A stretch of DNA of 64,000 nt from Terriglobia bacterium (GTDB lineage: Bacteria > Acidobacteriota > Terriglobia > Bryobacterales > Bryobacteraceae). The notes beneath the pieces were generated by a model. It was given only the letters and a program-made list of their open reading frames with translations. It was not told where the DNA came from and ran no database searches. Numbering within the stretch: the first letter of the stretch is position 1; each line of letters starts with the position of its first letter. Shown piece after piece: positions 1 through 64,000 of the stretch. Made by a program: the position numbers and the translations under genes. The DNA lies in assembly GCA_003175985.1 (NCBI GenBank), contig PSRJ01000372.1, positions 1 to 64,000 of the forward strand, written 5' to 3'.

Positions 1-2190
1 CAATTGCTTTCCCGCCGAACCCACGTAGCCCACCGAAATCGAATCCGTCGCGCTCAATGAGTGGTCCACAGAGACGTTCCACTGCACCACGCGAGGCAGG
101 CTGAGATCGGGAAGGAATCCGAAGCTCAAAAGGCCGGAAACCCATCCAAAGCGGCCGCTGGTAAAGTAGTCAACGTTCATCGGTCCGTTATTGATCACGT
201 CGGTGGCGATGCTGAGGCTGGAATTGAAGTAGAGCCCCGCGCCTGCGCGGATGACCGTTCTGCCGCTCTTGTCGGGACGAAACGCGAACCCCAGCCGGGG
301 CGCCAGGTGCCCGTACGGCCGCGGCCAAAGCGGCCGGGTTTCCGCTTGAATCGTCTCGGTCGATGGATTCAGAAAATTGACTCCGCCCGCGGGAACCGGC
401 GCAGGACTGTATTCCCACCGCAAACCCGCGATTACGGTGACTCGGGGCGTGATCTGCCAATTATCGTGCGCCCATAACGAAAACTCGCGCACTTCCGTAA
501 GACCGTTCTGCGCCGCTCGATTCGCTACCCAGAGGCTTCCTTTGTTGGCGAGAGCGGAGAGGCTATCGGCGATCAGGCTCAAGCTGGCATTGGACTCGCG
601 GCGCACGGGCACGATGCGCCGGAAATCCGCACCCGCCCGCACAGTATGCGAAGCATGCTTCCAGGTGACCGATTGCAGAAGCTGGAACTGGCGTTGCCGG
701 CGGTCGCCTTCCCGGCCGGAAACCAGTTGCCCCACACCGCCAATGGAAAAACGCACCAGAAAATCGCAGGAAGGCACGTCGCCCCCCGGAAGAAACTGCG
801 CCGCCAGGGGCTGCAATTCGCACCCGGTAGCTCCGCTCCACGCCGAATGCGCGGAGGTAGCCGATTGATTCGCGCGAAAATCGATCACTGTTTCCGGACC
901 GAGGCGCCAATTCGCTCCCGCGGTGGCGCTCCAGGACCGGAAATCCAGCCGGTTTACCTGCGTACTACCGAACTCATTTCTCGACGGGGAATCGCTATAG
1001 CGGCCGAACAACGTCACACGGTCTGTGAGCGCATGATCCAAGCGGATGCTTCCGGCATCCAGCAGCGCTGGCCGGGAACTCCGCCCGTTCCAGGTTGCCA
1101 GGCCGCGGCCGAGCGCGGGACCGTTGGGAGCGGGAAAGAGTCCGAGGGCCGCCTGAGCCCAGGCGGGCGCGTTCGCCCTTGCCTGCGCGGTTGGCACCGG
1201 CTCCATCCATGCGAACGGCTGGCGCAGCGCCATTCTCTCGAAAGAAAGGAAAAAGAACGTGCGCCCGCGCCGCAAGGGACCACCCGCCGTAACACTCCCA
1301 TTCTCCTCACGCAAAGGTACACGCGGTTCCGCGGCGCGATTGGCAAACCAGTCATTAGCAGCCAGGCGTTCGTGGCGGAAACTGAATGCCGCGGATCCAT
1401 GAAACTCGTCCGTGCCCGACCGGCTGGCGATGGCCACGCTGGCGCCGGGCAGCCGTCCAAATTCCGAGCCGGTGCTCGAGGTCTGGATGCGAAGCTCTTC
1501 CACCGCTTCCAGCGAGATGAGGGAATCCAGACTCCCGAATGCGCTCATCACAGGCAGAGTTCCACCGGTGGTCTGCGCGGGCAACCCGCCGGCGCTAACA
1601 CCGTTATTCGCCGAGATGCCATCCACTGTGAAGTAGTTCGTATTTGCCCTTTGCCCATCGGCTACGAACTGGCCGGCATCCCCGCGTGTCGCAGAGACAA
1701 TGTTCGTGCCGGGCGCCAGTTCCAGCAGTCCGGCCACGCCCCGACCGTTCAGCGGCAAATTCTCGATTTCCTTCTGCGCCAGGCTGGTAGTGACCGAGGC
1801 ATCATCCTGGCGAAGCAACGAGGGTGTACCACCCTCCACCGTGATGGTCTCCTGCATGCTCCCCAAGGACAGGGCAAAATCGGCCCGCGCGGGCAGTTCC
1901 CGCCCGACGCCAACGTGGAAACGAATGACAGTCCGGAAACCGGTCTTTTGCACCGTCAGTTTATACGACCCGGGAGCCAGCGAGCCCACCGCGTAGCTGC
2001 CATCGGGTTGGGAGTGTGTGCTTCGCCGGAAGCCGGTTTCTTCATTGACTGCTGAGATGGCCGCTCCGGAAACGCCGGCGGCGGAGGGGTCGACTACGTG
2101 ACCGTGGAGGGAACTCGACGACTGGGCGAGCGCCCCCGCCGCGCAGATTAGACCAAAAGCAATGAGCGAAACCATTCGCCCGCGGGGCAT
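1..2190 (-). CDS. Oar-like TonB-dependent receptor with N-terminal carboxypeptidase regulatory-like domain (3' end runs off window)
   Basis: Reverse-strand ATG at 2190 reads MPRGRMVSLIAFGLICAAGALAQSSSSLHGHVVDPSAAGVSGAAISAVNEETGFRRSTHSQPDGSYAVGSLAPGSYKLTVQKTGFRT..., a signal peptide plus CarboxypepD_reg pattern. Absent from the ORF track because it is truncated by the window edge. Confidence 0.8.
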   Translation of the reverse strand, partial: MPRGRMVSLIAFGLICAAGALAQSSSSLHGHVVDPSAAGVSGAAISAVNEETGFRRSTHSQPDGSYAVGSLAPGSYKLTVQKTGFRTVIRFHVGVGRELPARADFALSLGSMQETITVEGGTPSLLRQDDASVTTSLAQKEIENLPLNGRGVAGLLELAPGTNIVSATRGDAGQFVADGQRANTNYFTVDGISANNGVSAGGLPAQTTGGTLPVMSAFGSLDSLISLEAVEELRIQTSSTGSEFGRLPGASVAIASRSGTDEFHGSAAFSFRHERLAANDWFANRAAEPRVPLREENGSVTAGGPLRRGRTFFFLSFERMALRQPFAWMEPVPTAQARANAPAWAQAALGLFPAPNGPALGRGLATWNGRSSRPALLDAGSIRLDHALTDRVTLFGRYSDSPSRNEFGSTQVNRLDFRSWSATAGANWRLGPETVIDFRANQSATSAHSAWSGATGCELQPLAAQFLPGGDVPSCDFLVRFSIGGVGQLVSGREGDRRQRQFQLLQSVTWKHASHTVRAGADFRRIVPVRRESNASLSLIADSLSALANKGSLWVANRAAQNGLTEVREFSLWAHDNWQITPRVTVIAGLRWEYSPAPVPAGGVNFLNPSTETIQAETRPLWPRPYGHLAPRLGFAFRPDKSGRTVIRAGAGLYFNSSLSIATDVINNGPMNVDYFTSGRFGWVSGLLSFGFLPDLSLPRVVQWNVSVDHSLSATDSISVGYVGSAGKQL

Positions 2191-2200
2191 TGGCAGTTCC

Positions 2201-3460
2201 TTATTGCGTCAGAAGCCGTTCACATTGTTGCACGTCCGCCTGAAGCTGTGCCACTGCCGCGGAAAGCTGAGAAGGAATGTTGTTGGCCGGCACGTCGGCC
2301 GTGGAAGCGCCCAGCAGGGCCGCCAACAGCGTCTCACTCCGCTGCGCCGAACGGAACAATTCATCCGCCGCACCTTGCCAATCGGCAGGGTGTCCGCTTT
2401 CGGGAGCATTCTGCGGGGAACCGCCCAGGAGTTGCAGAACTGAAGAGACTGCCCCCTCAATCGCCGCGACTTCACGACCCAGCGCCTCGGCGTGTTCCCG
2501 CGCCATATTCCGCAACAGCCGCCGGTCTTCGGCCTTCAGACGGTTCTCCGCTTCGCGAGGAAATTGTTGCGCCAGCCTGCGCAGTGCATACGCGCGGGAC
2601 ATGGCGGACTCGTTCTGCTCCAGAAGTTGCGAGCTGAAGTTTTCGAATTGCGCGTGCCCGCCGAGTTGCGCCTCCAGACGGGCAGGCAACGATGATGTTC
2701 GGGAGGGGGCAGGTTCCTTGGTATCGGCGGCAGGCGGCTCGAGGGGCGCCACTTCGGGCTCGGAGAATCGGACGACCACATCGGGGAGGGCGGCCAAAGC
2801 GCCGCGAATCCTTTCCCGCAACGCGGGCGAAACTCCGGTTCCGCTAACCACAACTCCGGCGGCGTCGCGGCTTACTTCCACGGGTTCTCCCAAGTCCGCA
2901 CCTAGTTGGTGCAGGACCGCTACAACCTGCAATTCCTTGCTGGCGTCTGAGATGTCCGCTGGCTTCCCAGCCAACACCGGCAGATCGCCGCCGGCGGACG
3001 GACCCTGCCGGTCCGTCCGCACGATTGTGCTTGCGGGAGAAGCTGGATTTCGACGCAACCGTGCGTCAGGATTGGCGACGGTCTGCTGATGGGAGCGAAA
3101 GATCGTGGTGCGCAGGGTGAGGGTCGCGGCGACCAGCGACACTGCCGTGGCCGCGAGCACCGTCCATCGGAACACGGGCCGCCGCAAAAGCGGAGCCGGT
3201 TCCAGTGAGGCATCCTCCCGTTCGAACTCACGCGTGAGATCCATCCACGGGCCGGGCGGCGGTGGATATAGATCCTGGACTTCACGGCGGTACCGCACGC
3301 ACGCGCCGACGGTCTTTTGCAATTCATCGAGTTCACTGCGGCACTGCCAGCAGGCCTCCACATGCCGCCGCACACGCCGCGCCTGGCGTCCGGGCAGTTC
3401 GCCGTCGAGATACTGCAGCAGAAGTTCGGCTTCGGGATGGCGCATTTCCGGGTTACTCAT
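2201..3460 (-). CDS. putative anti-sigma factor, zinc-finger (zf-HC2-like), single TM
   Basis: N-terminus HPEAELLLQYLDGELPGRQARRVRRHVEACWQCRSEL (HxxxCxxC); TM segment; start overlaps the end of the sigma gene. Confidence 0.8.
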   Translation of the reverse strand: MSNPEMRHPEAELLLQYLDGELPGRQARRVRRHVEACWQCRSELDELQKTVGACVRYRREVQDLYPPPPGPWMDLTREFEREDASLEPAPLLRRPVFRWTVLAATAVSLVAATLTLRTTIFRSHQQTVANPDARLRRNPASPASTIVRTDRQGPSAGGDLPVLAGKPADISDASKELQVVAVLHQLGADLGEPVEVSRDAAGVVVSGTGVSPALRERIRGALAALPDVVVRFSEPEVAPLEPPAADTKEPAPSRTSSLPARLEAQLGGHAQFENFSSQLLEQNESAMSRAYALRRLAQQFPREAENRLKAEDRRLLRNMAREHAEALGREVAAIEGAVSSVLQLLGGSPQNAPESGHPADWQGAADELFRSAQRSETLLAALLGASTADVPANNIPSQLSAAVAQLQADVQQCERLLTQ

Positions 3461-4007
3461 CGCGCACCTTCCGCAGCCTCTCGATGGCCCTTCGTAGGAA
3501 TTCCCCTACAGCCGACGCGCTGATCCCCAACGCTGAACCGATTTCGGGATAACGCAAACCCTCCATGCGCAGAAACAGGCACCGCCGCTGCTGCGGGGAA
3601 AGCCCTTCCACAGCACGGTGGAATCGCAAACTGCGCTCCCGCTCCGCCAGTTGCTGTTCCGGGTTAGTCCTGGAAACCATCAGGCGGCTTTCCAGATCCG
3701 GATCGAATGGGAGCTCGGAATCCTGATGGGCGCGGATCTTCAGGCCCAGGTTGTGCGCCACGCGAAAGATCCAACCCCTGGGGCTGTGGATCTTCTCACC
3801 TTTGCGCAGGGTGACATACAGCCGGAGAAACACTTCCTGCGTGGCTTCCTGCGCCTGCGGGGGATATAGGCCCAACGTGAGCAAATACCGGTAAACATCA
3901 TCGCGCGCTTCTTCGAACAGACGCACGACCAGTTCCTGAAGTCGATCTTCAGCGCGTTCGTGGCGGGCGAGGCCCACCAACTCTTCCCCGATGGAAAAAG
4001 TCGACAT
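3453..4007 (-). CDS. ECF RNA polymerase sigma factor
   Basis: QEATQEVFLRLYVTLRKGEKIHSPRGWIFRVAHN and C-terminal GLSPQQRRCLFLRMEGLRYPEIGSALGISASAVGEFLRRAIERL; start MSTFSIG preceded by AGAGGGG. Confidence 0.9.
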   Translation of the reverse strand: MSTFSIGEELVGLARHERAEDRLQELVVRLFEEARDDVYRYLLTLGLYPPQAQEATQEVFLRLYVTLRKGEKIHSPRGWIFRVAHNLGLKIRAHQDSELPFDPDLESRLMVSRTNPEQQLAERERSLRFHRAVEGLSPQQRRCLFLRMEGLRYPEIGSALGISASAVGEFLRRAIERLRKVRDE

Positions 4008-4045
4008 CCCCTCTTTTCGGAAGACCCGGCGACCCATGTATTCAA

Positions 4046-4092
4046 CTACACCAAATGCAAATTTTTTTTGGAGCTTGCATTTTTCAGTGTAG
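4046..4092. promoter_or_regulatory. imperfect dyad in divergent intergenic region
   Basis: CTACAC-N3-ATGCAA ... TTGCAT-N6-GTGTAG, arms complementary, between the sigma gene and the glycosyltransferase gene. Confidence 0.45.
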
Positions 4093-4126
4093 TGGAACGG
4101 CGTTTATGCGGGTCTTTGGAGTATCC

Positions 4127-5167
4127 ATGTCCGTGCCGCCGGTGTGCGTATCGATCGTGACGCATAACAGTCGCCGCTACATCCGGCGGTGTCTGGAAGC
4201 TGTACTGAGCCAGCATGAAGTACACCTGGAAGTCGTGGTGGTGGATAATGCATCCACGGATGGCACGCTCAAAGTATTGTCACCCTTTCGGCGCCGGATC
4301 CGTCTGATTCGCAGCCGCCACAACCTGGGTTTTGCCGCGGCGCAGAACCTGGCAATCCGACACTCGTCCGCACCCTGGGTGCTGGCCTTGAACCCCGACG
4401 TTCTGCTCACGCCGGGCTTTCTCCGGAGCGTCATCGAAGCAGCCGACCTGGATCCGCGGGCCGGCTCGGTGAGCGGCAAGCTCCTCTCGATTGGTCCCGG
4501 GTTCACACCACTCCCGGAGCCGCGAATCGATTCGACAGGCATCTACTTTACCCCGGCGATGCGCCACTTCGACCGCGGCTGGCACGAACTGGACGAAGGC
4601 CGCTTCCAGCGCCGCGAGTATGTGTTTGGCGCCAGCGCCGCGGCGGCGCTCTACCGCCGCGAAATGATCGAAGATATTTCGATCGATGGCGAGTTTTTCG
4701 ACCCCGATTTCTTCACGTATCGCGAAGATGCTGACGTTGCCTGGCGCGCCCAACTCATGGGGTGGCGCTGCATCTACACGCCATCGGCCGTCGCGCATCA
4801 CGTGCGGACGGTTTCACCGGAGAACCGGCGCTCGGTCTCGCCGGTCATCAACATGCATTCGGTGAAAAACAGGTTTCTGCTACGCATCAAGAACGCCACC
4901 CCAGGCCTGCTCCGGCGTTGCTGGTGGTCCATGCTCTGGCGGGATCTGGTCGTAGTCGGCGGCTGTCTGCTGGTGGAACCGGCCTCTCTGCGGGCCTTCT
5001 GGGAACTTCGGCAATGCGCCCGGCGGGCGATGGCCGCGCGGCGCATCATCATGGCCCGCCGCAGAACGCCGGACGAGACGATCGCGCAGTGGTTCGACTT
5101 CAAGGCAGTGGCCCAACCAATCACGACGATGGAAATTCCGCAGGCGGTGTTGACGCCTGTGTCATAA
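4127..5167 (+). CDS. glycosyltransferase family 2
   Basis: VCVSIVTHNSRRYIRRCLEAVLSQ...VVVVDNASTDGTLKVL, rhamnosyltransferase-like; GGAG upstream of ATG 4127. Confidence 0.88.
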   Translation: MSVPPVCVSIVTHNSRRYIRRCLEAVLSQHEVHLEVVVVDNASTDGTLKVLSPFRRRIRLIRSRHNLGFAAAQNLAIRHSSAPWVLALNPDVLLTPGFLRSVIEAADLDPRAGSVSGKLLSIGPGFTPLPEPRIDSTGIYFTPAMRHFDRGWHELDEGRFQRREYVFGASAAAALYRREMIEDISIDGEFFDPDFFTYREDADVAWRAQLMGWRCIYTPSAVAHHVRTVSPENRRSVSPVINMHSVKNRFLLRIKNATPGLLRRCWWSMLWRDLVVVGGCLLVEPASLRAFWELRQCARRAMAARRIIMARRRTPDETIAQWFDFKAVAQPITTMEIPQAVLTPVS

Positions 5168-8100
5168 GATTCGGTTCGCCACTCTGAAACTCCGGCTGTT
5201 CCTGCGGCGGCGCTTTGGGCCCGAAACGGTAGTAGGCTGCGGGCACCACCACCATGTTCAACGCAGTCGAGGTCAGGAGCCCGAAGAAGATGACGATCGC
5301 CATAGGCGCCTGGATCTCGCTGCCGGGCTTGCCCATTCCCAAAGCGATCGGTACCAGGGCTAAGCCCGCGGCGAGCGCCGTCATCAGGATGGGCGCCACA
5401 CGCTCGGAAGCGCCTTGCATCACGGCCGCGCGCAGGTCGAAGACTTCCTCCCGGTACAGAGTTCGAATGTGCGAGATCATCATAATGCCGTTGCGCGTTG
5501 CGATGCCGAATAGCGTGATGAATCCGACGATGGAAGCCAGAGACAGCACTCCTCCGGCGAGAAATACTCCGGCGACCCCGCCAACCAAGGCCAGTGGCAG
5601 ATTCAGCATGATAATGAGCGCGTCTTTATAAGACGAAAAGGCGCTGCCCAGGATCACAAATATACAAACAATGACGCCGATCCCCAAAAGGATCAGCCGG
5701 CGGTAGGCCCTTTCGGAGCTTTCGAACTGACCGCCATACTCGATGCGGTACCCTTGCGGCAGCTTCACACTCTCGCCGATACGCCGTTGGATATCCTGCA
5801 CCGTGCCGCGCAAGTCGCGTCCCGCCACATTGCACTGCACCACAATGCGGCGCTGAACGCCTTCCCGCATGATGAAATTCGGGCTGCGGTCTTCTTGAAT
5901 GGCGGCGACGCTCGCCAACGGAATCCGCGGCCCGGCCGGGGTATCGAGCAACATTTCGCGAATGCCGGCCAGGGTATCTTCCGCATCGCCGGGACGGCGC
6001 GGATCCCCATACCGCGCTACCAAGGGAAAATTGACTTGACCTTCGACGACCCTCCCGACCTCCGTCCCCAGCAGCACCGTCTCGATCCGGCTTGCGACCT
6101 CCCCCGCGGGCAGGCCGTAACGCGCGACGCGGGCGGGTTCCGGACGGATGGTCAGCGTCGGAATGTCCGTCTGTTGTTCCATCGCGAGATCCACCACGCC
6201 GGGAACACCCGCCATAGCGGTCTGCGCCTGGCGGCCGAGAGCTCGCAGCGTGCGCAGATCGTCGCCGAAGATCTTGACGGCGATATTGGCGAGCGTGCCC
6301 GAAAGCATATGATCGATGCGGTGGGAGATCGGCTGCCCGAGACTTACGTTAGTGCCCGGCAGCAGGCTGACCTTTTCGCGGATCTCCCCGAGGACCTCGG
6401 CCTTCGTTCGTTTTCCCATCTGGAGATCGACGTCGATTTCGGCGGACTCCACGCTCTGCACGTGCTCATCGAGCTCAGCGCGGCCGGTCCGGCGGGCCGT
6501 GGAAACCACCTCCGGAACCGCCAGCAGGATCTTTTCCAGCGCGGTGCCGAGCTGGTCCGATTCCGCCAGGCTGGTGCCGGGAATGGTCACGGCGCTCACC
6601 GTGAGGCTCCCCTCGTTGAACTCCGGCAGGAACGAGCGCCCCATGCGAGAGACGGCGAAACCAGCGGCAATCAACAGCAGCACCGAGGAGCATAACACCA
6701 GCCACGGATGATCGAGCGAGAAAAAAAGCGAAGGGCGATAAATGCGTTTAAGAATCCGGATCAGCCACGGTTCGCGGCCTCTGAGAATCGATTTCGCCTT
6801 GGGCAGTAAGAGAGAACACAGCGCGGGAGTCACCGTAAGCGCAACCACCAAAGATGCCGTGAGCGCCACAATGTAGGCGAAGCCAAGCGGCCACAACAGC
6901 CGGCCTTCCACGCTTTCGAGCGCGAATAGCGGTAGGAATACCAGGATCACGATAACGGTGGCAAAGACCACCGAACCGCGTATTTCGCGGCTGGCCCGAT
7001 ACACCACTTCCAGCGGACTCCGCCGTTCGGAATCCGGCAGCCCGCTATTTTCCCGGAGCCGCCGTACGACATTTTCGACATCGATGATGGCATCATCCAC
7101 GAGTTCGCCGATTGCAATCGCCAGCCCGCCGAGACTCATCGTGTTGAGCGTGAACCCGAGGTAGCGCATGCCCAGAACCGCTGCCATGAGTGAGATTGGC
7201 AGCGCGATGAGCGTGATCACCGAAGCGCGCAGGTTAGCCAGAAACACAAGCACCACGAGGACAACCAGGAGGGAACCGTCCCGCAGGGCGGCTGCCAGGT
7301 TGTCGAGCGAGCGTTGGATGAAATCGGCTTGGCGGAAGACGTGCCGGTCGATGGTCATGCCCGGCGGCAGCGTGCGCTGGATATCGTCGAGCGTCGCGTC
7401 CAACTGGCGCGTGAGGGCCAGCGTGTTGGCTCCGGGCTGCTTCTGAATCCCCAGGATCACGGCAGGCGAGCCCTTGTGCGACCCCGAGCCGCGCTTCAGC
7501 GCCTCGCCGATCTGGACGCGCGCCACATTGCTCACGAGGATGGGCCGGGCGCCGCGCGACTCCACCACAATGTTGCCGATTTCGTCCTCGTTCGAAACGC
7601 GTCCGAGACCCTGAATGAGATACTCCTGGCCTCCGGTCACGCGGAAACCCGCCGACGAATTGCGGTTGGCGCGGCGCAGCGCGTCCTCCACCTGGCCCAG
7701 CGTCACATTGTGTTCCCGCAACTCGATCGGATCGACCAGCACCTGGTATTGCTTTTGACCGCCGCCCGTCGCGATTACTTGCGAAACGCCGGGAATCGCC
7801 AGCAGACGGCGCCGCAGCACGGTCTCGGCAACTGTGCGTACGTCGAGAGGCGAATGCCGCTCGGATTCCAGAGACACGAACATGATCTCGCCCATGATGG
7901 AGGAGACCGGCGCCAAGAAAGGCGCTTCGACTTCCGGCGGCAGGCTCGAACCGGCCAGAGCCAGCTTTTCCGTCACGATCTGCCGCGCCCGCTGGATGTC
8001 CTGTCCCCAATCGAACTCAACCCAGACCACGGCCAAGCCGACTGCGGTGGCGGACCGCACACGGCGCACCCCCGCAGCGCCGTTCAGTGCCGCTTCGATG

Positions 8101-8303
8101 GGAAAAGTGACGAGCGATTCCATCTCCGTAGGAACCATCCCATGGCCTTCCACCAGGATGGTAACCGTGGGTGCGCTGAGATCCGGGAGGACGTCCAGCG
8201 GCATGTCGCGCAACACGTAGCCGCCCCAGCCGAGAAAGGCCGCGGCCAACGTGATCACCAGAATTCGGTACCGCAGCGACCAGCCAATGACTCTATCGAT
8301 CAT
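5121..8303 (-). CDS. heavy-metal efflux RND transporter, CusA/CzcA family
   Basis: 1060 aa; MIDRVIGWSLRYRILVITLAAAFLGWGGY, LPDLSAPTVTILVEGHGMVPTEMESLVTFPIE, TM4 motif GELVDDAIIDVENV. Confidence 0.93.
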   Translation of the reverse strand: MIDRVIGWSLRYRILVITLAAAFLGWGGYVLRDMPLDVLPDLSAPTVTILVEGHGMVPTEMESLVTFPIEAALNGAAGVRRVRSATAVGLAVVWVEFDWGQDIQRARQIVTEKLALAGSSLPPEVEAPFLAPVSSIMGEIMFVSLESERHSPLDVRTVAETVLRRRLLAIPGVSQVIATGGGQKQYQVLVDPIELREHNVTLGQVEDALRRANRNSSAGFRVTGGQEYLIQGLGRVSNEDEIGNIVVESRGARPILVSNVARVQIGEALKRGSGSHKGSPAVILGIQKQPGANTLALTRQLDATLDDIQRTLPPGMTIDRHVFRQADFIQRSLDNLAAALRDGSLLVVLVVLVFLANLRASVITLIALPISLMAAVLGMRYLGFTLNTMSLGGLAIAIGELVDDAIIDVENVVRRLRENSGLPDSERRSPLEVVYRASREIRGSVVFATVIVILVFLPLFALESVEGRLLWPLGFAYIVALTASLVVALTVTPALCSLLLPKAKSILRGREPWLIRILKRIYRPSLFFSLDHPWLVLCSSVLLLIAAGFAVSRMGRSFLPEFNEGSLTVSAVTIPGTSLAESDQLGTALEKILLAVPEVVSTARRTGRAELDEHVQSVESAEIDVDLQMGKRTKAEVLGEIREKVSLLPGTNVSLGQPISHRIDHMLSGTLANIAVKIFGDDLRTLRALGRQAQTAMAGVPGVVDLAMEQQTDIPTLTIRPEPARVARYGLPAGEVASRIETVLLGTEVGRVVEGQVNFPLVARYGDPRRPGDAEDTLAGIREMLLDTPAGPRIPLASVAAIQEDRSPNFIMREGVQRRIVVQCNVAGRDLRGTVQDIQRRIGESVKLPQGYRIEYGGQFESSERAYRRLILLGIGVIVCIFVILGSAFSSYKDALIIMLNLPLALVGGVAGVFLAGGVLSLASIVGFITLFGIATRNGIMMISHIRTLYREEVFDLRAAVMQGASERVAPILMTALAAGLALVPIALGMGKPGSEIQAPMAIVIFFGLLTSTALNMVVVPAAYYRFGPKAPPQEQPEFQSGEPNLMTQASTPPAEFPSS

Positions 8304-8313
8304 GATCGTTCCC

Positions 8314-9843
8314 CTAGTGGACGTGCCCGTGGGCCGGCACCGCGCTGGACATGGTGGACAGCCGGATCAGATAGGCGCCCCTGGTCACAACGCGATCTCC
8401 GGGATTGATGCCTTCCAGCACCTGCACCAGCCCGTTTTGCCGCACACCCAGCGTCACCGGGCGGCGGGAAAACGTCTCGCCGCCTCTTTGCACGAATACT
8501 ACCGGGCGCCCGGCGTCATCAATCACCGCGGATTCGGGAAGCGCGGGCTTCATGCCGGCCGGGGTCAGCAGCAGCCGAAGAAAGACCGTCTGGTTCACCG
8601 CCAGACGACGATCGCCGTTATCGATTTCGTATGTTACCGGGACCGTGCGCGTTTCCGGATCTACGAGACGCCCGATAGCCACAAGCCGGCTGACGCCGCG
8701 CACCCGGCCGTTATCGGGCATTTCGATTTCGGCCCCCGAAAGCTGGCGCAGCTTTGAGAATTCGGATTCCGGGACCACGCCACTGACGAACAGCCGGTCG
8801 ATATCGACGATTCGAAACAGAACCGTTCCGGGTTCGACGTTGGTCGCGCTCACGGCGCTGGATTCCGAAACGATACCGCTGATTGGAGCACGCACGATGA
8901 ATCGCTTGACCCCGGCTTCCGCGCCATCGGCGGCGCGGGTGGCATCGTATTGCGCGAGCCGCGTTTGCGCGGCCTCGAGCCTCGCGCGGCCGGCGGCTTC
9001 GATCGTGCGCGCCTCCTCGGCGCGGCGGGCGGGAACCGCTCCCGCGGCCAACAGGCGTTCGGCTCGCGCGCGATCGCGCTGCGCCTGTTCCAGTGCAACT
9101 TTGGCTTCGGCCTCGGCAAGCTGCAGACCGGCCAGATCGCCCGCGGCAGTGGTGGGCGGGACAATGCTCGCCAGCGCGGCGCCCTGCTGCACGGCGGTGC
9201 CGACAGCGAAGGTCTTGTCCACGATGGCCCGCCCCGCGATCGGAGCGATTACGACTGCTTCACCTCCGGTGCGCGGCAGAGTTTCAGCGGCAACCCGCAG
9301 GTTATCCCGCAGGTTTTGTTCGGAAGCGATTTGCGTGCCGAAATCCAGCGCCCATTGCTGTTCTTTGGAGAACGCGATGGTCTCTTCTTTCGATTCCGGC
9401 GGTTTCTCGGCTGAGGCCGGATCGGTGGCGACCTTGACCGGGCCGACGTCGAACGTTTCATTCAAGTCCCGCCCATGAACTACGATGCTAAGCCGTGCTT
9501 CACCGGCAGCCTTGGGTTCCACATTCGCTCCGAAGATGCCGGGATGCGTCGAAGGATCGCAGGGGAACAATTCCTGGCCAGTGGGCGCCGCCAGATGCAC
9601 TTCGCAGGCGGCGTCCTTTACCGCACGAAAGTCAGTCAGGCGCGTCAGGTGAATGGCGAACCGCTCCTTCCGGTTCCGCACCAGGGGCGGGTATTCAAGA
9701 TAGAGCTCGCCGCCCTTGGTCCAGACGGTCGCCTTGAGCGGCTCGGGAGTTTCCGGCTTGGCCGCGGGCGCGGCTGCCTCGGGGTTTCGGGAACACGCGG
9801 CACACAGCACCGCGGCTCCGATCACAATCGAAATTCTGTTCAT
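8314..9843 (-). CDS. RND efflux periplasmic adaptor (membrane fusion protein), CusB/CzcB-like
   Basis: Lipoprotein-like N-terminus (AAVLCAACS), IAPIAGRAIVDKTFAVGTAVQQGAALASIV, barrel-sandwich/coiled-coil pattern; C-terminus AHGHVH. Confidence 0.9.
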   Translation of the reverse strand: MNRISIVIGAAVLCAACSRNPEAAAPAAKPETPEPLKATVWTKGGELYLEYPPLVRNRKERFAIHLTRLTDFRAVKDAACEVHLAAPTGQELFPCDPSTHPGIFGANVEPKAAGEARLSIVVHGRDLNETFDVGPVKVATDPASAEKPPESKEETIAFSKEQQWALDFGTQIASEQNLRDNLRVAAETLPRTGGEAVVIAPIAGRAIVDKTFAVGTAVQQGAALASIVPPTTAAGDLAGLQLAEAEAKVALEQAQRDRARAERLLAAGAVPARRAEEARTIEAAGRARLEAAQTRLAQYDATRAADGAEAGVKRFIVRAPISGIVSESSAVSATNVEPGTVLFRIVDIDRLFVSGVVPESEFSKLRQLSGAEIEMPDNGRVRGVSRLVAIGRLVDPETRTVPVTYEIDNGDRRLAVNQTVFLRLLLTPAGMKPALPESAVIDDAGRPVVFVQRGGETFSRRPVTLGVRQNGLVQVLEGINPGDRVVTRGAYLIRLSTMSSAVPAHGHVH

Positions 9844-11102
9844 GGCCGGATCTCCTGGGCGGGCAGTTCCTGACCCACCGCACGCTCCAATTCGATAAAT
9901 GCCTCTTTCACGCCCGCGGAAAGGTCGAGCCGGCGCAAAGCGGCGGCGCCATTCAGGCGAAACGCATCTAGCAATTCCAGAATTCCGATTTCGCCCTCTT
10001 CATATGCGGTCTGCGTGATGCGGATCAGCTCTGCGCCAATGGGTTGAACCTCGCGTTCGTACGCTGCCAGGGCGTCGCGGCGAAGCGCCAGAACGTCGTT
10101 CGCGCCGCGGATTTCCGCGCGGATCTGGCGCGCCAGTACCGCCAGCCGCGCGCTCGCCTGTTCCTGCTCGGCCTGATACCGCGCCACCTCGTACCGCCCG
10201 TTGTTCCACACCGGAAGCGGCACGCTCACTCCAAAGGCAACGCCTGTTCGCCTTATGTTGGAGAACGGATCCGGGCCGGTTCCTGCAGTCACATCGGCGC
10301 GTTTCACGCCTGCGGTGACCACCGGCTCAGGAACCCGCAGCCGCCGCGCGGCCTGCTGTTCCATCTCGTAACGAAACAGGTTGCGTTGTTCGACACGATA
10401 ATCCGCCCGGGCGATGAGAGCGCGGCGAACCAGCTCCTCCGGATCAGGAATTGCCGGAGGCACGGCCAGGTCTCCGCTCACCACAGCCACTCGGACATCT
10501 TCGGGTAGGTAGGCGGCCAGACGCGCCCCGGCTGCCACCTGCAGCGAGCGCGCCGTAGTGACATCGGTACGCAACTCGGCCAGGTCCCGCTCGGCTCGCA
10601 GGCGGTCATACCGCGAGCCCTCGCCTTCTTCCTCGCGCTGGCGGAGTATCCGCACGAGCCGCTCTACTTCGCCGATCCGGCTTTCGAGCAAACCGGCGCG
10701 CTGCTGCGCCGCGAGCATCCGGAAGAACGAGATCCGCAGATCGCTGCGCAGCGACCACAGGGCCGCGTCGCGATTCGCTTCCATGGCTGAGACCGCGGCC
10801 GCGCCTGCCTGGCGCAGATAACGAACCCGGCTGCTCAGAGGTATCGGCTGCGATGCTTCAAAAAACTGGTTGAAGCCCGCACCCTCCTGCGAATAGGAAA
10901 CCGAGGGATTCGCGTAAACTGTCCGGACACGTGCTTCCGCATCGGCGAGCGCCACACGCGCACGCAGTTCCCGGGTCTGGGGACTCTGCGCCAAGAACCT
11001 CTCGATGATCTGCGGCTCGGACCACTCTGTTTGCGCTAGAGAGGGGCCGCATGCGGAACCGAGCCCGATGCAGCAAGCCAGCCATCCCGGCGGAGATAAC
11101 AT
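9840..11102 (-). CDS. TolC-family outer membrane efflux protein (CusC/CzcC-like)
   Basis: MLSPPGWLACCIGLGSACGPSLAQTEWSEPQ...; paired long-helix repeats; overlaps the adaptor start (ATGA). The ORF-track start (11366) would overlap the next gene, so 11102 is preferred. Confidence 0.88.
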   Translation of the reverse strand: MLSPPGWLACCIGLGSACGPSLAQTEWSEPQIIERFLAQSPQTRELRARVALADAEARVRTVYANPSVSYSQEGAGFNQFFEASQPIPLSSRVRYLRQAGAAAVSAMEANRDAALWSLRSDLRISFFRMLAAQQRAGLLESRIGEVERLVRILRQREEEGEGSRYDRLRAERDLAELRTDVTTARSLQVAAGARLAAYLPEDVRVAVVSGDLAVPPAIPDPEELVRRALIARADYRVEQRNLFRYEMEQQAARRLRVPEPVVTAGVKRADVTAGTGPDPFSNIRRTGVAFGVSVPLPVWNNGRYEVARYQAEQEQASARLAVLARQIRAEIRGANDVLALRRDALAAYEREVQPIGAELIRITQTAYEEGEIGILELLDAFRLNGAAALRRLDLSAGVKEAFIELERAVGQELPAQEIRP

Positions 11103-11172
11103 GAAATCGACCTTTCCTCTTCCAACAAAATGAGAATGCGCACACGAAACCTGTGCGCCTGGAATGGAAGGT

Positions 11173-11541
11173 CTAGGCGGGAGGGGCTCGAGGCTGTTTC
11201 GGAGTGGCCTCCGGCGGATCGTGTCCCTTCGGCCGCGGAACCGTGACCGGCGCGGATGCGCGCGTGAGAGGCAAATCCGGCAGCGCTTCCGAAACCTCCA
11301 CAGGAGCATCGAAGCCGGCGGACGAAGGCGGCTGCGGATTCCAACCGATATCGACCGCGTCGTCATCGGCCGTGAATGCGTCGATGACTACGCCGGGCGC
11401 CGCAACACCGTGCACATGCGTATGCACGGGCGCCGATACCGGGGGATGATCGAGGTCCTCCGGATGTATATGGAGAAACGGCGCCTGATACAAGCCCCAA
11501 AGAAGGGCGGCAGTGCTCAGGATTGCGCCAGGGGCTCTCAC
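11173..11541 (-). CDS. small His-rich, N-terminally anchored hypothetical protein at head of the RND operon
   Basis: MRAPGAILSTAALLWGLYQAPFLHIHPEDLDHPPVSAPVHTHVHG...; immediately upstream of and co-directional with the TolC-like gene. Confidence 0.65.
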   Translation of the reverse strand: MRAPGAILSTAALLWGLYQAPFLHIHPEDLDHPPVSAPVHTHVHGVAAPGVVIDAFTADDDAVDIGWNPQPPSSAGFDAPVEVSEALPDLPLTRASAPVTVPRPKGHDPPEATPKQPRAPPA

Positions 11542-11669
11542 CAGTACCCCCTACTCTATCAGATGGCTGGGTTCGCGAGGTTGAGGCTGCCCTTGATTTG
11601 GCGGACGCAGTCAGCTATAGTTCCGGGGGAGATCTCCATGCGCGGCTGGTCCGTGCATGCGGAGGAATT

Positions 11670-12026
11670 ATGCAGCCCAAACGAGCTATCCCGCTCGCGC
11701 TCGGGGTTCTGATGTTTGCGGCGATGCCCACCCTGGCACACCACAGCCTGGAAGCCGAGTACGACCCGCACCAAATCGCTACCTTTGATGGCACGATTAC
11801 CAAGACGGACTGGAGCAACCCGCACGTGCACTTCTTTGTCGATGTGAAAACAGGCAACGAAACCGTGAATTGGGACGTCGAGATGGGTAGCCCCAACGCA
11901 CAGATTCTGCGCGGCTGGAAAATCGGCTCCGTCAAGCATGGCGATCACGTTGTGATCAGTGCTTACAAGGCCCGTGATGGCTCCCATTCAGCCTTCGCCC
12001 GAAAAATCACGCGTACGGTCCGATAA
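11670..12026 (+). CDS. DUF6152-like secreted protein
   Basis: MQPKRAIPLALGVLMFAAMPTLAHHSLEAEYDPHQIATFDGTITKTDWSNPHVHFFVDV; AGGA upstream of ATG. Confidence 0.75.
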   Translation: MQPKRAIPLALGVLMFAAMPTLAHHSLEAEYDPHQIATFDGTITKTDWSNPHVHFFVDVKTGNETVNWDVEMGSPNAQILRGWKIGSVKHGDHVVISAYKARDGSHSAFARKITRTVR

Positions 12027-12077
12027 ATCAAGTCGCCTCGACTAGCGCTGGAATTTGCATTTTGATGGCCGCCCCCA

Positions 12078-12091
12078 CCGATGTATACTCC
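12078..12091 (+). promoter_or_regulatory. putative -10 region motif CCGATGTATACTCC (first copy)
   Basis: Identical 14-mer recurs at 13109-13122; TTGATG-N16-TATACT arrangement upstream of the cytochrome c gene. Confidence 0.45.
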
Positions 12092-12099
12092 GGGTATCC

Positions 12100-12711
12100 G
12101 TGAAACTCGCCGTAGGCATCGCCATCGTGATCCTGATACTGAGCGCCGGCACTATCGTGATGCTGAGGACCACTGCGCGGGGCTTTAGTGCTCGCGAGGA
12201 ACCGACCGCCCTGGAGAGATTTCTGGCGTCGAGGGCTCGCAAGTTCGCCGCTTCAGATAATGTGAAGTCGCAACAGAACCCCGAACCAAACACCTCTGAG
12301 GTGATCGCTGAAGGGCGTGCGCATTGGGCGGACCACTGTGCGACGTGCCACGGCAATAACGGCAGTGGAAACACCGAAATGGGCAAAAACCTGTATCCCC
12401 GGGCCCCGGATATGCGTCAGGATGCAACCCAGAAGCTTTCGGACGGCGAACTGTTTTATATCATCGAGAACGGTATCCGGCTGACGGGAATGCCGGCGTG
12501 GGGCAACGGCAGTGCCAAATCGCAAGCGGATTCCTGGAAGCTGGTGCGGTTCATCCGGCACCTGCCGCAAGTCTCAGATGAAGAAGAGCACGCTATGCAG
12601 AAGATGAACCCTAAGACTCCCGCGGAACTACAGGAAGAATCCGAAGAGGAGCGATTCTTAAAAGGAGATAACACCGATGTATCAGCAGAGCACTCGCACC
12701 ACCATCATTGA
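12100..12711 (+). CDS. membrane-anchored cytochrome c
   Basis: GTG start, VKLAVGIAIVILILSAGTIVMLR; WADHCATCHGNNGSGN; C-terminus AEHSHHHH. Confidence 0.82.
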   Translation: MKLAVGIAIVILILSAGTIVMLRTTARGFSAREEPTALERFLASRARKFAASDNVKSQQNPEPNTSEVIAEGRAHWADHCATCHGNNGSGNTEMGKNLYPRAPDMRQDATQKLSDGELFYIIENGIRLTGMPAWGNGSAKSQADSWKLVRFIRHLPQVSDEEEHAMQKMNPKTPAELQEESEEERFLKGDNTDVSAEHSHHHH

Positions 12712-13063
12712 TCGTGTCCGAAAGGGGACCGCAGTATCCGTGTTGTTCCTGCTCGTGGCGGGAGCGCAAGTGGCCTTCGCTCACGGCGGATTCGAACACG
12801 TTATGGGAACCGTGACCCAGGTCTCGGCCGACAAGGTGACTGTAGAGACCACCGGCAAGAAGACCGCCCATGTCGATCTGACTCCGAAAACGACATATAC
12901 GCGGGACAACAAGAACGTTGCGGCCGGCGACATGAAAGTGGGAGACCGCGTGGTCATCGACGCGACCGAGACGGCCGGCAAGTTGACCGCCGCCAGCATC
13001 AAGCTAGGTGCGGCTGCCAAGCCCGAACATGGTGAGCATTCGGAACATAGTGGTTCCAAATAA
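12677..13063 (+). CDS. DUF5666-like OB-fold secreted protein with His-rich tail
   Basis: AAAGGAG upstream; GTVTQVSADKVTVETTGKKTAHVDLTPKTTYTRD...; tail PEHGEHSEHSGSK; starts inside the cytochrome gene. Confidence 0.7.
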   Translation: MYQQSTRTTIIDRVRKGTAVSVLFLLVAGAQVAFAHGGFEHVMGTVTQVSADKVTVETTGKKTAHVDLTPKTTYTRDNKNVAAGDMKVGDRVVIDATETAGKLTAASIKLGAAAKPEHGEHSEHSGSK

Positions 13064-13108
13064 CGCGGCTCGGTGGGTGAACCCATCCCCATTCCCACCG
13101 GCATCCAC

Positions 13109-13122
13109 CCGATGTATACTCC
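13109..13122 (+). promoter_or_regulatory. putative -10 region motif CCGATGTATACTCC (second copy)
   Basis: Identical to 12078-12091, about 26 nt upstream of ATG 13148. Confidence 0.45.
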
Positions 13123-13147
13123 TGTTTACGGATGGAGGGCACGGACT

Positions 13148-14167
13148 ATGCGTGAATGGAAGCGTCTGCTGTTGATCGTTTGTGCGGTAGGGCTATTGAC
13201 GGCAGCCTATGAGCGCACTCAAACGGCGAGCCTCCTGGTGGATACTGCCAAGGCTTACCTGGCCGCGCTCAAACCGGCACAACGCGCGCAGACCACGATT
13301 GGGTTCGATAGCGACGAACGGCAGAACTTTCATTACACTCCTGTTCCGCGCAAAGGCCTGGCCCTGCGTGAGATGAACTCGGAACAAAAGCACCTCGCCG
13401 ACGCTCTGCTTTCGGCGGGCCTCTCCACACAAGGTGTGATTAAAGCCCATACGATCATGAGCCTGGAACAGGTGCTCAAAGATCTGGAACTGGATAAAGG
13501 ACCCGAGCGTGATCCCGATAAGTACTTCGTGTCCATATTCGGAGAGCCGGCGGAGAAGGGCCGATGGGGTTTCCGTTTCGAGGGTCATCACGTCAGCATC
13601 AACTACACAGTGGTCGATGGAAACCTGGTGGCCAGCCCGAGCATGTTCGGATCGAATCCCGCGGAAGTGAAGAGCGGCCCGCGCGCCGGCTTACGCGCGC
13701 TCATGCGTGAAGAAGATATCGCTCTCGAACTGGTGCAGTCCCTCACCGACGAGCAACGCGCGGTAGCGATCGTGGATAAGACGGCGCCTCAGGAGATCAT
13801 TACCGCGGAGTCGCGCAAGGCTGCGCTCAGCGGACAACCTAACGGGCTTCCGTTTGCCAAGATGACGCCGAAGCAGAAAGAGATCCTGGGCCGGCTCGTG
13901 AACGAGTATGCCTCCAATTTCGCGCAGCCGGCGGCGGACATGCGCATGGACGAGTACCGCAAGAACCAGGCCAACCTCTTCTTCGCCTGGGCCGGCGGCA
14001 CCAAGCGCGGCGAACCGCTCTACTACCGTATACAGACGGCCCAGTTCCTCATCGAACTGGATAAGACTCAGGACAACGCCAACCACATTCACAGCGTCTG
14101 GCGAGAGTTCAACGGCGATTGGGGCGGCGATCTGCTGGCGCAGCACTATCAGGCCGCGCACCGTTAA
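13148..14167 (+). CDS. DUF3500-like protein
   Basis: LKPAQRAQTTIGFDSDERQNFHYTPVPRKGLALREMNSEQKHLADALLSAGLSTQG and GGDLLAQHYQAAHR match my recollection of the family. Confidence 0.75.
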   Translation: MREWKRLLLIVCAVGLLTAAYERTQTASLLVDTAKAYLAALKPAQRAQTTIGFDSDERQNFHYTPVPRKGLALREMNSEQKHLADALLSAGLSTQGVIKAHTIMSLEQVLKDLELDKGPERDPDKYFVSIFGEPAEKGRWGFRFEGHHVSINYTVVDGNLVASPSMFGSNPAEVKSGPRAGLRALMREEDIALELVQSLTDEQRAVAIVDKTAPQEIITAESRKAALSGQPNGLPFAKMTPKQKEILGRLVNEYASNFAQPAADMRMDEYRKNQANLFFAWAGGTKRGEPLYYRIQTAQFLIELDKTQDNANHIHSVWREFNGDWGGDLLAQHYQAAHR

Positions 14168-14176
14168 GCGGGCTCC

Positions 14177-15001
14177 TCAATGCGTCATGGCGTAGGTAGT
14201 GTAGTTCACGCCGAGACGGATCGCCAGGTCTGAGAATTTCTCCGGATAGCGCGGATTATCAGCCCACTCCCAGGCATCGCCCGTATCCTGGTTGAAATTG
14301 GCGACCACCATGAGACGGCCCTTATCGTCGTAGATGCCAAACCAGTGGCCCACCGTCCCGCCGTTCTTTGATCCTTCACGCAAATGCTCCGCGCCCGGGA
14401 TCACGAAACGGTCGTTCACGTCGTAGAGGATGTGAAAGATCGCATCGTCATTCGGAATGTCTACCAATGGACGGTCTGGAAACGCGAACTTAATGCGTTT
14501 TACGAATTCCGCCAATTCCTCGGGTCCGTGAAAATCGTCGGCAAAGAAGAACCCGCCCCGCAGCAGGTACTCGCGCAGCAATTTTCCCTCGGCCTCGGTC
14601 AGACCCCATTCCCCCGCCTGGACAGCATAGAGCCAGGGCCAATCGAAGGCATCCCCATCTTCCAGTAGCACGGGTTGTTCAGCGGAGCGGACATGGATGC
14701 GCGTCAAGCGGCGCAACGCACGCGCGAAGTGGCGGTCGGCTCGCGGGTAATCCTGTGTCCACAGCGAGCGTCCCAGCCGGAAATCGCCGGTAAAGCGGCC
14801 CGTGCGGCTGTAGCCATCCAGCGGCCCGGGGGGAAACATCAGGCGCGCAAACACCCATTCCGTCTTCTCGCTGTAGTCCGGAGGCAGCGGAAAATCGTTG
14901 TACTCCACGGCAGGCAGTTCGCGGAAGGGATGCTGAAAGGCATACACCGCACCGAGAAATGTGAGGCCGCAACCCAAGCCGCAGAGGATCTGCCGGTACA
15001 T
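14177..15001 (-). CDS. DUF4159-like secreted protein
   Basis: FARLMFPPG..., LREYLLRGGFFFADDFHGPEELAEFVKRIKFAFPDRPLVDIPNDDAIFHILYD. Confidence 0.75.
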   Translation of the reverse strand: MYRQILCGLGCGLTFLGAVYAFQHPFRELPAVEYNDFPLPPDYSEKTEWVFARLMFPPGPLDGYSRTGRFTGDFRLGRSLWTQDYPRADRHFARALRRLTRIHVRSAEQPVLLEDGDAFDWPWLYAVQAGEWGLTEAEGKLLREYLLRGGFFFADDFHGPEELAEFVKRIKFAFPDRPLVDIPNDDAIFHILYDVNDRFVIPGAEHLREGSKNGGTVGHWFGIYDDKGRLMVVANFNQDTGDAWEWADNPRYPEKFSDLAIRLGVNYTTYAMTH

Positions 15002-15094
15002 GGTCTTTCCTGAGGATATCACTCGCGGAGCGCTGCGATATCCTGGCCGCGTGGCAAAAGCTGCGAATCCCATCCTTCGCGCGACAATGGGCGC

Positions 15095-15505
15095 ATGGCC
15101 ACACTTGGACTGGTTGAATACGCGGACGCGAGTCCGGAAGTGCGCGCGGTCTACGACGATATCATGACCACGCGCCAAACCGACTGGATCAACAACTTCT
15201 GGAAGGCGCTGGCGCATGACCCCGCCACGCTGCGGCGAACGTGGCAAAGTGTCAAAGAGATCATGGCACCCGGGGTACTCGACGCGCTTACCAAAGAGAT
15301 GATCTACCTCGCCGTCAGCGCAACCAATCAGTGCGCCTATTGCATCGCGTCACACACCGCCGGCGCGCGCAAGGCAGGGATGACGGACCGCATGCTGGCC
15401 GAGTTGATGGCTGTTGTGGGAATGGCCAACGAGACGAACCGGCTGGCGAGCGGCTATCAGGTGGAGATCGACGAGCGCTTCGTGCATAGCGGCAGTCGCA
15501 GATAG
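15095..15505 (+). CDS. carboxymuconolactone decarboxylase / AhpD-like protein
   Basis: LTKEMIYLAVSATNQCAYCIASHTAGARKAGMT (CxxCxxxH). Confidence 0.85.
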   Translation: MATLGLVEYADASPEVRAVYDDIMTTRQTDWINNFWKALAHDPATLRRTWQSVKEIMAPGVLDALTKEMIYLAVSATNQCAYCIASHTAGARKAGMTDRMLAELMAVVGMANETNRLASGYQVEIDERFVHSGSRR

Positions 15506-15930
15506 ATCGTTTCCGAATCGCTCTGCGACCGCTCGAACCCCATGCGATCGTACATATCCAACGCAGTTTGCATCACCGGTAGCGTGTCTCCCACCAGCTC
15601 GCGGTAACCGGCGGCGCGTGCTTCGGAGATAATCCATTCCATCAACGCGCGCCCCACACCGTGGCCCCGAAACTCGGGCCGCACGTAAAGCCGCTTGGCC
15701 TCCGCACGCGAGGAATCGGCGGGACGTAACGCGATGCATCCGGCGGGCACGTCATCTACGAGCGCTAAGGCGAGCCGGCCTTGCGGCGGCGCGTACTTGC
15801 CCGGCAACCCGGCGAGCTCCGCATCGAAGTTTTGAAAACAGGGGGTAAATCCGAACGCGGCCCAGTATTCTTCGAACAGGCGGCGCACCTCCGCCACCTG
15901 TCCCGGTGTCTCTACCGGCTGGATGCGCAT
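15457..15930 (-). CDS. GNAT family N-acetyltransferase
   Basis: RAEAKRLYVRPEFRGHGVGRALMEWIISEARAAGY. Confidence 0.85.
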   Translation of the reverse strand: MRIQPVETPGQVAEVRRLFEEYWAAFGFTPCFQNFDAELAGLPGKYAPPQGRLALALVDDVPAGCIALRPADSSRAEAKRLYVRPEFRGHGVGRALMEWIISEARAAGYRELVGDTLPVMQTALDMYDRMGFERSQSDSETIYLRLPLCTKRSSIST

Positions 15931-16003
15931 ATCTTATTGTGACTGAGATCGAATTCCGATATCCGTCGCACCGCGGATCACCGGCCGGGATAGAATATTG
16001 CCC

Positions 16004-17806
16004 ATGCATTTCCGAATTCTGCTGGCCTCCGTAGTGCTCGTGCCTGTGCTCGCAGCCGCCCCGGTCTCCGGCGAAGCTGTATATCAGCAACGCTGCGCCG
16101 GATGCCACGACTCCGGCAGCCCGCGCGTCCCGCCGCGGGATGAATTGAAGAAGCTTTCGGCAACGCGCATTCAACGGGCCCTCGATTTCGGCGTAATGAA
16201 TAATATCGCCTCCAAGTTAAGACAGGAGGATCGGATGGCCGTGGCCGCCTTCCTCGGAACGGCTGCCGCCAGCGGAGAGCCTCCCGCAAAAGCCTACTGC
16301 GCCGACCGGAGCGTGAAGCTCTCGAACGCGCCGCGTGTGCAGTGGAACGGATGGAGTCCCGGTCTCACCAATACGCGTTACCAATCCGGCGAAGCGGCAG
16401 GATTGACCATCGACCAGGTTCGGCGGCTCAAGCTGAAGTGGGCCTACGGATTCGACGGCGACATCGTAGCGTTCGCTCAGCCTACGGTCATCGATGACAA
16501 CTTGTTCGTGGGCAGCGCCAGCGGCGTGGTGCAGGCCCTCAGCGCCGAGTCAGGCTGCATCCGCTGGGTCTTCCAGGCCGGCGGGCCGGTGCGTTCGGCG
16601 ATCGTGGCGATGCCCGTGGAAGGCAGACATTCGCTCTTCTTTGGCGATACCACCGGCTGGCTCTATTCGCTCGAAGCCGAAAGCGGCAAGCTGTTGTGGA
16701 AGAAGCGGCCCGAGGCGCATGAATCCACGCGCCTCACTGGCGCGCCCGTCGCATACCAAGGGACCGTTTACGTTGGGGTGGCGTCTTGGGAGGAGAGCCG
16801 CACGACCAACCCCGAGTACCCCTGCTGCACCTTTCGCGGAAGTGTCGTGGCGTTTCGCGCCAAAGATGGCTCGCAGATCTGGAAGACCTACACCATTGCG
16901 GAAAAGCCCAGGCAAACCGGCAAGCAATGGGGGCCTTCGGGCGGCAGCGTCTGGTCGGCGCCGACAATCGATCCCAAACGCGGCCTCATTTACATCACCA
17001 CCGGCGACAACTTTTCGCCGCCCGCCACGAACATGAGCGATGCCGTTGTAGCGCTCGAACTCGCGACTGGCCGCATCGTTTGGTCGAAGCAAACTACGCC
17101 CGGCGATGTCTGGAACACGGCCTGCAGCCAGCAGGGCGGCGGCTGTCCGGGCCCCGACCATGATTACGGATCTTCGGTGCTGCTCGGCAAGGCGGAGAGT
17201 GGCCGCGATGTGCTGCTGGCCGGGCAGAAATCCGGCGTGGTCTATGCGCTCGATCCGGATCGCAAAGGCGAAATTCTGTGGCAGGTGCGGGTTGGTAAAG
17301 GCGGCATTAACGGTGGCGTGCAATGGGGGATGGCCAGCGACGGCCCGCGGGTTTACGCGGCCACTTCGGACGTCGCGCGCGGAGGAGCTAACCCCGATCC
17401 GCTCGACCCGGGTCCGCTGCCGCTTGATCCGAAGCAGGGCGGCGGCCTCACAGCTCTGCGTGTAGATACCGGCGACAAGGTCTGGTATACCGCGCCCGCG
17501 CCTTGCGGCGCCAGGCCGGGCTGCAGCCCCGCGCAATCCGCCGCGGTGACCGCAATACCGGGCTTGGTCTTCTCCGGGTCGATCGATGGCCACTTGCGCG
17601 CGTACTCCGCCGAAGAGGGCCGCGTAGTTTGGGATTTCGATACCGTCCGGGATTATCAAACGGTAAATGGCATCACAGGCCAGGGAGGTTCGCTCAATGG
17701 TCCCGGCCCGGTAATCGTAAACGGGATGCTGTTCGTCAATTCGGGTTACGCTCGCAACGGCGGCATGGCCGGCAACGTACTGCTGGCGTTCGCACCCGAG
17801 CAGTAA
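16004..17806 (+). CDS. PQQ-binding beta-propeller dehydrogenase with N-terminal cytochrome c domain (PVA-dehydrogenase-like)
   Basis: CAGCHDSGSPRVPPRDEL then repeated propeller blades (VVQALSAESGCIRWVFQAGG, LYSLEAESGKLLWKKRP). Confidence 0.86.
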   Translation: MHFRILLASVVLVPVLAAAPVSGEAVYQQRCAGCHDSGSPRVPPRDELKKLSATRIQRALDFGVMNNIASKLRQEDRMAVAAFLGTAAASGEPPAKAYCADRSVKLSNAPRVQWNGWSPGLTNTRYQSGEAAGLTIDQVRRLKLKWAYGFDGDIVAFAQPTVIDDNLFVGSASGVVQALSAESGCIRWVFQAGGPVRSAIVAMPVEGRHSLFFGDTTGWLYSLEAESGKLLWKKRPEAHESTRLTGAPVAYQGTVYVGVASWEESRTTNPEYPCCTFRGSVVAFRAKDGSQIWKTYTIAEKPRQTGKQWGPSGGSVWSAPTIDPKRGLIYITTGDNFSPPATNMSDAVVALELATGRIVWSKQTTPGDVWNTACSQQGGGCPGPDHDYGSSVLLGKAESGRDVLLAGQKSGVVYALDPDRKGEILWQVRVGKGGINGGVQWGMASDGPRVYAATSDVARGGANPDPLDPGPLPLDPKQGGGLTALRVDTGDKVWYTAPAPCGARPGCSPAQSAAVTAIPGLVFSGSIDGHLRAYSAEEGRVVWDFDTVRDYQTVNGITGQGGSLNGPGPVIVNGMLFVNSGYARNGGMAGNVLLAFAPEQ

Positions 17807-17809
17807 TCG

Positions 17810-18628
17810 CTACCGCTGCACGAGCACGCTCACCTGCGCGTGCGTCCAGCAGCATTGGAATCCGCCTCCGCCTTCGCCGGAATAGTCGTTGGCGACGACT
17901 TGCAGCACGTATTGGCCAGGCTCGCTGAACGTGGCGGTGACGACGGCCTTGCCGCTGAATGCGGCTTCCTTACTTTCCAGCTTTTCGATTTCCGGCCTTT
18001 CCGCGTTGAAAGATACCTGGCCGGGACCGCGGTATTTGCTCCAGCGCAGCACCACCGGAGGTCCGAGATTTCGCGGGGGCGCTCCCGAAGACGTGGTGAG
18101 CTTCGCATCGTCGGATGCCCAAACCGTGAGAGACAGTGGAACCCCCACCTTTGCCGTACGCTCGGCAGTCAACCCGCGCGGACCTTGCACGCTGGGCCCA
18201 CGCTCCTCGAAACGAAGAACTGGCGGCGTGTTGTGTACGGCGGCTTCCTCAAACGGCGAGATCTCGTAATCCGGATTCAGGCCCGCTGGAATGATCGTGT
18301 TCTGCCCGTTGGCCACAATCGTCCAAGTAAGCTTTTGCGTCCCGAAATCTGCCGGCACCTTGATGCTGAACATGCCCCACTGCCGCCCCGCCAAAAAATG
18401 CGTAGGCTGGCCGCGGTCTGGACCCCCGGGTTCAATCCGGTTGTCGGGACCGATCGGTATGTCCAGATCCTGTTTCAGATTCCGGTTGAAATACCCCAGC
18501 AGCAGATTGTAACTGCCGTCCGCGTTTTTGTACCAGCCTTCGAAAGCACCCGTGACGCTGGCGCCTGCTTCATGCAGCGGCTCCAGCGGCAACGATTGTG
18601 CCCACACCAGCGCGGTTGCAGCCGCCAT
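17810..18628 (-). CDS. secreted hypothetical protein
   Basis: Signal-like N-terminus ending in ALVWAQ; GAFEGWYKNADGSYNLLLGYFNRNLKQDLDIPIGPDN; start site uncertain. Confidence 0.6.
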   Translation of the reverse strand: MAAATALVWAQSLPLEPLHEAGASVTGAFEGWYKNADGSYNLLLGYFNRNLKQDLDIPIGPDNRIEPGGPDRGQPTHFLAGRQWGMFSIKVPADFGTQKLTWTIVANGQNTIIPAGLNPDYEISPFEEAAVHNTPPVLRFEERGPSVQGPRGLTAERTAKVGVPLSLTVWASDDAKLTTSSGAPPRNLGPPVVLRWSKYRGPGQVSFNAERPEIEKLESKEAAFSGKAVVTATFSEPGQYVLQVVANDYSGEGGGGFQCCWTHAQVSVLVQR

Positions 18629-18660
18629 CAAGCTGGCGAGGCGCGCGGCTTTCGCAAACT

Positions 18661-20034
18661 TCAGCGTGTAGCAGTGAGCCGATTCTTGTGCGTTGCCGCC
18701 CACGCGTTGTAGTCCTCGTCGCTGATATAGGTGACGTTCATCCAGGCATGACCCATTTCGTCCACCGTGCGGTCGCCAAACCCTACCCACTGGTCCGGAT
18801 CCGGGTTGTTCGCATTGGCCTTGGTGTTGTCATACCAGGCGGTCACCTTGATGATGGTGCCCTTCGGAAATACCGGAGCCGCATCATCGGCGTAGATGTA
18901 ATTCGTCATCCAGTTGAAATTGAACTTGCCGACGTAGCTCACCACCTGCGAACTGCCATCCGGGAGGATCGCTTCCACGGACATGGCCTTGCCGCGCAGA
19001 TGCATATGCGGCTGGAAGTTCTCCAGAATGGCGGGCTGCCGGAGAACGGTAAAGTTCTGCGATTCCGAAATTGAGTTCGGCGCGATATCGACCAGCCGGG
19101 CGCGGTCGCGACCCTTAATAGCCTGGAACGCAGTCAGGTACGTCCGGTATTTCGGTTCCTGCCCCTTGGGATACAGCCACAAACCAATTTCCACGTTGTC
19201 CCGAATTTCCTCCCCGACGGCGTGAATATGGACGTCCCACGAGACCTGCGCCCCGGGCAGAATCAGCTTACCGGTGTCCGGACGGTAGAGGTCATAACCC
19301 TTGCCGATGGCCCATTCCATCAGCATGGCGCGTCCGCGGTTATCCGCATCCGTTCCCGGCAGGATACTCTGCGGATCGTCCTGCGCCAGGTAGGCAACGG
19401 CATGATGCGTAATCTTACGGCCCGCCAGCGTTCCCGGACGGATCTCCACGGCGCGCACCCAGCGCGGTTCGGTCAGTGGAATATTGCTGACAGGTCTCCA
19501 CCACACGTCCTGGTGATGAGCAGCCATCGTGTATGGCTCCGATTTCACGACGATATCGGGCGGACCCAGTTCTCTGGTGGCCTTCCAATCGTTGTCGGCC
19601 GGCCACTGTTTGGGTGACGGCATGTCTTTTCTGTCGCCGAGAGGAGCGCCGGCATCCACCCACTGCACCACGGTTTTGATCTGCTCGTCGGTGAGCGACA
19701 TATCGTTCTTAAACTTCTGCACGCCGACGGTCGGATCAATATGCCATGGCGGCATCTGCCGCGCGATCACACGCTGGCGGATGGCCTTTGCCCACGGACG
19801 CGTCTCCTCATAAGTGACCAGAGACATCGGCGCCATCGACCCGGTGCGATGGCACTCCTGACACTTCTCCTGGAGAATGGGAGCGATATCTTTCGCGAAC
19901 GTTACCGGTTTGCCCGCGGCTGTGCCGCTGGTCAAGTCCGCAGCCGGCAAAAATCCTGCTGTCAAAAGAAGAACACTGAACGCCAGCGCGCTCCTGCGGA
20001 GCTCGCGGCAGACGGACAACTGGGCCTGGATCAT
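18661..20034 (-). CDS. secreted heme/copper protein: cytochrome c-like domain plus copper type II monooxygenase-like C-terminus
   Basis: APILQEKCQECHRTGSMAPMSLVTYEETRPWAKAIRQRV (CxxCH); FQPHMHLRGKAMSVEAILPDG. Confidence 0.75.
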   Translation of the reverse strand: MIQAQLSVCRELRRSALAFSVLLLTAGFLPAADLTSGTAAGKPVTFAKDIAPILQEKCQECHRTGSMAPMSLVTYEETRPWAKAIRQRVIARQMPPWHIDPTVGVQKFKNDMSLTDEQIKTVVQWVDAGAPLGDRKDMPSPKQWPADNDWKATRELGPPDIVVKSEPYTMAAHHQDVWWRPVSNIPLTEPRWVRAVEIRPGTLAGRKITHHAVAYLAQDDPQSILPGTDADNRGRAMLMEWAIGKGYDLYRPDTGKLILPGAQVSWDVHIHAVGEEIRDNVEIGLWLYPKGQEPKYRTYLTAFQAIKGRDRARLVDIAPNSISESQNFTVLRQPAILENFQPHMHLRGKAMSVEAILPDGSSQVVSYVGKFNFNWMTNYIYADDAAPVFPKGTIIKVTAWYDNTKANANNPDPDQWVGFGDRTVDEMGHAWMNVTYISDEDYNAWAATHKNRLTATR

Positions 20035-20072
20035 GATCCGCTCCTTTCAGCCGTTTCCCTCTTCGTACTCGG

Positions 20073-20106
20073 TTGACAGTCTATCTCTATAGAAAAACTG
20101 TGTCAA
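20073..20106. promoter_or_regulatory. divergent promoter region with TTGACA...TGTCAA dyad
   Basis: Minus strand TTGACA-N17-TAGACT upstream of the 20034 gene; plus strand TTGACA upstream of the hemopexin gene. Confidence 0.4.
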
Positions 20107-20162
20107 AGGGGCTGCGTTGACGGACGAACTCGCGGGTACAATAGTCGCACGAGGAGGCATCC

Positions 20163-21461
20163 GTGGCGCGAATTACTGGAGTCATTGCAGGAGTTCTTGC
20201 GGGACTCAATCTGAAGGCCTATTTCTTTCGTAATGACCAATACGTCCGGTATGACATGCCGCAAGACCGCGCCGACCCTGGCTACCCTCTCCCGATCAAT
20301 GGTAATTGGCGCATGCCGTGGACTCAGGGCTTCGATGCCGCCACGAATTGGAACGACGGCAAGGCGTACTTCTTCCGCGGGACGGAATACCTCCGCTACG
20401 ACCTGCTGCAGGACAAAGCGGACGATGGGTTTCCGAAACCGATCACAGCCGGCTGGCACGGCGTCTGGGCGGAGGGTGTGGATGCCGCGGTGAAATGGAA
20501 TGACCATGTCGCGTACTTCTTCCGCGGGAATCACTACATCCGGTACGATATCGACAACAAGTCCGCCGCCGCGGGGTATCCCAAGCCAATCGCCGGAAAC
20601 TGGCGGATGCCCTGGACCGACGGCATCGATGCGGTCGTGAATTGGGGCAACGGTAAGGCCTACTTCTTCAAAGGCGACCAATATTTGCGTTACGACATCT
20701 CAGCCGACCGGGTGGATGACGGCTACCCGTTGTCTACCGCGGAGCACTGGCCCGGCGTCTTGCCCTTAACCCGCAGGACGAGTTTCGATGTGGCGAAACA
20801 CGGTTTTCAATTCCCCAACAGCTTTCAAATCGATCCCCGAAAGTTCGGCGTGCAAGCCAATAGCTGGATCCTGGGGCTCTGCGGCGGGATGTGCGACGGG
20901 GCCGCGGATCGATGGGCTCATAACAAGCCCATTCCAAGCCTGACCCACCCGCCGGCACAGACGTGCCCGGAACTGGAGCTGTTTTGGGAACTCTTCGGGC
21001 GTGAGATGTATACGCTTTACCCTGCCGTGTGGGCGCAAGTCTTGTTTTGGCAGGAGTCCCCGGACGCGGACCGCGACATTCCCAACCCAGTGAACCCGAA
21101 TTTTCCCACGCACATCACGGGCCTCGGTACGTGGACAGCGCAGCAATGGCCCGAAATAAAACGCCTGATCGATTTAGGCGTTCCGGCGATTCTGTGCATC
21201 ATACGGGAGTCCGGCAACGGAAATCCCAGCAATAACCACCAGGTTTTGGCAATCGGTTATGAAATGGTTAACCCGTTTCGTGTCCGGATTCCGATTTATG
21301 ATCCCAATCATCCGCGCGAGGAACAGGTGCTGGCATTCGATCTGTCGGATCCCAAAAACGGAATTCACGCCACGGAGTCCGACGGAAAACCGGTTCGTGG
21401 CTTTTTCCTGAACGGATCGGACGGCAGGCCCTTCATTCCCGCCAAGCCGACACCCGCCTGA
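20163..21461 (+). CDS. four-blade hemopexin-repeat protein with C-terminal papain/C39-like putative peptidase domain
   Basis: Four repeats: KAYFFRNDQYVRYD, KAYFFRGTEYLRYD, VAYFFRGNHYIRYD, KAYFFKGDQYLRYD. C-terminal GLCGGMCDGAADRW ... NNHQVLAIGYE ... IYDPNHP. Confidence 0.75.
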   Translation: MARITGVIAGVLAGLNLKAYFFRNDQYVRYDMPQDRADPGYPLPINGNWRMPWTQGFDAATNWNDGKAYFFRGTEYLRYDLLQDKADDGFPKPITAGWHGVWAEGVDAAVKWNDHVAYFFRGNHYIRYDIDNKSAAAGYPKPIAGNWRMPWTDGIDAVVNWGNGKAYFFKGDQYLRYDISADRVDDGYPLSTAEHWPGVLPLTRRTSFDVAKHGFQFPNSFQIDPRKFGVQANSWILGLCGGMCDGAADRWAHNKPIPSLTHPPAQTCPELELFWELFGREMYTLYPAVWAQVLFWQESPDADRDIPNPVNPNFPTHITGLGTWTAQQWPEIKRLIDLGVPAILCIIRESGNGNPSNNHQVLAIGYEMVNPFRVRIPIYDPNHPREEQVLAFDLSDPKNGIHATESDGKPVRGFFLNGSDGRPFIPAKPTPA

Positions 21462-21518
21462 CCCTAGCCGCTCCGTAACCTTTCGCCATCTCGGCAGTTT
21501 TATAGACTCAGAGAGTTC

Positions 21519-22067
21519 ATGCCCGTCAACAGGCCGGCAGAAGAGACCGACGACCGCCCGCTCGTGGAAGCCGCGCAGCGCGACCCGGCCCGTTTTGCCG
21601 CGCTCTATGAAATTCACTTTGAACGGGTTTATGCATTCATCGCGCGCCGCGTGGGGGATCGCAATGCGGCTGAGGATTTGACCTCCGACGTGTTTCACAG
21701 GGCGCTGGCGAAGCTGGGAAATTATGAGTCCCGCGGAGCCCCGTTCGCCGCCTGGCTTCTGCGCATCGCTGCCAACCTGGTGGCCGATCACACGAAACGT
21801 TCGCTGCGCGAAGTAACGGGCGGACAGAATGAGCCCGAACCCAGCCTGCAACCCGACCTCGAAGCCATAGAGCATCAGGCGCAGCTCATTCGCCTGGTCG
21901 ACCAATTGCCCCCCGACCAGCGACGTGTGATCTTCGAGCGCTTCGTCGAACAAAGGAGCGTTCGCGAGATCGCCGGTATGCTGGGCAAAACGCAAGGCGC
22001 GGTAAAACAACTCCAGTTCCGCGCGTTACAAACTTTGCGGACACAAATGGAGGGTGCTCATGCCTAA
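21519..22067 (+). CDS. ECF RNA polymerase sigma factor
   Basis: FAALYEIHFERVYAFIARRVGDRNAAEDLTSDVFHRAL; QLPPDQRRVIFERFVEQRSVREIAGMLGKTQGAVKQLQFRALQTLR. Confidence 0.9.
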   Translation: MPVNRPAEETDDRPLVEAAQRDPARFAALYEIHFERVYAFIARRVGDRNAAEDLTSDVFHRALAKLGNYESRGAPFAAWLLRIAANLVADHTKRSLREVTGGQNEPEPSLQPDLEAIEHQAQLIRLVDQLPPDQRRVIFERFVEQRSVREIAGMLGKTQGAVKQLQFRALQTLRTQMEGAHA

Positions 22068-23493
22068 GCGCTCTCTGCCGGATTCGCTCGACCACATGGT
22101 CGACGCCCTGTTTGGGGGGACCAATGCGCAGGCTCCAGAACCCGCGGTCGCTCCCCTGGTGAAGATCGCGCGTGACCTGCGCGAGTTGCCGCGCGAGAAT
22201 TTCAAAGCTCGTCTCAAGTCTCGACTAGAAAGGACAACAACTATGGCTAGCCCAACGGAAAGCGTTTCCGCCCTAAGACAAACGGCTGCAGCCGTTCTGC
22301 GGATTAAGGATGTAGGAACCGCCATCGAGTTCTATAAGAAAGCCTTCGGCGCCCGCGAGCTCTCGCGTTTCGAAGCCGGAGGTCAAATTCCTCACGCGGA
22401 GATCGCAATCGGTAATTCCGTGATTATGCTGGGCGAGGAGGCGATCGAATGGGGATTTCCGGGCCCGCTCACGCTGGGCGGCTCACCCGTGATGATTCAT
22501 TTGTATGTCGACGACGCTGATGCCTTCGCACAACAGGCGGCCGCAGCCGGAGCTCGCATTGTACGGCCTGTGGCAGACCAGTTCTATGGGGATCGGTCCG
22601 GACACCTGGCCGATCCGTTTGGCTACACCTGGAATATCGCGGCGCACAAAGAGGACCTTTCGATTGAAGAGATGCAGCGCCGGCTTGCGGAACTGAATCG
22701 CCGCCAACAGGAAGGCCGGACGGCGGCCCGCCATATTCCGGAAGGCTTCCGGATTGTCACACCCTACCTGCGTGCACAGAACGTGAATACATTGATCGAT
22801 TTTGCCAGGCACACGTTCGGCGCCGAAGAAGTCGGCCGCATGACCGGGCAAGGCATTCACGCAAACGTTCGAATCGGCGACACCATGCTGTTCATGGGTG
22901 GCGGCGCACCGGAACTCTCCGTAACCGTAGAGAATCGCCCGATGGCTTTCCACGTTTACGTCGAAGACACGGACGCCGCCTACCGGCGCGGGCTCGAAGC
23001 CGGAGGCGTCTCCATAGGCGAACCGATGGAGCAGCCTTACGGGGAGCGAAGCGCGGGCATCAAAGACCAAGCCGGAAATTCCTGGTACATCGCGACTCAC
23101 CACGGCAAGAGCTTTGTGCCGGAAGGTGCGCCCAGCGTAATGCCGTATTTGCACCCCCTGCGCGCCGAACCGCTCATTCAGTTCATCAAGCGAGCCTTCG
23201 GCGGAGAGGAGATCGCGAAATACGCATCACCCGATGGCGTCATTCATCACGCCCAGGTGCGCATCGGCGATTCGGTGATCGAGATGGGGGAAGCCCAGGG
23301 TCCCTATCAACCGATGGAATTCATGCTGTACCTCTACGTCCCTGACGCGGACGCGACGTATAATCGCGCCCTCACCGCCGGCGCCACTTCCATCAGCGCC
23401 CCTGCCGACCAGCCCTACGGTGACCGCAACGCTACCGTAAAGGATGCCTTCGGCAACCAGTGGGTGGTGGCCACGCACATTCGGGACCTATAG
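22060..23493 (+). CDS. protein with three tandem VOC/glyoxalase (PhnB-like) domains
   Basis: Three repeats of ...FYKKAFGARE/ FARHTFGAEE/ FIKRAFGGEE ... DPFGYTWNIAAH/ DQAGNSWYIATH/ DAFGNQWVVATH; ATG overlaps the sigma stop. Confidence 0.85.
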   Translation: MPKRSLPDSLDHMVDALFGGTNAQAPEPAVAPLVKIARDLRELPRENFKARLKSRLERTTTMASPTESVSALRQTAAAVLRIKDVGTAIEFYKKAFGARELSRFEAGGQIPHAEIAIGNSVIMLGEEAIEWGFPGPLTLGGSPVMIHLYVDDADAFAQQAAAAGARIVRPVADQFYGDRSGHLADPFGYTWNIAAHKEDLSIEEMQRRLAELNRRQQEGRTAARHIPEGFRIVTPYLRAQNVNTLIDFARHTFGAEEVGRMTGQGIHANVRIGDTMLFMGGGAPELSVTVENRPMAFHVYVEDTDAAYRRGLEAGGVSIGEPMEQPYGERSAGIKDQAGNSWYIATHHGKSFVPEGAPSVMPYLHPLRAEPLIQFIKRAFGGEEIAKYASPDGVIHHAQVRIGDSVIEMGEAQGPYQPMEFMLYLYVPDADATYNRALTAGATSISAPADQPYGDRNATVKDAFGNQWVVATHIRDL

Positions 23494-23547
23494 AGCAGCT
23501 TGCCGGAGACCTCCGGATGCGCTATCCTAGGAACTCGAACCTATTGT

Positions 23548-23814
23548 ATGGCCAACACTTATTCCGCGCTTAAGCGGGTGCGTCAGGTGGAACGGCGCAC
23601 GGAATTCAATCGTAAGAACAAGACCCGGCTGCGCCACCAGATCCGTGCCATGCGGCGCGCGCTTCAGCAGAAGGACGCCAAAGTTGCGGGCGAAACGCTT
23701 GCGAAGACCTTTTCTGTCGTGGACCGCGCCGCCAAGCAGGGAATCATCAAGAAGAACACCGCGGCGCGCTACAAATCGAGGCTGCACCTGCGAGTCAAAG
23801 CCCTTACGGCTTAG
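23548..23814 (+). CDS. rpsT: 30S ribosomal protein S20
   Basis: [35 protein letters not shown]...[22 protein letters not shown]. Confidence 0.93.
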
Positions 23815-24946
23815 GATTGGCAACCTTCGCCGGCGGCAGTTCGCGATGGAACATGTAGCTGATTTCGATCGGCATGTCGTCCATCGACTTCACCCGTAAC
23901 ACGGTCTGGTAATAGCGCGGCATGGTCCCCGCGGTGGTGCGCATCTTCGAAACCAGGGTCCGCGCCAGAATCGGATCGGTAAACGCCTGCACGGCAGCCA
24001 TCACGCTGGACACCTGATTCCCCGACAAATAGAGTATCTCGCCCTTGCCGTACAAACCCGGCGTGTGCGTAATGAGCGCGTGGCTCTCCTCGAGCTCTTG
24101 TGAACCTTGATGCACCTGATCGGAGAGGAAACTCGGCTCTCCCGGCCGGGGATTCAGATTGCGAATGCCGCCCGGTTCGAGCACGATCTGCTGGTCTATG
24201 GGGACGGCTTGAATCTGCCGATTGCCGGTTGCCGGGCCAAGAAACACGACGTTGTCCATGGCGATTTCCGGCATCGAGAGCTGGGTGCTCGGCGTGACGA
24301 GCAGGTCCGGCTTGCGCGCGCCGAGAAACTGTCCCAGCCGGAAGGCACCGCTGGCCGTTCCAAAAGAAGGCGTAGCGATGCAGACCACCAGTGGCCGGCC
24401 GGCAGAGAGAATCGGAGCCCACAACTGCTGGAGATCGGGACTCCAGCCGGAAAGCGGATCCGCGCTTGCGCCCGTGCGGGAAGAACCGGCGATGAAGTAG
24501 AGTCCACCGGCAATACCGGCTACCAGCAAGGCGGCCGCCGCAGTCCGCAGGCGGAACCTCGGCTTGCCCGGCGTTACGGCGGGAGCAGGCTTCTCGGGTA
24601 GCTCCGCGGGAACAGGGCGCGGCTCAAACACTACCTTGAACCCGCCCTTCGGCAACTCGACCAGGATCGGGTCGTCGCTGCCATCGGTCCGGTAGTATTC
24701 CGCCAGCTTCTGGCGCAGCCGTGCCACGTGCATGCGAACCATGGACTCCTGGCGCGGATCGTATGACGGCGGCTTGCCGAAAGCATCAACCCCAATGGTG
24801 TATTCCTTGAGGTCGTCCGTTGCACCTGAGAGGGATCGTTCAGCGAGGTAGGTCAGAAGGCGGCGCTGCACCTCGGAAAGCCGGAGGTTCTTGTTTTGCA
24901 GGATGCGCTCGAGTTGAGCCTGGGTGGCTTCGGGTGCGAGTACCAC
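23804..24946 (-). CDS. winged-helix (CadC-like) DNA-binding protein with single TM and extracytoplasmic domain
   Basis: [40 protein letters not shown]...[12 protein letters not shown] then a hydrophobic helix. Confidence 0.75.
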
Positions 24947-24972
24947 TTGGGGAAATCATATCATACGGTCGA

Positions 24973-26001
24973 TCACGCGGTTCCTGATGCGACGTCAGAC
25001 ACTTTCACTAAAGCCTTCCCAATGTTGTGGCCGCCCATCATCCGGATGAACGCGCCAGGCGCGTTCTCCAGGCCCGTGGTGATGTCTTCCCGATATTTGA
25101 TGCGCCGCTCGCGAAGCCAGGCGGTCAGTTGCCGCAAGGCTTCCTCGTAGCGATCGGCGTATTGGAACACCAGAAAGCCTTCCACTTTGGCCTGCTTACT
25201 CACCAGTTGATGAAGCCACCGCGGACCCATCTCCGGTTTGTCGTTGTTGTATTGCGAGATCTGGCCGCAGACTGCGATCCGGGCCCGGTTGTTGATCAGG
25301 CGCATCACGGTGTCGGTAATGGGGCCGCCTACATTATCGAAATAGACGTCGATGCCTGTGGGGCAAAGCTGCTTGAGCTGCGCCTCATAATCCGTGCGCG
25401 TCTTGTAGTTGAACGCTCCATCGAAATTGAGTTCACCGGTGATAAAGCGCACCTTCTCATCGGAACCGGCAATCCCGATGGCGCGGCACCGCTTGATTTT
25501 GGCTATCTGCCCAACCAGGGAACCAACCGCTCCGCCCGCTCCCGAAACAACTACCGTTTCGCCAGGCTGTGGCCGGCAGATATCCAGCAGGCCGAAGTAC
25601 GCGGTCAGCCCCGGCATCCCCAATACGTAGAGAGCGGTAGAGATGGGCGCAACAGCCGGGTCGATTCGGCGCAGGGCTTTGGCTGGAGCCACCGCGTATT
25701 CCTGCCAGCCGAGGGCAGCTTCCACGACGTCCCCAACGCCCACCCGTGGATCGTGCGACTCTACCACCGTACCCACCACGCCCCCAATCATCACCTCACC
25801 CAAGTCCAGGCTGCGCGCATAACCGCCGTTTTGCCGCATTCGTCCCCGCATATATGGATCCACGGATAGGAACACGGTGCGCACCAGGACTTCCCCTGGT
25901 CCGGGGTCCGGAATCGGCGATTCCACGAGACGGAAATCCGACTCCTTGGGAGCGCCCACGGGCCGTTCAGCCAAGACGATCTGACGGTTGACCCCTTCCA
26001 T
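24973..26001 (-). CDS. NADP-dependent oxidoreductase, medium-chain (CurA-like)
   Basis: FLSVDPYMRGRMR; VVSGAGGAVGSLVGQIAKIKRCRAIGIAGSDEK; VYFDNVGGPITD. Confidence 0.88.
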   Translation of the reverse strand: MEGVNRQIVLAERPVGAPKESDFRLVESPIPDPGPGEVLVRTVFLSVDPYMRGRMRQNGGYARSLDLGEVMIGGVVGTVVESHDPRVGVGDVVEAALGWQEYAVAPAKALRRIDPAVAPISTALYVLGMPGLTAYFGLLDICRPQPGETVVVSGAGGAVGSLVGQIAKIKRCRAIGIAGSDEKVRFITGELNFDGAFNYKTRTDYEAQLKQLCPTGIDVYFDNVGGPITDTVMRLINNRARIAVCGQISQYNNDKPEMGPRWLHQLVSKQAKVEGFLVFQYADRYEEALRQLTAWLRERRIKYREDITTGLENAPGAFIRMMGGHNIGKALVKVSDVASGTA

Positions 26002-26181
26002 GGTTATCAGACTAGCAACTCCGTATGTTTGTGCAATGCCCGCTCGTGCTCCCTCATACCCACGAATACGCGCAAAAGCACCCGCGCTACTCGAAATCGT
26101 GAGGATCGACCCATTTCCCTGAGACTTGCGTTTCAGATCCGGTTGACCTATATTGATTACGGCAAAGTAGGAGGCCATCTT

Positions 26182-26373
26182 ATGGAAACGGTACCGATGG
26201 TGTCGTTCCAGTTAGCTGGCGAAGAGCTGAACGTTCTGAATGGACTGCTGGAATCGGAGCGCTCCCGCCTTTTGGTGGAGATCCGCCATACCGATCACCG
26301 CAGTTATCGGGACAAACTGCGTCACCGGCTGGAAATCGTAGAGTCTCTGCTCCGCATCAGCGCGCCGCGTTGA
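26182..26373 (+). CDS. small helical hypothetical protein (63 aa)
   Basis: METVPMVSFQLAGEELNVLNGLLESERSRLLVEIRHTDHRSYRDKLRHRLEIVESLLRISAPR; AGGAGG upstream. Confidence 0.65.
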   Translation: METVPMVSFQLAGEELNVLNGLLESERSRLLVEIRHTDHRSYRDKLRHRLEIVESLLRISAPR

Positions 26374-26386
26374 GGAGCAAAGCGCG

Positions 26387-27184
26387 TCACACGCTGAATA
26401 CCGGACACGGCGATTGGCGAATCATGGCGTACGCGTTCGTGCGGAGGCGGCCGAAGGATCCGGAAGCCGACCCTCGTCCGATCACCAGAATGTTCGCGCC
26501 GGTCCGGCCGGCTGCTTCCGAAATGACTTGCGCCGGGTCTCCGGCTTCAACCAGAAGGTCGGCGCCAAGCACCGTTTCACACACGAGCTGTTCCAGTTCC
26601 TTGCGCGCGGCGGGTTCGAGCGAACCAGCGGAAACGGCGTGAGCAACCGTCACTCGGGCCGCAAACCGCCGTTGTAATCCGCAGGCAAATGCCAGGACCG
26701 TTCTGCTCTGCGGCCCCAGATCCACCGCACAAAGGATGCTCTCCGGAGGCAGCCCGGGTGCTGGTGCTTCATCCAGGTGAACTCCCGTGCACACCGCACA
26801 ATCGGCGTCGTGGAGAACCTTGGCCGTATTGGAACCGAGAATGAAACGGCGGTATGGGCCGAACCCGCGGGTCGGCATTACGATCAGATCGATCCTCTCA
26901 TCCTGGGAGTACTGGACAATCTTGCGTGACACATCGCCCTTAACCGCCAGGCGCCGCACAGGAAATCGCGACACTTCACTGGACCCAAACTCATGCAGCC
27001 TGCGCTCCAGGTGACTCACGAGCTTCCGATAGCTCTCCTCGTCCAGATCGCCGGGCGAGGCCAGCACGTGCAGGATTGTCAGTTCGGATTCGAAACACTC
27101 CGCAAGCGATCGGGCGTAACGCGCCGCCCGCTCGCAACGCTCCGAAAATTCAACCGGCGCGAGGATCCTCGAAAGAAAACCCAT
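26387..27184 (-). CDS. tandem universal stress protein (UspA family)
   Basis: ILAPVEFSERCERAARYARSLAECFESELTILHVL; second half ILVIGRGSASGSFGRLRTNAYAMIRQSPCPVFSV. Confidence 0.87.
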   Translation of the reverse strand: MGFLSRILAPVEFSERCERAARYARSLAECFESELTILHVLASPGDLDEESYRKLVSHLERRLHEFGSSEVSRFPVRRLAVKGDVSRKIVQYSQDERIDLIVMPTRGFGPYRRFILGSNTAKVLHDADCAVCTGVHLDEAPAPGLPPESILCAVDLGPQSRTVLAFACGLQRRFAARVTVAHAVSAGSLEPAARKELEQLVCETVLGADLLVEAGDPAQVISEAAGRTGANILVIGRGSASGSFGRLRTNAYAMIRQSPCPVFSV

Positions 27185-27201
27185 GCACTAAGTATGCTTC
27201 C

Positions 27202-27375
27202 TTACGTGCGGACCCATATCGACGGGCGGATTCCCCGGTCTCGTCCCGAACACCTGTTGGACGTACCAACGGCTGAGTTGTACATGCGATTCCGCGGCTT
27301 GGAAGACACCAGCGCGGCGCCCGCCAGGCCGAGGAACAGTTCGCGGCGGGTCAGGGAGAGGGGTCCGGACTGCAT
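27202..27375 (-). CDS. 57-aa ORF with twin-arginine-like signal (possible gene remnant)
   Basis: Hand-read reverse frame: MQSGPLSLTRRELFLGLAGAALVSSKPRNRMYNSAVGTSNRCSGRDRGIRPSIWVRT. Below the ORF-track length cutoff. Confidence 0.45.
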   Translation of the reverse strand: MQSGPLSLTRRELFLGLAGAALVSSKPRNRMYNSAVGTSNRCSGRDRGIRPSIWVRT

Positions 27376-27582
27376 AAACGCTCAACCCTCAATATAGGAC
27401 CTCAAAGACTTAAATACAAGGGCCGAAACCCCCCGCAACCCCCGCGCACCCTCTCGCGGGGCAACGGGACATTATGGCCCGCTGGCGCGGGCCAAGTTGG
27501 CCCGAGGCGCAATTCCAGCCCTCGGAGGTCCCTTCGTTTGCAATAAGCTGCCTCCTGGAAGACGGCTTGCATTCTGGTGGGC

Positions 27583-29232
27583 ATGCGCCTGCGCGTTTTT
27601 AAGTTCGCCGCCGCCCTGGCTTTGGGGTTCCCCGCGGCTGCTCTCGCCGACTCCGCGAAGATCTCTCCGGACCTGCAACCCCTCTTGGCAAACCCTCTGA
27701 ACCAGATCGACGTGATCGTCCAGTTCAATTCCCCGCCGCCTGCCTGCCCTGGCGGATTACTGGGGGCTCTGATTTGCGATCTCAGGGGTGTCGTGCACAC
27801 CGTATTTTCGCTGCTGTACGTGGTCTCCGCCAGCATGACGCCCGCGGATATCCTGGCGACGTCCCAACAGTCCAACGTGACCTATATTTCGCCGAACCGA
27901 ACCATAGCCGCCACTTTGGACTATTCGGCATCTGCCGCGAACGCACCGTCGGGGTGGAACGTGGGGCTGGACGGTACCGGCATCGGAGTGGCGGTGATCG
28001 ACAGCGGAATCTATCCGCACCCCGATTTGCGTGCGCCCGGTTCCACGCAATCGCGGATTGTCTACCGGCAGAACTTCACGACCGGCGTATCGTATGACGA
28101 TTTCGGTCACGGCACTCACGTGGCCGGAATCATCGCGGGGAACGGCAAATCGTCCAATCTTCCGGGATCGCCCCACGTACTGCGCGGAGTCGCCCCCAAT
28201 GCCAGGCTGGTCGATTTGCGGGTGCTCGATGCCAAGGGAGCCAGCAACGACGCGACGGTGATTGCGGCGATTCAGAAAGCCATCGACCTGCAAAGAATCT
28301 ACAACATCCGTGTGATCAACCTGTCATTAGGCAGGCCTATCTACGAGGGCTGTGCCCACGATCCGTTGTGCTTGGCCGTTGAGATGGCCTGGAAGCATGG
28401 GATTGTGGTAGTGTCGGCCGCCGGCAACCTGGGCCGCAACGGATACGCCACCATCGTCTCGCCAGCGGACAACCCGCGTGTGATCACCGTCGGCGCCATG
28501 AAGACCATGGGAACTTATCCGCGGAGCGACGATCAGATCGCCAGTTACAGCTCCAAGGGACCGGCGTACCCGGATCTGACGGTGAAGCCCGATCTGGTCG
28601 CTCCCGGCAACCTGGTGGTTTCCTTACTCGCGCCCGGAAGCACCCTGGCGCAGGAACTCCCTGCCAACTTGATCGGGCCGGGTTATCACGGAGGCAACGC
28701 GAGCGATGCTCCGCAGTATCTGCGCCTCAGTGGCACCAGTATGGCTACTCCGGCAGTCTCCGGAGCGGTCGCGCTGATGCTGCAAAAGGATCCGGCGTTG
28801 AGCCCGGATGCGGTAAAGGCCCGGCTGATGAAGACTGCGGGCAAAACACTGGCGTTGTATAGCACGGCCACCGACCCCGCCACCGGCCAGACTTATACCA
28901 GCACCGCCGATATCTTCACGGTAGGGGCCGGTTATCTCGACATCGCCGCCGCACTATCGAACTACGACGTGGCGATCCGCAGTGCCGCGTCTCCGGCGGC
29001 ACAGTACAACCCCGTAACGCAGCAGGCGCAACTGGTTCTGACTCCCGCGATGACCTGGAATTCCGGTGTGCCTTGGTCACTGGCCACGGTATGGGGAAAC
29101 ACGGCCCTGCTCAACTCGGGCGCCACCATCTGGAATGCCAGTGACATTTGGGCAACGAATGTGGTCTGGGGGACCAACGTAGTTTGGGGAACCAATGTGG
29201 TTTGGGGTACGAGTGGAGAAGGGGAACCATAG
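27583..29232 (+). CDS. S8 family (subtilisin-like) serine peptidase
   Basis: VIDSGIYPHPDL, HGTHVAGIIAGNG, GTSMATPAVSGAVALML. Confidence 0.93.
   Translation: MRLRVFKFAAALALGFPAAALADSAKISPDLQPLLANPLNQIDVIVQFNSPPPACPGGLLGALICDLRGVVHTVFSLLYVVSASMTPADILATSQQSNVTYISPNRTIAATLDYSASAANAPSGWNVGLDGTGIGVAVIDSGIYPHPDLRAPGSTQSRIVYRQNFTTGVSYDDFGHGTHVAGIIAGNGKSSNLPGSPHVLRGVAPNARLVDLRVLDAKGASNDATVIAAIQKAIDLQRIYNIRVINLSLGRPIYEGCAHDPLCLAVEMAWKHGIVVVSAAGNLGRNGYATIVSPADNPRVITVGAMKTMGTYPRSDDQIASYSSKGPAYPDLTVKPDLVAPGNLVVSLLAPGSTLAQELPANLIGPGYHGGNASDAPQYLRLSGTSMATPAVSGAVALMLQKDPALSPDAVKARLMKTAGKTLALYSTATDPATGQTYTSTADIFTVGAGYLDIAAALSNYDVAIRSAASPAAQYNPVTQQAQLVLTPAMTWNSGVPWSLATVWGNTALLNSGATIWNASDIWATNVVWGTNVVWGTNVVWGTSGEGEP
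29158..29211 (+). repeat. three 18-bp tandem repeats encoding NVVWGT at the S8 peptidase C-terminus
   Basis: aatgtggtctgggggacc/aacgtagtttggggaacc/aatgtggtttggggtacg. Confidence 0.9.
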
Positions 29233-29265
29233 AGCCGATAAGAGAACCGGAGGACTCATGACCGT

Positions 29266-31140
29266 ATGGAAGTTGGTCCGAGGACACGGCTGCATACTCT
29301 CGCGGTAGACGTCTATCTTGCCGTCTACCTGGCGGCCGGCGCAGCCATACTCGGGGGCGCCATCCTACAGTGGAATTGCCCCGATTACCTAAGGTTTCTC
29401 TCGTATCTGGCTAGCGCAGTCGTCGCCTCGGCGCTGAAGGTCCGTTTTCCGGGAGTGCCGGGGACAGTTTCTGTAGGGTTTCTGTTTGTCTTCATCGGGC
29501 TAGTGGATTTGAGCCCGCACGAGGCGATCGTCCTGGGAACCGTTCCCGCTATCGTGCAGTGCCTCTGGCACACCCAAAAACGCCCCAGACTGATTCAGGT
29601 CAGCTTCAGCATCGCGGTGATCGCCACTGCGGTGTTCGTTTCCGGCGAAGTTTTCGCAACGGCTCGGCGGCTGGCGCCGGAACCGGTTGCCTTGGGCCTC
29701 CTCGCCATCAGCTACTTTGTCGTCAACACTTACTCGATCGCGGGAATCATCGCCTTGACTGAACCGGTGTCTCTGGCCAGCACGCTCAAGTCTGAGGCCT
29801 GGATTTTGCCGTATTACTGCGGAGGGGTTTCGGCCGCTTGGTTGATTGGAACCATGCCCACGGCCATTCATTGGGAGCTGCCGATTATCTCTTTGCCTTT
29901 GGTGTATCTGGTGCACCGCTCCTATGGGATGCATACCGCCCAACTGGAACGGGAGAAAGAGCATGTCGAAGAGATCAGCGAAGTCCATTTGCAGACGATC
30001 GAGGCGCTGGCGCTGGCCATCGACGCCAAAGATCACGCCACCCACGACCATTTACAGCGTGTGCAGTTCTATGCCGTAGAACTGGGCAAGGAATTGGGCT
30101 TGAACGCTCTGCAACTGGATGCTTTGCGCGCGGCTTCCGTGCTGCACGATATTGGCAAACTGGCGGTCCCGGAGCAGATCTTGTGCAAGCCGGGAAAACT
30201 GACACCGGCCGAATTCGAGAAGATTAAGATTCATCCCGTAGTTGGCGCCGAGATCCTGGGGCGAGTCCGCTTTCCATATCCCGTAGTCCCCATCGTGCGC
30301 GCGCATCACGAAAAGTGGGACGGCAGCGGATATCCGGAAGGGCTCAAAGGTGAAGAGATTCCCGTTGGAGCGCGGATCCTGGCCGCCGCCGACTGCCTGG
30401 ATGCGCTTGCTTCCGACCGGCAATACCGGCCTGCCCTACCGCTGGACGAGGCAATGGCGAAAATCGCTGCGGAATCCGGCACAAGTTTCGATCCCGCGGT
30501 GGTCCGGGTGATGCAGCAGCGGTACCGTGAATGGGAGCATGGCGCGCAACAGCAGCCTGCACGCGAGCGCCCCGGAGTCTCTACGGAGATCCGCATTACC
30601 CGCGGGGCCGCGCCGGCCGCTGGCTACTCTGCCGAGTCCCAGAGGCCTCCTGCCAACCCTGTGCCCGCACGCGTGCCCGCGCACTCTCTCGCTGTCAGGG
30701 ATGTCAGCGAGCTTGCTGGCCGCCTGCAATCCGCTGTCCCCTGCGATGCGATCGCCTTTTTCGAAAATGAAGGTGCCGTTTTGTGCTCGCAATTCGCCAG
30801 CGGTCCGGACGCTTCGGCGCTCCAGGAGTTACGCGTGCCATGGGGTGAAGGCCTGGTGGGCTGGGTAGCCCAGCGCAACACTCCCATTGTCAACGGCAAT
30901 CCGCGCGTCGAACCAGGCTATGGCGCAAAACCGGATGCCGCCGATGACTTGCAATCGGCGCTCGCTGTCCCTCTGGCGGGAGACAATGGGATGCGCGGCG
31001 TCTGGGCGCTATACCGCCGCCATCCGGATGCCTTCAGCTCGGCCGATCTGTTTGCTCTGGCGCTGCAGCTTCACGAGCCCGGGCGTGTGGCCGCTCCCGA
31101 TCCCTACTGCCAGGCCGGCAGCGCGTACCGCAGCGCATGA
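29266..31140 (+). CDS. membrane HD-GYP domain protein with C-terminal GAF domain
   Basis: ASVLHDIGKLAVPEQIL, HHEKWDGSGYPEGLKGEEIP; multi-TM N-terminus; GAF-like WGEGLVGWVAQRNTPIVNGNPRVEPGY. Confidence 0.9.
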   Translation: MEVGPRTRLHTLAVDVYLAVYLAAGAAILGGAILQWNCPDYLRFLSYLASAVVASALKVRFPGVPGTVSVGFLFVFIGLVDLSPHEAIVLGTVPAIVQCLWHTQKRPRLIQVSFSIAVIATAVFVSGEVFATARRLAPEPVALGLLAISYFVVNTYSIAGIIALTEPVSLASTLKSEAWILPYYCGGVSAAWLIGTMPTAIHWELPIISLPLVYLVHRSYGMHTAQLEREKEHVEEISEVHLQTIEALALAIDAKDHATHDHLQRVQFYAVELGKELGLNALQLDALRAASVLHDIGKLAVPEQILCKPGKLTPAEFEKIKIHPVVGAEILGRVRFPYPVVPIVRAHHEKWDGSGYPEGLKGEEIPVGARILAAADCLDALASDRQYRPALPLDEAMAKIAAESGTSFDPAVVRVMQQRYREWEHGAQQQPARERPGVSTEIRITRGAAPAAGYSAESQRPPANPVPARVPAHSLAVRDVSELAGRLQSAVPCDAIAFFENEGAVLCSQFASGPDASALQELRVPWGEGLVGWVAQRNTPIVNGNPRVEPGYGAKPDAADDLQSALAVPLAGDNGMRGVWALYRRHPDAFSSADLFALALQLHEPGRVAAPDPYCQAGSAYRSA

Positions 31141-33452
31141 ATCTGCTGCGGGGAACCGGCAAAGATGGGGTTCGGAAAACGGCGATAGCGCAGCAGCTCG
31201 GACATGATAAAGGTGGCGTTGTTTTGCACCATGGCGAAGCCTGCCAGGTATTGCAGCCGCAGATCGCGGTCGTGGTTGATCTGGGCGCGGGCGAGCCAGC
31301 CCTGGAGGTCGGGGCCATATCCGGCGTACGTTGAAAGCAGCGAGACGGCAGAGCCTAGCCCCACGTCGTTGAGCGATTCCCGCACCCGGACATAATCCGG
31401 CCGGTCCAGGCGCTGCTGGAGCGCCTCCACATCGACATGCGGCGGACCATTCTGTCCGACCAGCATCACATCGTACCCCTCACCGTTGATGTCGTTATTC
31501 CAGATGGTGGCGTTGGGAAACACGGAAAGGAAAGTCGCAATCTCGCTCTGCACGGTGGCCAGGTCGCTCTGGTAAAGCGGCACCCATTGCGAGACGACGC
31601 CACCGGGATTCAAGTGGCTCTTCACCATCTCGAAATACTCTTTGGAATACAGTGTGGCGGCGCCCTTCACCCAGGGATGGATCGGGTCGGAGGTAATGAT
31701 GTCGAAGCGCTCGGGCGTTGTGAGCACGTAATGACGCGCATCATCGAAAACGATCTCCGTCCGGCGGTCGCGAACCACGTTGTGGTTCTCCTTGGCGAAG
31801 AAGCGGCCGCTGGCGCGCGGCACCAGCGGCTCCAGTTCGCAGATCAGGATGCGCTCGACTTCGGGGTGCGACACGAACGTCCCCGCCGTAACGCCGGCGC
31901 CGCAACCCACCACCAGCACAGAGCGTGGGCGGGCGTGAAGCATGGCCGGGATATGGCCCAGCATGCGCTGCAAACGCATGTCCTGCGGCAGGCCGGATGC
32001 TTCGATCTTGCCGCTGATGTGGAAGAAGCGCGTGCCCTCGGGGCTCTCGCTGATGGCGATCGAGGCGTTGCGTCCTTCGCCCACGTAAAGCGGGCGGCCA
32101 TCTTTATACGAGATGGTCAGCTCCCGTCCGTAGGCGAATACTTCCCATGGAACGCCAGGCAGGCGCCAAATGAGAAGTCCGGCTAGCACGACCGTTGCCA
32201 GGACCGGGATGGCGCGGCGTGATTGCGAGGCGGCGAGCAAGCCCGCTGCGGCACAGAGGCCCACCAGAATGCGCTCGCTGTTTTGTGTTCCCACCAACGG
32301 AATCAGGACCATGCTGAAGCCGATAGCGCCGATGATGGCTCCGCCCGTGTTGGCCGCATAAACCGTGCCGGCCAGCCGTCCCGGGTCCTCGCCTGGCCGC
32401 GAAGCCGCTGCGAGCGCCAACGGAAAACTGGCGCCCCACAGGCAGGCCGCGGGCAAAACGGAATACACACAGCGAATCAAATCGTCGCGAAAAGTGAGCC
32501 AGGCGTTCGATGAGCTCTGAATGGGTAGATAAGGAAGCCTTTTGGCTAACAGGAAAGCTGCGATGGTCACCGCGGCAGCCAGCAGCACCTGGCAAACACC
32601 CAACGCCGCGCGTGCGGAAAAGCGGGTGCGCGCAAGCCACGCCCCAGCGCCACTTCCGATTCCCAAGCCGGCCAAAAAGACGGCCAGAATGATCGAGAAG
32701 GCATAGACCGTGGCGCCCAGCGTCAGCGACAGCAGACGGGTCCAGATCACTTCGGCGCCCAGCGCACACAGTCCCGAAAGCGCGACCACCGCATACACGA
32801 GGCGCGTACCGCCGGAGGCGGCTTCTACTTGTTCAGGCGTTTTCGGCGCGGGCGCCCAGCGCGCGGTTACCAACGAGACTGCGGCCACGGCCAGGTTGAG
32901 GCCTGCCGCTGCGTAACTGGCCACGTAGAGGTCGTGAGTCCGCAGCAGGTAAAACCCGGCTAACACGCATCCGCCTACTGCCCCGGCAGTGTTGGCCCCG
33001 TACAGGAAGCCGAGCCGTGAAACCCCTTGAGGCGTGGTCTCCCATTGCCGTGCTAACGCGGGCAACGAAGCCCCCATCAACAACGTCGGGGGCAGCAGAC
33101 ACAACGCAGACAGTAGCGCACGCATCAGGATGCCGGCCAATCCATGCCCGCCATACGCGGCGTAGATGCGATCGAGCCACGGCATCCCGAACAATACCGC
33201 CATCCCGCACAGGGCAATCGCGGCCTCGATCACCGCATAAACGCGAAGCGGGCGGTGCCCCTGGAGCCGCATTCGGGAATAACCGAGGCTGCCCAGGAAC
33301 ATCCCGCCCATATAGGTCGCCAGCAGCGTGCCAAGCGAAATGGCCGACGACCCGATTACCAGTTCCAGCAATTGGAACCAGACGATTTCATAAATCAGCG
33401 CGGCACAACCGCTCGCCGCAAACAACACCAGGAGAAGGGGAAAAAGACCCAT
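31104..33452 (-). CDS. fused MFS-like membrane / spermidine synthase-like protein
   Basis: Multi-TM N-terminal half; SVLVVGCGAGVTAGTFVSHPEVERILICELEPLV...DIITSDPIHPWVKGAATLYSKEYFEMVKSHLNPGGVVSQWVPLYQ. Confidence 0.88.
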   Translation of the reverse strand: MGLFPLLLVLFAASGCAALIYEIVWFQLLELVIGSSAISLGTLLATYMGGMFLGSLGYSRMRLQGHRPLRVYAVIEAAIALCGMAVLFGMPWLDRIYAAYGGHGLAGILMRALLSALCLLPPTLLMGASLPALARQWETTPQGVSRLGFLYGANTAGAVGGCVLAGFYLLRTHDLYVASYAAAGLNLAVAAVSLVTARWAPAPKTPEQVEAASGGTRLVYAVVALSGLCALGAEVIWTRLLSLTLGATVYAFSIILAVFLAGLGIGSGAGAWLARTRFSARAALGVCQVLLAAAVTIAAFLLAKRLPYLPIQSSSNAWLTFRDDLIRCVYSVLPAACLWGASFPLALAAASRPGEDPGRLAGTVYAANTGGAIIGAIGFSMVLIPLVGTQNSERILVGLCAAAGLLAASQSRRAIPVLATVVLAGLLIWRLPGVPWEVFAYGRELTISYKDGRPLYVGEGRNASIAISESPEGTRFFHISGKIEASGLPQDMRLQRMLGHIPAMLHARPRSVLVVGCGAGVTAGTFVSHPEVERILICELEPLVPRASGRFFAKENHNVVRDRRTEIVFDDARHYVLTTPERFDIITSDPIHPWVKGAATLYSKEYFEMVKSHLNPGGVVSQWVPLYQSDLATVQSEIATFLSVFPNATIWNNDINGEGYDVMLVGQNGPPHVDVEALQQRLDRPDYVRVRESLNDVGLGSAVSLLSTYAGYGPDLQGWLARAQINHDRDLRLQYLAGFAMVQNNATFIMSELLRYRRFPNPIFAGSPQQIHALRYALPAWQ

Positions 33453-33494
33453 GCAACCCTGGCATCATACCGTAGTCGCCGCGGAACCCGCCGG

Positions 33495-34616
33495 TTACGG
33501 GTTCCACTGCCACACATCCAGTTGCATCTGATTCGCGGTGTTCCCGCTAGCGCTGATCACCTGGTTCGGGCTCAACGTCATGGCCGAGTACGGATACCAA
33601 TAGCTGGGGTTTGTCGCAACCGCGTTGTCGGTATACCAACCGTTGACTGCCCCATACCAGACATCCGCGCGAATACCGGGTTCCGTACTGCCGAGCGTGA
33701 AAACTCCGTTGCCCACTTGCGCGGCCACAGTGTTGCCGGCGGGATCGCTGTTGCTGTACGCCAATTCGGTCATGACGCCGGTCCACGCCGAAAGGTTCCA
33801 TTGCGTCACGATCGTTCCACCATTGGCAGAGGTCACCGTGAAGTTGCCGTTCCCCAGAATTGGCGTAAGGGCGATGTACGCGTTGGACATCGGGGTCCCC
33901 AGGCTCGCATCGGAACTGTGTGTGAAATTGCCGTTGGAATCTACGATCCACGAAGACAGAAAAAGACCGCCGAAGCCGCTAAACCCGGTTACGAGATACC
34001 CATAACCATTCGAGGTCAGGGCCACATATCCCAACACGGCCGGGAATTGCGTGTGTCCCTGCAGCGTGACAAACCCGGAGGAGTCCACTGTCCAGGCAGC
34101 CAGATCGGCAAAAACGCCATACGCATTTTGAATCTCCACGAGAGTCACTACTCGCGATGAGTCCAGAGTGTTAATGGCCAGGAATTGCACAATCGACCCT
34201 CCGTAGTCGATAAACATGCCCTTCTGAGAAACGTTGCCGCTCCCATCCACGGCCCAGCAGGTCATACGCATGGTGCCGATCGGATCGACACTGGCGGTGA
34301 CAACACGATTGCCGGAGATGCGCGCCACCGCGGATTTCCGGTCAAAGTCGCCCATGACAGAGGGGCCGGGCATGGTTCCCATGCGGTCGATTCTTCCGGC
34401 AGCAGGGTTGTTTTTCCAGGCCGTGACTTCCAGGCGGCCGGAGATATCGCTCGCTGTAACAAACCAGTTCAGTGTGGAAAGGGGTGCAAGGGCTGTGAGC
34501 CCATCGGTTGAGGTCGTGCTGTAGAGGCGGTGAATACTCGAAGCCGCGCCGGTTACGGCAGAAGTGGTAATCAGGACCGCAATGGCAAGCGGCCGGGTCG
34601 TCTTGTTGATTTGCAT
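33495..34616 (-). CDS. secreted hypothetical protein, repeat-rich (propeller-like)
   Basis: Signal peptide MQINKTTRPLAIAVLITTSAVTGAAS; repeated DSSGxVxxxG patterns. Confidence 0.65.
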   Translation of the reverse strand: MQINKTTRPLAIAVLITTSAVTGAASSIHRLYSTTSTDGLTALAPLSTLNWFVTASDISGRLEVTAWKNNPAAGRIDRMGTMPGPSVMGDFDRKSAVARISGNRVVTASVDPIGTMRMTCWAVDGSGNVSQKGMFIDYGGSIVQFLAINTLDSSRVVTLVEIQNAYGVFADLAAWTVDSSGFVTLQGHTQFPAVLGYVALTSNGYGYLVTGFSGFGGLFLSSWIVDSNGNFTHSSDASLGTPMSNAYIALTPILGNGNFTVTSANGGTIVTQWNLSAWTGVMTELAYSNSDPAGNTVAAQVGNGVFTLGSTEPGIRADVWYGAVNGWYTDNAVATNPSYWYPYSAMTLSPNQVISASGNTANQMQLDVWQWNP

Positions 34617-34710
34617 TTGATTGTTCTCGCTTTCTTTTTTCGGTCGCGGCCACTTGCCGCTCTATCTGGAAAGGCGAAAACCGGGGCGAAAGTTTTTTGA
34701 GGCGGATTGT

Positions 34711-37700
34711 TTAGAAGATGAGTTTCAGGCCGAACTGGATCTGCCGGGGCGTCGTGGCGAGCGTGGTGATCAGGCCGGCCGAGGGGCTGACCGCTGTTCC
34801 CGAGAAGACGGTGGCGTTCGGCGTTCCCAGGTTGGTGCGGTTTAGCAGATTGAAAAGCTCCGCGCGGAATTGCAGGTTCACGCGCTCGGCCAGGGCGGTG
34901 TTTTTGAAGATCGAAAGGTCCACATCCGCCAAGCCGGGGCCAGTGAAAACGCCGCGGCCGAGGGTTCCCCAGGTCCCGGCGGCGGCGAGGAGAAACGCAT
35001 CGGGGTTGAACCACTGCGTCTGCTTCCCCAACACTATCGGTCCGGTGAACGATGGATTCAGCGAGGGCCGGTCCGGGTTGCGCGTGTTGCCATCGCCCGA
35101 GCGGTTGGAACCCGCCAGCGGTGTGAACGGGAAACCGGTCAGCAGAGTCGTGATCGCATTCACTTGCCATCCGGAAATGAGCTTTCCGCTCCATCCATTG
35201 ACGCCCGCCAGCCAGGGCTGGCCCTGACCGACGGGCAGCTCATAAGTGATCGACGTGCTCGCCTGGCTCGTCACGTTCAAGGCCGAGGGGCCCCAGTCTC
35301 GCCGCAGATCGTTTCGGTCCATGACCATCTGTGCCTGGTTCTGCGCTTGGGCGCCGGTGAGCCCCGAGTTGAAATCCAGACTCTTCGACCAGGTGTACGC
35401 CGCTCGCAATTGCAGCCCTTTGCTTAGCCGGCGTGTGAGGTCGATCTGCAACGCGTTGTAGCTGCTGTTGCCCTCCGTGAACCAGAAGAACCCCGCGGAG
35501 ACGTACGGATTGGGCCGGCTCGCGGCGACTGGGACGTATCGCGTTCCCTGCGGCACAGTAGGTCGCGCCGCTCCCGTTCCGCCGGCGGTACAGCCGGCCG
35601 GCGCGGCACACGTTTGTCCTGGAACTGTATTGGGGTCGATGTTCAGAAGCCCGTGATAGCCGTGCGACCCTACATACGACAACCGCAGAGCCATGTTGGA
35701 GCTGAGCTGCTGTTGCACTGTGAGGTTCCACTCCGGCACGGCCAGCGTCTTCGCATCGGCTTCCACTCCTTGCGGCGCGTACATCGTGCAGGGAGCGGGA
35801 ACTCCCGGCCCACAAGAGGCTGGCACCGGCACATTCGGAGTAATCGGCAGGATTGACGGCAGTGAGCCGGCGAAAGCGGCCGATCCGTTATAGGGCGGCA
35901 ATGCACTCAGCAGAAAACTGAGAGCGTCGATGAGCGAATAGTAAATTCCGAATCCCGCGCGAATGGCGGTTTTGCCGTTTCCGAAAACGTCCCACGCCAG
36001 ACCGGCGCGCGGGGCAAGCAGGTGAGTCGCTTCGTTCCTGGTAAACGCCGAGCCTCCGGTCCGCGGCGCCGTCAACAACACTCCCGATGCGTCAGTGACG
36101 TAGTTCGCCGCTCTGCCGGAGCGCTCGTTCCAGCCGGTCGTGAACTCGTCGCGCAGGCCCAACTGCAAAGTAAGATTACGCCGCAACCGGATGGCATCCT
36201 GGAGATACCAGGCCCCGAACAGGCTTCTCCAACCGAGCTCGTTATGATTAGGCACTACCTGAAAGTTGGTCAGCGTGCCTTGCAGGAAGGTCGTGAACGT
36301 ATTGAAAGTGGCCATTCCCAAGCGCCGGGACGCTATGTCTTCGTTGTCCTGAACACGCTGGAACCAGGCGCCGCCGCTGATCTGATGCATTCCCTTCACC
36401 ACGTAGAGCCCGTCGGTAAAGGTGAACAGGTTGCGCCGGTTCCATACGCCGGCGTTGATGTTTCCGCCCGCGGAGGTGATCGCGCCCGCCACCGCCCCGC
36501 CGCCGATTGTGATGCTGCCCGGCTGTCCTCCAGCGACAAAAGACAATTCCGGCGGGAAATTCGCGAACGTCGCGGAGTCGTAATTGAAGCCCGCGCGTGA
36601 GAAGCCGGCACGAAACGTATTGAGGACCGTAGGCGAAACCACATGCGTTTCTTCCACGCTGGCTACCTGGGCGCTCAGGCGAAGCGCCGAGGCAAACAGC
36701 GGATCGGCCAGCGGAATCACGCTATCGCCGCTGTCGATGGTATACGCCAGCGAGAGCCGGTCTTGCGCACGCGGATTGAAATCGGCGCGCGCCGTCCCGA
36801 AGTTTTCGCTGATGCGGTTCTTGGGATTGTAGTAGGCCAGTTTGGTCCCGGAAGGCAGCCCGTTCACGAGAAGTTCCGGCCCGTTGGGCTGCGGCCATAA
36901 GGCTGTGAAGGGCAGCATGGCCCGGTTCAAATTTGCAACCTGCGTGTAAACGCCCGCGGGGTTCGGCAGTAGTCCCTGGCGCGCCTGTTCGTCAGGCACA
37001 ACGCTGACGTTACTGACGGCCAGCGATTGGCGAAACGCTTCGAAGTTGCCGAACAGGAAAACGCGGTCTTTCCGGAGCGGTCCGCCGAGGGCCCCGCCGA
37101 ACTGATTTCGCCGGAATGGAGGGACGGTCCCCTGGTCGAAAATCCCTGGCTCATCCAGCGCACTGTTGCGTAGGAATTCGAAAATGGATCCGTGAAGAGT
37201 ATTAGAGCCGGACTGCGTGACTACCACCACTTGGCCGCCTGCGCGCTTCCCGTATTCGGCCGTGTAGGTGTCGGTAAGCAGATTGAATTCGCGAACCGCG
37301 TCGATCCCCAGCAGGTACCCGCTGACGCCGCCCGGTGTCACCGCAAGCTGGCTCGTGCCCGTGTATTCAATACCGTTTATCAGGAACAGGTTGTCCCCTG
37401 GCCGCCGCCCGGATACCGAAAAGGAATTCCCGTCGCTGGTGGTGGTGTTGGCGCTTTTCATCGAGCTGTAATTGATGGCGCCCGGATTCAACGTGATGAG
37501 ATTGTCGAAGCTGCGGCCGTTGAGCGGCAGTTCCTTCACGCTCCGTTCGCCGACCATCCCGGAAACCGACGATGGAGTGGTGTTGACTACGGGAGCTTCA
37601 CCCAAGACCGTCACGGCTTGAGGAATCTCACCGACTTCAAGGACCAGGTGAATAACCGCTTCCTGGCCGACCGTCAGATCGACACCCGTCCGGACCGCTG

Positions 37701-38019
37701 TCTTAAAGCCGGGTCTTTCGGCTCTGACCTCCTGCTGACCGAGGGCCAGCGCGAGAAAGCGAAAGTCACCCGCCGTGTCCGTTGTCACCGTCCGAAGCGC
37801 GCCCGTTTCCACGTTCTTCACGGTGACGACGGCGCCGCTCACCGCTGCTCCCGTGGCGTCTTTCACATCCCCCGAAATCGCGCCCGTGACCTGAGCTTGC
37901 ACCGGCCGCACGGCGGCCACGCATAGCAGAAGAGCCAGCGCAATCGATGAACTGCGTATCGACACGGATGAGGTACATCTTACAACGTTGAACCGCCGGA
38001 GGGAGAGTGGGGCAGCCAT
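34711..38019 (-). CDS. Oar-like TonB-dependent receptor with carboxypeptidase regulatory-like domain
   Basis: GAISGDVKDATGAAVSGAVVTVKNVETGALRTVTTDTAGDFRF...; plug NGRSFDNLITLNPG; start codon uncertain (GTG at V19 possible). Confidence 0.88.
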   Translation of the reverse strand: MAAPLSLRRFNVVRCTSSVSIRSSSIALALLLCVAAVRPVQAQVTGAISGDVKDATGAAVSGAVVTVKNVETGALRTVTTDTAGDFRFLALALGQQEVRAERPGFKTAVRTGVDLTVGQEAVIHLVLEVGEIPQAVTVLGEAPVVNTTPSSVSGMVGERSVKELPLNGRSFDNLITLNPGAINYSSMKSANTTTSDGNSFSVSGRRPGDNLFLINGIEYTGTSQLAVTPGGVSGYLLGIDAVREFNLLTDTYTAEYGKRAGGQVVVVTQSGSNTLHGSIFEFLRNSALDEPGIFDQGTVPPFRRNQFGGALGGPLRKDRVFLFGNFEAFRQSLAVSNVSVVPDEQARQGLLPNPAGVYTQVANLNRAMLPFTALWPQPNGPELLVNGLPSGTKLAYYNPKNRISENFGTARADFNPRAQDRLSLAYTIDSGDSVIPLADPLFASALRLSAQVASVEETHVVSPTVLNTFRAGFSRAGFNYDSATFANFPPELSFVAGGQPGSITIGGGAVAGAITSAGGNINAGVWNRRNLFTFTDGLYVVKGMHQISGGAWFQRVQDNEDIASRRLGMATFNTFTTFLQGTLTNFQVVPNHNELGWRSLFGAWYLQDAIRLRRNLTLQLGLRDEFTTGWNERSGRAANYVTDASGVLLTAPRTGGSAFTRNEATHLLAPRAGLAWDVFGNGKTAIRAGFGIYYSLIDALSFLLSALPPYNGSAAFAGSLPSILPITPNVPVPASCGPGVPAPCTMYAPQGVEADAKTLAVPEWNLTVQQQLSSNMALRLSYVGSHGYHGLLNIDPNTVPGQTCAAPAGCTAGGTGAARPTVPQGTRYVPVAASRPNPYVSAGFFWFTEGNSSYNALQIDLTRRLSKGLQLRAAYTWSKSLDFNSGLTGAQAQNQAQMVMDRNDLRRDWGPSALNVTSQASTSITYELPVGQGQPWLAGVNGWSGKLISGWQVNAITTLLTGFPFTPLAGSNRSGDGNTRNPDRPSLNPSFTGPIVLGKQTQWFNPDAFLLAAAGTWGTLGRGVFTGPGLADVDLSIFKNTALAERVNLQFRAELFNLLNRTNLGTPNATVFSGTAVSPSAGLITTLATTPRQIQFGLKLIF

Positions 38020-38040
38020 TACCGCTGCCCCACACCGGCT

Positions 38041-39597
38041 TCAGTTACAACCGGGGAAGGTTATGGGAACGATCCACGTGCTCCAGTTAAAGCTGCCGTT
38101 GGCCTTGATGTATTCGGTGGTGTACCAAAAAGTTTTGTCGTCTGACGGGTCCACCGCCATGCTGCTGTAGTCGCCCCAACGGTTCAGTCCACCGGTCTGC
38201 GAGCCGGTACCGGCGACCACACTCACTTCCGTCTGCAATTGACCCAGCGGATCGGTGGGCGCGCGGCCATTCACCCGAATCGCCGGATTGATGGAACTGC
38301 TCGAAGCGCTATAACCGACCATGATGTCGCCGCACTTATCCATCGCGATGCTGCCCATCCAGCGGGACGTTGTGTCGGGCGAATAGGTTCCTTGCTGGAA
38401 GAGCGAAGGCATTCCTCCACTGACGCGCAGTTCATACCAGCGAATGCCGGACGGCGCGCTCGTCGTAATGGAATGATTGACCACGAGGGATTCCGTTCCT
38501 GCCCGATTGCGGTAGGCCAGCCGGTACATCAGCCGGTCCGCGAGAGAATCCAGTTGTTGCGAAGTTCCGGCCTGCGGAATGCAGGTGCCGCCGCCACAAG
38601 CCGGGCTGAATGAGGCCACCGGAATATTCGCCAAAAGGGTGAACGACGAATTGGCGGGATTGGCGAAGTCCGCGTGGAAACCGTACACGTTCAGCGAATT
38701 GGTAGCGAAAGTCGCGAAGTAGTTCCGCGATCCGGCCGGCGGAGGCGTAGAGCCATCCAGATCGGAAGGCAGTAGCGAACCAACGCTGGTTGTCTGTTGG
38801 AAGCACTGCATGGTCGCTGCACCGCCGGCGAGTGCAGTGGCGCGATCAATCACGCAGGCGTCGGGCCCCTTGAACCTTCTGGCCCTCGCAAAGATATTGA
38901 AAGACATGTAATAGCCATCCGGCCATACGCCCAGTTTTGGATAATCGGGGAAATTGGTATTGCCGAAACTGAATGCATACCGGTTGTAGGTGCCGGTGGG
39001 ATCGCTACTGGTTGAGACGGCGAAACATTGCAGGTACGGTTTGGTGGATACCGAAAACTGGGTGAAGATCCAGCGATCGGCCGCCTTGTCATATTGGACG
39101 ATCGGATCGCCATCGTTATTTGTTTGGCATCCGCCTCCGAACCCCGCCCAGGGTGCATTTCCGGGTGTCGGACCTTGGATCAGCGTTCCCGCCTTGTTGA
39201 AAATGGCAAACGACGCGTTCACCCATTGAATCACGTGATTCGGTCCCACCGTGGCATTCGTGTCCGGCGGCGCAAATTGCACGGTGAAGCCCGGGAATCC
39301 AACGCCCAAGCCCTGGAAGCCTGGCGAAGTTACGATGCTGGTGTAAGGTAACGACCCATGCTGCAGTGCCGTGTCCGGCCCTGGCGCCGATGCCGGAAGG
39401 TCAATTGGTCCAAAGAAAGTTTGCTGCTGACCCGGTGCGGCGGGACTGACGATTTTCGCCAGGTCGCGAAGCGGCGGTGAAACATCATGCTGCACGGGTG
39501 TGAACACTTCGAAGTCTTGCGCTGCCGCCGGCAACGCCGCAATCAGCGCGAATCCTAAAGCGGAAACCCATTCTCGGCCCGTCTTCTTGAGTTGCAT
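38041..39597 (-). CDS. large secreted hypothetical protein
   Basis: Signal peptide MQLKKTGREWVSALGFALIAALPAAAQ; VQFAPPDTNATVGPNHVIQWVNASFAIFNKAG. Confidence 0.7.
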   Translation of the reverse strand: MQLKKTGREWVSALGFALIAALPAAAQDFEVFTPVQHDVSPPLRDLAKIVSPAAPGQQQTFFGPIDLPASAPGPDTALQHGSLPYTSIVTSPGFQGLGVGFPGFTVQFAPPDTNATVGPNHVIQWVNASFAIFNKAGTLIQGPTPGNAPWAGFGGGCQTNNDGDPIVQYDKAADRWIFTQFSVSTKPYLQCFAVSTSSDPTGTYNRYAFSFGNTNFPDYPKLGVWPDGYYMSFNIFARARRFKGPDACVIDRATALAGGAATMQCFQQTTSVGSLLPSDLDGSTPPPAGSRNYFATFATNSLNVYGFHADFANPANSSFTLLANIPVASFSPACGGGTCIPQAGTSQQLDSLADRLMYRLAYRNRAGTESLVVNHSITTSAPSGIRWYELRVSGGMPSLFQQGTYSPDTTSRWMGSIAMDKCGDIMVGYSASSSSINPAIRVNGRAPTDPLGQLQTEVSVVAGTGSQTGGLNRWGDYSSMAVDPSDDKTFWYTTEYIKANGSFNWSTWIVPITFPGCN

Positions 39598-39684
39598 GTT
39601 AAGTCCTCCAGCGTGTTTCTGGGACCCACATTACTGGCTCCTCCGTCGAAAGGGAGTGTTCGGATAGGTCGCACGCACCGGCTG

Positions 39685-39713
39685 ATAATAACCTCCTGTG
39701 GAATCGCCGTCAA
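39685..39713 (-). promoter_or_regulatory. sigma70-like promoter of the 38041-39597 gene
   Basis: Reverse strand TTGACG-N17-TATTAT, within about 65 bp shared with 40990-41019. Confidence 0.65.
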
Positions 39714-39751
39714 TCCCGATCGATGAATTTCGTCCGCGTTTGCCTTTGTAC

Positions 39752-39785
39752 AAAACAAAAGCGCGCCGTTTTTGGGCGGCGCGCT
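39752..39785 (-). terminator. intrinsic terminator downstream of the 39814-40929 gene
   Basis: Reverse strand AGCGCGCCG-CCCAAAAA-CGGCGCGCT followed by TTTGTTTTG. Confidence 0.75.
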
Positions 39786-39813
39786 CGAAACAACTGTAAC
39801 TGAGGGGCTGAGT

Positions 39814-40929
39814 TTACGCTCCGTTTTGACAGACCGTGAGCGTCTGACCCTGGAATGTGAAGATCCCGTTCGCTGATGTCGAGGCCGGTGCCCCGAAGTA
39901 TGGCAGCGTCACCAGATCCTGCAGGTTGAATGTGAAACCGTGGTCCACGTAAGGGAAGCCTCCGAAATTGGTGTTGCGCTCCAGAGGATCGCCATTTTCG
40001 AGAATCCCGCACGGCGTCTGGTTGCCGTTGGGCTGATTGATGAGCGGATCGTCGGCCCACTCGCCAACTTCGTGCGACAACGCGGAGACGTCTTGCGAGA
40101 ACAAACCGGGCTGATCGATGTAGGTGAAATGCATATAGCTATTCCCGCCGGTCGCACTGTGATATCCGCCGATACAGCATTGACGGGCTTGCGTCAGGTA
40201 GGTCTTGTAAGTAACGAAGATCGGGAGCTGGTTGGGCTGAATGCCCAGGTTGGTGATCAGCGTATGGAGCTGGCCGTCAAGCCAATTGATATCCACCAGG
40301 GCCACGGTTTCCCCAAAGGGCGCCCCGGTCTTGCCCTTGGTTGTGGGAACGTTTAGCGTAACGGTGGACAGAACCGACTGATTCAGCAGGAGGTGGTAAT
40401 TCGGTTCGTTCTGCACGGTGCCCCAGAAATTTGCTCTCTGGTAGGCATCGATATACTGCGTTGCGCCGACACTCACGCCTTGACCGCCGAAACCGGCGCC
40501 GGCGACGAAGTTCTGGCTCGAGTCGAACATGGGCGACTGGACCGTGTTCTGAATTGCCGTCAACCCGCCGGTGTTTGCCGGAACCGTGTTCGGATCAAAC
40601 GTACCGCCCCGCTTAAGCACGAGTTTCAAGGGAATGATGAATGTGTCGATGCTCGTTGTAACGTTGGTGTTAAATGGGCTCGTGCCAACCATGCTGTAGT
40701 TGAAAGTACTTCCATTAAAAGTGAACGACCCGTTCCATTCCGGCAGGGCGTTGCTAACTCCCCTTCCGGCCGGGTTGCTGTTCAGGATGCGGGCGAACAG
40801 GGGAATGGCTGGGGGATCCGGCAGGCTGTCGTTTTCATATTGAGCGACTGCGAGCCCGGTCATGCAATTGAATGCCGTGGCGAACACTGCCAGAGCAGTC
40901 AGTTTCCTGGGATCTAACATCTTCTTCAT
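39814..40929 (-). CDS. secreted hypothetical protein with HEVGEW (metallopeptidase-like) motif
   Basis: MKKMLDPRKLTALAVFATAFNCMTGLAVA signal; SALSHEVGEWADDPLINQ. Confidence 0.65.
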   Translation of the reverse strand: MKKMLDPRKLTALAVFATAFNCMTGLAVAQYENDSLPDPPAIPLFARILNSNPAGRGVSNALPEWNGSFTFNGSTFNYSMVGTSPFNTNVTTSIDTFIIPLKLVLKRGGTFDPNTVPANTGGLTAIQNTVQSPMFDSSQNFVAGAGFGGQGVSVGATQYIDAYQRANFWGTVQNEPNYHLLLNQSVLSTVTLNVPTTKGKTGAPFGETVALVDINWLDGQLHTLITNLGIQPNQLPIFVTYKTYLTQARQCCIGGYHSATGGNSYMHFTYIDQPGLFSQDVSALSHEVGEWADDPLINQPNGNQTPCGILENGDPLERNTNFGGFPYVDHGFTFNLQDLVTLPYFGAPASTSANGIFTFQGQTLTVCQNGA

Positions 40930-40989
40930 ATTTGGATGGTCATCCTCTGAGTGGAGTGTGCGACTGGTCGCAACTGCGCGCACCCGCCG

Positions 40990-41019
40990 ATGATAGCTTC
41001 CAGGGGAAAACTCCGTCAA
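40990..41019 (-). promoter_or_regulatory. sigma70-like promoter of the 39814-40929 gene
   Basis: Reverse strand TTGACG-N18-TATCAT, similar over its length to 39685-39713. Confidence 0.65.
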
Positions 41020-41497
41020 TCCAAATCACTGGATCTCGCCTCGAAAAAGTACCAGCCTACGGCGTACTCCGCTGTGATTTTACGGATGTAACAGCAGTCT
41101 GCTTCGGAGCTCTACGAAACAATATCCTAAAATCCTCGAAGGAAAGGTCTCATGCTGCAGGTCGGAATGCTGTCCCTATGGAACGCGTATGGACCGGTAC
41201 GGCCAATACATAAAGGCTCAGCAAGGTCCAGGAGGTAAGTGGACCGCTGGTTACCCCGAAGAGCACGCGGCCGCCGCGGCGCCCCACCGGCGAACCCAAC
41301 ATCGGAGGCGAATGGGCGCCGGATTCCTGAATACCCCGGTACGCATTAGCGACAAGCTGCATGTGCGATGGGCCACCGGAGACGGCCAACTCACCATGAG
41401 GCCCCTCCCCTGCGATATCGCCAAAGAGGCCGTTCGTAAGGGCCTGAGATCTCGCGGAAGGCACAGAAGAAATAGGCCAAGTGCTATCCAAGCGTTA

Positions 41498-41523
41498 GGT
41501 AGTGTCGCAAGGTTGCGTTGCAT
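41498..41523 (+). repeat. left terminal inverted repeat of the IS1-like element
   Basis: GGTAGTGTCGCAAGGTTGCGTTGCAT; matches reverse complement of 44452-44477. Confidence 0.9.
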
Positions 41524-41788
41524 TTAAGGCAGCCTTCCTCTTCGAGCGAGGGAACGGCTCGGCCTTATAGCGCTGGCGTTGAGCCATTTGGAAACGCCTC
41601 CCCCCTTAGCTTCGATTCCTGGCAAAATTTGATAGCTTTTTGGAGCTTCTTCACTCGTTCCTGCGCCTTCCTAAGCTCAAACGTGGCTTCTGCCTCGATC
41701 TGGTCCCAGGTCCCATACTTATCAATTCTGTCTAATACGCATGGCCGGTATCATTGACTTTATTTTAGGCATTATGTATAATCCTTAA

Positions 41789-42265
41789 ATGGCTGAGGGA
41801 AAAGGAACTTACGTTTATCACAATCCTCATTGGGAGTCCTACAAAAGGGCTGAGGCTGAGGATTTCGGCCTCAGCGCTGAACGGGACCGTCTTCTTATGA
41901 GGCTGGCCTGGATAGACAAGCGGATCGCTCAGCTTCGAGAATGCCAGTCGGCGATCGAAACCCTTCTTCAGGAGGATCCTGGCGAAGTGCTCGCTGGAGC
42001 AGGGCTTACTGAGCTTTGTCGGGAAGCGCTTCGCCGAATGCCTGGAGAGGAGCATACCGCAAGCGACGTACGCCAATCTTTGGAACGGATGGGCATAGAC
42101 ATCAGCGGCTATAGTAATCCGTACGCAGTTTTGCACAAGACCCTGGAACGCATCTGTGAGGTTTCTAGGCATAACATCTTCGGGACTGTTTACACACTCA
42201 GGGATGAAGAAGCAATTACGCAGAAGGATGAGCCAGGAGAGCGAGAGGCTCCCCCGGCTGCTTAA
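41789..42265 (+). CDS. cargo ORF: predicted winged-helix protein
   Basis: GLTELCREALRRMPGEEHTASDVRQSLERMGIDISGYSNPYAVLHKTLERICEVSRHNIFGTVYTLRD has a helix-helix-recognition-wing layout. Confidence 0.7.
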   Translation: MAEGKGTYVYHNPHWESYKRAEAEDFGLSAERDRLLMRLAWIDKRIAQLRECQSAIETLLQEDPGEVLAGAGLTELCREALRRMPGEEHTASDVRQSLERMGIDISGYSNPYAVLHKTLERICEVSRHNIFGTVYTLRDEEAITQKDEPGEREAPPAA

Positions 42266-42274
42266 CAATAATTC

Positions 42275-42306
42275 GCCCTGCTGACGGCTGGAACCGTCAG
42301 CAGGGC
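42275..42306 (+). terminator. strong 13-bp hairpin after the winged-helix ORF (no clear T-tract)
   Basis: GCCCTGCTGACGG-CTGGAA-CCGTCAGCAGGGC, perfect stem. Confidence 0.6.
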
Positions 42307-42391
42307 TCAACCTCAGGCTTGCGCGAGAGGCAGGGTTTGCAGACCCACTGTCATTCTGGCGCTTCTGCCTGGAGAAAGCAAGAAGGCCGGA

Positions 42392-43354
42392 ATGACGTGC
42401 ACCAAGTGCCGTTCTACGGAAACCCGCAGCTACGGCAAGCACCGCAATGGATTGCGCCGCTTTCGTTGTCTGAAGTGCGGTAAGACCTTTACCGAACCAC
42501 ATACTCGACCGCTCGGACCCATGCAGATCGAATTCGAGCGAGCCGTTCTCCCACTTGAAATTCTGCTGGAAGGCGGGAGCATCCGCACCGCCGAAAGAAT
42601 CACTGGCGTGCCGCGCAACACGATTATGAGTTTGCTCCTGGTGGCCGGCGCCAATGCGGAGAAGCTGCTGGGCCGCGCGATCCGCAACGTCCCGGTGACT
42701 GACGTTCAATGCGATGAAATTTGGGGATTCGTTTTCAAGAAACAGGGAAGCAAGCGCGGCGACGAAGAGCGGTTCGCTTACATTGGTGATGCATGGACCT
42801 TTGTCGCCATTGAACGGTACACGAAACTGGTCCTCGCGTTCGAGCTTGGGAAGCGTACCGTCACATCGGCGATGCGCTTCACCGAGAAGTTGGCCACTGC
42901 CACCGATCCCAATCAGCGGTTTCAGTTGACCACCGATGGGCTCAATGCGTACCCGTACGCAATTGGCAACCTGCTTATGGACCGCGTGGACTATGCGCAG
43001 CTCATCAAGATTTACGCTCAAGAGACGCCTGAGAGTATCCGGCGCTATAGCCCGCCGCGCTTGGCTGAAACCAGCGCCACGCCAATCTACGGGGACCCAG
43101 ATGAGAAAAAGATCTGCACATCCCATGTCGAGAGGCAGAACCTGACCATGCGGATGTGCATGCGGCGGCTGACCCGTCTGACGAACGGGTTCAGTAAGAA
43201 GTGGGAGAACCTGAAAGCGGCCCTGGCGCTCCACTTTGCCTACTACAATTTCTGCCGCAGACACCGGACGCTGAAGACGACGCCCGCCGTTGCTGCCGGT
43301 CTGACGGATCGGCCCTGGACGCTTCGCGAATTGCTCCTGGAGGCCGCTGCGTGA
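42392..43354 (+). CDS. IS1-family transposase (zinc-ribbon plus DDE in one ORF)
   Basis: MTCTKCRSTETRSYGKHRNGLRRFRCLKCGKTFTE; CDEIWGFV; DGLNAYPYA; HVERQNLTMRMCMRRLTRLTNGFSKK. Confidence 0.9.
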   Translation: MTCTKCRSTETRSYGKHRNGLRRFRCLKCGKTFTEPHTRPLGPMQIEFERAVLPLEILLEGGSIRTAERITGVPRNTIMSLLLVAGANAEKLLGRAIRNVPVTDVQCDEIWGFVFKKQGSKRGDEERFAYIGDAWTFVAIERYTKLVLAFELGKRTVTSAMRFTEKLATATDPNQRFQLTTDGLNAYPYAIGNLLMDRVDYAQLIKIYAQETPESIRRYSPPRLAETSATPIYGDPDEKKICTSHVERQNLTMRMCMRRLTRLTNGFSKKWENLKAALALHFAYYNFCRRHRTLKTTPAVAAGLTDRPWTLRELLLEAAA

Positions 43355-43396
43355 TTCTATGGCAACCCTGTCTTGAACGGCCCCCACCAGGAACGA

Positions 43397-43429
43397 GAGC
43401 CCAGCCCGAAACGGCTGGGCTCTTTTATT
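43397..43429 (+). terminator. intrinsic terminator after the transposase
   Basis: GAGCCCAGCC-CGAAAC-GGCTGGGCTC-TTTTATT. Confidence 0.8.
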
Positions 43430-43452
43430 GGGCACGGAGCTACAATTCGCCA

Positions 43453-44346
43453 ATGCAGACCCGAATACTATTGCTGTGCTTTCTATCCGTGATCGCATGG
43501 TCACAGCCCCCACAGAGTCCAGAACGTCCACCAGTGACCGAAGAGCAGCGCGCTATAAGCGCACGCAGCAAAGAAGCCACCAAGGGCGACGCCAGAAAGG
43601 CCCAAAATCCAGCGCCGCCTGTCCAAGACCATCAACCAACCGAAGCTGGCAAAGATAGTCCCCAAGGCGAATCCAAGGACGACCTGGAGGTAAACAGGCG
43701 GCTCGCGGAGTACACGAAATGGCTGGTGATCGTGGGCATCATTCAATTTCTGGCCCTGGTTGCTCAGGCGGCCATATTCGTGAAGACCTTGAAAGATAAC
43801 CGAAGGGCAATAGAGGATACCCACCGCTCTCTGATCCTGACGCAACGTCCCCAACTGACCGTAAGAACCCTCAGCGTGACTGAGCCTAGCCCCAACGAGC
43901 GATTCATTGCGCTGAAGGCGTCGGAGGAAATATTTAAGCCGAACGCTGCGGTCAACGGCACTCTGTCGGTGGTAAACCGAGGGAATTCCAGAGCGACGAT
44001 ACAAACCACATACTGTCGCGTTATCCACTCTGGCCCACCGAACATGTTGCCTAAAGAATTCCTTGCGGAGGCCCTTGGCGGACACTCCCTGGGAATAGAT
44101 CGCAAAACATTGGAACCCGGACAACAAATCACAGGAGCGTTTAGTGGAACGGGCCCAACCCTGGAACAAGTCCAGCACGCCTCGATCCCCGGCAAGGGCC
44201 GAGTGCTTCACCACTACGTCCTCGGATGGATCGATTATGCGGACGAACTCGGCTTGGTCCGCCGGACGTCTTTTTGCCGCCTCTACAGGAGCAACATTGA
44301 CGGCTTCGTCAAGATCGAAGACCCCGATTACGAGTACGCCGACTAG
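43453..44346 (+). CDS. cargo ORF: secreted/membrane-anchored hypothetical protein
   Basis: MQTRILLLCFLSVIAWSQPPQ signal-like N-terminus; TM WLVIVGIIQFLALVAQAAIFV; beta-rich C-terminus. Confidence 0.65.
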   Translation: MQTRILLLCFLSVIAWSQPPQSPERPPVTEEQRAISARSKEATKGDARKAQNPAPPVQDHQPTEAGKDSPQGESKDDLEVNRRLAEYTKWLVIVGIIQFLALVAQAAIFVKTLKDNRRAIEDTHRSLILTQRPQLTVRTLSVTEPSPNERFIALKASEEIFKPNAAVNGTLSVVNRGNSRATIQTTYCRVIHSGPPNMLPKEFLAEALGGHSLGIDRKTLEPGQQITGAFSGTGPTLEQVQHASIPGKGRVLHHYVLGWIDYADELGLVRRTSFCRLYRSNIDGFVKIEDPDYEYAD

Positions 44347-44451
44347 CGCCAGTCTGCTATTCAGCAGCATGCTCACCAAGTCCCCTGGTTTGCGGCGCTA
44401 CAATATTGCAGGCATTGGGCTTGGGCGTGTCGCTCACCCCGCTGCATAAAT

Positions 44452-44477
44452 ATGCAACGTAACTTTGCGACACTACC
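44452..44477 (-). repeat. right terminal inverted repeat of the IS1-like element
   Basis: Reverse complement GGTAGTGTCGCAAAGTTACGTTGCAT. Confidence 0.9.
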
Positions 44478-44523
44478 AAGCGTTAGGTATAGTATAATCA
44501 TTCATAGGAACGAATAATTAGTC

Positions 44524-45528
44524 ATGCAGCCTGTTGGAATTGTCGGTTATCGGGGTTACAGCGGTGCCGAACTGGTGAAAATTTTGGAGCACCACTCGGG
44601 GGTTGATCCTATCCTACTCGACCATCGCGAAGATGGCGGCGGCGCTTCCCCCATCCGTAACCACCGCCCCTTGCGGCACCTGCCGTGTACCGCGGAGGCT
44701 GTGCGCGATGGCGGCCTGAACCTCGTGTTTCTGGCTACGCCTCCCGAGGTTTCGATGGAACTGGCTCCCGCTATGCTCGATGCCGGGGCACGCGTTGTCG
44801 ATTTGAGCGGAGCCTTCCGCCTGCGGACGCCGCAGAATTATCAGGCATGGTATAAGGAGCCGCATACACAACCCGCGCTGCTGGCCGAGGCGGCGTATGG
44901 GCTTCCCGAATTCTGCCGGGAGCGGATTCCTTCCGCGCGGCTGGTTGCAAACCCGGGCTGTTATCCGACGGCAGCGAACCTTGCAATCCGGCCACTGCTG
45001 GAGGCCGGCGTTATGGACCGTGCCGCAGGGATCGTGTGCGACGCCAAGTCGGGCGTGAGCGGCGCGGGGCGCAAGCCTAGCCTGAAGACCAGTTTTTGCG
45101 AGGTGACCGAAAACTTTTCGGCGTACTCCATCCTCACGCACCGGCACGTGCCCGAAGTGTTGCAGATCTCGGGTCTCGAAGAAGGTGAGTTCAGCTTTAC
45201 GGCGCAGCTCCTTCCCCTGGATCGCGGCATTCTCGAGACGATTTACTTCCGGGCAACGGGAGTGACCGAGACCGAAGATCTGATTCACATTTACGAGAAG
45301 CGGTATGCCAACGAGCCGTTCATCAGAATCTTCAATCCGGGACACATGCCCGATCTGCGCGGTGTGGCGCGCACAAATTTCTGCGATCTCGGCGTCGTGT
45401 TTGACGCGCGCACCCGGCGGGCGGTAGTCATAAGCGCGATCGACAACCTGGTGAAAGGCGCGGCCGGGCAGGCCGTCCAGAACATGAATCTGATGTTGGG
45501 ATATCCGGAAACCGAGGGGCTCCTGTGA
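44524..45528 (+). CDS. argC: N-acetyl-gamma-glutamyl-phosphate reductase
   Basis: VGIVGYRGYSGAELVKILEHH; LVANPGCYPTAANLAIRPL; SGVSGAGRK. Confidence 0.95.
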   Translation: MQPVGIVGYRGYSGAELVKILEHHSGVDPILLDHREDGGGASPIRNHRPLRHLPCTAEAVRDGGLNLVFLATPPEVSMELAPAMLDAGARVVDLSGAFRLRTPQNYQAWYKEPHTQPALLAEAAYGLPEFCRERIPSARLVANPGCYPTAANLAIRPLLEAGVMDRAAGIVCDAKSGVSGAGRKPSLKTSFCEVTENFSAYSILTHRHVPEVLQISGLEEGEFSFTAQLLPLDRGILETIYFRATGVTETEDLIHIYEKRYANEPFIRIFNPGHMPDLRGVARTNFCDLGVVFDARTRRAVVISAIDNLVKGAAGQAVQNMNLMLGYPETEGLL

Positions 45529-46313
45529 AGGTTCTGGTCAAGCTGGGCGGAACTCTGCTCGATTCCCGGGAATCGCAGGATGCGCTGGCCGGTCAAATCG
45601 CGGCTGCGCGCACCGCGGGCGTAGACGTCGTCGTCGTGCACGGCGGCGGCAAGCAGATGACGCGGTATCTGGCGGAACGCGGCGTGGAGAGCCGTTTTGT
45701 CGATGGGTTGCGCGTTACTACTCAGGAGACGCTTGACGCGGTGCTGAAAGTTTTTGCCGGAAGCGTCAATCACGAATTGGTCGCGAGTTTAAATCGCGCG
45801 GGTGCACTGGCAGTGGGCCTTTCCGGAATCGACGCGCTTCTCACCGAGGCCGAGCAGATGAACCCGGCGCTGGGCGCCGTGGGGAGGGTGACGAAATCGA
45901 ACGCTGCGCTGCTTGACCTGCTCACTGCCCATGGGTATGTGCCGGTGGTTGCCTGTGTCGCAGGCGATCGCCAGGGTCGGGTTTACAACGTGAATGCGGA
46001 TCAGATGGCGGTGGCGTGCGCGGCCGCATTCGGGGCGCGCCAGTTGATCTTCCTCACGGATGTGGAAGGCGTGCTCGACGGGTCGCGCCATGTGCGGCCC
46101 ACTCTCAGCGTGGCAGAAAGCGAGCACCTGATTGCGGAAGGAATCGCTACCGGCGGCATGCAGGCGAAGCTCAACGCGGCCGTTGCCGCGCTGCGCGCCG
46201 GCGTCGAACAGGTGCGCATTGCCCCAGGCGCGGCGGCCGGAATTTTGACGCGCCTGCTGGACGGCGAGGCGCTAGGTACCAGCCTGGTGCTCACGGAAGG
46301 AAGGGCGGCATGA
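45525..46313 (+). CDS. argB: acetylglutamate kinase
   Basis: MKVLVKLGGTLLDS; VVVVHGGGKQMTRYL; YNVNADQMAVACAAAFGARQLIFLTDVEGVLD; GTG overlaps the argC stop. Confidence 0.95.
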   Translation: MKVLVKLGGTLLDSRESQDALAGQIAAARTAGVDVVVVHGGGKQMTRYLAERGVESRFVDGLRVTTQETLDAVLKVFAGSVNHELVASLNRAGALAVGLSGIDALLTEAEQMNPALGAVGRVTKSNAALLDLLTAHGYVPVVACVAGDRQGRVYNVNADQMAVACAAAFGARQLIFLTDVEGVLDGSRHVRPTLSVAESEHLIAEGIATGGMQAKLNAAVAALRAGVEQVRIAPGAAAGILTRLLDGEALGTSLVLTEGRAA

Positions 46314-46906
46314 TCTCCGCGCTCCGCGCCGACGCTTTTCTCGAACGCGCCTCTACAGCGCTCGAGCTGCACACGCGCAAGGCAACCATGCGGGACATTC
46401 CGCCCATTCTGGCGCTGATTAATGGCTACGCCACAAAAGGCATTATGCTGCCGCGCACGGAATTCGAAATGTCCGAGGCGATCCGCGACTTCACCGTGAT
46501 CGAGAGCCGGGGTGAGTTCCTGGGTTGTGGGGCGCTGCATTTTTACAGTCCCACGATGGGCGAGATCCGCTCGCTTGCGGTAGCAGAGGCTGCCAAAAGC
46601 CACGGGGCCGGCCGGCGGTTGGTAGAGGCTCTGGTGGCCGAGGCCGAGATTTACGAGCTCGATGCGGTTTTCGCCTTCACCTATGTTGTTGATTTCTTCA
46701 ACAAGGTCGGCTTCCACGTAGTGGAGCGGGGCGTGCTCCCGCTGAAAGCCTGGAAGGATTGCTTACGCTGCCCTAAGTTCCACGATTGCGATGAGGTCGC
46801 GATGCTGCGCGTCTTGCAGTCCGCGCATTGGGAACAAGCCCAACCGCAGCTTTGGGTTAGCGATACAGAGCGTTACATCCAGTTGCCTACACCACACCGT
46901 TCCTAA
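46310..46906 (+). CDS. argA: GNAT acetyltransferase, probable short-form N-acetylglutamate synthase
   Basis: RKATMRDIPPILALINGYATKGIMLPRTEFEMSEAIRDF; WKDCLRCPKFHDCDEVAM; ATGA overlap with argB. Confidence 0.8.
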   Translation: MISALRADAFLERASTALELHTRKATMRDIPPILALINGYATKGIMLPRTEFEMSEAIRDFTVIESRGEFLGCGALHFYSPTMGEIRSLAVAEAAKSHGAGRRLVEALVAEAEIYELDAVFAFTYVVDFFNKVGFHVVERGVLPLKAWKDCLRCPKFHDCDEVAMLRVLQSAHWEQAQPQLWVSDTERYIQLPTPHRS

Positions 46907-47050
46907 GCGATCCCCGCAAAAGGGGGAAGCTCTCCGCTCCCGCAAAAGACCGCAGATATTTTCGTCAAATCAGCGACTTAGCGGATGTAGAATCTGATCA
47001 GGATATTAAAATCCTAAATAGAATTCGATCCGACTTCTTGTGAGGCAAGC

Positions 47051-48022
47051 ATGAGAGCGCAGACGGTTGATGTGAAATCTTCAACTGGCAGGGTCCTTTG
47101 CTGTACGGTATTCCGTCCCGGCGGAAAGAAGCTGCTGGCCAAAGGCCATGTGATCAGCGACGAAGATGTTCGCGTATTGGAGTCCGAAGGTATGGAGTCC
47201 ATATGGGTCACGGAGCTGGAAGAAGGAGAGATCGGCGAGGACGACGCAGTCTGCGCGGTAGCGGGCGAAATGGGATGCGGCAGCCTGGAAATTCGCCTGG
47301 CGGCCGGCGGGCGCGCCAACCTGGTTACGACCGAGAACTGCTGCGTGCTGGTGGACGACGAACTGCTTAAGCAGATCAACTGCACCGCGAGCGTGGTGAT
47401 AGCGACATCGCTGAACTACAGCTACGCCGTCGCCGGACAGCGGGTCGCGACGGTGAAGAGCGCGCCGTTCGCGGTGGCCAAGGAACAGTTGGATGCGATC
47501 ATCGGAACCATCAAAGAGCGAGGCCCGATTTTACAGGCGCGGCCGATCCGTACGCCGTCGATTGGCGTTCTGTACAGCGATCCGATCAGCGGCGAGCGCG
47601 CGCGGCAGTTGTTCGAGAACATCATGCGCCAGCGTCTGGAGCGTTTCGGCGTGAGCGCGAATTTCGTGCTGGCCTGCACCGAGGATGAGAACTCGGTAGC
47701 GCGCTGCCTGCAGCATCTGTTGCGCTCCAAGCCTTGCGCCGTGCTGGTGGCTTCGACCACTGCGCCGGCCGGACCGGAAGATATTGTCGGGCAGGCCATC
47801 CTCAAGGTCGGAGCCCAGGTAGAGCGCTTTCTGGCTCCCGTGGAGCCGGGCAACCTGATGCTGATGGCCTACAAGGATGACGTAGCGATTGTTTCCGCGC
47901 CGGGCTGTTTTCGCTCGGCCAAACCCAACGTGGTCGATTTGGTGCTGCCTCCTCTCCTCGCGCGTTATCACGTCACAGGCTGGGAAGTCGCCAGCCTGGG
48001 ACATGGTGGGCTGCTAGCGTAA
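47051..48022 (+). CDS. molybdopterin-binding (MoeA-like) protein
   Basis: GKKLLAKGHVISDEDVRVLESEGMESIWV; VEPGNLMLMAYKDDVAIVSAPGCFRSAKPNVVDLVLPPLLAR. Confidence 0.75.
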   Translation: MRAQTVDVKSSTGRVLCCTVFRPGGKKLLAKGHVISDEDVRVLESEGMESIWVTELEEGEIGEDDAVCAVAGEMGCGSLEIRLAAGGRANLVTTENCCVLVDDELLKQINCTASVVIATSLNYSYAVAGQRVATVKSAPFAVAKEQLDAIIGTIKERGPILQARPIRTPSIGVLYSDPISGERARQLFENIMRQRLERFGVSANFVLACTEDENSVARCLQHLLRSKPCAVLVASTTAPAGPEDIVGQAILKVGAQVERFLAPVEPGNLMLMAYKDDVAIVSAPGCFRSAKPNVVDLVLPPLLARYHVTGWEVASLGHGGLLA

Positions 48023-48075
48023 CGGGCTCCTCCACTCCTGTATCTGTCCCTCCGAGCAGACTACAGGTGCTCCTC

Positions 48076-48106
48076 ACCGGGCGTCTTTGGACGCCCGGTC
48101 TTTTTT
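48076..48106 (+). terminator. intrinsic terminator
   Basis: ACCGGGCGTC-TTTG-GACGCCCGGT-C-TTTTTT. Confidence 0.88.
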
Positions 48107-48108
48107 GA

Positions 48109-48711
48109 TTACCAGGCGATTCCTCGCAGCCGCATCTCCTGCTGCAACTGTTCCGGCGAGTGGAATTGCACGGCGTCCATACCGATGTGGCAGGCCGCTT
48201 CCACGTTCTCGGCAATATCGTCGGTGAAGAAGCACTCCTGCGGAAGGCAGCCGGCGCGGCGAATCGCTTCTTCGAAAATCTCCTGTTCCGGTTTAGCGGC
48301 GTGCACTTCATAGGAGAGGACGCAATCGTGAAAGTGCCGCAGAAGGTCATAATTTTCCCGCAGCATCTCGAAATGAATGGAATTGGTGTTGGAGAGCAAC
48401 AGGAGCCGGTAACGGCGGGCGAGCGCTTCCAGAAGGCTGTCGGGAAGAAGCTGGCCGTTGAAGATGCAACTCCAGGCGCGGCAGAACTCCTCATAATCCA
48501 GCTTCAGATCCAGCGCCGCGGAGAGGCGTTTCACAAAATCCGGCGCATCGAGGAGTCCCTTCTCAAAGGGACCTACCAGTCCGGTAGCACGGATGCGCTG
48601 GCGGATCTCCGGAGCGGGATACGGACAGAAACTTTCCAGCGCACTGTACCCGAGCTGAAAATCAAACGGGATGAGTACTTTTCCGAGGTCGAAGATAATG
48701 GCTTTATGCAT
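48109..48711 (-). CDS. HAD-family hydrolase
   Basis: MHKAIIFDLGKVLIPFD; LLLLSNTNSIH; AKPEQEIFEEAIRRAG; FFTDDIAENVEAA. Confidence 0.88.
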   Translation of the reverse strand: MHKAIIFDLGKVLIPFDFQLGYSALESFCPYPAPEIRQRIRATGLVGPFEKGLLDAPDFVKRLSAALDLKLDYEEFCRAWSCIFNGQLLPDSLLEALARRYRLLLLSNTNSIHFEMLRENYDLLRHFHDCVLSYEVHAAKPEQEIFEEAIRRAGCLPQECFFTDDIAENVEAACHIGMDAVQFHSPEQLQQEMRLRGIAW

Positions 48712-48748
48712 CCGCTATCTTTCACGATAACGCGTGCAGCCGCGGGGA

Positions 48749-49582
48749 CTATCGTGGCGGCGCGGCGCCGCCTGCCGCGAGCGATTCGGCCTTGCGATAG
48801 TTGGTGTAAGTAATGTCCTGATCGAGATTGTGATTGAAGACGAGGAAGGTGCGCGCCTCCGCTCTGACGGTGATGCGGCTCGGCACCCACGTGCCATCCG
48901 GCAGTTTCCTCTGTTCCAGGGTGATGCGCGATCCCCTGGCTAGATGGGCCAGGAAAAGTCCGAACGTTACGCCCTCGGCGGCTTCGGCATCCGCCTTTAC
49001 CCACTGCATGTCCTTTTTATCGATCCACAGCGTGCCGCGCATTTTGGCGAAGGCATGAGCATAGCGCGAGCGCGGTGTGTAACCGGGGCGCGGTATGGCT
49101 TTTAAGACCCATGCGGGACCTGTCGGGAGAGACTCCTCTCCCGTGATTTTGAAATCGAACGCGTCCGGCACTTCGCGCATGTAGGAACGTTCGGCGGCTT
49201 CTTTTTCGAAATGGCGCTGCTTTAGGGCAGGCGGCTCGGCCCTCTTTTTCTCCAGCTCTTTGCCGATGCGGAGGCGCTCTTCGGGAGAAAGCGGTTCACC
49301 GTTATGCTGCACGTGTTCCTCGAATGCAGCGCCGTATCCCAATGGGATGATGTCGTATAAATCGACCGAGCCTGTTCTGGACCCGGCGCCCTCCTGCTCG
49401 ACCACACGCTTGATGCAGGAATAACCGGCGGTTTCCCTCCACGCCTCCTCTCCATTGCGAATCGACTGGCGGACAAGTTCGCGAGCGTCAGGGTGCGCAA
49501 AAAGAAGGCCGGCCGAGAGTATCGAAGCGAACGCGGAGCGCATTCGCAAATGCCGATGCACGCACAAGTCCAACGTTGGCAA
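48749..49582 (-). CDS. secreted hypothetical protein
   Basis: 277 aa with signal-like N-terminus; FDFKITGEESLPTGPAWVLKAIPRPGY...WIDKKDMQWVKADAEA resembles outer-membrane lipoprotein-sorting folds. Confidence 0.65.
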   Translation of the reverse strand: MPTLDLCVHRHLRMRSAFASILSAGLLFAHPDARELVRQSIRNGEEAWRETAGYSCIKRVVEQEGAGSRTGSVDLYDIIPLGYGAAFEEHVQHNGEPLSPEERLRIGKELEKKRAEPPALKQRHFEKEAAERSYMREVPDAFDFKITGEESLPTGPAWVLKAIPRPGYTPRSRYAHAFAKMRGTLWIDKKDMQWVKADAEAAEGVTFGLFLAHLARGSRITLEQRKLPDGTWVPSRITVRAEARTFLVFNHNLDQDITYTNYRKAESLAAGGAAPPR

Positions 49583-49617
49583 TGCTACAGAATTTGCGCG
49601 GCGCGTCCGAAGAGTAG

Positions 49618-50520
49618 ATGGAGGGCCGCGTGGAACCTGAGCAGTACCGGATGATTTTGGAAAGCCTGCGGAATGGGATCTACGTGGTGGATCCAGAGCG
49701 GCGAATTCTCTTCTGGAATGATGGGGCCGAGAACATCACCGGATATCTTCGGCAAGAAGTAATCGGGCGCTTTTGCCAGGACAACCTGCTGATGCACTGC
49801 GACGAGAACGACCAGGTCCTGTGCGGCAACGGCTGCCCGCTCTTAGAAACGATTCACGACGGCAAGCCCAGGGAAGCGGTCGTATTCCTTCGTCATAAGG
49901 AGGGACACCGTATCCCGGTAAGAGTACGTGCCGTTGTGGTCCGCAACGCGGAGGGAACAGTCGTTGGGGCGTCCGAGAGTTTCGAGGAATGCCATGCCGC
50001 GTCCGGATGCGGATTACATTCGGCTGCGCTAAAAGTCGAGAACCACGCCGATGCCGGCACGGGCGTTTCTGACCGCGCCTCCACGGAATCCTATTTGCGG
50101 GCCTTCCTCGCCGACTTCGCCGAACAGGGCGGCGCGTTCAGCGTGCTGAATATCCGCGTGGATGAACTCGAACAGTTTCGCAGCGCGCACGGTCCCCAGG
50201 CGGTACAGCGCATTTTGCATGCTGTCGCTACGACGCTGCGGCGTAATCTGCGCGACAACGATGTCGTGGGGCACTGGGCAGAAGAGCGGTTCCTGGCGAT
50301 CCTGGCGGATTGCCCGCCCGAGAATGCGCCGCGCGTCGCCCGATTGCTCCAAGAAATGGTTCGCGGCTCCGCGATCTCCTGGTGGGGAGACCGGCTTTCG
50401 GTAACGATTTCGATCGGAAGCACTACTGTACGGCCGGGGGACAGCGCTGATTCCCTGGTGGCGCGCGCCGCAGACGCGCTGAGCGGCTGCACCGGAAACG
50501 GCGACATAAAGATTATCTAA
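49618..50520 (+). CDS. PAS plus degenerate GGDEF domain protein
   Basis: PAS: ILESLRNGIYVVDPERRILFWNDGAENITGY; GGDEF position reads AEERF in DVVGHWAEERFLAIL. Confidence 0.82.
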   Translation: MEGRVEPEQYRMILESLRNGIYVVDPERRILFWNDGAENITGYLRQEVIGRFCQDNLLMHCDENDQVLCGNGCPLLETIHDGKPREAVVFLRHKEGHRIPVRVRAVVVRNAEGTVVGASESFEECHAASGCGLHSAALKVENHADAGTGVSDRASTESYLRAFLADFAEQGGAFSVLNIRVDELEQFRSAHGPQAVQRILHAVATTLRRNLRDNDVVGHWAEERFLAILADCPPENAPRVARLLQEMVRGSAISWWGDRLSVTISIGSTTVRPGDSADSLVARAADALSGCTGNGDIKII

Positions 50521-50533
50521 CACAAGATTCAAT

Positions 50534-51415
50534 ATGCTTGCGATTATCGGCATTGTGATTGTTTTCGGAGCCGTGATAGGCGGCTTCTTGATGGAGAAGG
50601 GCCAGATCCTGGTTTTGATGCAGCCGGCGGAACTGGTCATCATCGGCGGTGCGGCTATAGGCACAGTGCTGATTGCCAATCCTCCGCGGATCCTGACTCG
50701 GATTGTAGGAGGTTTGGTAGCCGCTCTCGGCAGCGGCCGGTACAATCAACAGTGGCATCTCAAATCGTTAAAACTGCTTTACGATCTATTCGACCAGGCG
50801 CGGCGCGGCGGACTGACCTCTCTGGAAAGCGAGGTGGAGAATCCCGAACAAGGGAAGACGTTTAGTAGCCATCCCGCGATTCTCAAAGATCATCACATCC
50901 GCGATTTCATCTGCGATACTCTCCGCACCATGATGATCGGCGGCGTGGACCCGTTCGATCTGGATCAGATGATGGAGACAGACATCGAGGCCCATCATCA
51001 CGAGGCGGCAGAGCCGGTGAGCGCGCTAACGGCCGTGGCGGATTCGCTGCCGGGCCTGGGAATCGTGGCGGCGGTTCTCGGGGTCGTGATTACGATGGGG
51101 GCTTTAGGCGGAAAACCGGAAGAGATCGGCCATAAAGTAGCGGCAGCGCTGGTCGGAACTTTTTTGGGAATCCTTCTGTGTTATGGTCTGATCGGACCAC
51201 TGGCATCCAGCCTGTCCAAGACAGCTGAGGCGGAGCGCTGGTATTACCAAATGCTGCGCGTCACGCTGGCAGCATTTAACAAGGGGATCCCGCCGCTGCT
51301 CGCTGTCGAGATCGGGCGACGCTCGATTCCGGGGAACGCACGGCCGAAGTTTACGGAACTGGAAACGACCTGCCGCAATCGTGACGCGCAGGCCCCGGCG
51401 GCCGAGGCGGCATAA
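50534..51415 (+). CDS. motA: flagellar motor stator protein MotA
   Basis: MLAIIGIVIVFGAVIGGFLMEKGQILVLMQPAELVIIGGAAIGTVLIANP; LPGLGIVAAVLGVVITMGALGG. Confidence 0.93.
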   Translation: MLAIIGIVIVFGAVIGGFLMEKGQILVLMQPAELVIIGGAAIGTVLIANPPRILTRIVGGLVAALGSGRYNQQWHLKSLKLLYDLFDQARRGGLTSLESEVENPEQGKTFSSHPAILKDHHIRDFICDTLRTMMIGGVDPFDLDQMMETDIEAHHHEAAEPVSALTAVADSLPGLGIVAAVLGVVITMGALGGKPEEIGHKVAAALVGTFLGILLCYGLIGPLASSLSKTAEAERWYYQMLRVTLAAFNKGIPPLLAVEIGRRSIPGNARPKFTELETTCRNRDAQAPAAEAA

Positions 51416-51419
51416 GCGC

Positions 51420-53492
<2,073 letters not shown>

Positions 53493-53606
53493 CTATTTAT
53501 TCTACCAGTGCGTAGCCCAAGTCCCTGGCGGGTAAAAAGGAGAAGTTGCGATGCATCCATTGCATCCCACGGGCGGCCCCCGGCATCTGGTAAGCTGATC
53601 GTCTGC

Positions 53607-55181
53607 ATGCACTGTAGCTGCGTCCGCCAGACCGAATTGCCCCATACTTCACCGCTTTTCGCGGACGTGCTGTATCGTCCGGATCGAGCCGCAGCATTCT
53701 ATGGCAACCGGCTTCACGATATCGATGCGGTTCTTACGGCCGCCCGGGAAGTCGAATTCCCCGCAGAAAAGCGGGCAGCTCTGGTCGCCGCTTTACGGTT
53801 GCAGAATCCGGAGACTCCCTCCCTGGAACTCCTGGCGCAGCCGGGCACAGTCGCGGTAGTCACCGGACAACAGGTAGGTCTGTTCTCGGGTCCCGCGTAC
53901 ACCATTTATAAAGCGCTCACTGCGGTGAAGGTGGCCGAAACGTTGAGCGCGCGGGGAGTGCCTGCGGTACCGGTCTTCTGGCTCGCGACCGAGGATCATG
54001 ACTTTGCCGAAGTGAATCACGTTTGGGTGTTTGATAGCGACCATCGCCCTGCCAAGCTGGAAATGAGGCGTTCGGCCGCCGCGCAGCCGGTGGGTGAAGT
54101 GGCTCTAGCCACTCCTCCAGTGCGGGAATTGCGCGCCCATCTGCGCGGCTTGCCTTTCGGCGAGGAAGTCACCGACGCAGTGGAGGAGTGCTACCGCCCC
54201 GGAAACACCATGGGGAATGCATTCGGCGAGCTGTTGCGGAAGCTCCTGGGGCATTTCGACGTGCTCCAAGTAAATCCGATGCTGCCGGCTTTCCGGGAGT
54301 TGGCAGCCCCGTGCCTGCGCGCCGCCGTGGAGGCGATGCCCGACCTGACAACCGGGCTGCTGGCACGCAACGAGGAGCTTAAGGCAGCCGGATACCACGC
54401 GCAGGTTCACGTGGAAGACCACACCTCCCTGGTTTTCTTACTGGAGAATGGAAGACGCCTGGCGCTCCGCAGGCATGGACGCGAGTACGTACTCAACGGC
54501 CCCCGGCTGCAACCGGAGGAATTGCTCGCACGAGCCGCATCGTTATCTCCCAACGCCTTGCTGCGGCCTGTCGTGCAGGATTCCATGCTGCCAACCGCCG
54601 CTTACGTTGGCGGCCCTGCCGAGGTTGCTTACCTGGCACAGTCGGAAATAATCTACCGGGAACTTTTGGGACGCATGCCGGTGGCGATACCGCGAACCGG
54701 TTTTACGCTGCTGGACGAACGCAGCGACAAATTGCTGGCGCGATACGGTCTGACATTGCCGGATTTCTTCCATGGGGAAGAGGTACTGCGCGAGCGGATT
54801 TCGGCCAAACTGGTTCCTCCCCAATTGCAAACGGCCATACACGAGACGACTACGACGCTCGAAGCCGCCCTGGCCCGGCTGGAAGCCGAAGTGGCCCCTT
54901 TCGATCCGACATTGGGCATTGCACTCGAGCGGAGCGGCCGCAAAATTCGCTACCAGCTTGGAAAGATCGAGCGTAAGACCGGCCGGGAAGCGCTGCGGCG
55001 CGATGCCCGCGCGGCGCGGGATGCAGCATCGCTGTACGGCCTGATTTACCCGGAGCGGCACCTCCAGGAGCGCATCTATTCGATTCTCCCGTTCCTGGCC
55101 AAACAGGGCCTCGATCTCGCGGCACAGCTTTATCGGGCTGTGGATTTGGAGTGTCCGGACCACAGACTGGTCGTGCTGTAA
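53607..55181 (+). CDS. bshC: bacillithiol biosynthesis cysteine-adding enzyme BshC
   Basis: TVAVVTGQQVGLFSGPAYTIYKALTAVKVAE; PVFWLATEDHDFAEVNHVW. Confidence 0.92.
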   Translation: MHCSCVRQTELPHTSPLFADVLYRPDRAAAFYGNRLHDIDAVLTAAREVEFPAEKRAALVAALRLQNPETPSLELLAQPGTVAVVTGQQVGLFSGPAYTIYKALTAVKVAETLSARGVPAVPVFWLATEDHDFAEVNHVWVFDSDHRPAKLEMRRSAAAQPVGEVALATPPVRELRAHLRGLPFGEEVTDAVEECYRPGNTMGNAFGELLRKLLGHFDVLQVNPMLPAFRELAAPCLRAAVEAMPDLTTGLLARNEELKAAGYHAQVHVEDHTSLVFLLENGRRLALRRHGREYVLNGPRLQPEELLARAASLSPNALLRPVVQDSMLPTAAYVGGPAEVAYLAQSEIIYRELLGRMPVAIPRTGFTLLDERSDKLLARYGLTLPDFFHGEEVLRERISAKLVPPQLQTAIHETTTTLEAALARLEAEVAPFDPTLGIALERSGRKIRYQLGKIERKTGREALRRDARAARDAASLYGLIYPERHLQERIYSILPFLAKQGLDLAAQLYRAVDLECPDHRLVVL

Positions 55182-55197
55182 GAATTGGTACCGGGGG

Positions 55198-55470
55198 CTA
55201 CTGAAGGCGGGGGCGGTTTTGCTCGTTGAGGACCAGGCCGTCGAAGATCGCCAGCACCTGCTTGCGATAAAGATAGAGGCGTTGCAGGTCTTCCCGAAAA
55301 GAAGATTCAAAATCCCGCGCTTTCATCCACTTGTCCATCATGGAACGAGGCACGTCAATATCCTGACGGAGAGTTTCCACATCGTGGCCGCGCAGGAAAA
55401 GCCCATAGAAGAATGCTGCCTCGCGTTGAGGCGCCAAGGGGTCAAAGTCATCTCTCGCCGTCATAAACAA
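55198..55470 (-). CDS. conserved-looking small hypothetical protein (90 aa)
   Basis: ETLRQDIDVPRSMMDKWMKARDFESSFREDLQRLYLYRKQVLAIFDGLV; convergent with bshC. Confidence 0.6.
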   Translation of the reverse strand: MFMTARDDFDPLAPQREAAFFYGLFLRGHDVETLRQDIDVPRSMMDKWMKARDFESSFREDLQRLYLYRKQVLAIFDGLVLNEQNRPRLQ

Positions 55471-55566
55471 CTCAGCGAAAATGCCAGTATACCGGTGGCT
55501 GGAACTCTACGGCAAGTCCGATTTTAGTCACGCCCCTGTTACCATGACACGTTGAGGAGGAAGCAC

Positions 55567-55929
55567 GTGCCTACACTGATCAGCCAGCCGGTGCGCGTCG
55601 AAGCTGCGGGTACCAAGCCCAAATTAATTGAGGAATACATTGGGAGGGTGAACTCGGCTACGCACGCACTCAGCATCGCGCACATGCATAGCCCCGCGGG
55701 CTGGGAGGAACCCGGGCAGGCGCCCGAGTTCGACGAGTTCACGGTTGTGTTACAGGGCGTGCTGCGCGTGGAGCACGCGGGCGGGACGATGGATGTTGCC
55801 GCGGGCCAAGCAGTGATTGCGCATCGCGGCGAGTGGGTCCGCTACAGCACACCCGACAACTCAGGCGCCGAGTACATAGCGGTATGTCTGCCCGCGTTTT
55901 CTCCGGATACGGTACACCGCGACAGCTAG
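55567..55929 (+). CDS. cupin-domain protein
   Basis: PEFDEFTVVLQGVLRVEHAGGTMDVAAGQAVIAHRGEWVRYSTPDNSGAEYIAVCLPAF; GAGGAGG upstream. Confidence 0.85.
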   Translation: MPTLISQPVRVEAAGTKPKLIEEYIGRVNSATHALSIAHMHSPAGWEEPGQAPEFDEFTVVLQGVLRVEHAGGTMDVAAGQAVIAHRGEWVRYSTPDNSGAEYIAVCLPAFSPDTVHRDS

Positions 55930-55950
55930 GGCGTTAATTATCTTTGGGGA

Positions 55951-56334
55951 TCAGGCGCTCGCAGCCAGGGCTTGGGAGGCCCGGGTCTTAAACTCGTAGC
56001 GTTCGATGCGCACGGCTGCCGCCCCGGCGTCTGACCGAACCACGCGTCCCGTGGCGACTAATTGCAGCAGACACGTGCCATCCAAGCGGGCCGGCCAATT
56101 CACTGAGATCTCCACCAAGCGGCCCGGTTGTAACGGTTCATTCGTGGTGAAGAGAATTCCTCCGCTGCTCATGTCGAGAGTCTTTCCCGCACCAGTCATC
56201 TGCACTGTTTTGGACTGGAGTACCCTGTACCGCACCTCTTCCTTAACAGGAAAGCGGCTGCTCTCCCTGCGGTCCGATGGTCCTCCGAAAAACTGCCCTC
56301 CGATTTTGTTTTTTTCTAGTTTCATCCTGCTCAT
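55951..56334 (-). CDS. PilZ-domain protein
   Basis: SDRRESSRFPVKEEVRYRVL; TLDMSSGGILFTTNEPLQPGRLVEISVNWP. Confidence 0.85.
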   Translation of the reverse strand: MSRMKLEKNKIGGQFFGGPSDRRESSRFPVKEEVRYRVLQSKTVQMTGAGKTLDMSSGGILFTTNEPLQPGRLVEISVNWPARLDGTCLLQLVATGRVVRSDAGAAAVRIERYEFKTRASQALAASA

Positions 56335-56490
56335 ATCATGCGGAAAGGGTTTATTACCAACAATAGGCTGAAAGCTCTAAATTCGTGCTGGCATCCGGTG
56401 GTACTTTGGTAACATCTCGTATCCTGTAAATCAGGGATGCCCCAGGTACGACCGGACCGGTGGAATCAGGTCATCTGATATTCTGGCGAC

Positions 56491-57237
56491 ATGACTCCAG
56501 ACCAACTCCGGTCACTCCTGGAAGAGGTACGCGCCGGGGCGGTGGACGTAGAGTCGGCGATGGGGCGGATGCGCCACCTGCCTTTCGAAGACCTGGGCTT
56601 CGCCAAAATCGATCATCACCGGGCATTGCGCCACGGCATGCCCGAGGTTGTGTTTGCCCAGCGAAAGACCCCGGAGCAGGTCATTGCGATCACGCGGCAA
56701 CTGTTGGAGAATTCCCCGAACGTGCTCATTACGCGCGCGGATCGCGACTGCGCTACCGCGGTGTGCCAGCAACTCGTGGGCGGTGAATACTTTCCGATGT
56801 CCGGCGCAATTCGTTTCTGGCGGGATCGGGTGCCCAAAGGAAGAGGATTCATCGCTGTGCTGTGCGCAGGCACCAGCGATATCGCGGTGGCGGAGGAGGC
56901 GCAGGTCACCGCAGAGGTGATGGGTAACGAAGTAACTCCTATTCACGACGTGGGGGTGGCCGGTTTTCACCGCCTGATGCATTACCGGGAACGGCTAACC
57001 GAGGCACGGGTCATCGTGGTGTGCGCCGGCATGGAAGGCGCCTTGCCGAGTGCGGTCGGGGGTATGGTGTCGTGTCCGGTCATAGCCGTACCGACCAGTG
57101 TGGGCTACGGGGCGAGCTTTCACGGGCTTGCGGCACTATTGGGCATGCTGAATAGCTGCGCGAGCAACGTAACAGTTGTAAACATCGATAACGGTTTCGG
57201 CGCGGGCTACGTTGCGAGCCTGATCAACCGGCCGTAG
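56491..57237 (+). CDS. larB: nickel pincer cofactor biosynthesis protein LarB
   Basis: MRHLPFEDLGFAKIDHHRALRHGMPEVVFAQRKTPEQV; AGTSDIAVAEEAQVTAEVMG; VPTSVGYGASFHGLAALLGMLNSCASNVTVVNIDNGFGAGYVA. Confidence 0.9.
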   Translation: MTPDQLRSLLEEVRAGAVDVESAMGRMRHLPFEDLGFAKIDHHRALRHGMPEVVFAQRKTPEQVIAITRQLLENSPNVLITRADRDCATAVCQQLVGGEYFPMSGAIRFWRDRVPKGRGFIAVLCAGTSDIAVAEEAQVTAEVMGNEVTPIHDVGVAGFHRLMHYRERLTEARVIVVCAGMEGALPSAVGGMVSCPVIAVPTSVGYGASFHGLAALLGMLNSCASNVTVVNIDNGFGAGYVASLINRP

Positions 57238-57239
57238 CG

Positions 57240-57872
57240 TCAAAAAAGCCAATCCAGGCCGACGGTGGGAACGAAATCGTGCAACCAGCCATCCAGTTTC
57301 ATGCCCGGAGCCGGTGCGATCAGCTTGCGGGGAAAGCGGGTAATCTGGTCGCGGAGGTCGACGCGTAGCAGCATCCGGCTGGTAAGCTGCATCTTAAATC
57401 CGCCGCCAGCCGTCAGCATCGGCTTTAGCTCCTGAGTGCGTGTCAGGTAGGCATATTCCATTAGAGGGCGATAGGCGACCTCCGCCCCAGTGCCTCGAAA
57501 GAGTTTGACGCCCCCACCGGCGGCGATAAAGGGACGGATATGCTGCTTTCTCGGGCGCAGGTAATAGATGAGGTCGTAGTGTACGACATGCGCCTGGCCA
57601 CTGAACGCGGTGCTGACGCCGCCGGCCGCGATGCGCAGGTTACGCTGCTCGAACATGTACCGGATTTCTCCGCTCCAATGGCGGTAGAGGTCTTGCGAGA
57701 GGAGCACACCTCCCGCGGCTCCCGCCTGGAAACCCGCAGAAGCGGATGCCTGCGCTCCCACGACGGGCAGTCCGGCAGCCCATCCGCCACCGGCGAGGAT
57801 TCCGATTTCTCGCTGCTGCGCTTCCACGGAGCAGAACGCTACGAACAGCCAGATCCAACGAATTGAATACAC
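57240..57872 (-). CDS. outer-membrane beta-barrel-like secreted protein
   Basis: GTG start after AAAGGAG; VYSIRWIWLFVAFCSVEAQ; alternating beta pattern ending VPTVGLDWLF. Confidence 0.7.
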   Translation of the reverse strand: MYSIRWIWLFVAFCSVEAQQREIGILAGGGWAAGLPVVGAQASASAGFQAGAAGGVLLSQDLYRHWSGEIRYMFEQRNLRIAAGGVSTAFSGQAHVVHYDLIYYLRPRKQHIRPFIAAGGGVKLFRGTGAEVAYRPLMEYAYLTRTQELKPMLTAGGGFKMQLTSRMLLRVDLRDQITRFPRKLIAPAPGMKLDGWLHDFVPTVGLDWLF

Positions 57873-57883
57873 GCAATCTCCTT

Positions 57884-60874
57884 TCAATCGATCACGCGCA
57901 CGTTCACAGATGTGCTGACGCCGGATTGTGTAACGGTCAGGGGGACTTGATTTCCCACTGGCGGTTTTCCTGGCGCCTGCGCGTTAATCTGGTAAATGCC
58001 TACCTCGCCGGGCGCCAAACCGGCATAGTTCACAGCCAGCGGCATGCCGCCTAACCGTACCTCAGGGGCAACCACCGCGATCGCAAGCGGTGCAGCGGGG
58101 GCAGGAAGGCCGCTGTCTACTTCGGGAGAAGTCGCTCCGAGCCCGGTTGCATAGATACTGATGATGTCACCGGAGTGAATCGGGTTCGACGGTGTTACCA
58201 GTTCCTGATTGCTCGCCTTCACCACGACGGGGATGCCACTCAGTGAGCCGGCGGCGCCGCTTTGAAAGATTCCGGGCGCGACCGATTGTATGTTGAGGTA
58301 ATAGTCGTCGCTAGCGCCGCCCGGTGTGTAGAGCGTCATCGTCGCCCGGCCTTCCAGATGGATTGGCAGCTGGGCGTTGATCTGCGAAGGCGATGCGAAC
58401 AGCATCGGAATTGCTGCGCCGTTGACTGTAAGACAGGATTGGCCGATTGCGGTGGGCAGAGGAATCTCAGAGGTGGCAATGTTGGTCGGGTTCAAATTCG
58501 CGCCAAACACGGAAATCAGCGACCCTGGAGCAACCAGGCTGCTCAGACTGGCGGCATTCGCGACGCGCGCGATCGAGGGCGGCACGACTGCCGCGTCAAA
58601 ACTCCATGCGACGGCCGTGAAGCCGGAGGTGGTGAGGACAACCATGGCCTGGCGATTGGACAGGGGCGCCACAGCGCGGGTAAACACAGAGCTCACCGCG
58701 GAAGTGAGCGGCAATTCCGCCAGGCGTGTAGAGCGCAGCTGGCTCCCGGTTGTCAGATCGACACGCGCGAGCGAGGCTGAGGCGGGCGCCGGCGCTTGCG
58801 AGCCCGTCACGCGCAGCCCTTGACCGTCGATAAACGCGAAACCGGCCAGAAACTCCGCGCCATTCCAGGTGGTGACCGGAACCAAAGAGGCATTCAGCAG
58901 GCTGTTGCCCGCCGCGTACCAGCCATCGTTCGAGGTGGCATAGGCCCCGGCCAAGGTCGTTCCGATCTTCCTCGATACTGTGAACAGGTCCGTGCCCGCG
59001 TCGTAGAGCATAACTGTTCCATCGGCGGAAGCGGCAAGTATCGAAGCTCCGTTGGGTGTGGCCGCCAGGACTGTATCGAGGTGGATGGAATTCTGGAAAA
59101 CGCCCAGGGTTGGCAGAGTCGAAGCGGTGCGCGACGCCAGATCGATCCTGTCGATTGTGTTTGGACCACCGGCAACCCGGGAGGATGCCAGAATCGAGCC
59201 CCCCGAGGAAGCAATGGAACGAGGGTAGTGGCCGTGCGGGAATGCAACGGGAGCAAGCGGCGTCAAGGTATCCAGATCGTAAACGGATGCGATTTGCGAG
59301 TTGTCATGGCCCACCAGCAGAAATTTGCGGTCAAAGGTGATGGCCATGCGCGTGGGTGTGTTGCCGGTTCGCAACGTGGCGACGGGGGCCATACTCGAGC
59401 CGTCGAACACCAGGAGCTGGTTGCGATCCTGCCGCAACACGTAGAATCGATCGCGCACGGGATCAGCCAGCAAATCGACCAAAGTGCCAGGAACGTCCGT
59501 GGCCGAACCACGCTCATCGGGGCGCTGGTTATTTACCAGAAGCCGAACCGGATCGGGCAGGTTGACGGCCTCCGAGGAGCTGATACTCAAAAGGCCTGAG
59601 GCGGTACCCCGGCTACCCTGAAACACGCTGGGATCGATCTGAACCCGTACAGTGGCGGGGGTACGCCCGGAACTCGGCGTGATCGTCACGCCGGCCAGAT
59701 CCGTCGTGAGCGCAAAATCTGTCTGTCCGCCGCCGGGGTCGACGATCTGAAACGACTTCGTGATCGCTCCACGCTGGCAGAAATTCCCACGGAAGAGCAG
59801 ATCTTCGCGATCGGCCGTGAGGCGATGCATCCGGTTCAAGGAGCCCACCGGAAGGACCAGGACGCCGCTGTCGGAGACGGCGTATAGAGTCGAGCCGGTC
59901 TTATCCAGCACAGCCCGTCCCGCGAGGTTTTCGGGAAGTTGCAGCTTTTCGCGGACCGTCAGATTATCGGCATCGGAGATGTATAGGACGGGCGGAGCTC
60001 CGGGCGCGGCATTGGCATCGGGAATTTGGGCGTATATTGTGCCGGCCGCGGAATCGATGGCGTGCGATCCAACAGCGAGGAGGCCGGCGGCATTCGGAAA
60101 TTGCGCCAGCAATACGCCGGTCCGGCTGAACATCGCCCACCCGGCCGCCCAATAGGAACCATCTTTCGCCGCGCTGACCACCCGGGGACCTAATGCCGGC
60201 GTGGCCGTGTACCCGGTTACGGAAACCTGGCGGGAGGCTACATCGTAGCGGAAACGGATGGTGTCCGCCAAACCAAAAATGAAGCGGCCATCGGCGGAAG
60301 CTGCCAGGGCTGCCGCTACGATCTGCACCGGCGGTGTACCTGGTGCAGCGGGAATGCTATTGGCGGTTACGTTCGCTACCGTGCTGACGAAATCGGTCCG
60401 TCCGCTGGCAGGATCCAGCAGAAGAAACTGTGTAGTTGTAGCAATCAGCGCCAGTCCGTCGGCGCCGAACGCGACACCCAGGGGCGGGTCACCCAAGGCG
60501 AACGTCTGCCGGCCATTGCTGACACGGTCCACGATACTGATGGCATTACTGGGCGATCCGGGCGGTTGTACGTTCCCGAAATGGGTTGCAACCAGGTAGC
60601 GCCCGTCCGGCGACAGGGCGAGCGAAGAAGGCGCCGGCGCCACGTGGAGCGAACTATGAATCGTGTTGTCCGCCAGTGACATTACATCGATCCGGCCCGC
60701 AGTGAAATTGGCAATGTAGAGAAGTCCGCGGGGCTCGTCGAGTGCGATATCGGATGCTTCACCGGCGATGGCGATTACGTTGCCGGCACTGGCGGCGTAC
60801 CCGGGTACCAGACTGGCCATGGTTCCGGCGATCCAAACAACTCGGGCCAGGGCCTTATGCTTTTGCAGCCGCAT
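57884..60874 (-). CDS. large secreted beta-propeller protein with TIGR03437-type C-terminal domain
   Basis: RVANAASLSSLVAPGSLISVFGANLNPT...MLFASPSQINAQLPIHLEGRATMTLYTPGG...VAPGIFQSG. Confidence 0.82.
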   Translation of the reverse strand: MRLQKHKALARVVWIAGTMASLVPGYAASAGNVIAIAGEASDIALDEPRGLLYIANFTAGRIDVMSLADNTIHSSLHVAPAPSSLALSPDGRYLVATHFGNVQPPGSPSNAISIVDRVSNGRQTFALGDPPLGVAFGADGLALIATTTQFLLLDPASGRTDFVSTVANVTANSIPAAPGTPPVQIVAAALAASADGRFIFGLADTIRFRYDVASRQVSVTGYTATPALGPRVVSAAKDGSYWAAGWAMFSRTGVLLAQFPNAAGLLAVGSHAIDSAAGTIYAQIPDANAAPGAPPVLYISDADNLTVREKLQLPENLAGRAVLDKTGSTLYAVSDSGVLVLPVGSLNRMHRLTADREDLLFRGNFCQRGAITKSFQIVDPGGGQTDFALTTDLAGVTITPSSGRTPATVRVQIDPSVFQGSRGTASGLLSISSSEAVNLPDPVRLLVNNQRPDERGSATDVPGTLVDLLADPVRDRFYVLRQDRNQLLVFDGSSMAPVATLRTGNTPTRMAITFDRKFLLVGHDNSQIASVYDLDTLTPLAPVAFPHGHYPRSIASSGGSILASSRVAGGPNTIDRIDLASRTASTLPTLGVFQNSIHLDTVLAATPNGASILAASADGTVMLYDAGTDLFTVSRKIGTTLAGAYATSNDGWYAAGNSLLNASLVPVTTWNGAEFLAGFAFIDGQGLRVTGSQAPAPASASLARVDLTTGSQLRSTRLAELPLTSAVSSVFTRAVAPLSNRQAMVVLTTSGFTAVAWSFDAAVVPPSIARVANAASLSSLVAPGSLISVFGANLNPTNIATSEIPLPTAIGQSCLTVNGAAIPMLFASPSQINAQLPIHLEGRATMTLYTPGGASDDYYLNIQSVAPGIFQSGAAGSLSGIPVVVKASNQELVTPSNPIHSGDIISIYATGLGATSPEVDSGLPAPAAPLAIAVVAPEVRLGGMPLAVNYAGLAPGEVGIYQINAQAPGKPPVGNQVPLTVTQSGVSTSVNVRVID

Positions 60875-60935
60875 AAGACTCTTATCGGAGGAGTCGATAA
60901 GTTTCAACAGAGTGCGCGACCAAACAAAGAGAAGG

Positions 60936-63179
60936 TTGGGTAACTGTCTCAGGGCGAAGGCGTGGTTGCTGACCATCCTGTTCCCGGCGGTTTTGCCAGC
61001 AGACAGCAGCGTGGCGATGACCCGCGTATCGGCAACCGGTCCCGATGTTCTGTTTCAGGTGGATCAACAGTGGGTTAGCGGGAACGCGGTTTTTGCCTGG
61101 CCGGCCGGAAGCAAGCACACGCTGCGCATCGATCCGCTGACGTATTCACCGCTGCTTTTGAAAACCCGGTATTTCTTCAACTGGTGGCAAAGTTCGGCGG
61201 GACCGCTGAGTTCTCCCTCCAACGAAGTCGTGATCACGGCGGATCCGCGCATTACGTGGTATAACGCCGACCTGAAAACCCAATACGCGATTACCCTTAG
61301 CTTTTACCCGTGCACCGATCAACCTTGCAACTCTCCCGGCACCGTGTGGGTGGGCCAGGTTCCTTTTCCCGGAAATACAGACGTCTGGTGCGATGCGGGG
61401 GTGACGGTGGCTGTCGAGGCGGTTCCCAATACCGGTTACGTATTTGCGGGCTGGTGGCAGGGAGGCGGAAGCCTGGGGCCGCTGTATTCGTTCGTTGTGA
61501 ATGCGCCGGTCACCGTGTATCCGCGTTTTTCCCCGGCGCGCAAGATCCAGTTGAGTAGTTCACCCCAGGGGCTGCAACTCCTGGCCGACCGGACTGTTGT
61601 GTTTGCCCCGGTGACGCTGGAATGGGGATTCGACACCCGGCACGATCTCGGCGTAGTTACGCCTCAGAGAGATAACCACGGACGTACGTGGGTTTTCCAG
61701 TCGTGGAGTGACGGCGGTCTGTTGAATCACTCGTATTCGGTAGCGCCAATGACAACGGCGGACTCCGTGGAAGCCCGATTTGTACGGGCGGTCGAGACCT
61801 TGGTGGCAACGGAGCCGCCTGGCCTTTCCGTAAAAGTGGATGGTGGAGATGTCACGACCCCGAAGGATTTCTTTTGGGGTGCAGGCGACACTCACACCCT
61901 GGCTGCGCCCTTACATCAAATCGATGCCACCGGCGCGCCGTGGACATTTCGCGCCTGGTCCAACGGCGCACCGGCGCAGCAGACCATCCAACTGGCGCCG
62001 GAACAGGCGGACGGTGGGATCCGTGTGACCGCGGTCTACAACCCGCTCAGCCGGATCCGCATGGAAAGTGTGCCTAACGGCGTGCCCGTGACAGTGGATG
62101 GGGCCGATTGCATCACTCCTTGCGAAATCGAGCGCGCCGTGGGAGCGAGCGTGCGGCTGGTCGCGCCGCCCGCTCTACCTGGAGGAGACGGTGTGCGTTA
62201 TCAGTTCGAAGGTTGGGAAGGAGCCGAAGGAGGCTCACTCCAAGCTTCGGCCGGCTTTCGCAGGGTGACAGCCCGGTACAGCGCCTGGTATCGCCTCACC
62301 CTCGCGAGCCGGCCGGCCGATAGCGGATCGTGGCAGGCCACACCTTCGTCGGCCGACGGCTTTTACCCCGCCGGTACGTCTGTGGCTCTCGCTTTTCTGC
62401 CCGCGTCAGGCATGCAGTTTCAGGGTTGGGAGTTGGACTTGGCGGGCACAAACAATCCTGCCAGCCTGGTAATGAATGCGCCTCACTCCGTAAGGGCGGC
62501 GGCGCAAGCGCTGCCACCGGCTCCCCCGCGGTTACGCGTATCCAGCGCGGCGGGCGACACCACGGCCGTGGCGCCGGGGTCCATTGTTTCTTTATTTGGA
62601 GCGGAGCTTGCCGGCGTGACAGCAGGCAGCACAGCCGATCCGCTGCCCCAGTCCTTGGGGGGCGTCAGTATTCGTTGTGCCGGACGGTTGATGCCTCTCC
62701 TCTATGTCTCACCGGGCCAGATCAATTTTCAAATGGCCGGAGACCTGGAGCCTGGCGCCTACAAGCTGGAATTGTACCGGGAGGGAGCGCCGGTTCGGAG
62801 CGCCGATTTCACTGTGGAAAGCCACGTCCCGGGGCTGTTCACGTCTACCCACGCAGACGGAAGCGCCATCACTCCCGATTCGCCTGCGCATTCCGGCGAG
62901 CGCGTAGTGCTGTACGGAACCGGCTTCGGTCCCTACGTCTTCAAGTTGTTGGACGGATTCCGCGTACCGGCCAGCCCGCCGGACCCAGTGACTGACACTT
63001 TGGAGGTTCTTGTATCCGGGCGCGTGCTGACGCCGGAATTTGCCGGCGCCACTCCTGGCATGACCGGAATCGCCATGGTACAGGTGGTCCTTCCGCAAGA
63101 CATGCCGGAAGCCGAAACGGAGTTTTCAGTCAGGATCGGCGGCGTCGAGAGCAACCAATTGCGGGTGATGGTGAGGTAA
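60936..63179 (+). CDS. secreted repeat protein (PEGA/InlB-like repeats) with TIGR03437-type C-terminal domain
   Basis: TTG start, signal LRAKAWLLTILFPAVLPADSS; C-terminal APGSIVSLFGAELAG...PLLYVSPGQINFQMAGDLEPGAYKLELYREG. Confidence 0.78.
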   Translation: MGNCLRAKAWLLTILFPAVLPADSSVAMTRVSATGPDVLFQVDQQWVSGNAVFAWPAGSKHTLRIDPLTYSPLLLKTRYFFNWWQSSAGPLSSPSNEVVITADPRITWYNADLKTQYAITLSFYPCTDQPCNSPGTVWVGQVPFPGNTDVWCDAGVTVAVEAVPNTGYVFAGWWQGGGSLGPLYSFVVNAPVTVYPRFSPARKIQLSSSPQGLQLLADRTVVFAPVTLEWGFDTRHDLGVVTPQRDNHGRTWVFQSWSDGGLLNHSYSVAPMTTADSVEARFVRAVETLVATEPPGLSVKVDGGDVTTPKDFFWGAGDTHTLAAPLHQIDATGAPWTFRAWSNGAPAQQTIQLAPEQADGGIRVTAVYNPLSRIRMESVPNGVPVTVDGADCITPCEIERAVGASVRLVAPPALPGGDGVRYQFEGWEGAEGGSLQASAGFRRVTARYSAWYRLTLASRPADSGSWQATPSSADGFYPAGTSVALAFLPASGMQFQGWELDLAGTNNPASLVMNAPHSVRAAAQALPPAPPRLRVSSAAGDTTAVAPGSIVSLFGAELAGVTAGSTADPLPQSLGGVSIRCAGRLMPLLYVSPGQINFQMAGDLEPGAYKLELYREGAPVRSADFTVESHVPGLFTSTHADGSAITPDSPAHSGERVVLYGTGFGPYVFKLLDGFRVPASPPDPVTDTLEVLVSGRVLTPEFAGATPGMTGIAMVQVVLPQDMPEAETEFSVRIGGVESNQLRVMVR

Positions 63180-63232
63180 GCAGGGCGCGGAGGTGTTCCG
63201 GAAGACCGCGCCCCGGCAGGATAGCATTGGGG

Positions 63233-63328
63233 CTACTCGGTGTTGCGGCCGCGGCGCCGCCTAAGAATCAAGATCCCAAACGCCACAGCAACCGCCGCAC
63301 AGACGATTCGAATCACAGTCGGATCCAT
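63233..63328 (-). CDS. 31-aa single-TM microprotein
   Basis: Hand-read: MDPTVIRIVCAAVAVAFGILILRRRRGRNTE; AAAGGAGAG about 8 nt upstream of ATG; hydrophobic core then Arg-rich end. Below the ORF-track cutoff. Confidence 0.6.
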   Translation of the reverse strand: MDPTVIRIVCAAVAVAFGILILRRRRGRNTE

Positions 63329-63364
63329 TTCCAGCTCTCCTTTCTTGCCTTACTCATCGGCAGA

Positions 63365-64000
63365 TTACATGTTTTCGATCATAGGGAGAAGATCCCTGAC
63401 CAGCCGCGTAATCACGGGGCCGAGCGTCACCACAAACAACGATGGGAGGACGCAGAAGAAGATCGGAAAAACCAATTTGACGGCGAGCTTTGCAGCGCGC
63501 TCTTCGGCGCGTTGCCGGGCCATAATCCGCATATATTCGGAATGCCCGCGGAGGCACTGCGCCACGCTGGTTCCGAAACGATCGGTTTGCACCAACACGG
63601 CCACCAGCTTTTTCAGTTCGTCCACGCCGGTGCGGTCCGCGAGGTTGTGCAGCGCTTCCACTCTGCGCTTCCCGGCGCGCATCTCCAGGTTGATGAGTGC
63701 GAATTCGTCACAGATCTCGGGGTACGCGAACTGTAGTTCTTTGGCCACCTGCAAAATGGTCTGGTCCAGCCCCAGCCCCGATTCGACACAGACCACCATC
63801 AAGTCCAAAGCGTTAGGCAGTCCGCGCTCGATGGAGCGCTTGCGGCGGCGGATACGGAACAGGAGATATTGCATGGGCGCGCGATACCCGGCGACCACCG
63901 CGGCCGCGATCAGCAGAACCAGGTTTTCGGCGGATGCCCCCGATCGAAAGGCCAGAATAATACCGATGGCAGACAGAGCAACCGTGGAGACGGCCCTTGT
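63365..64000 (-). CDS. tadC: type II secretion/Tad pilus F-domain protein TadC (5' end runs off window)
   Basis: GLPNALDLMVVCVESGLGLDQTILQVAKEL...FGTSVAQCLRGHSEYMRIMARQRAEERAAKLAVKLVFPIFFCVLPSLFVVTLGP; frame stays open upstream to 64000. Confidence 0.85.
   Translation of the reverse strand, partial: TRAVSTVALSAIGIILAFRSGASAENLVLLIAAAVVAGYRAPMQYLLFRIRRRKRSIERGLPNALDLMVVCVESGLGLDQTILQVAKELQFAYPEICDEFALINLEMRAGKRRVEALHNLADRTGVDELKKLVAVLVQTDRFGTSVAQCLRGHSEYMRIMARQRAEERAAKLAVKLVFPIFFCVLPSLFVVTLGPVITRLVRDLLPMIENM

Follow-up and report, generated by a model that had tools for sequence, protein, structure and literature searches.

The window analyzed here, a stretch of 64,000 nucleotides of contig PSRJ01000372.1 from a Terriglobia bacterium (Acidobacteriota, Bryobacteraceae), contains an element of 2980 bp at positions 41498-44477, with three genes (ORF1, a transposase and ORF3) on the + strand. 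Its features and the evidence used for each are as follows.

41490-41497, no strand: left copy of the target duplication, 8 bp, AAGCGTTA (sequence read, end-finding rule)
41498-41523, +: left terminal inverted repeat, 26 bp, GGTAGTGTCGCAAGGTTGCGTTGCAT (sequence read; consensus ends of 61 related elements)
41754-41782, +: sigma-70-like promoter TTGACT-17-TATAAT, a consensus match only (11 of 12 positions)
41789-42265, +: ORF1, 158 aa, helix at 15-61 and C-terminal winged-helix domain, putative DNA-binding regulator (ORF list, AlphaFold, profile search)
42271-42408, +: conserved structured leader RNA, about 135 nt (alignment, covariance model, folding)
42275-42306, +: leader hairpin 1, stem of 13-14 bp
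42311-42330, +: leader hairpin 2
42333-42346, +: leader hairpin 3
42349-42397, +: leader start-codon hairpin, pairing the transposase start codon (42392-42394)
42392-43354, +: IS1-type DDE transposase, single ORF, 320 aa (Pfam, NCBIfam, alignment of relatives)
43403-43428, +: intrinsic-terminator-like hairpin 3' of the transposase (hairpin 43403-43421, then CTTTTATT)
43453-44346, +: ORF3, 297 aa, signal-like helix, one transmembrane helix and beta-sandwich (ORF list, homologues, structure model)
44452-44477, -: right terminal inverted repeat, 26 bp (its reverse complement is GGTAGTGTCGCAAAGTTACGTTGCAT)
44478-44485, no strand: right copy of the target duplication, 8 bp, AAGCGTTA (exact match to the left copy)

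The terminal inverted repeats, GGTAGTGTCGCAAGGTTGCGTTGCAT and GGTAGTGTCGCAAAGTTACGTTGCAT, are identical at 24 of 26 positions, and both tips of the element read GGTAGTG. Near-copy inverted ends and an exact 8-bp flanking duplication had been reported in the first-pass annotation, and both were reproduced, the duplication at 41490-41497 and 44478-44485. The single-ORF IS1-type transposase that it placed between two ORFs was likewise recovered (42392-43354, flanked by ORF1 and ORF3), as was a hairpin in each gene gap (42275-42306 and 43403-43421); the point it missed is that the hairpin between ORF1 and the transposase is the first of the four hairpins of the leader.

The putative promoter ends 6 bp ahead of the start of ORF1, and the predicted transcript would be nearly leaderless. 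The AlphaFold model of ORF1 (mean pLDDT 83.7) consists of a long N-terminal helix and a winged-helix domain, for which forkhead and Fur winged helices came out as the closest folds, with weak E-values; no significant match to ORF1 was found in Pfam, NCBIfam or PHROGs. In the model of ORF3 (pLDDT 72.6), an N-terminal signal-like helix is followed by a disordered stretch, a transmembrane helix at about 88-110 and a C-terminal beta-sandwich. An ORF of similar size lies over ORF3 on the opposite strand (43501-44379); the protein homologues, which are about 280 aa long and have in common a C-terminal motif around GWIDY...FCR...DPDYEYAD, belong to the + strand ORF3. Nothing significant was found for ORF3 in Pfam, NCBIfam or PHROGs, and the fold search gave generic beta-sandwich matches alone, which are insufficient for assigning a function. 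ORF3 is a gene without a known domain that lies within the ends and recurs in relatives.

The element is present as a single copy in its own 7.4-Mb draft genome, in which a search for further copies gave nothing beyond a decayed transposase (G000:C114). This broken relative, at about 6955-7852 of that contig (L032, L251), has a tRNA-Ser(ACT) and a strong leader match (115 bits) beside the broken transposase. The insertion sits just upstream of the argC promoter region (window 44486-44523), at the equivalent of which relatives keep TATAnT and a ATTCATAGnAACGAATAA-like motif that resembles an ARG box by eye. Across the genus, argC and its promoter region are kept and the left flank of the insertion is variable. 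An empty site was sought in the genus and no joined site was recovered; because the left flank is not conserved there, none can be demonstrated. Given the single copy and the lack of an empty site, recent movement is at most a possibility, and this was counted against the best explanation.

Related elements and their cargo

A related DNA match was found in 57 of the 237 genomes of the family, nearly always within the transposase gene. When genomes were scanned with a profile built from 20 transposases, 335 related loci were obtained, and 80 of the 335 transposase relatives, mostly from Acidobacteriota, were kept. Both sides of 161 transposase copies were searched for GG...CC ends with a terminal match of at least 16/24 and an exact duplication of 8 or 9 bp. 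Such ends were found for 74 copies, corresponding to 61 distinct elements with GGTAGTG-type ends and 8/9-bp duplications, whereas none of 803 control pairings, in which the left flank of one locus was combined with the right flank of another, gave ends. Position 6 of these ends is T in 121 of 122 cases and position 7 is G in 111 of 122; GG was demanded by the rule, and these two positions were free.

The bounded elements range from 1188 to 6267 bp (median, 3368 bp), the shortest being a remnant with a truncated transposase. Extra DNA is present in all 61, and no minimal element of about 1 kb with a full transposase was found among them. Because the 61 were taken from the best-matching loci, they do not represent a census. 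Several elements of the group lie on contigs classed as viral (L159, L160, L162 and others from IMG/VR), for which travel by phage and mis-binned host DNA are both possible. An element of the group is also present in a cultured species, Acidipila rosea (L092). By a literature search, we could not find a description of IS1-type cargo elements of Acidobacteria.

The first-pass annotation proposed a search for other elements with the same ends and cargo and different duplications, and two were found, which are divergent relatives and not copies: L046 (3126 bp, duplication TTCGTTAG) and L162 (2970 bp, duplication CTCGGGTT), both bounded and both with the order ORF1-transposase-ORF3. The ORF3 profile placed this family immediately 3' of the transposase in four bounded elements (L001, L046, L074 and L162) and in L104. 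As ORF1 is present as well in L046 and L162, the order of the three genes is found in elements with three different duplications, and the element in the window is a bounded IS1-type element with recurrent ORF1 and ORF3.

The profile of ORF1, built from seven members, gave 17 matches (about 13 distinct) in the examined loci, six distinct ones being outside the seed. All of them lie 123-338 nt upstream of a transposase on the same strand, with none on the opposite strand in these loci. Because all profile matches precede transposases, ORF1 appears tied to these elements, although homologues without a nearby IS1 transposase exist in other genomes. The earlier idea of a winged-helix protein gained support from the confident structure model and from this fixed place, and ORF1 is likely to be a coiled-coil winged-helix DNA-binding protein that regulates the element.

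The cargo varies between most elements and often includes restriction-modification or toxin-antitoxin-like genes. Among the 116 cargo ORFs with a length of 130 aa or more, the leading Pfam families are HTH_3 (10), Peptidase_M78 (7) and DNA methylase (4), followed by SocA/Panacea antitoxin (3), Mrr_cat (3) and AbiEii-type AAA (2). These counts are approximate because the ORF caller picks shadow ORFs in places (for example, for ORF3). In the control, 116 ORFs from the DNA flanking the elements, the matches were to families of housekeeping genes (for example, radical SAM, aminotransferases, IF3 and ribosomal protein S2). A single-chain DNA methylase and an Mrr-type nuclease are among the cargo of L070, L085 and L117, and the PADLOC matches, some of which may reflect the generic models that it includes, comprise RmrA, capP/capH, PD-Lambda-2 and type II methyltransferases. 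The family names suggest that the cargo may serve in defence.

A classic short IS1-like element that captured, or was trapped beside, unrelated host genes can also be considered, with ORF1 and ORF3 as random passengers and the hairpins as ordinary read-through terminators. Cargo that differs among most elements fits such an origin, as do the homologues of ORF1 and ORF3 outside such elements; the hairpin at 42275-42306 has a terminator-like score as well, though for the minus strand. We regard this origin as improbable, because ORF1-transposase-ORF3 stands in three elements with different duplications, the ORF1 profile matches in the examined loci lie only upstream of transposases, the leader consists of four covarying hairpins ending at the start codon, and a minimal element of about 1 kb with a full transposase is missing among the 61.

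The leader RNA and accessory genes

Relatives conserve the DNA directly 5' of the transposase. Eleven leaders, aligned without fitting to the structure, fold into the four hairpins, and 14 of 32 pairs have changed on both sides and yet are kept. The covariance model made from this alignment was used for a scan of 1.03 Mb in 100 loci, where nearly all strong matches, and most weaker ones, abut transposase start codons. In the 237 whole genomes most matches were again at transposases; the others adjoin truncated or missing transposases and look, from inspection, like remnants. In five loci (L239, L240, L241, L243 and L248), which are apparent remnants, the leader exists without an intact transposase, often beside what by eye are HTH-Xre and RelE-like pairs.

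In an alignment of 37 leaders (A8), which was fitted to the leader structure model, 90.7% of the cells pair and 30 of the 32 pairs have two-sided changes. The cells with two-sided changes number 162, against a mean of 37 in shuffled alignments (0 of 500 shuffles), and sliding the partner strand abolishes the covariation signal. In the element of the window, the leader folds with -73.7 kcal/mol (z-score, -5.6). No family matching the leader was found in Rfam. The start codon thus lies, as the covariation shows, in the last stem of a conserved four-hairpin leader, and because of this the transposase should rarely be translated unless the stem is opened; the leader would accordingly be expected to lower transposase translation.

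Hairpins of DNA and of RNA cannot be told apart by covariation alone, and DNA binding is likely both for ORF1 and for the small proteins encoded near the ends of relatives. The upstream hairpins may be pictured as acting in DNA, as a protein site, a cruciform or an internal recombination site, and not as a translation-control RNA. The structure, however, stops on the start codon of the mRNA, which its last stem pairs, and tolerates G-U pairs. We regard this possibility, too, as improbable, and a leader RNA acting on translation is the reading preferred here.

With ARAGORN, 17 of 108 distinct transposase copies were found to have a tRNA or tRNA-like gene in the 500 nt upstream; the 18 genes all share the strand of the transposase, and only 1 of 534 control windows contained such a gene. 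Many of them stop 3-9 nt short of the leader, several have an encoded CCA, and the anticodons are unusual, including TTA, CTA and some that look mismatched with the tRNA body. Examples of these genes, and of a small protein described below, are as follows.

L037 9152-9229, transposase strand: tRNA or tRNA-like gene
L063 5219-5313, transposase strand: tRNA or tRNA-like gene
L090 1929-2003, transposase strand: tRNA or tRNA-like gene
L119 5802-5875, transposase strand: tRNA or tRNA-like gene
L120 5808-5878, transposase strand: tRNA or tRNA-like gene
L134 5787-5872, transposase strand: tRNA or tRNA-like gene
L137 5783-5870, transposase strand: tRNA or tRNA-like gene
L066 3706-4002: small protein of about 99 aa
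L085 4835-5131: small protein of about 99 aa

When mapped onto a tree of the transposases, the leader requires 17 changes (41 rows) and the presence of a tRNA 18 changes (18 rows), so that tRNAs are gained and lost repeatedly. In contrast to the broken copy at G000:C114, the element of PSRJ01000372.1 possesses the leader and ORF1 without a tRNA upstream of its transposase. A T-box, a reading prompted by the adjacent tRNAs, was dropped, as no T-box sequence was recognized by eye and Rfam gave no match.

In 15 of the 61 elements, a small protein of about 99 aa with an AT-hook-like tail (GGRPRK-like) is encoded near one end. Of the 50 genomic elements, one combines this gene with the leader, 14 have the protein only, 17 the leader only and 18 neither, so that the two almost exclude each other (Fisher p = 0.005). 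In several elements of the small-protein class, the transposase is preceded by a sigma-70-like promoter whose spacer contains an inverted repeat. Taken together, we tentatively suggest that the group may have its own kind of transposase control, in which a start-codon-locking leader is joined, in some members, by a tRNA or tRNA-like gene a few nucleotides upstream, whose processing or promoters could set the 5' end and the supply of the mRNA, and that in Acidobacteriota these small elements might transport genes for phage defence and toxin-antitoxin systems.

Family assignment and transposase control

The transposase matches Pfam PF03400 (DDE_Tnp_IS1) with 31.8 bits, above the cut-off of 24.1, and NCBIfam NF033558 (transpos_IS1) with 87.3 bits, under the equivalog cut-off of 100. 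Its catalytic and zinc-ribbon residues are conserved over 20 relatives, with Cys 3, 6, 26 and 29, D108, D182 and E247 invariant. The zinc ribbon and the DDE domain lie in one frame without an insA/insB-style frameshift, as they do in the 20 relatives. A search of solved structures gave no convincing sequence relative of the transposase. The IS1 family is characterized by ends of the consensus GGnnnTG (ISfinder), which GGTAGTG fits, and by a target duplication of 8-9 bp, which is present here as AAGCGTTA on both sides. The length of 2980 bp lies outside the roughly 0.7-1.2 kb of classic IS1 elements, and a single 320-aa ORF stands in place of their two ORFs with programmed frameshift. Single-ORF members of the family are known, and the ISMhu11 subgroup (ISfinder) comprises longer elements that can carry extra genes. 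Assignment to the IS1595 family instead is very improbable, since, although the N-terminal zinc ribbon common to IS1595 and IS1 (NF050000) is matched and passenger-carrying ISs have been described with IS1595 in a reference cited in PMC3129680, the DDE domain is that of PF03400, no IS1595/ISXO2-type DDE domain was matched in Pfam or NCBIfam up to E = 1, and the 7-bp tip fits the IS1 consensus.

In short, the locus is probably one complete IS1-family cargo transposon, with an IS1-type transposase whose translation is held low via the leader and with ORF1 as its likely regulator. The DDE transposase would recognize the 26-bp ends, and the whole 2980-bp unit, the structure of which is plain, would have been inserted with an 8-bp target duplication. 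The transposase would be made from a single ORF without the frameshift control of IS1, its mRNA carrying the conserved four-hairpin leader, while ORF1, transcribed from its own promoter, probably fills the regulatory place that InsA has in classic IS1. ORF3, behind the terminator, may be a membrane-anchored beta-sandwich passenger.

Classic IS1 has the DNA-binding regulator InsA, frameshift control and restrained translation of its transposase (PMC12428005). The present element resembles classic IS1 (Escherichia coli, 768 bp) in its zinc-ribbon DDE transposase, GGnnnTG-type ends and 8/9-bp duplications and, in the reading preferred here, in a DNA-binding regulator and a restraint on transposase translation, and differs from it in its length (2980 vs 768 bp), single transposase ORF, separate winged-helix ORF1, start-codon leader and passenger ORF3. 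Transporter ISs, described with the IS1595 family, carry passenger genes unrelated to transposition and stand on the frontier between ISs and transposons (PMC3129680); ORF3 may be a passenger of this sort, and the transposase of the present element matches the domain models of IS1 and not those of IS1595. In ISPpu9, IS10 and IS200, folding of the mRNA, small RNAs or both limit the translation of the transposase (PMC8450116); these are different elements, whereas the four-hairpin leader is common to dozens of IS1-type elements. Tn7-like transposons have, in the account given in PMC8649781, cargo rich in defence genes. They are multi-gene targeting transposons, unlike the one-transposase IS1-type elements of 1-6 kb found here.

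In the textbook element IS1, a repressor and a frameshift limit the activity. The elements described here form a broad IS1-type group without the frameshift, with a conserved, putative RNA lock on the start codon, a recurrent gene for a likely DNA-binding protein in some members and extra DNA in all of the bounded ones, and the leader recurs in dozens of related, mostly soil-bacterial elements. If confirmed, the IS1 family would have a second way of solving the problem of transposase dosage, the leader would be a new RNA family, and restriction-modification and toxin-antitoxin genes of soil bacteria would have a small vehicle in these elements.
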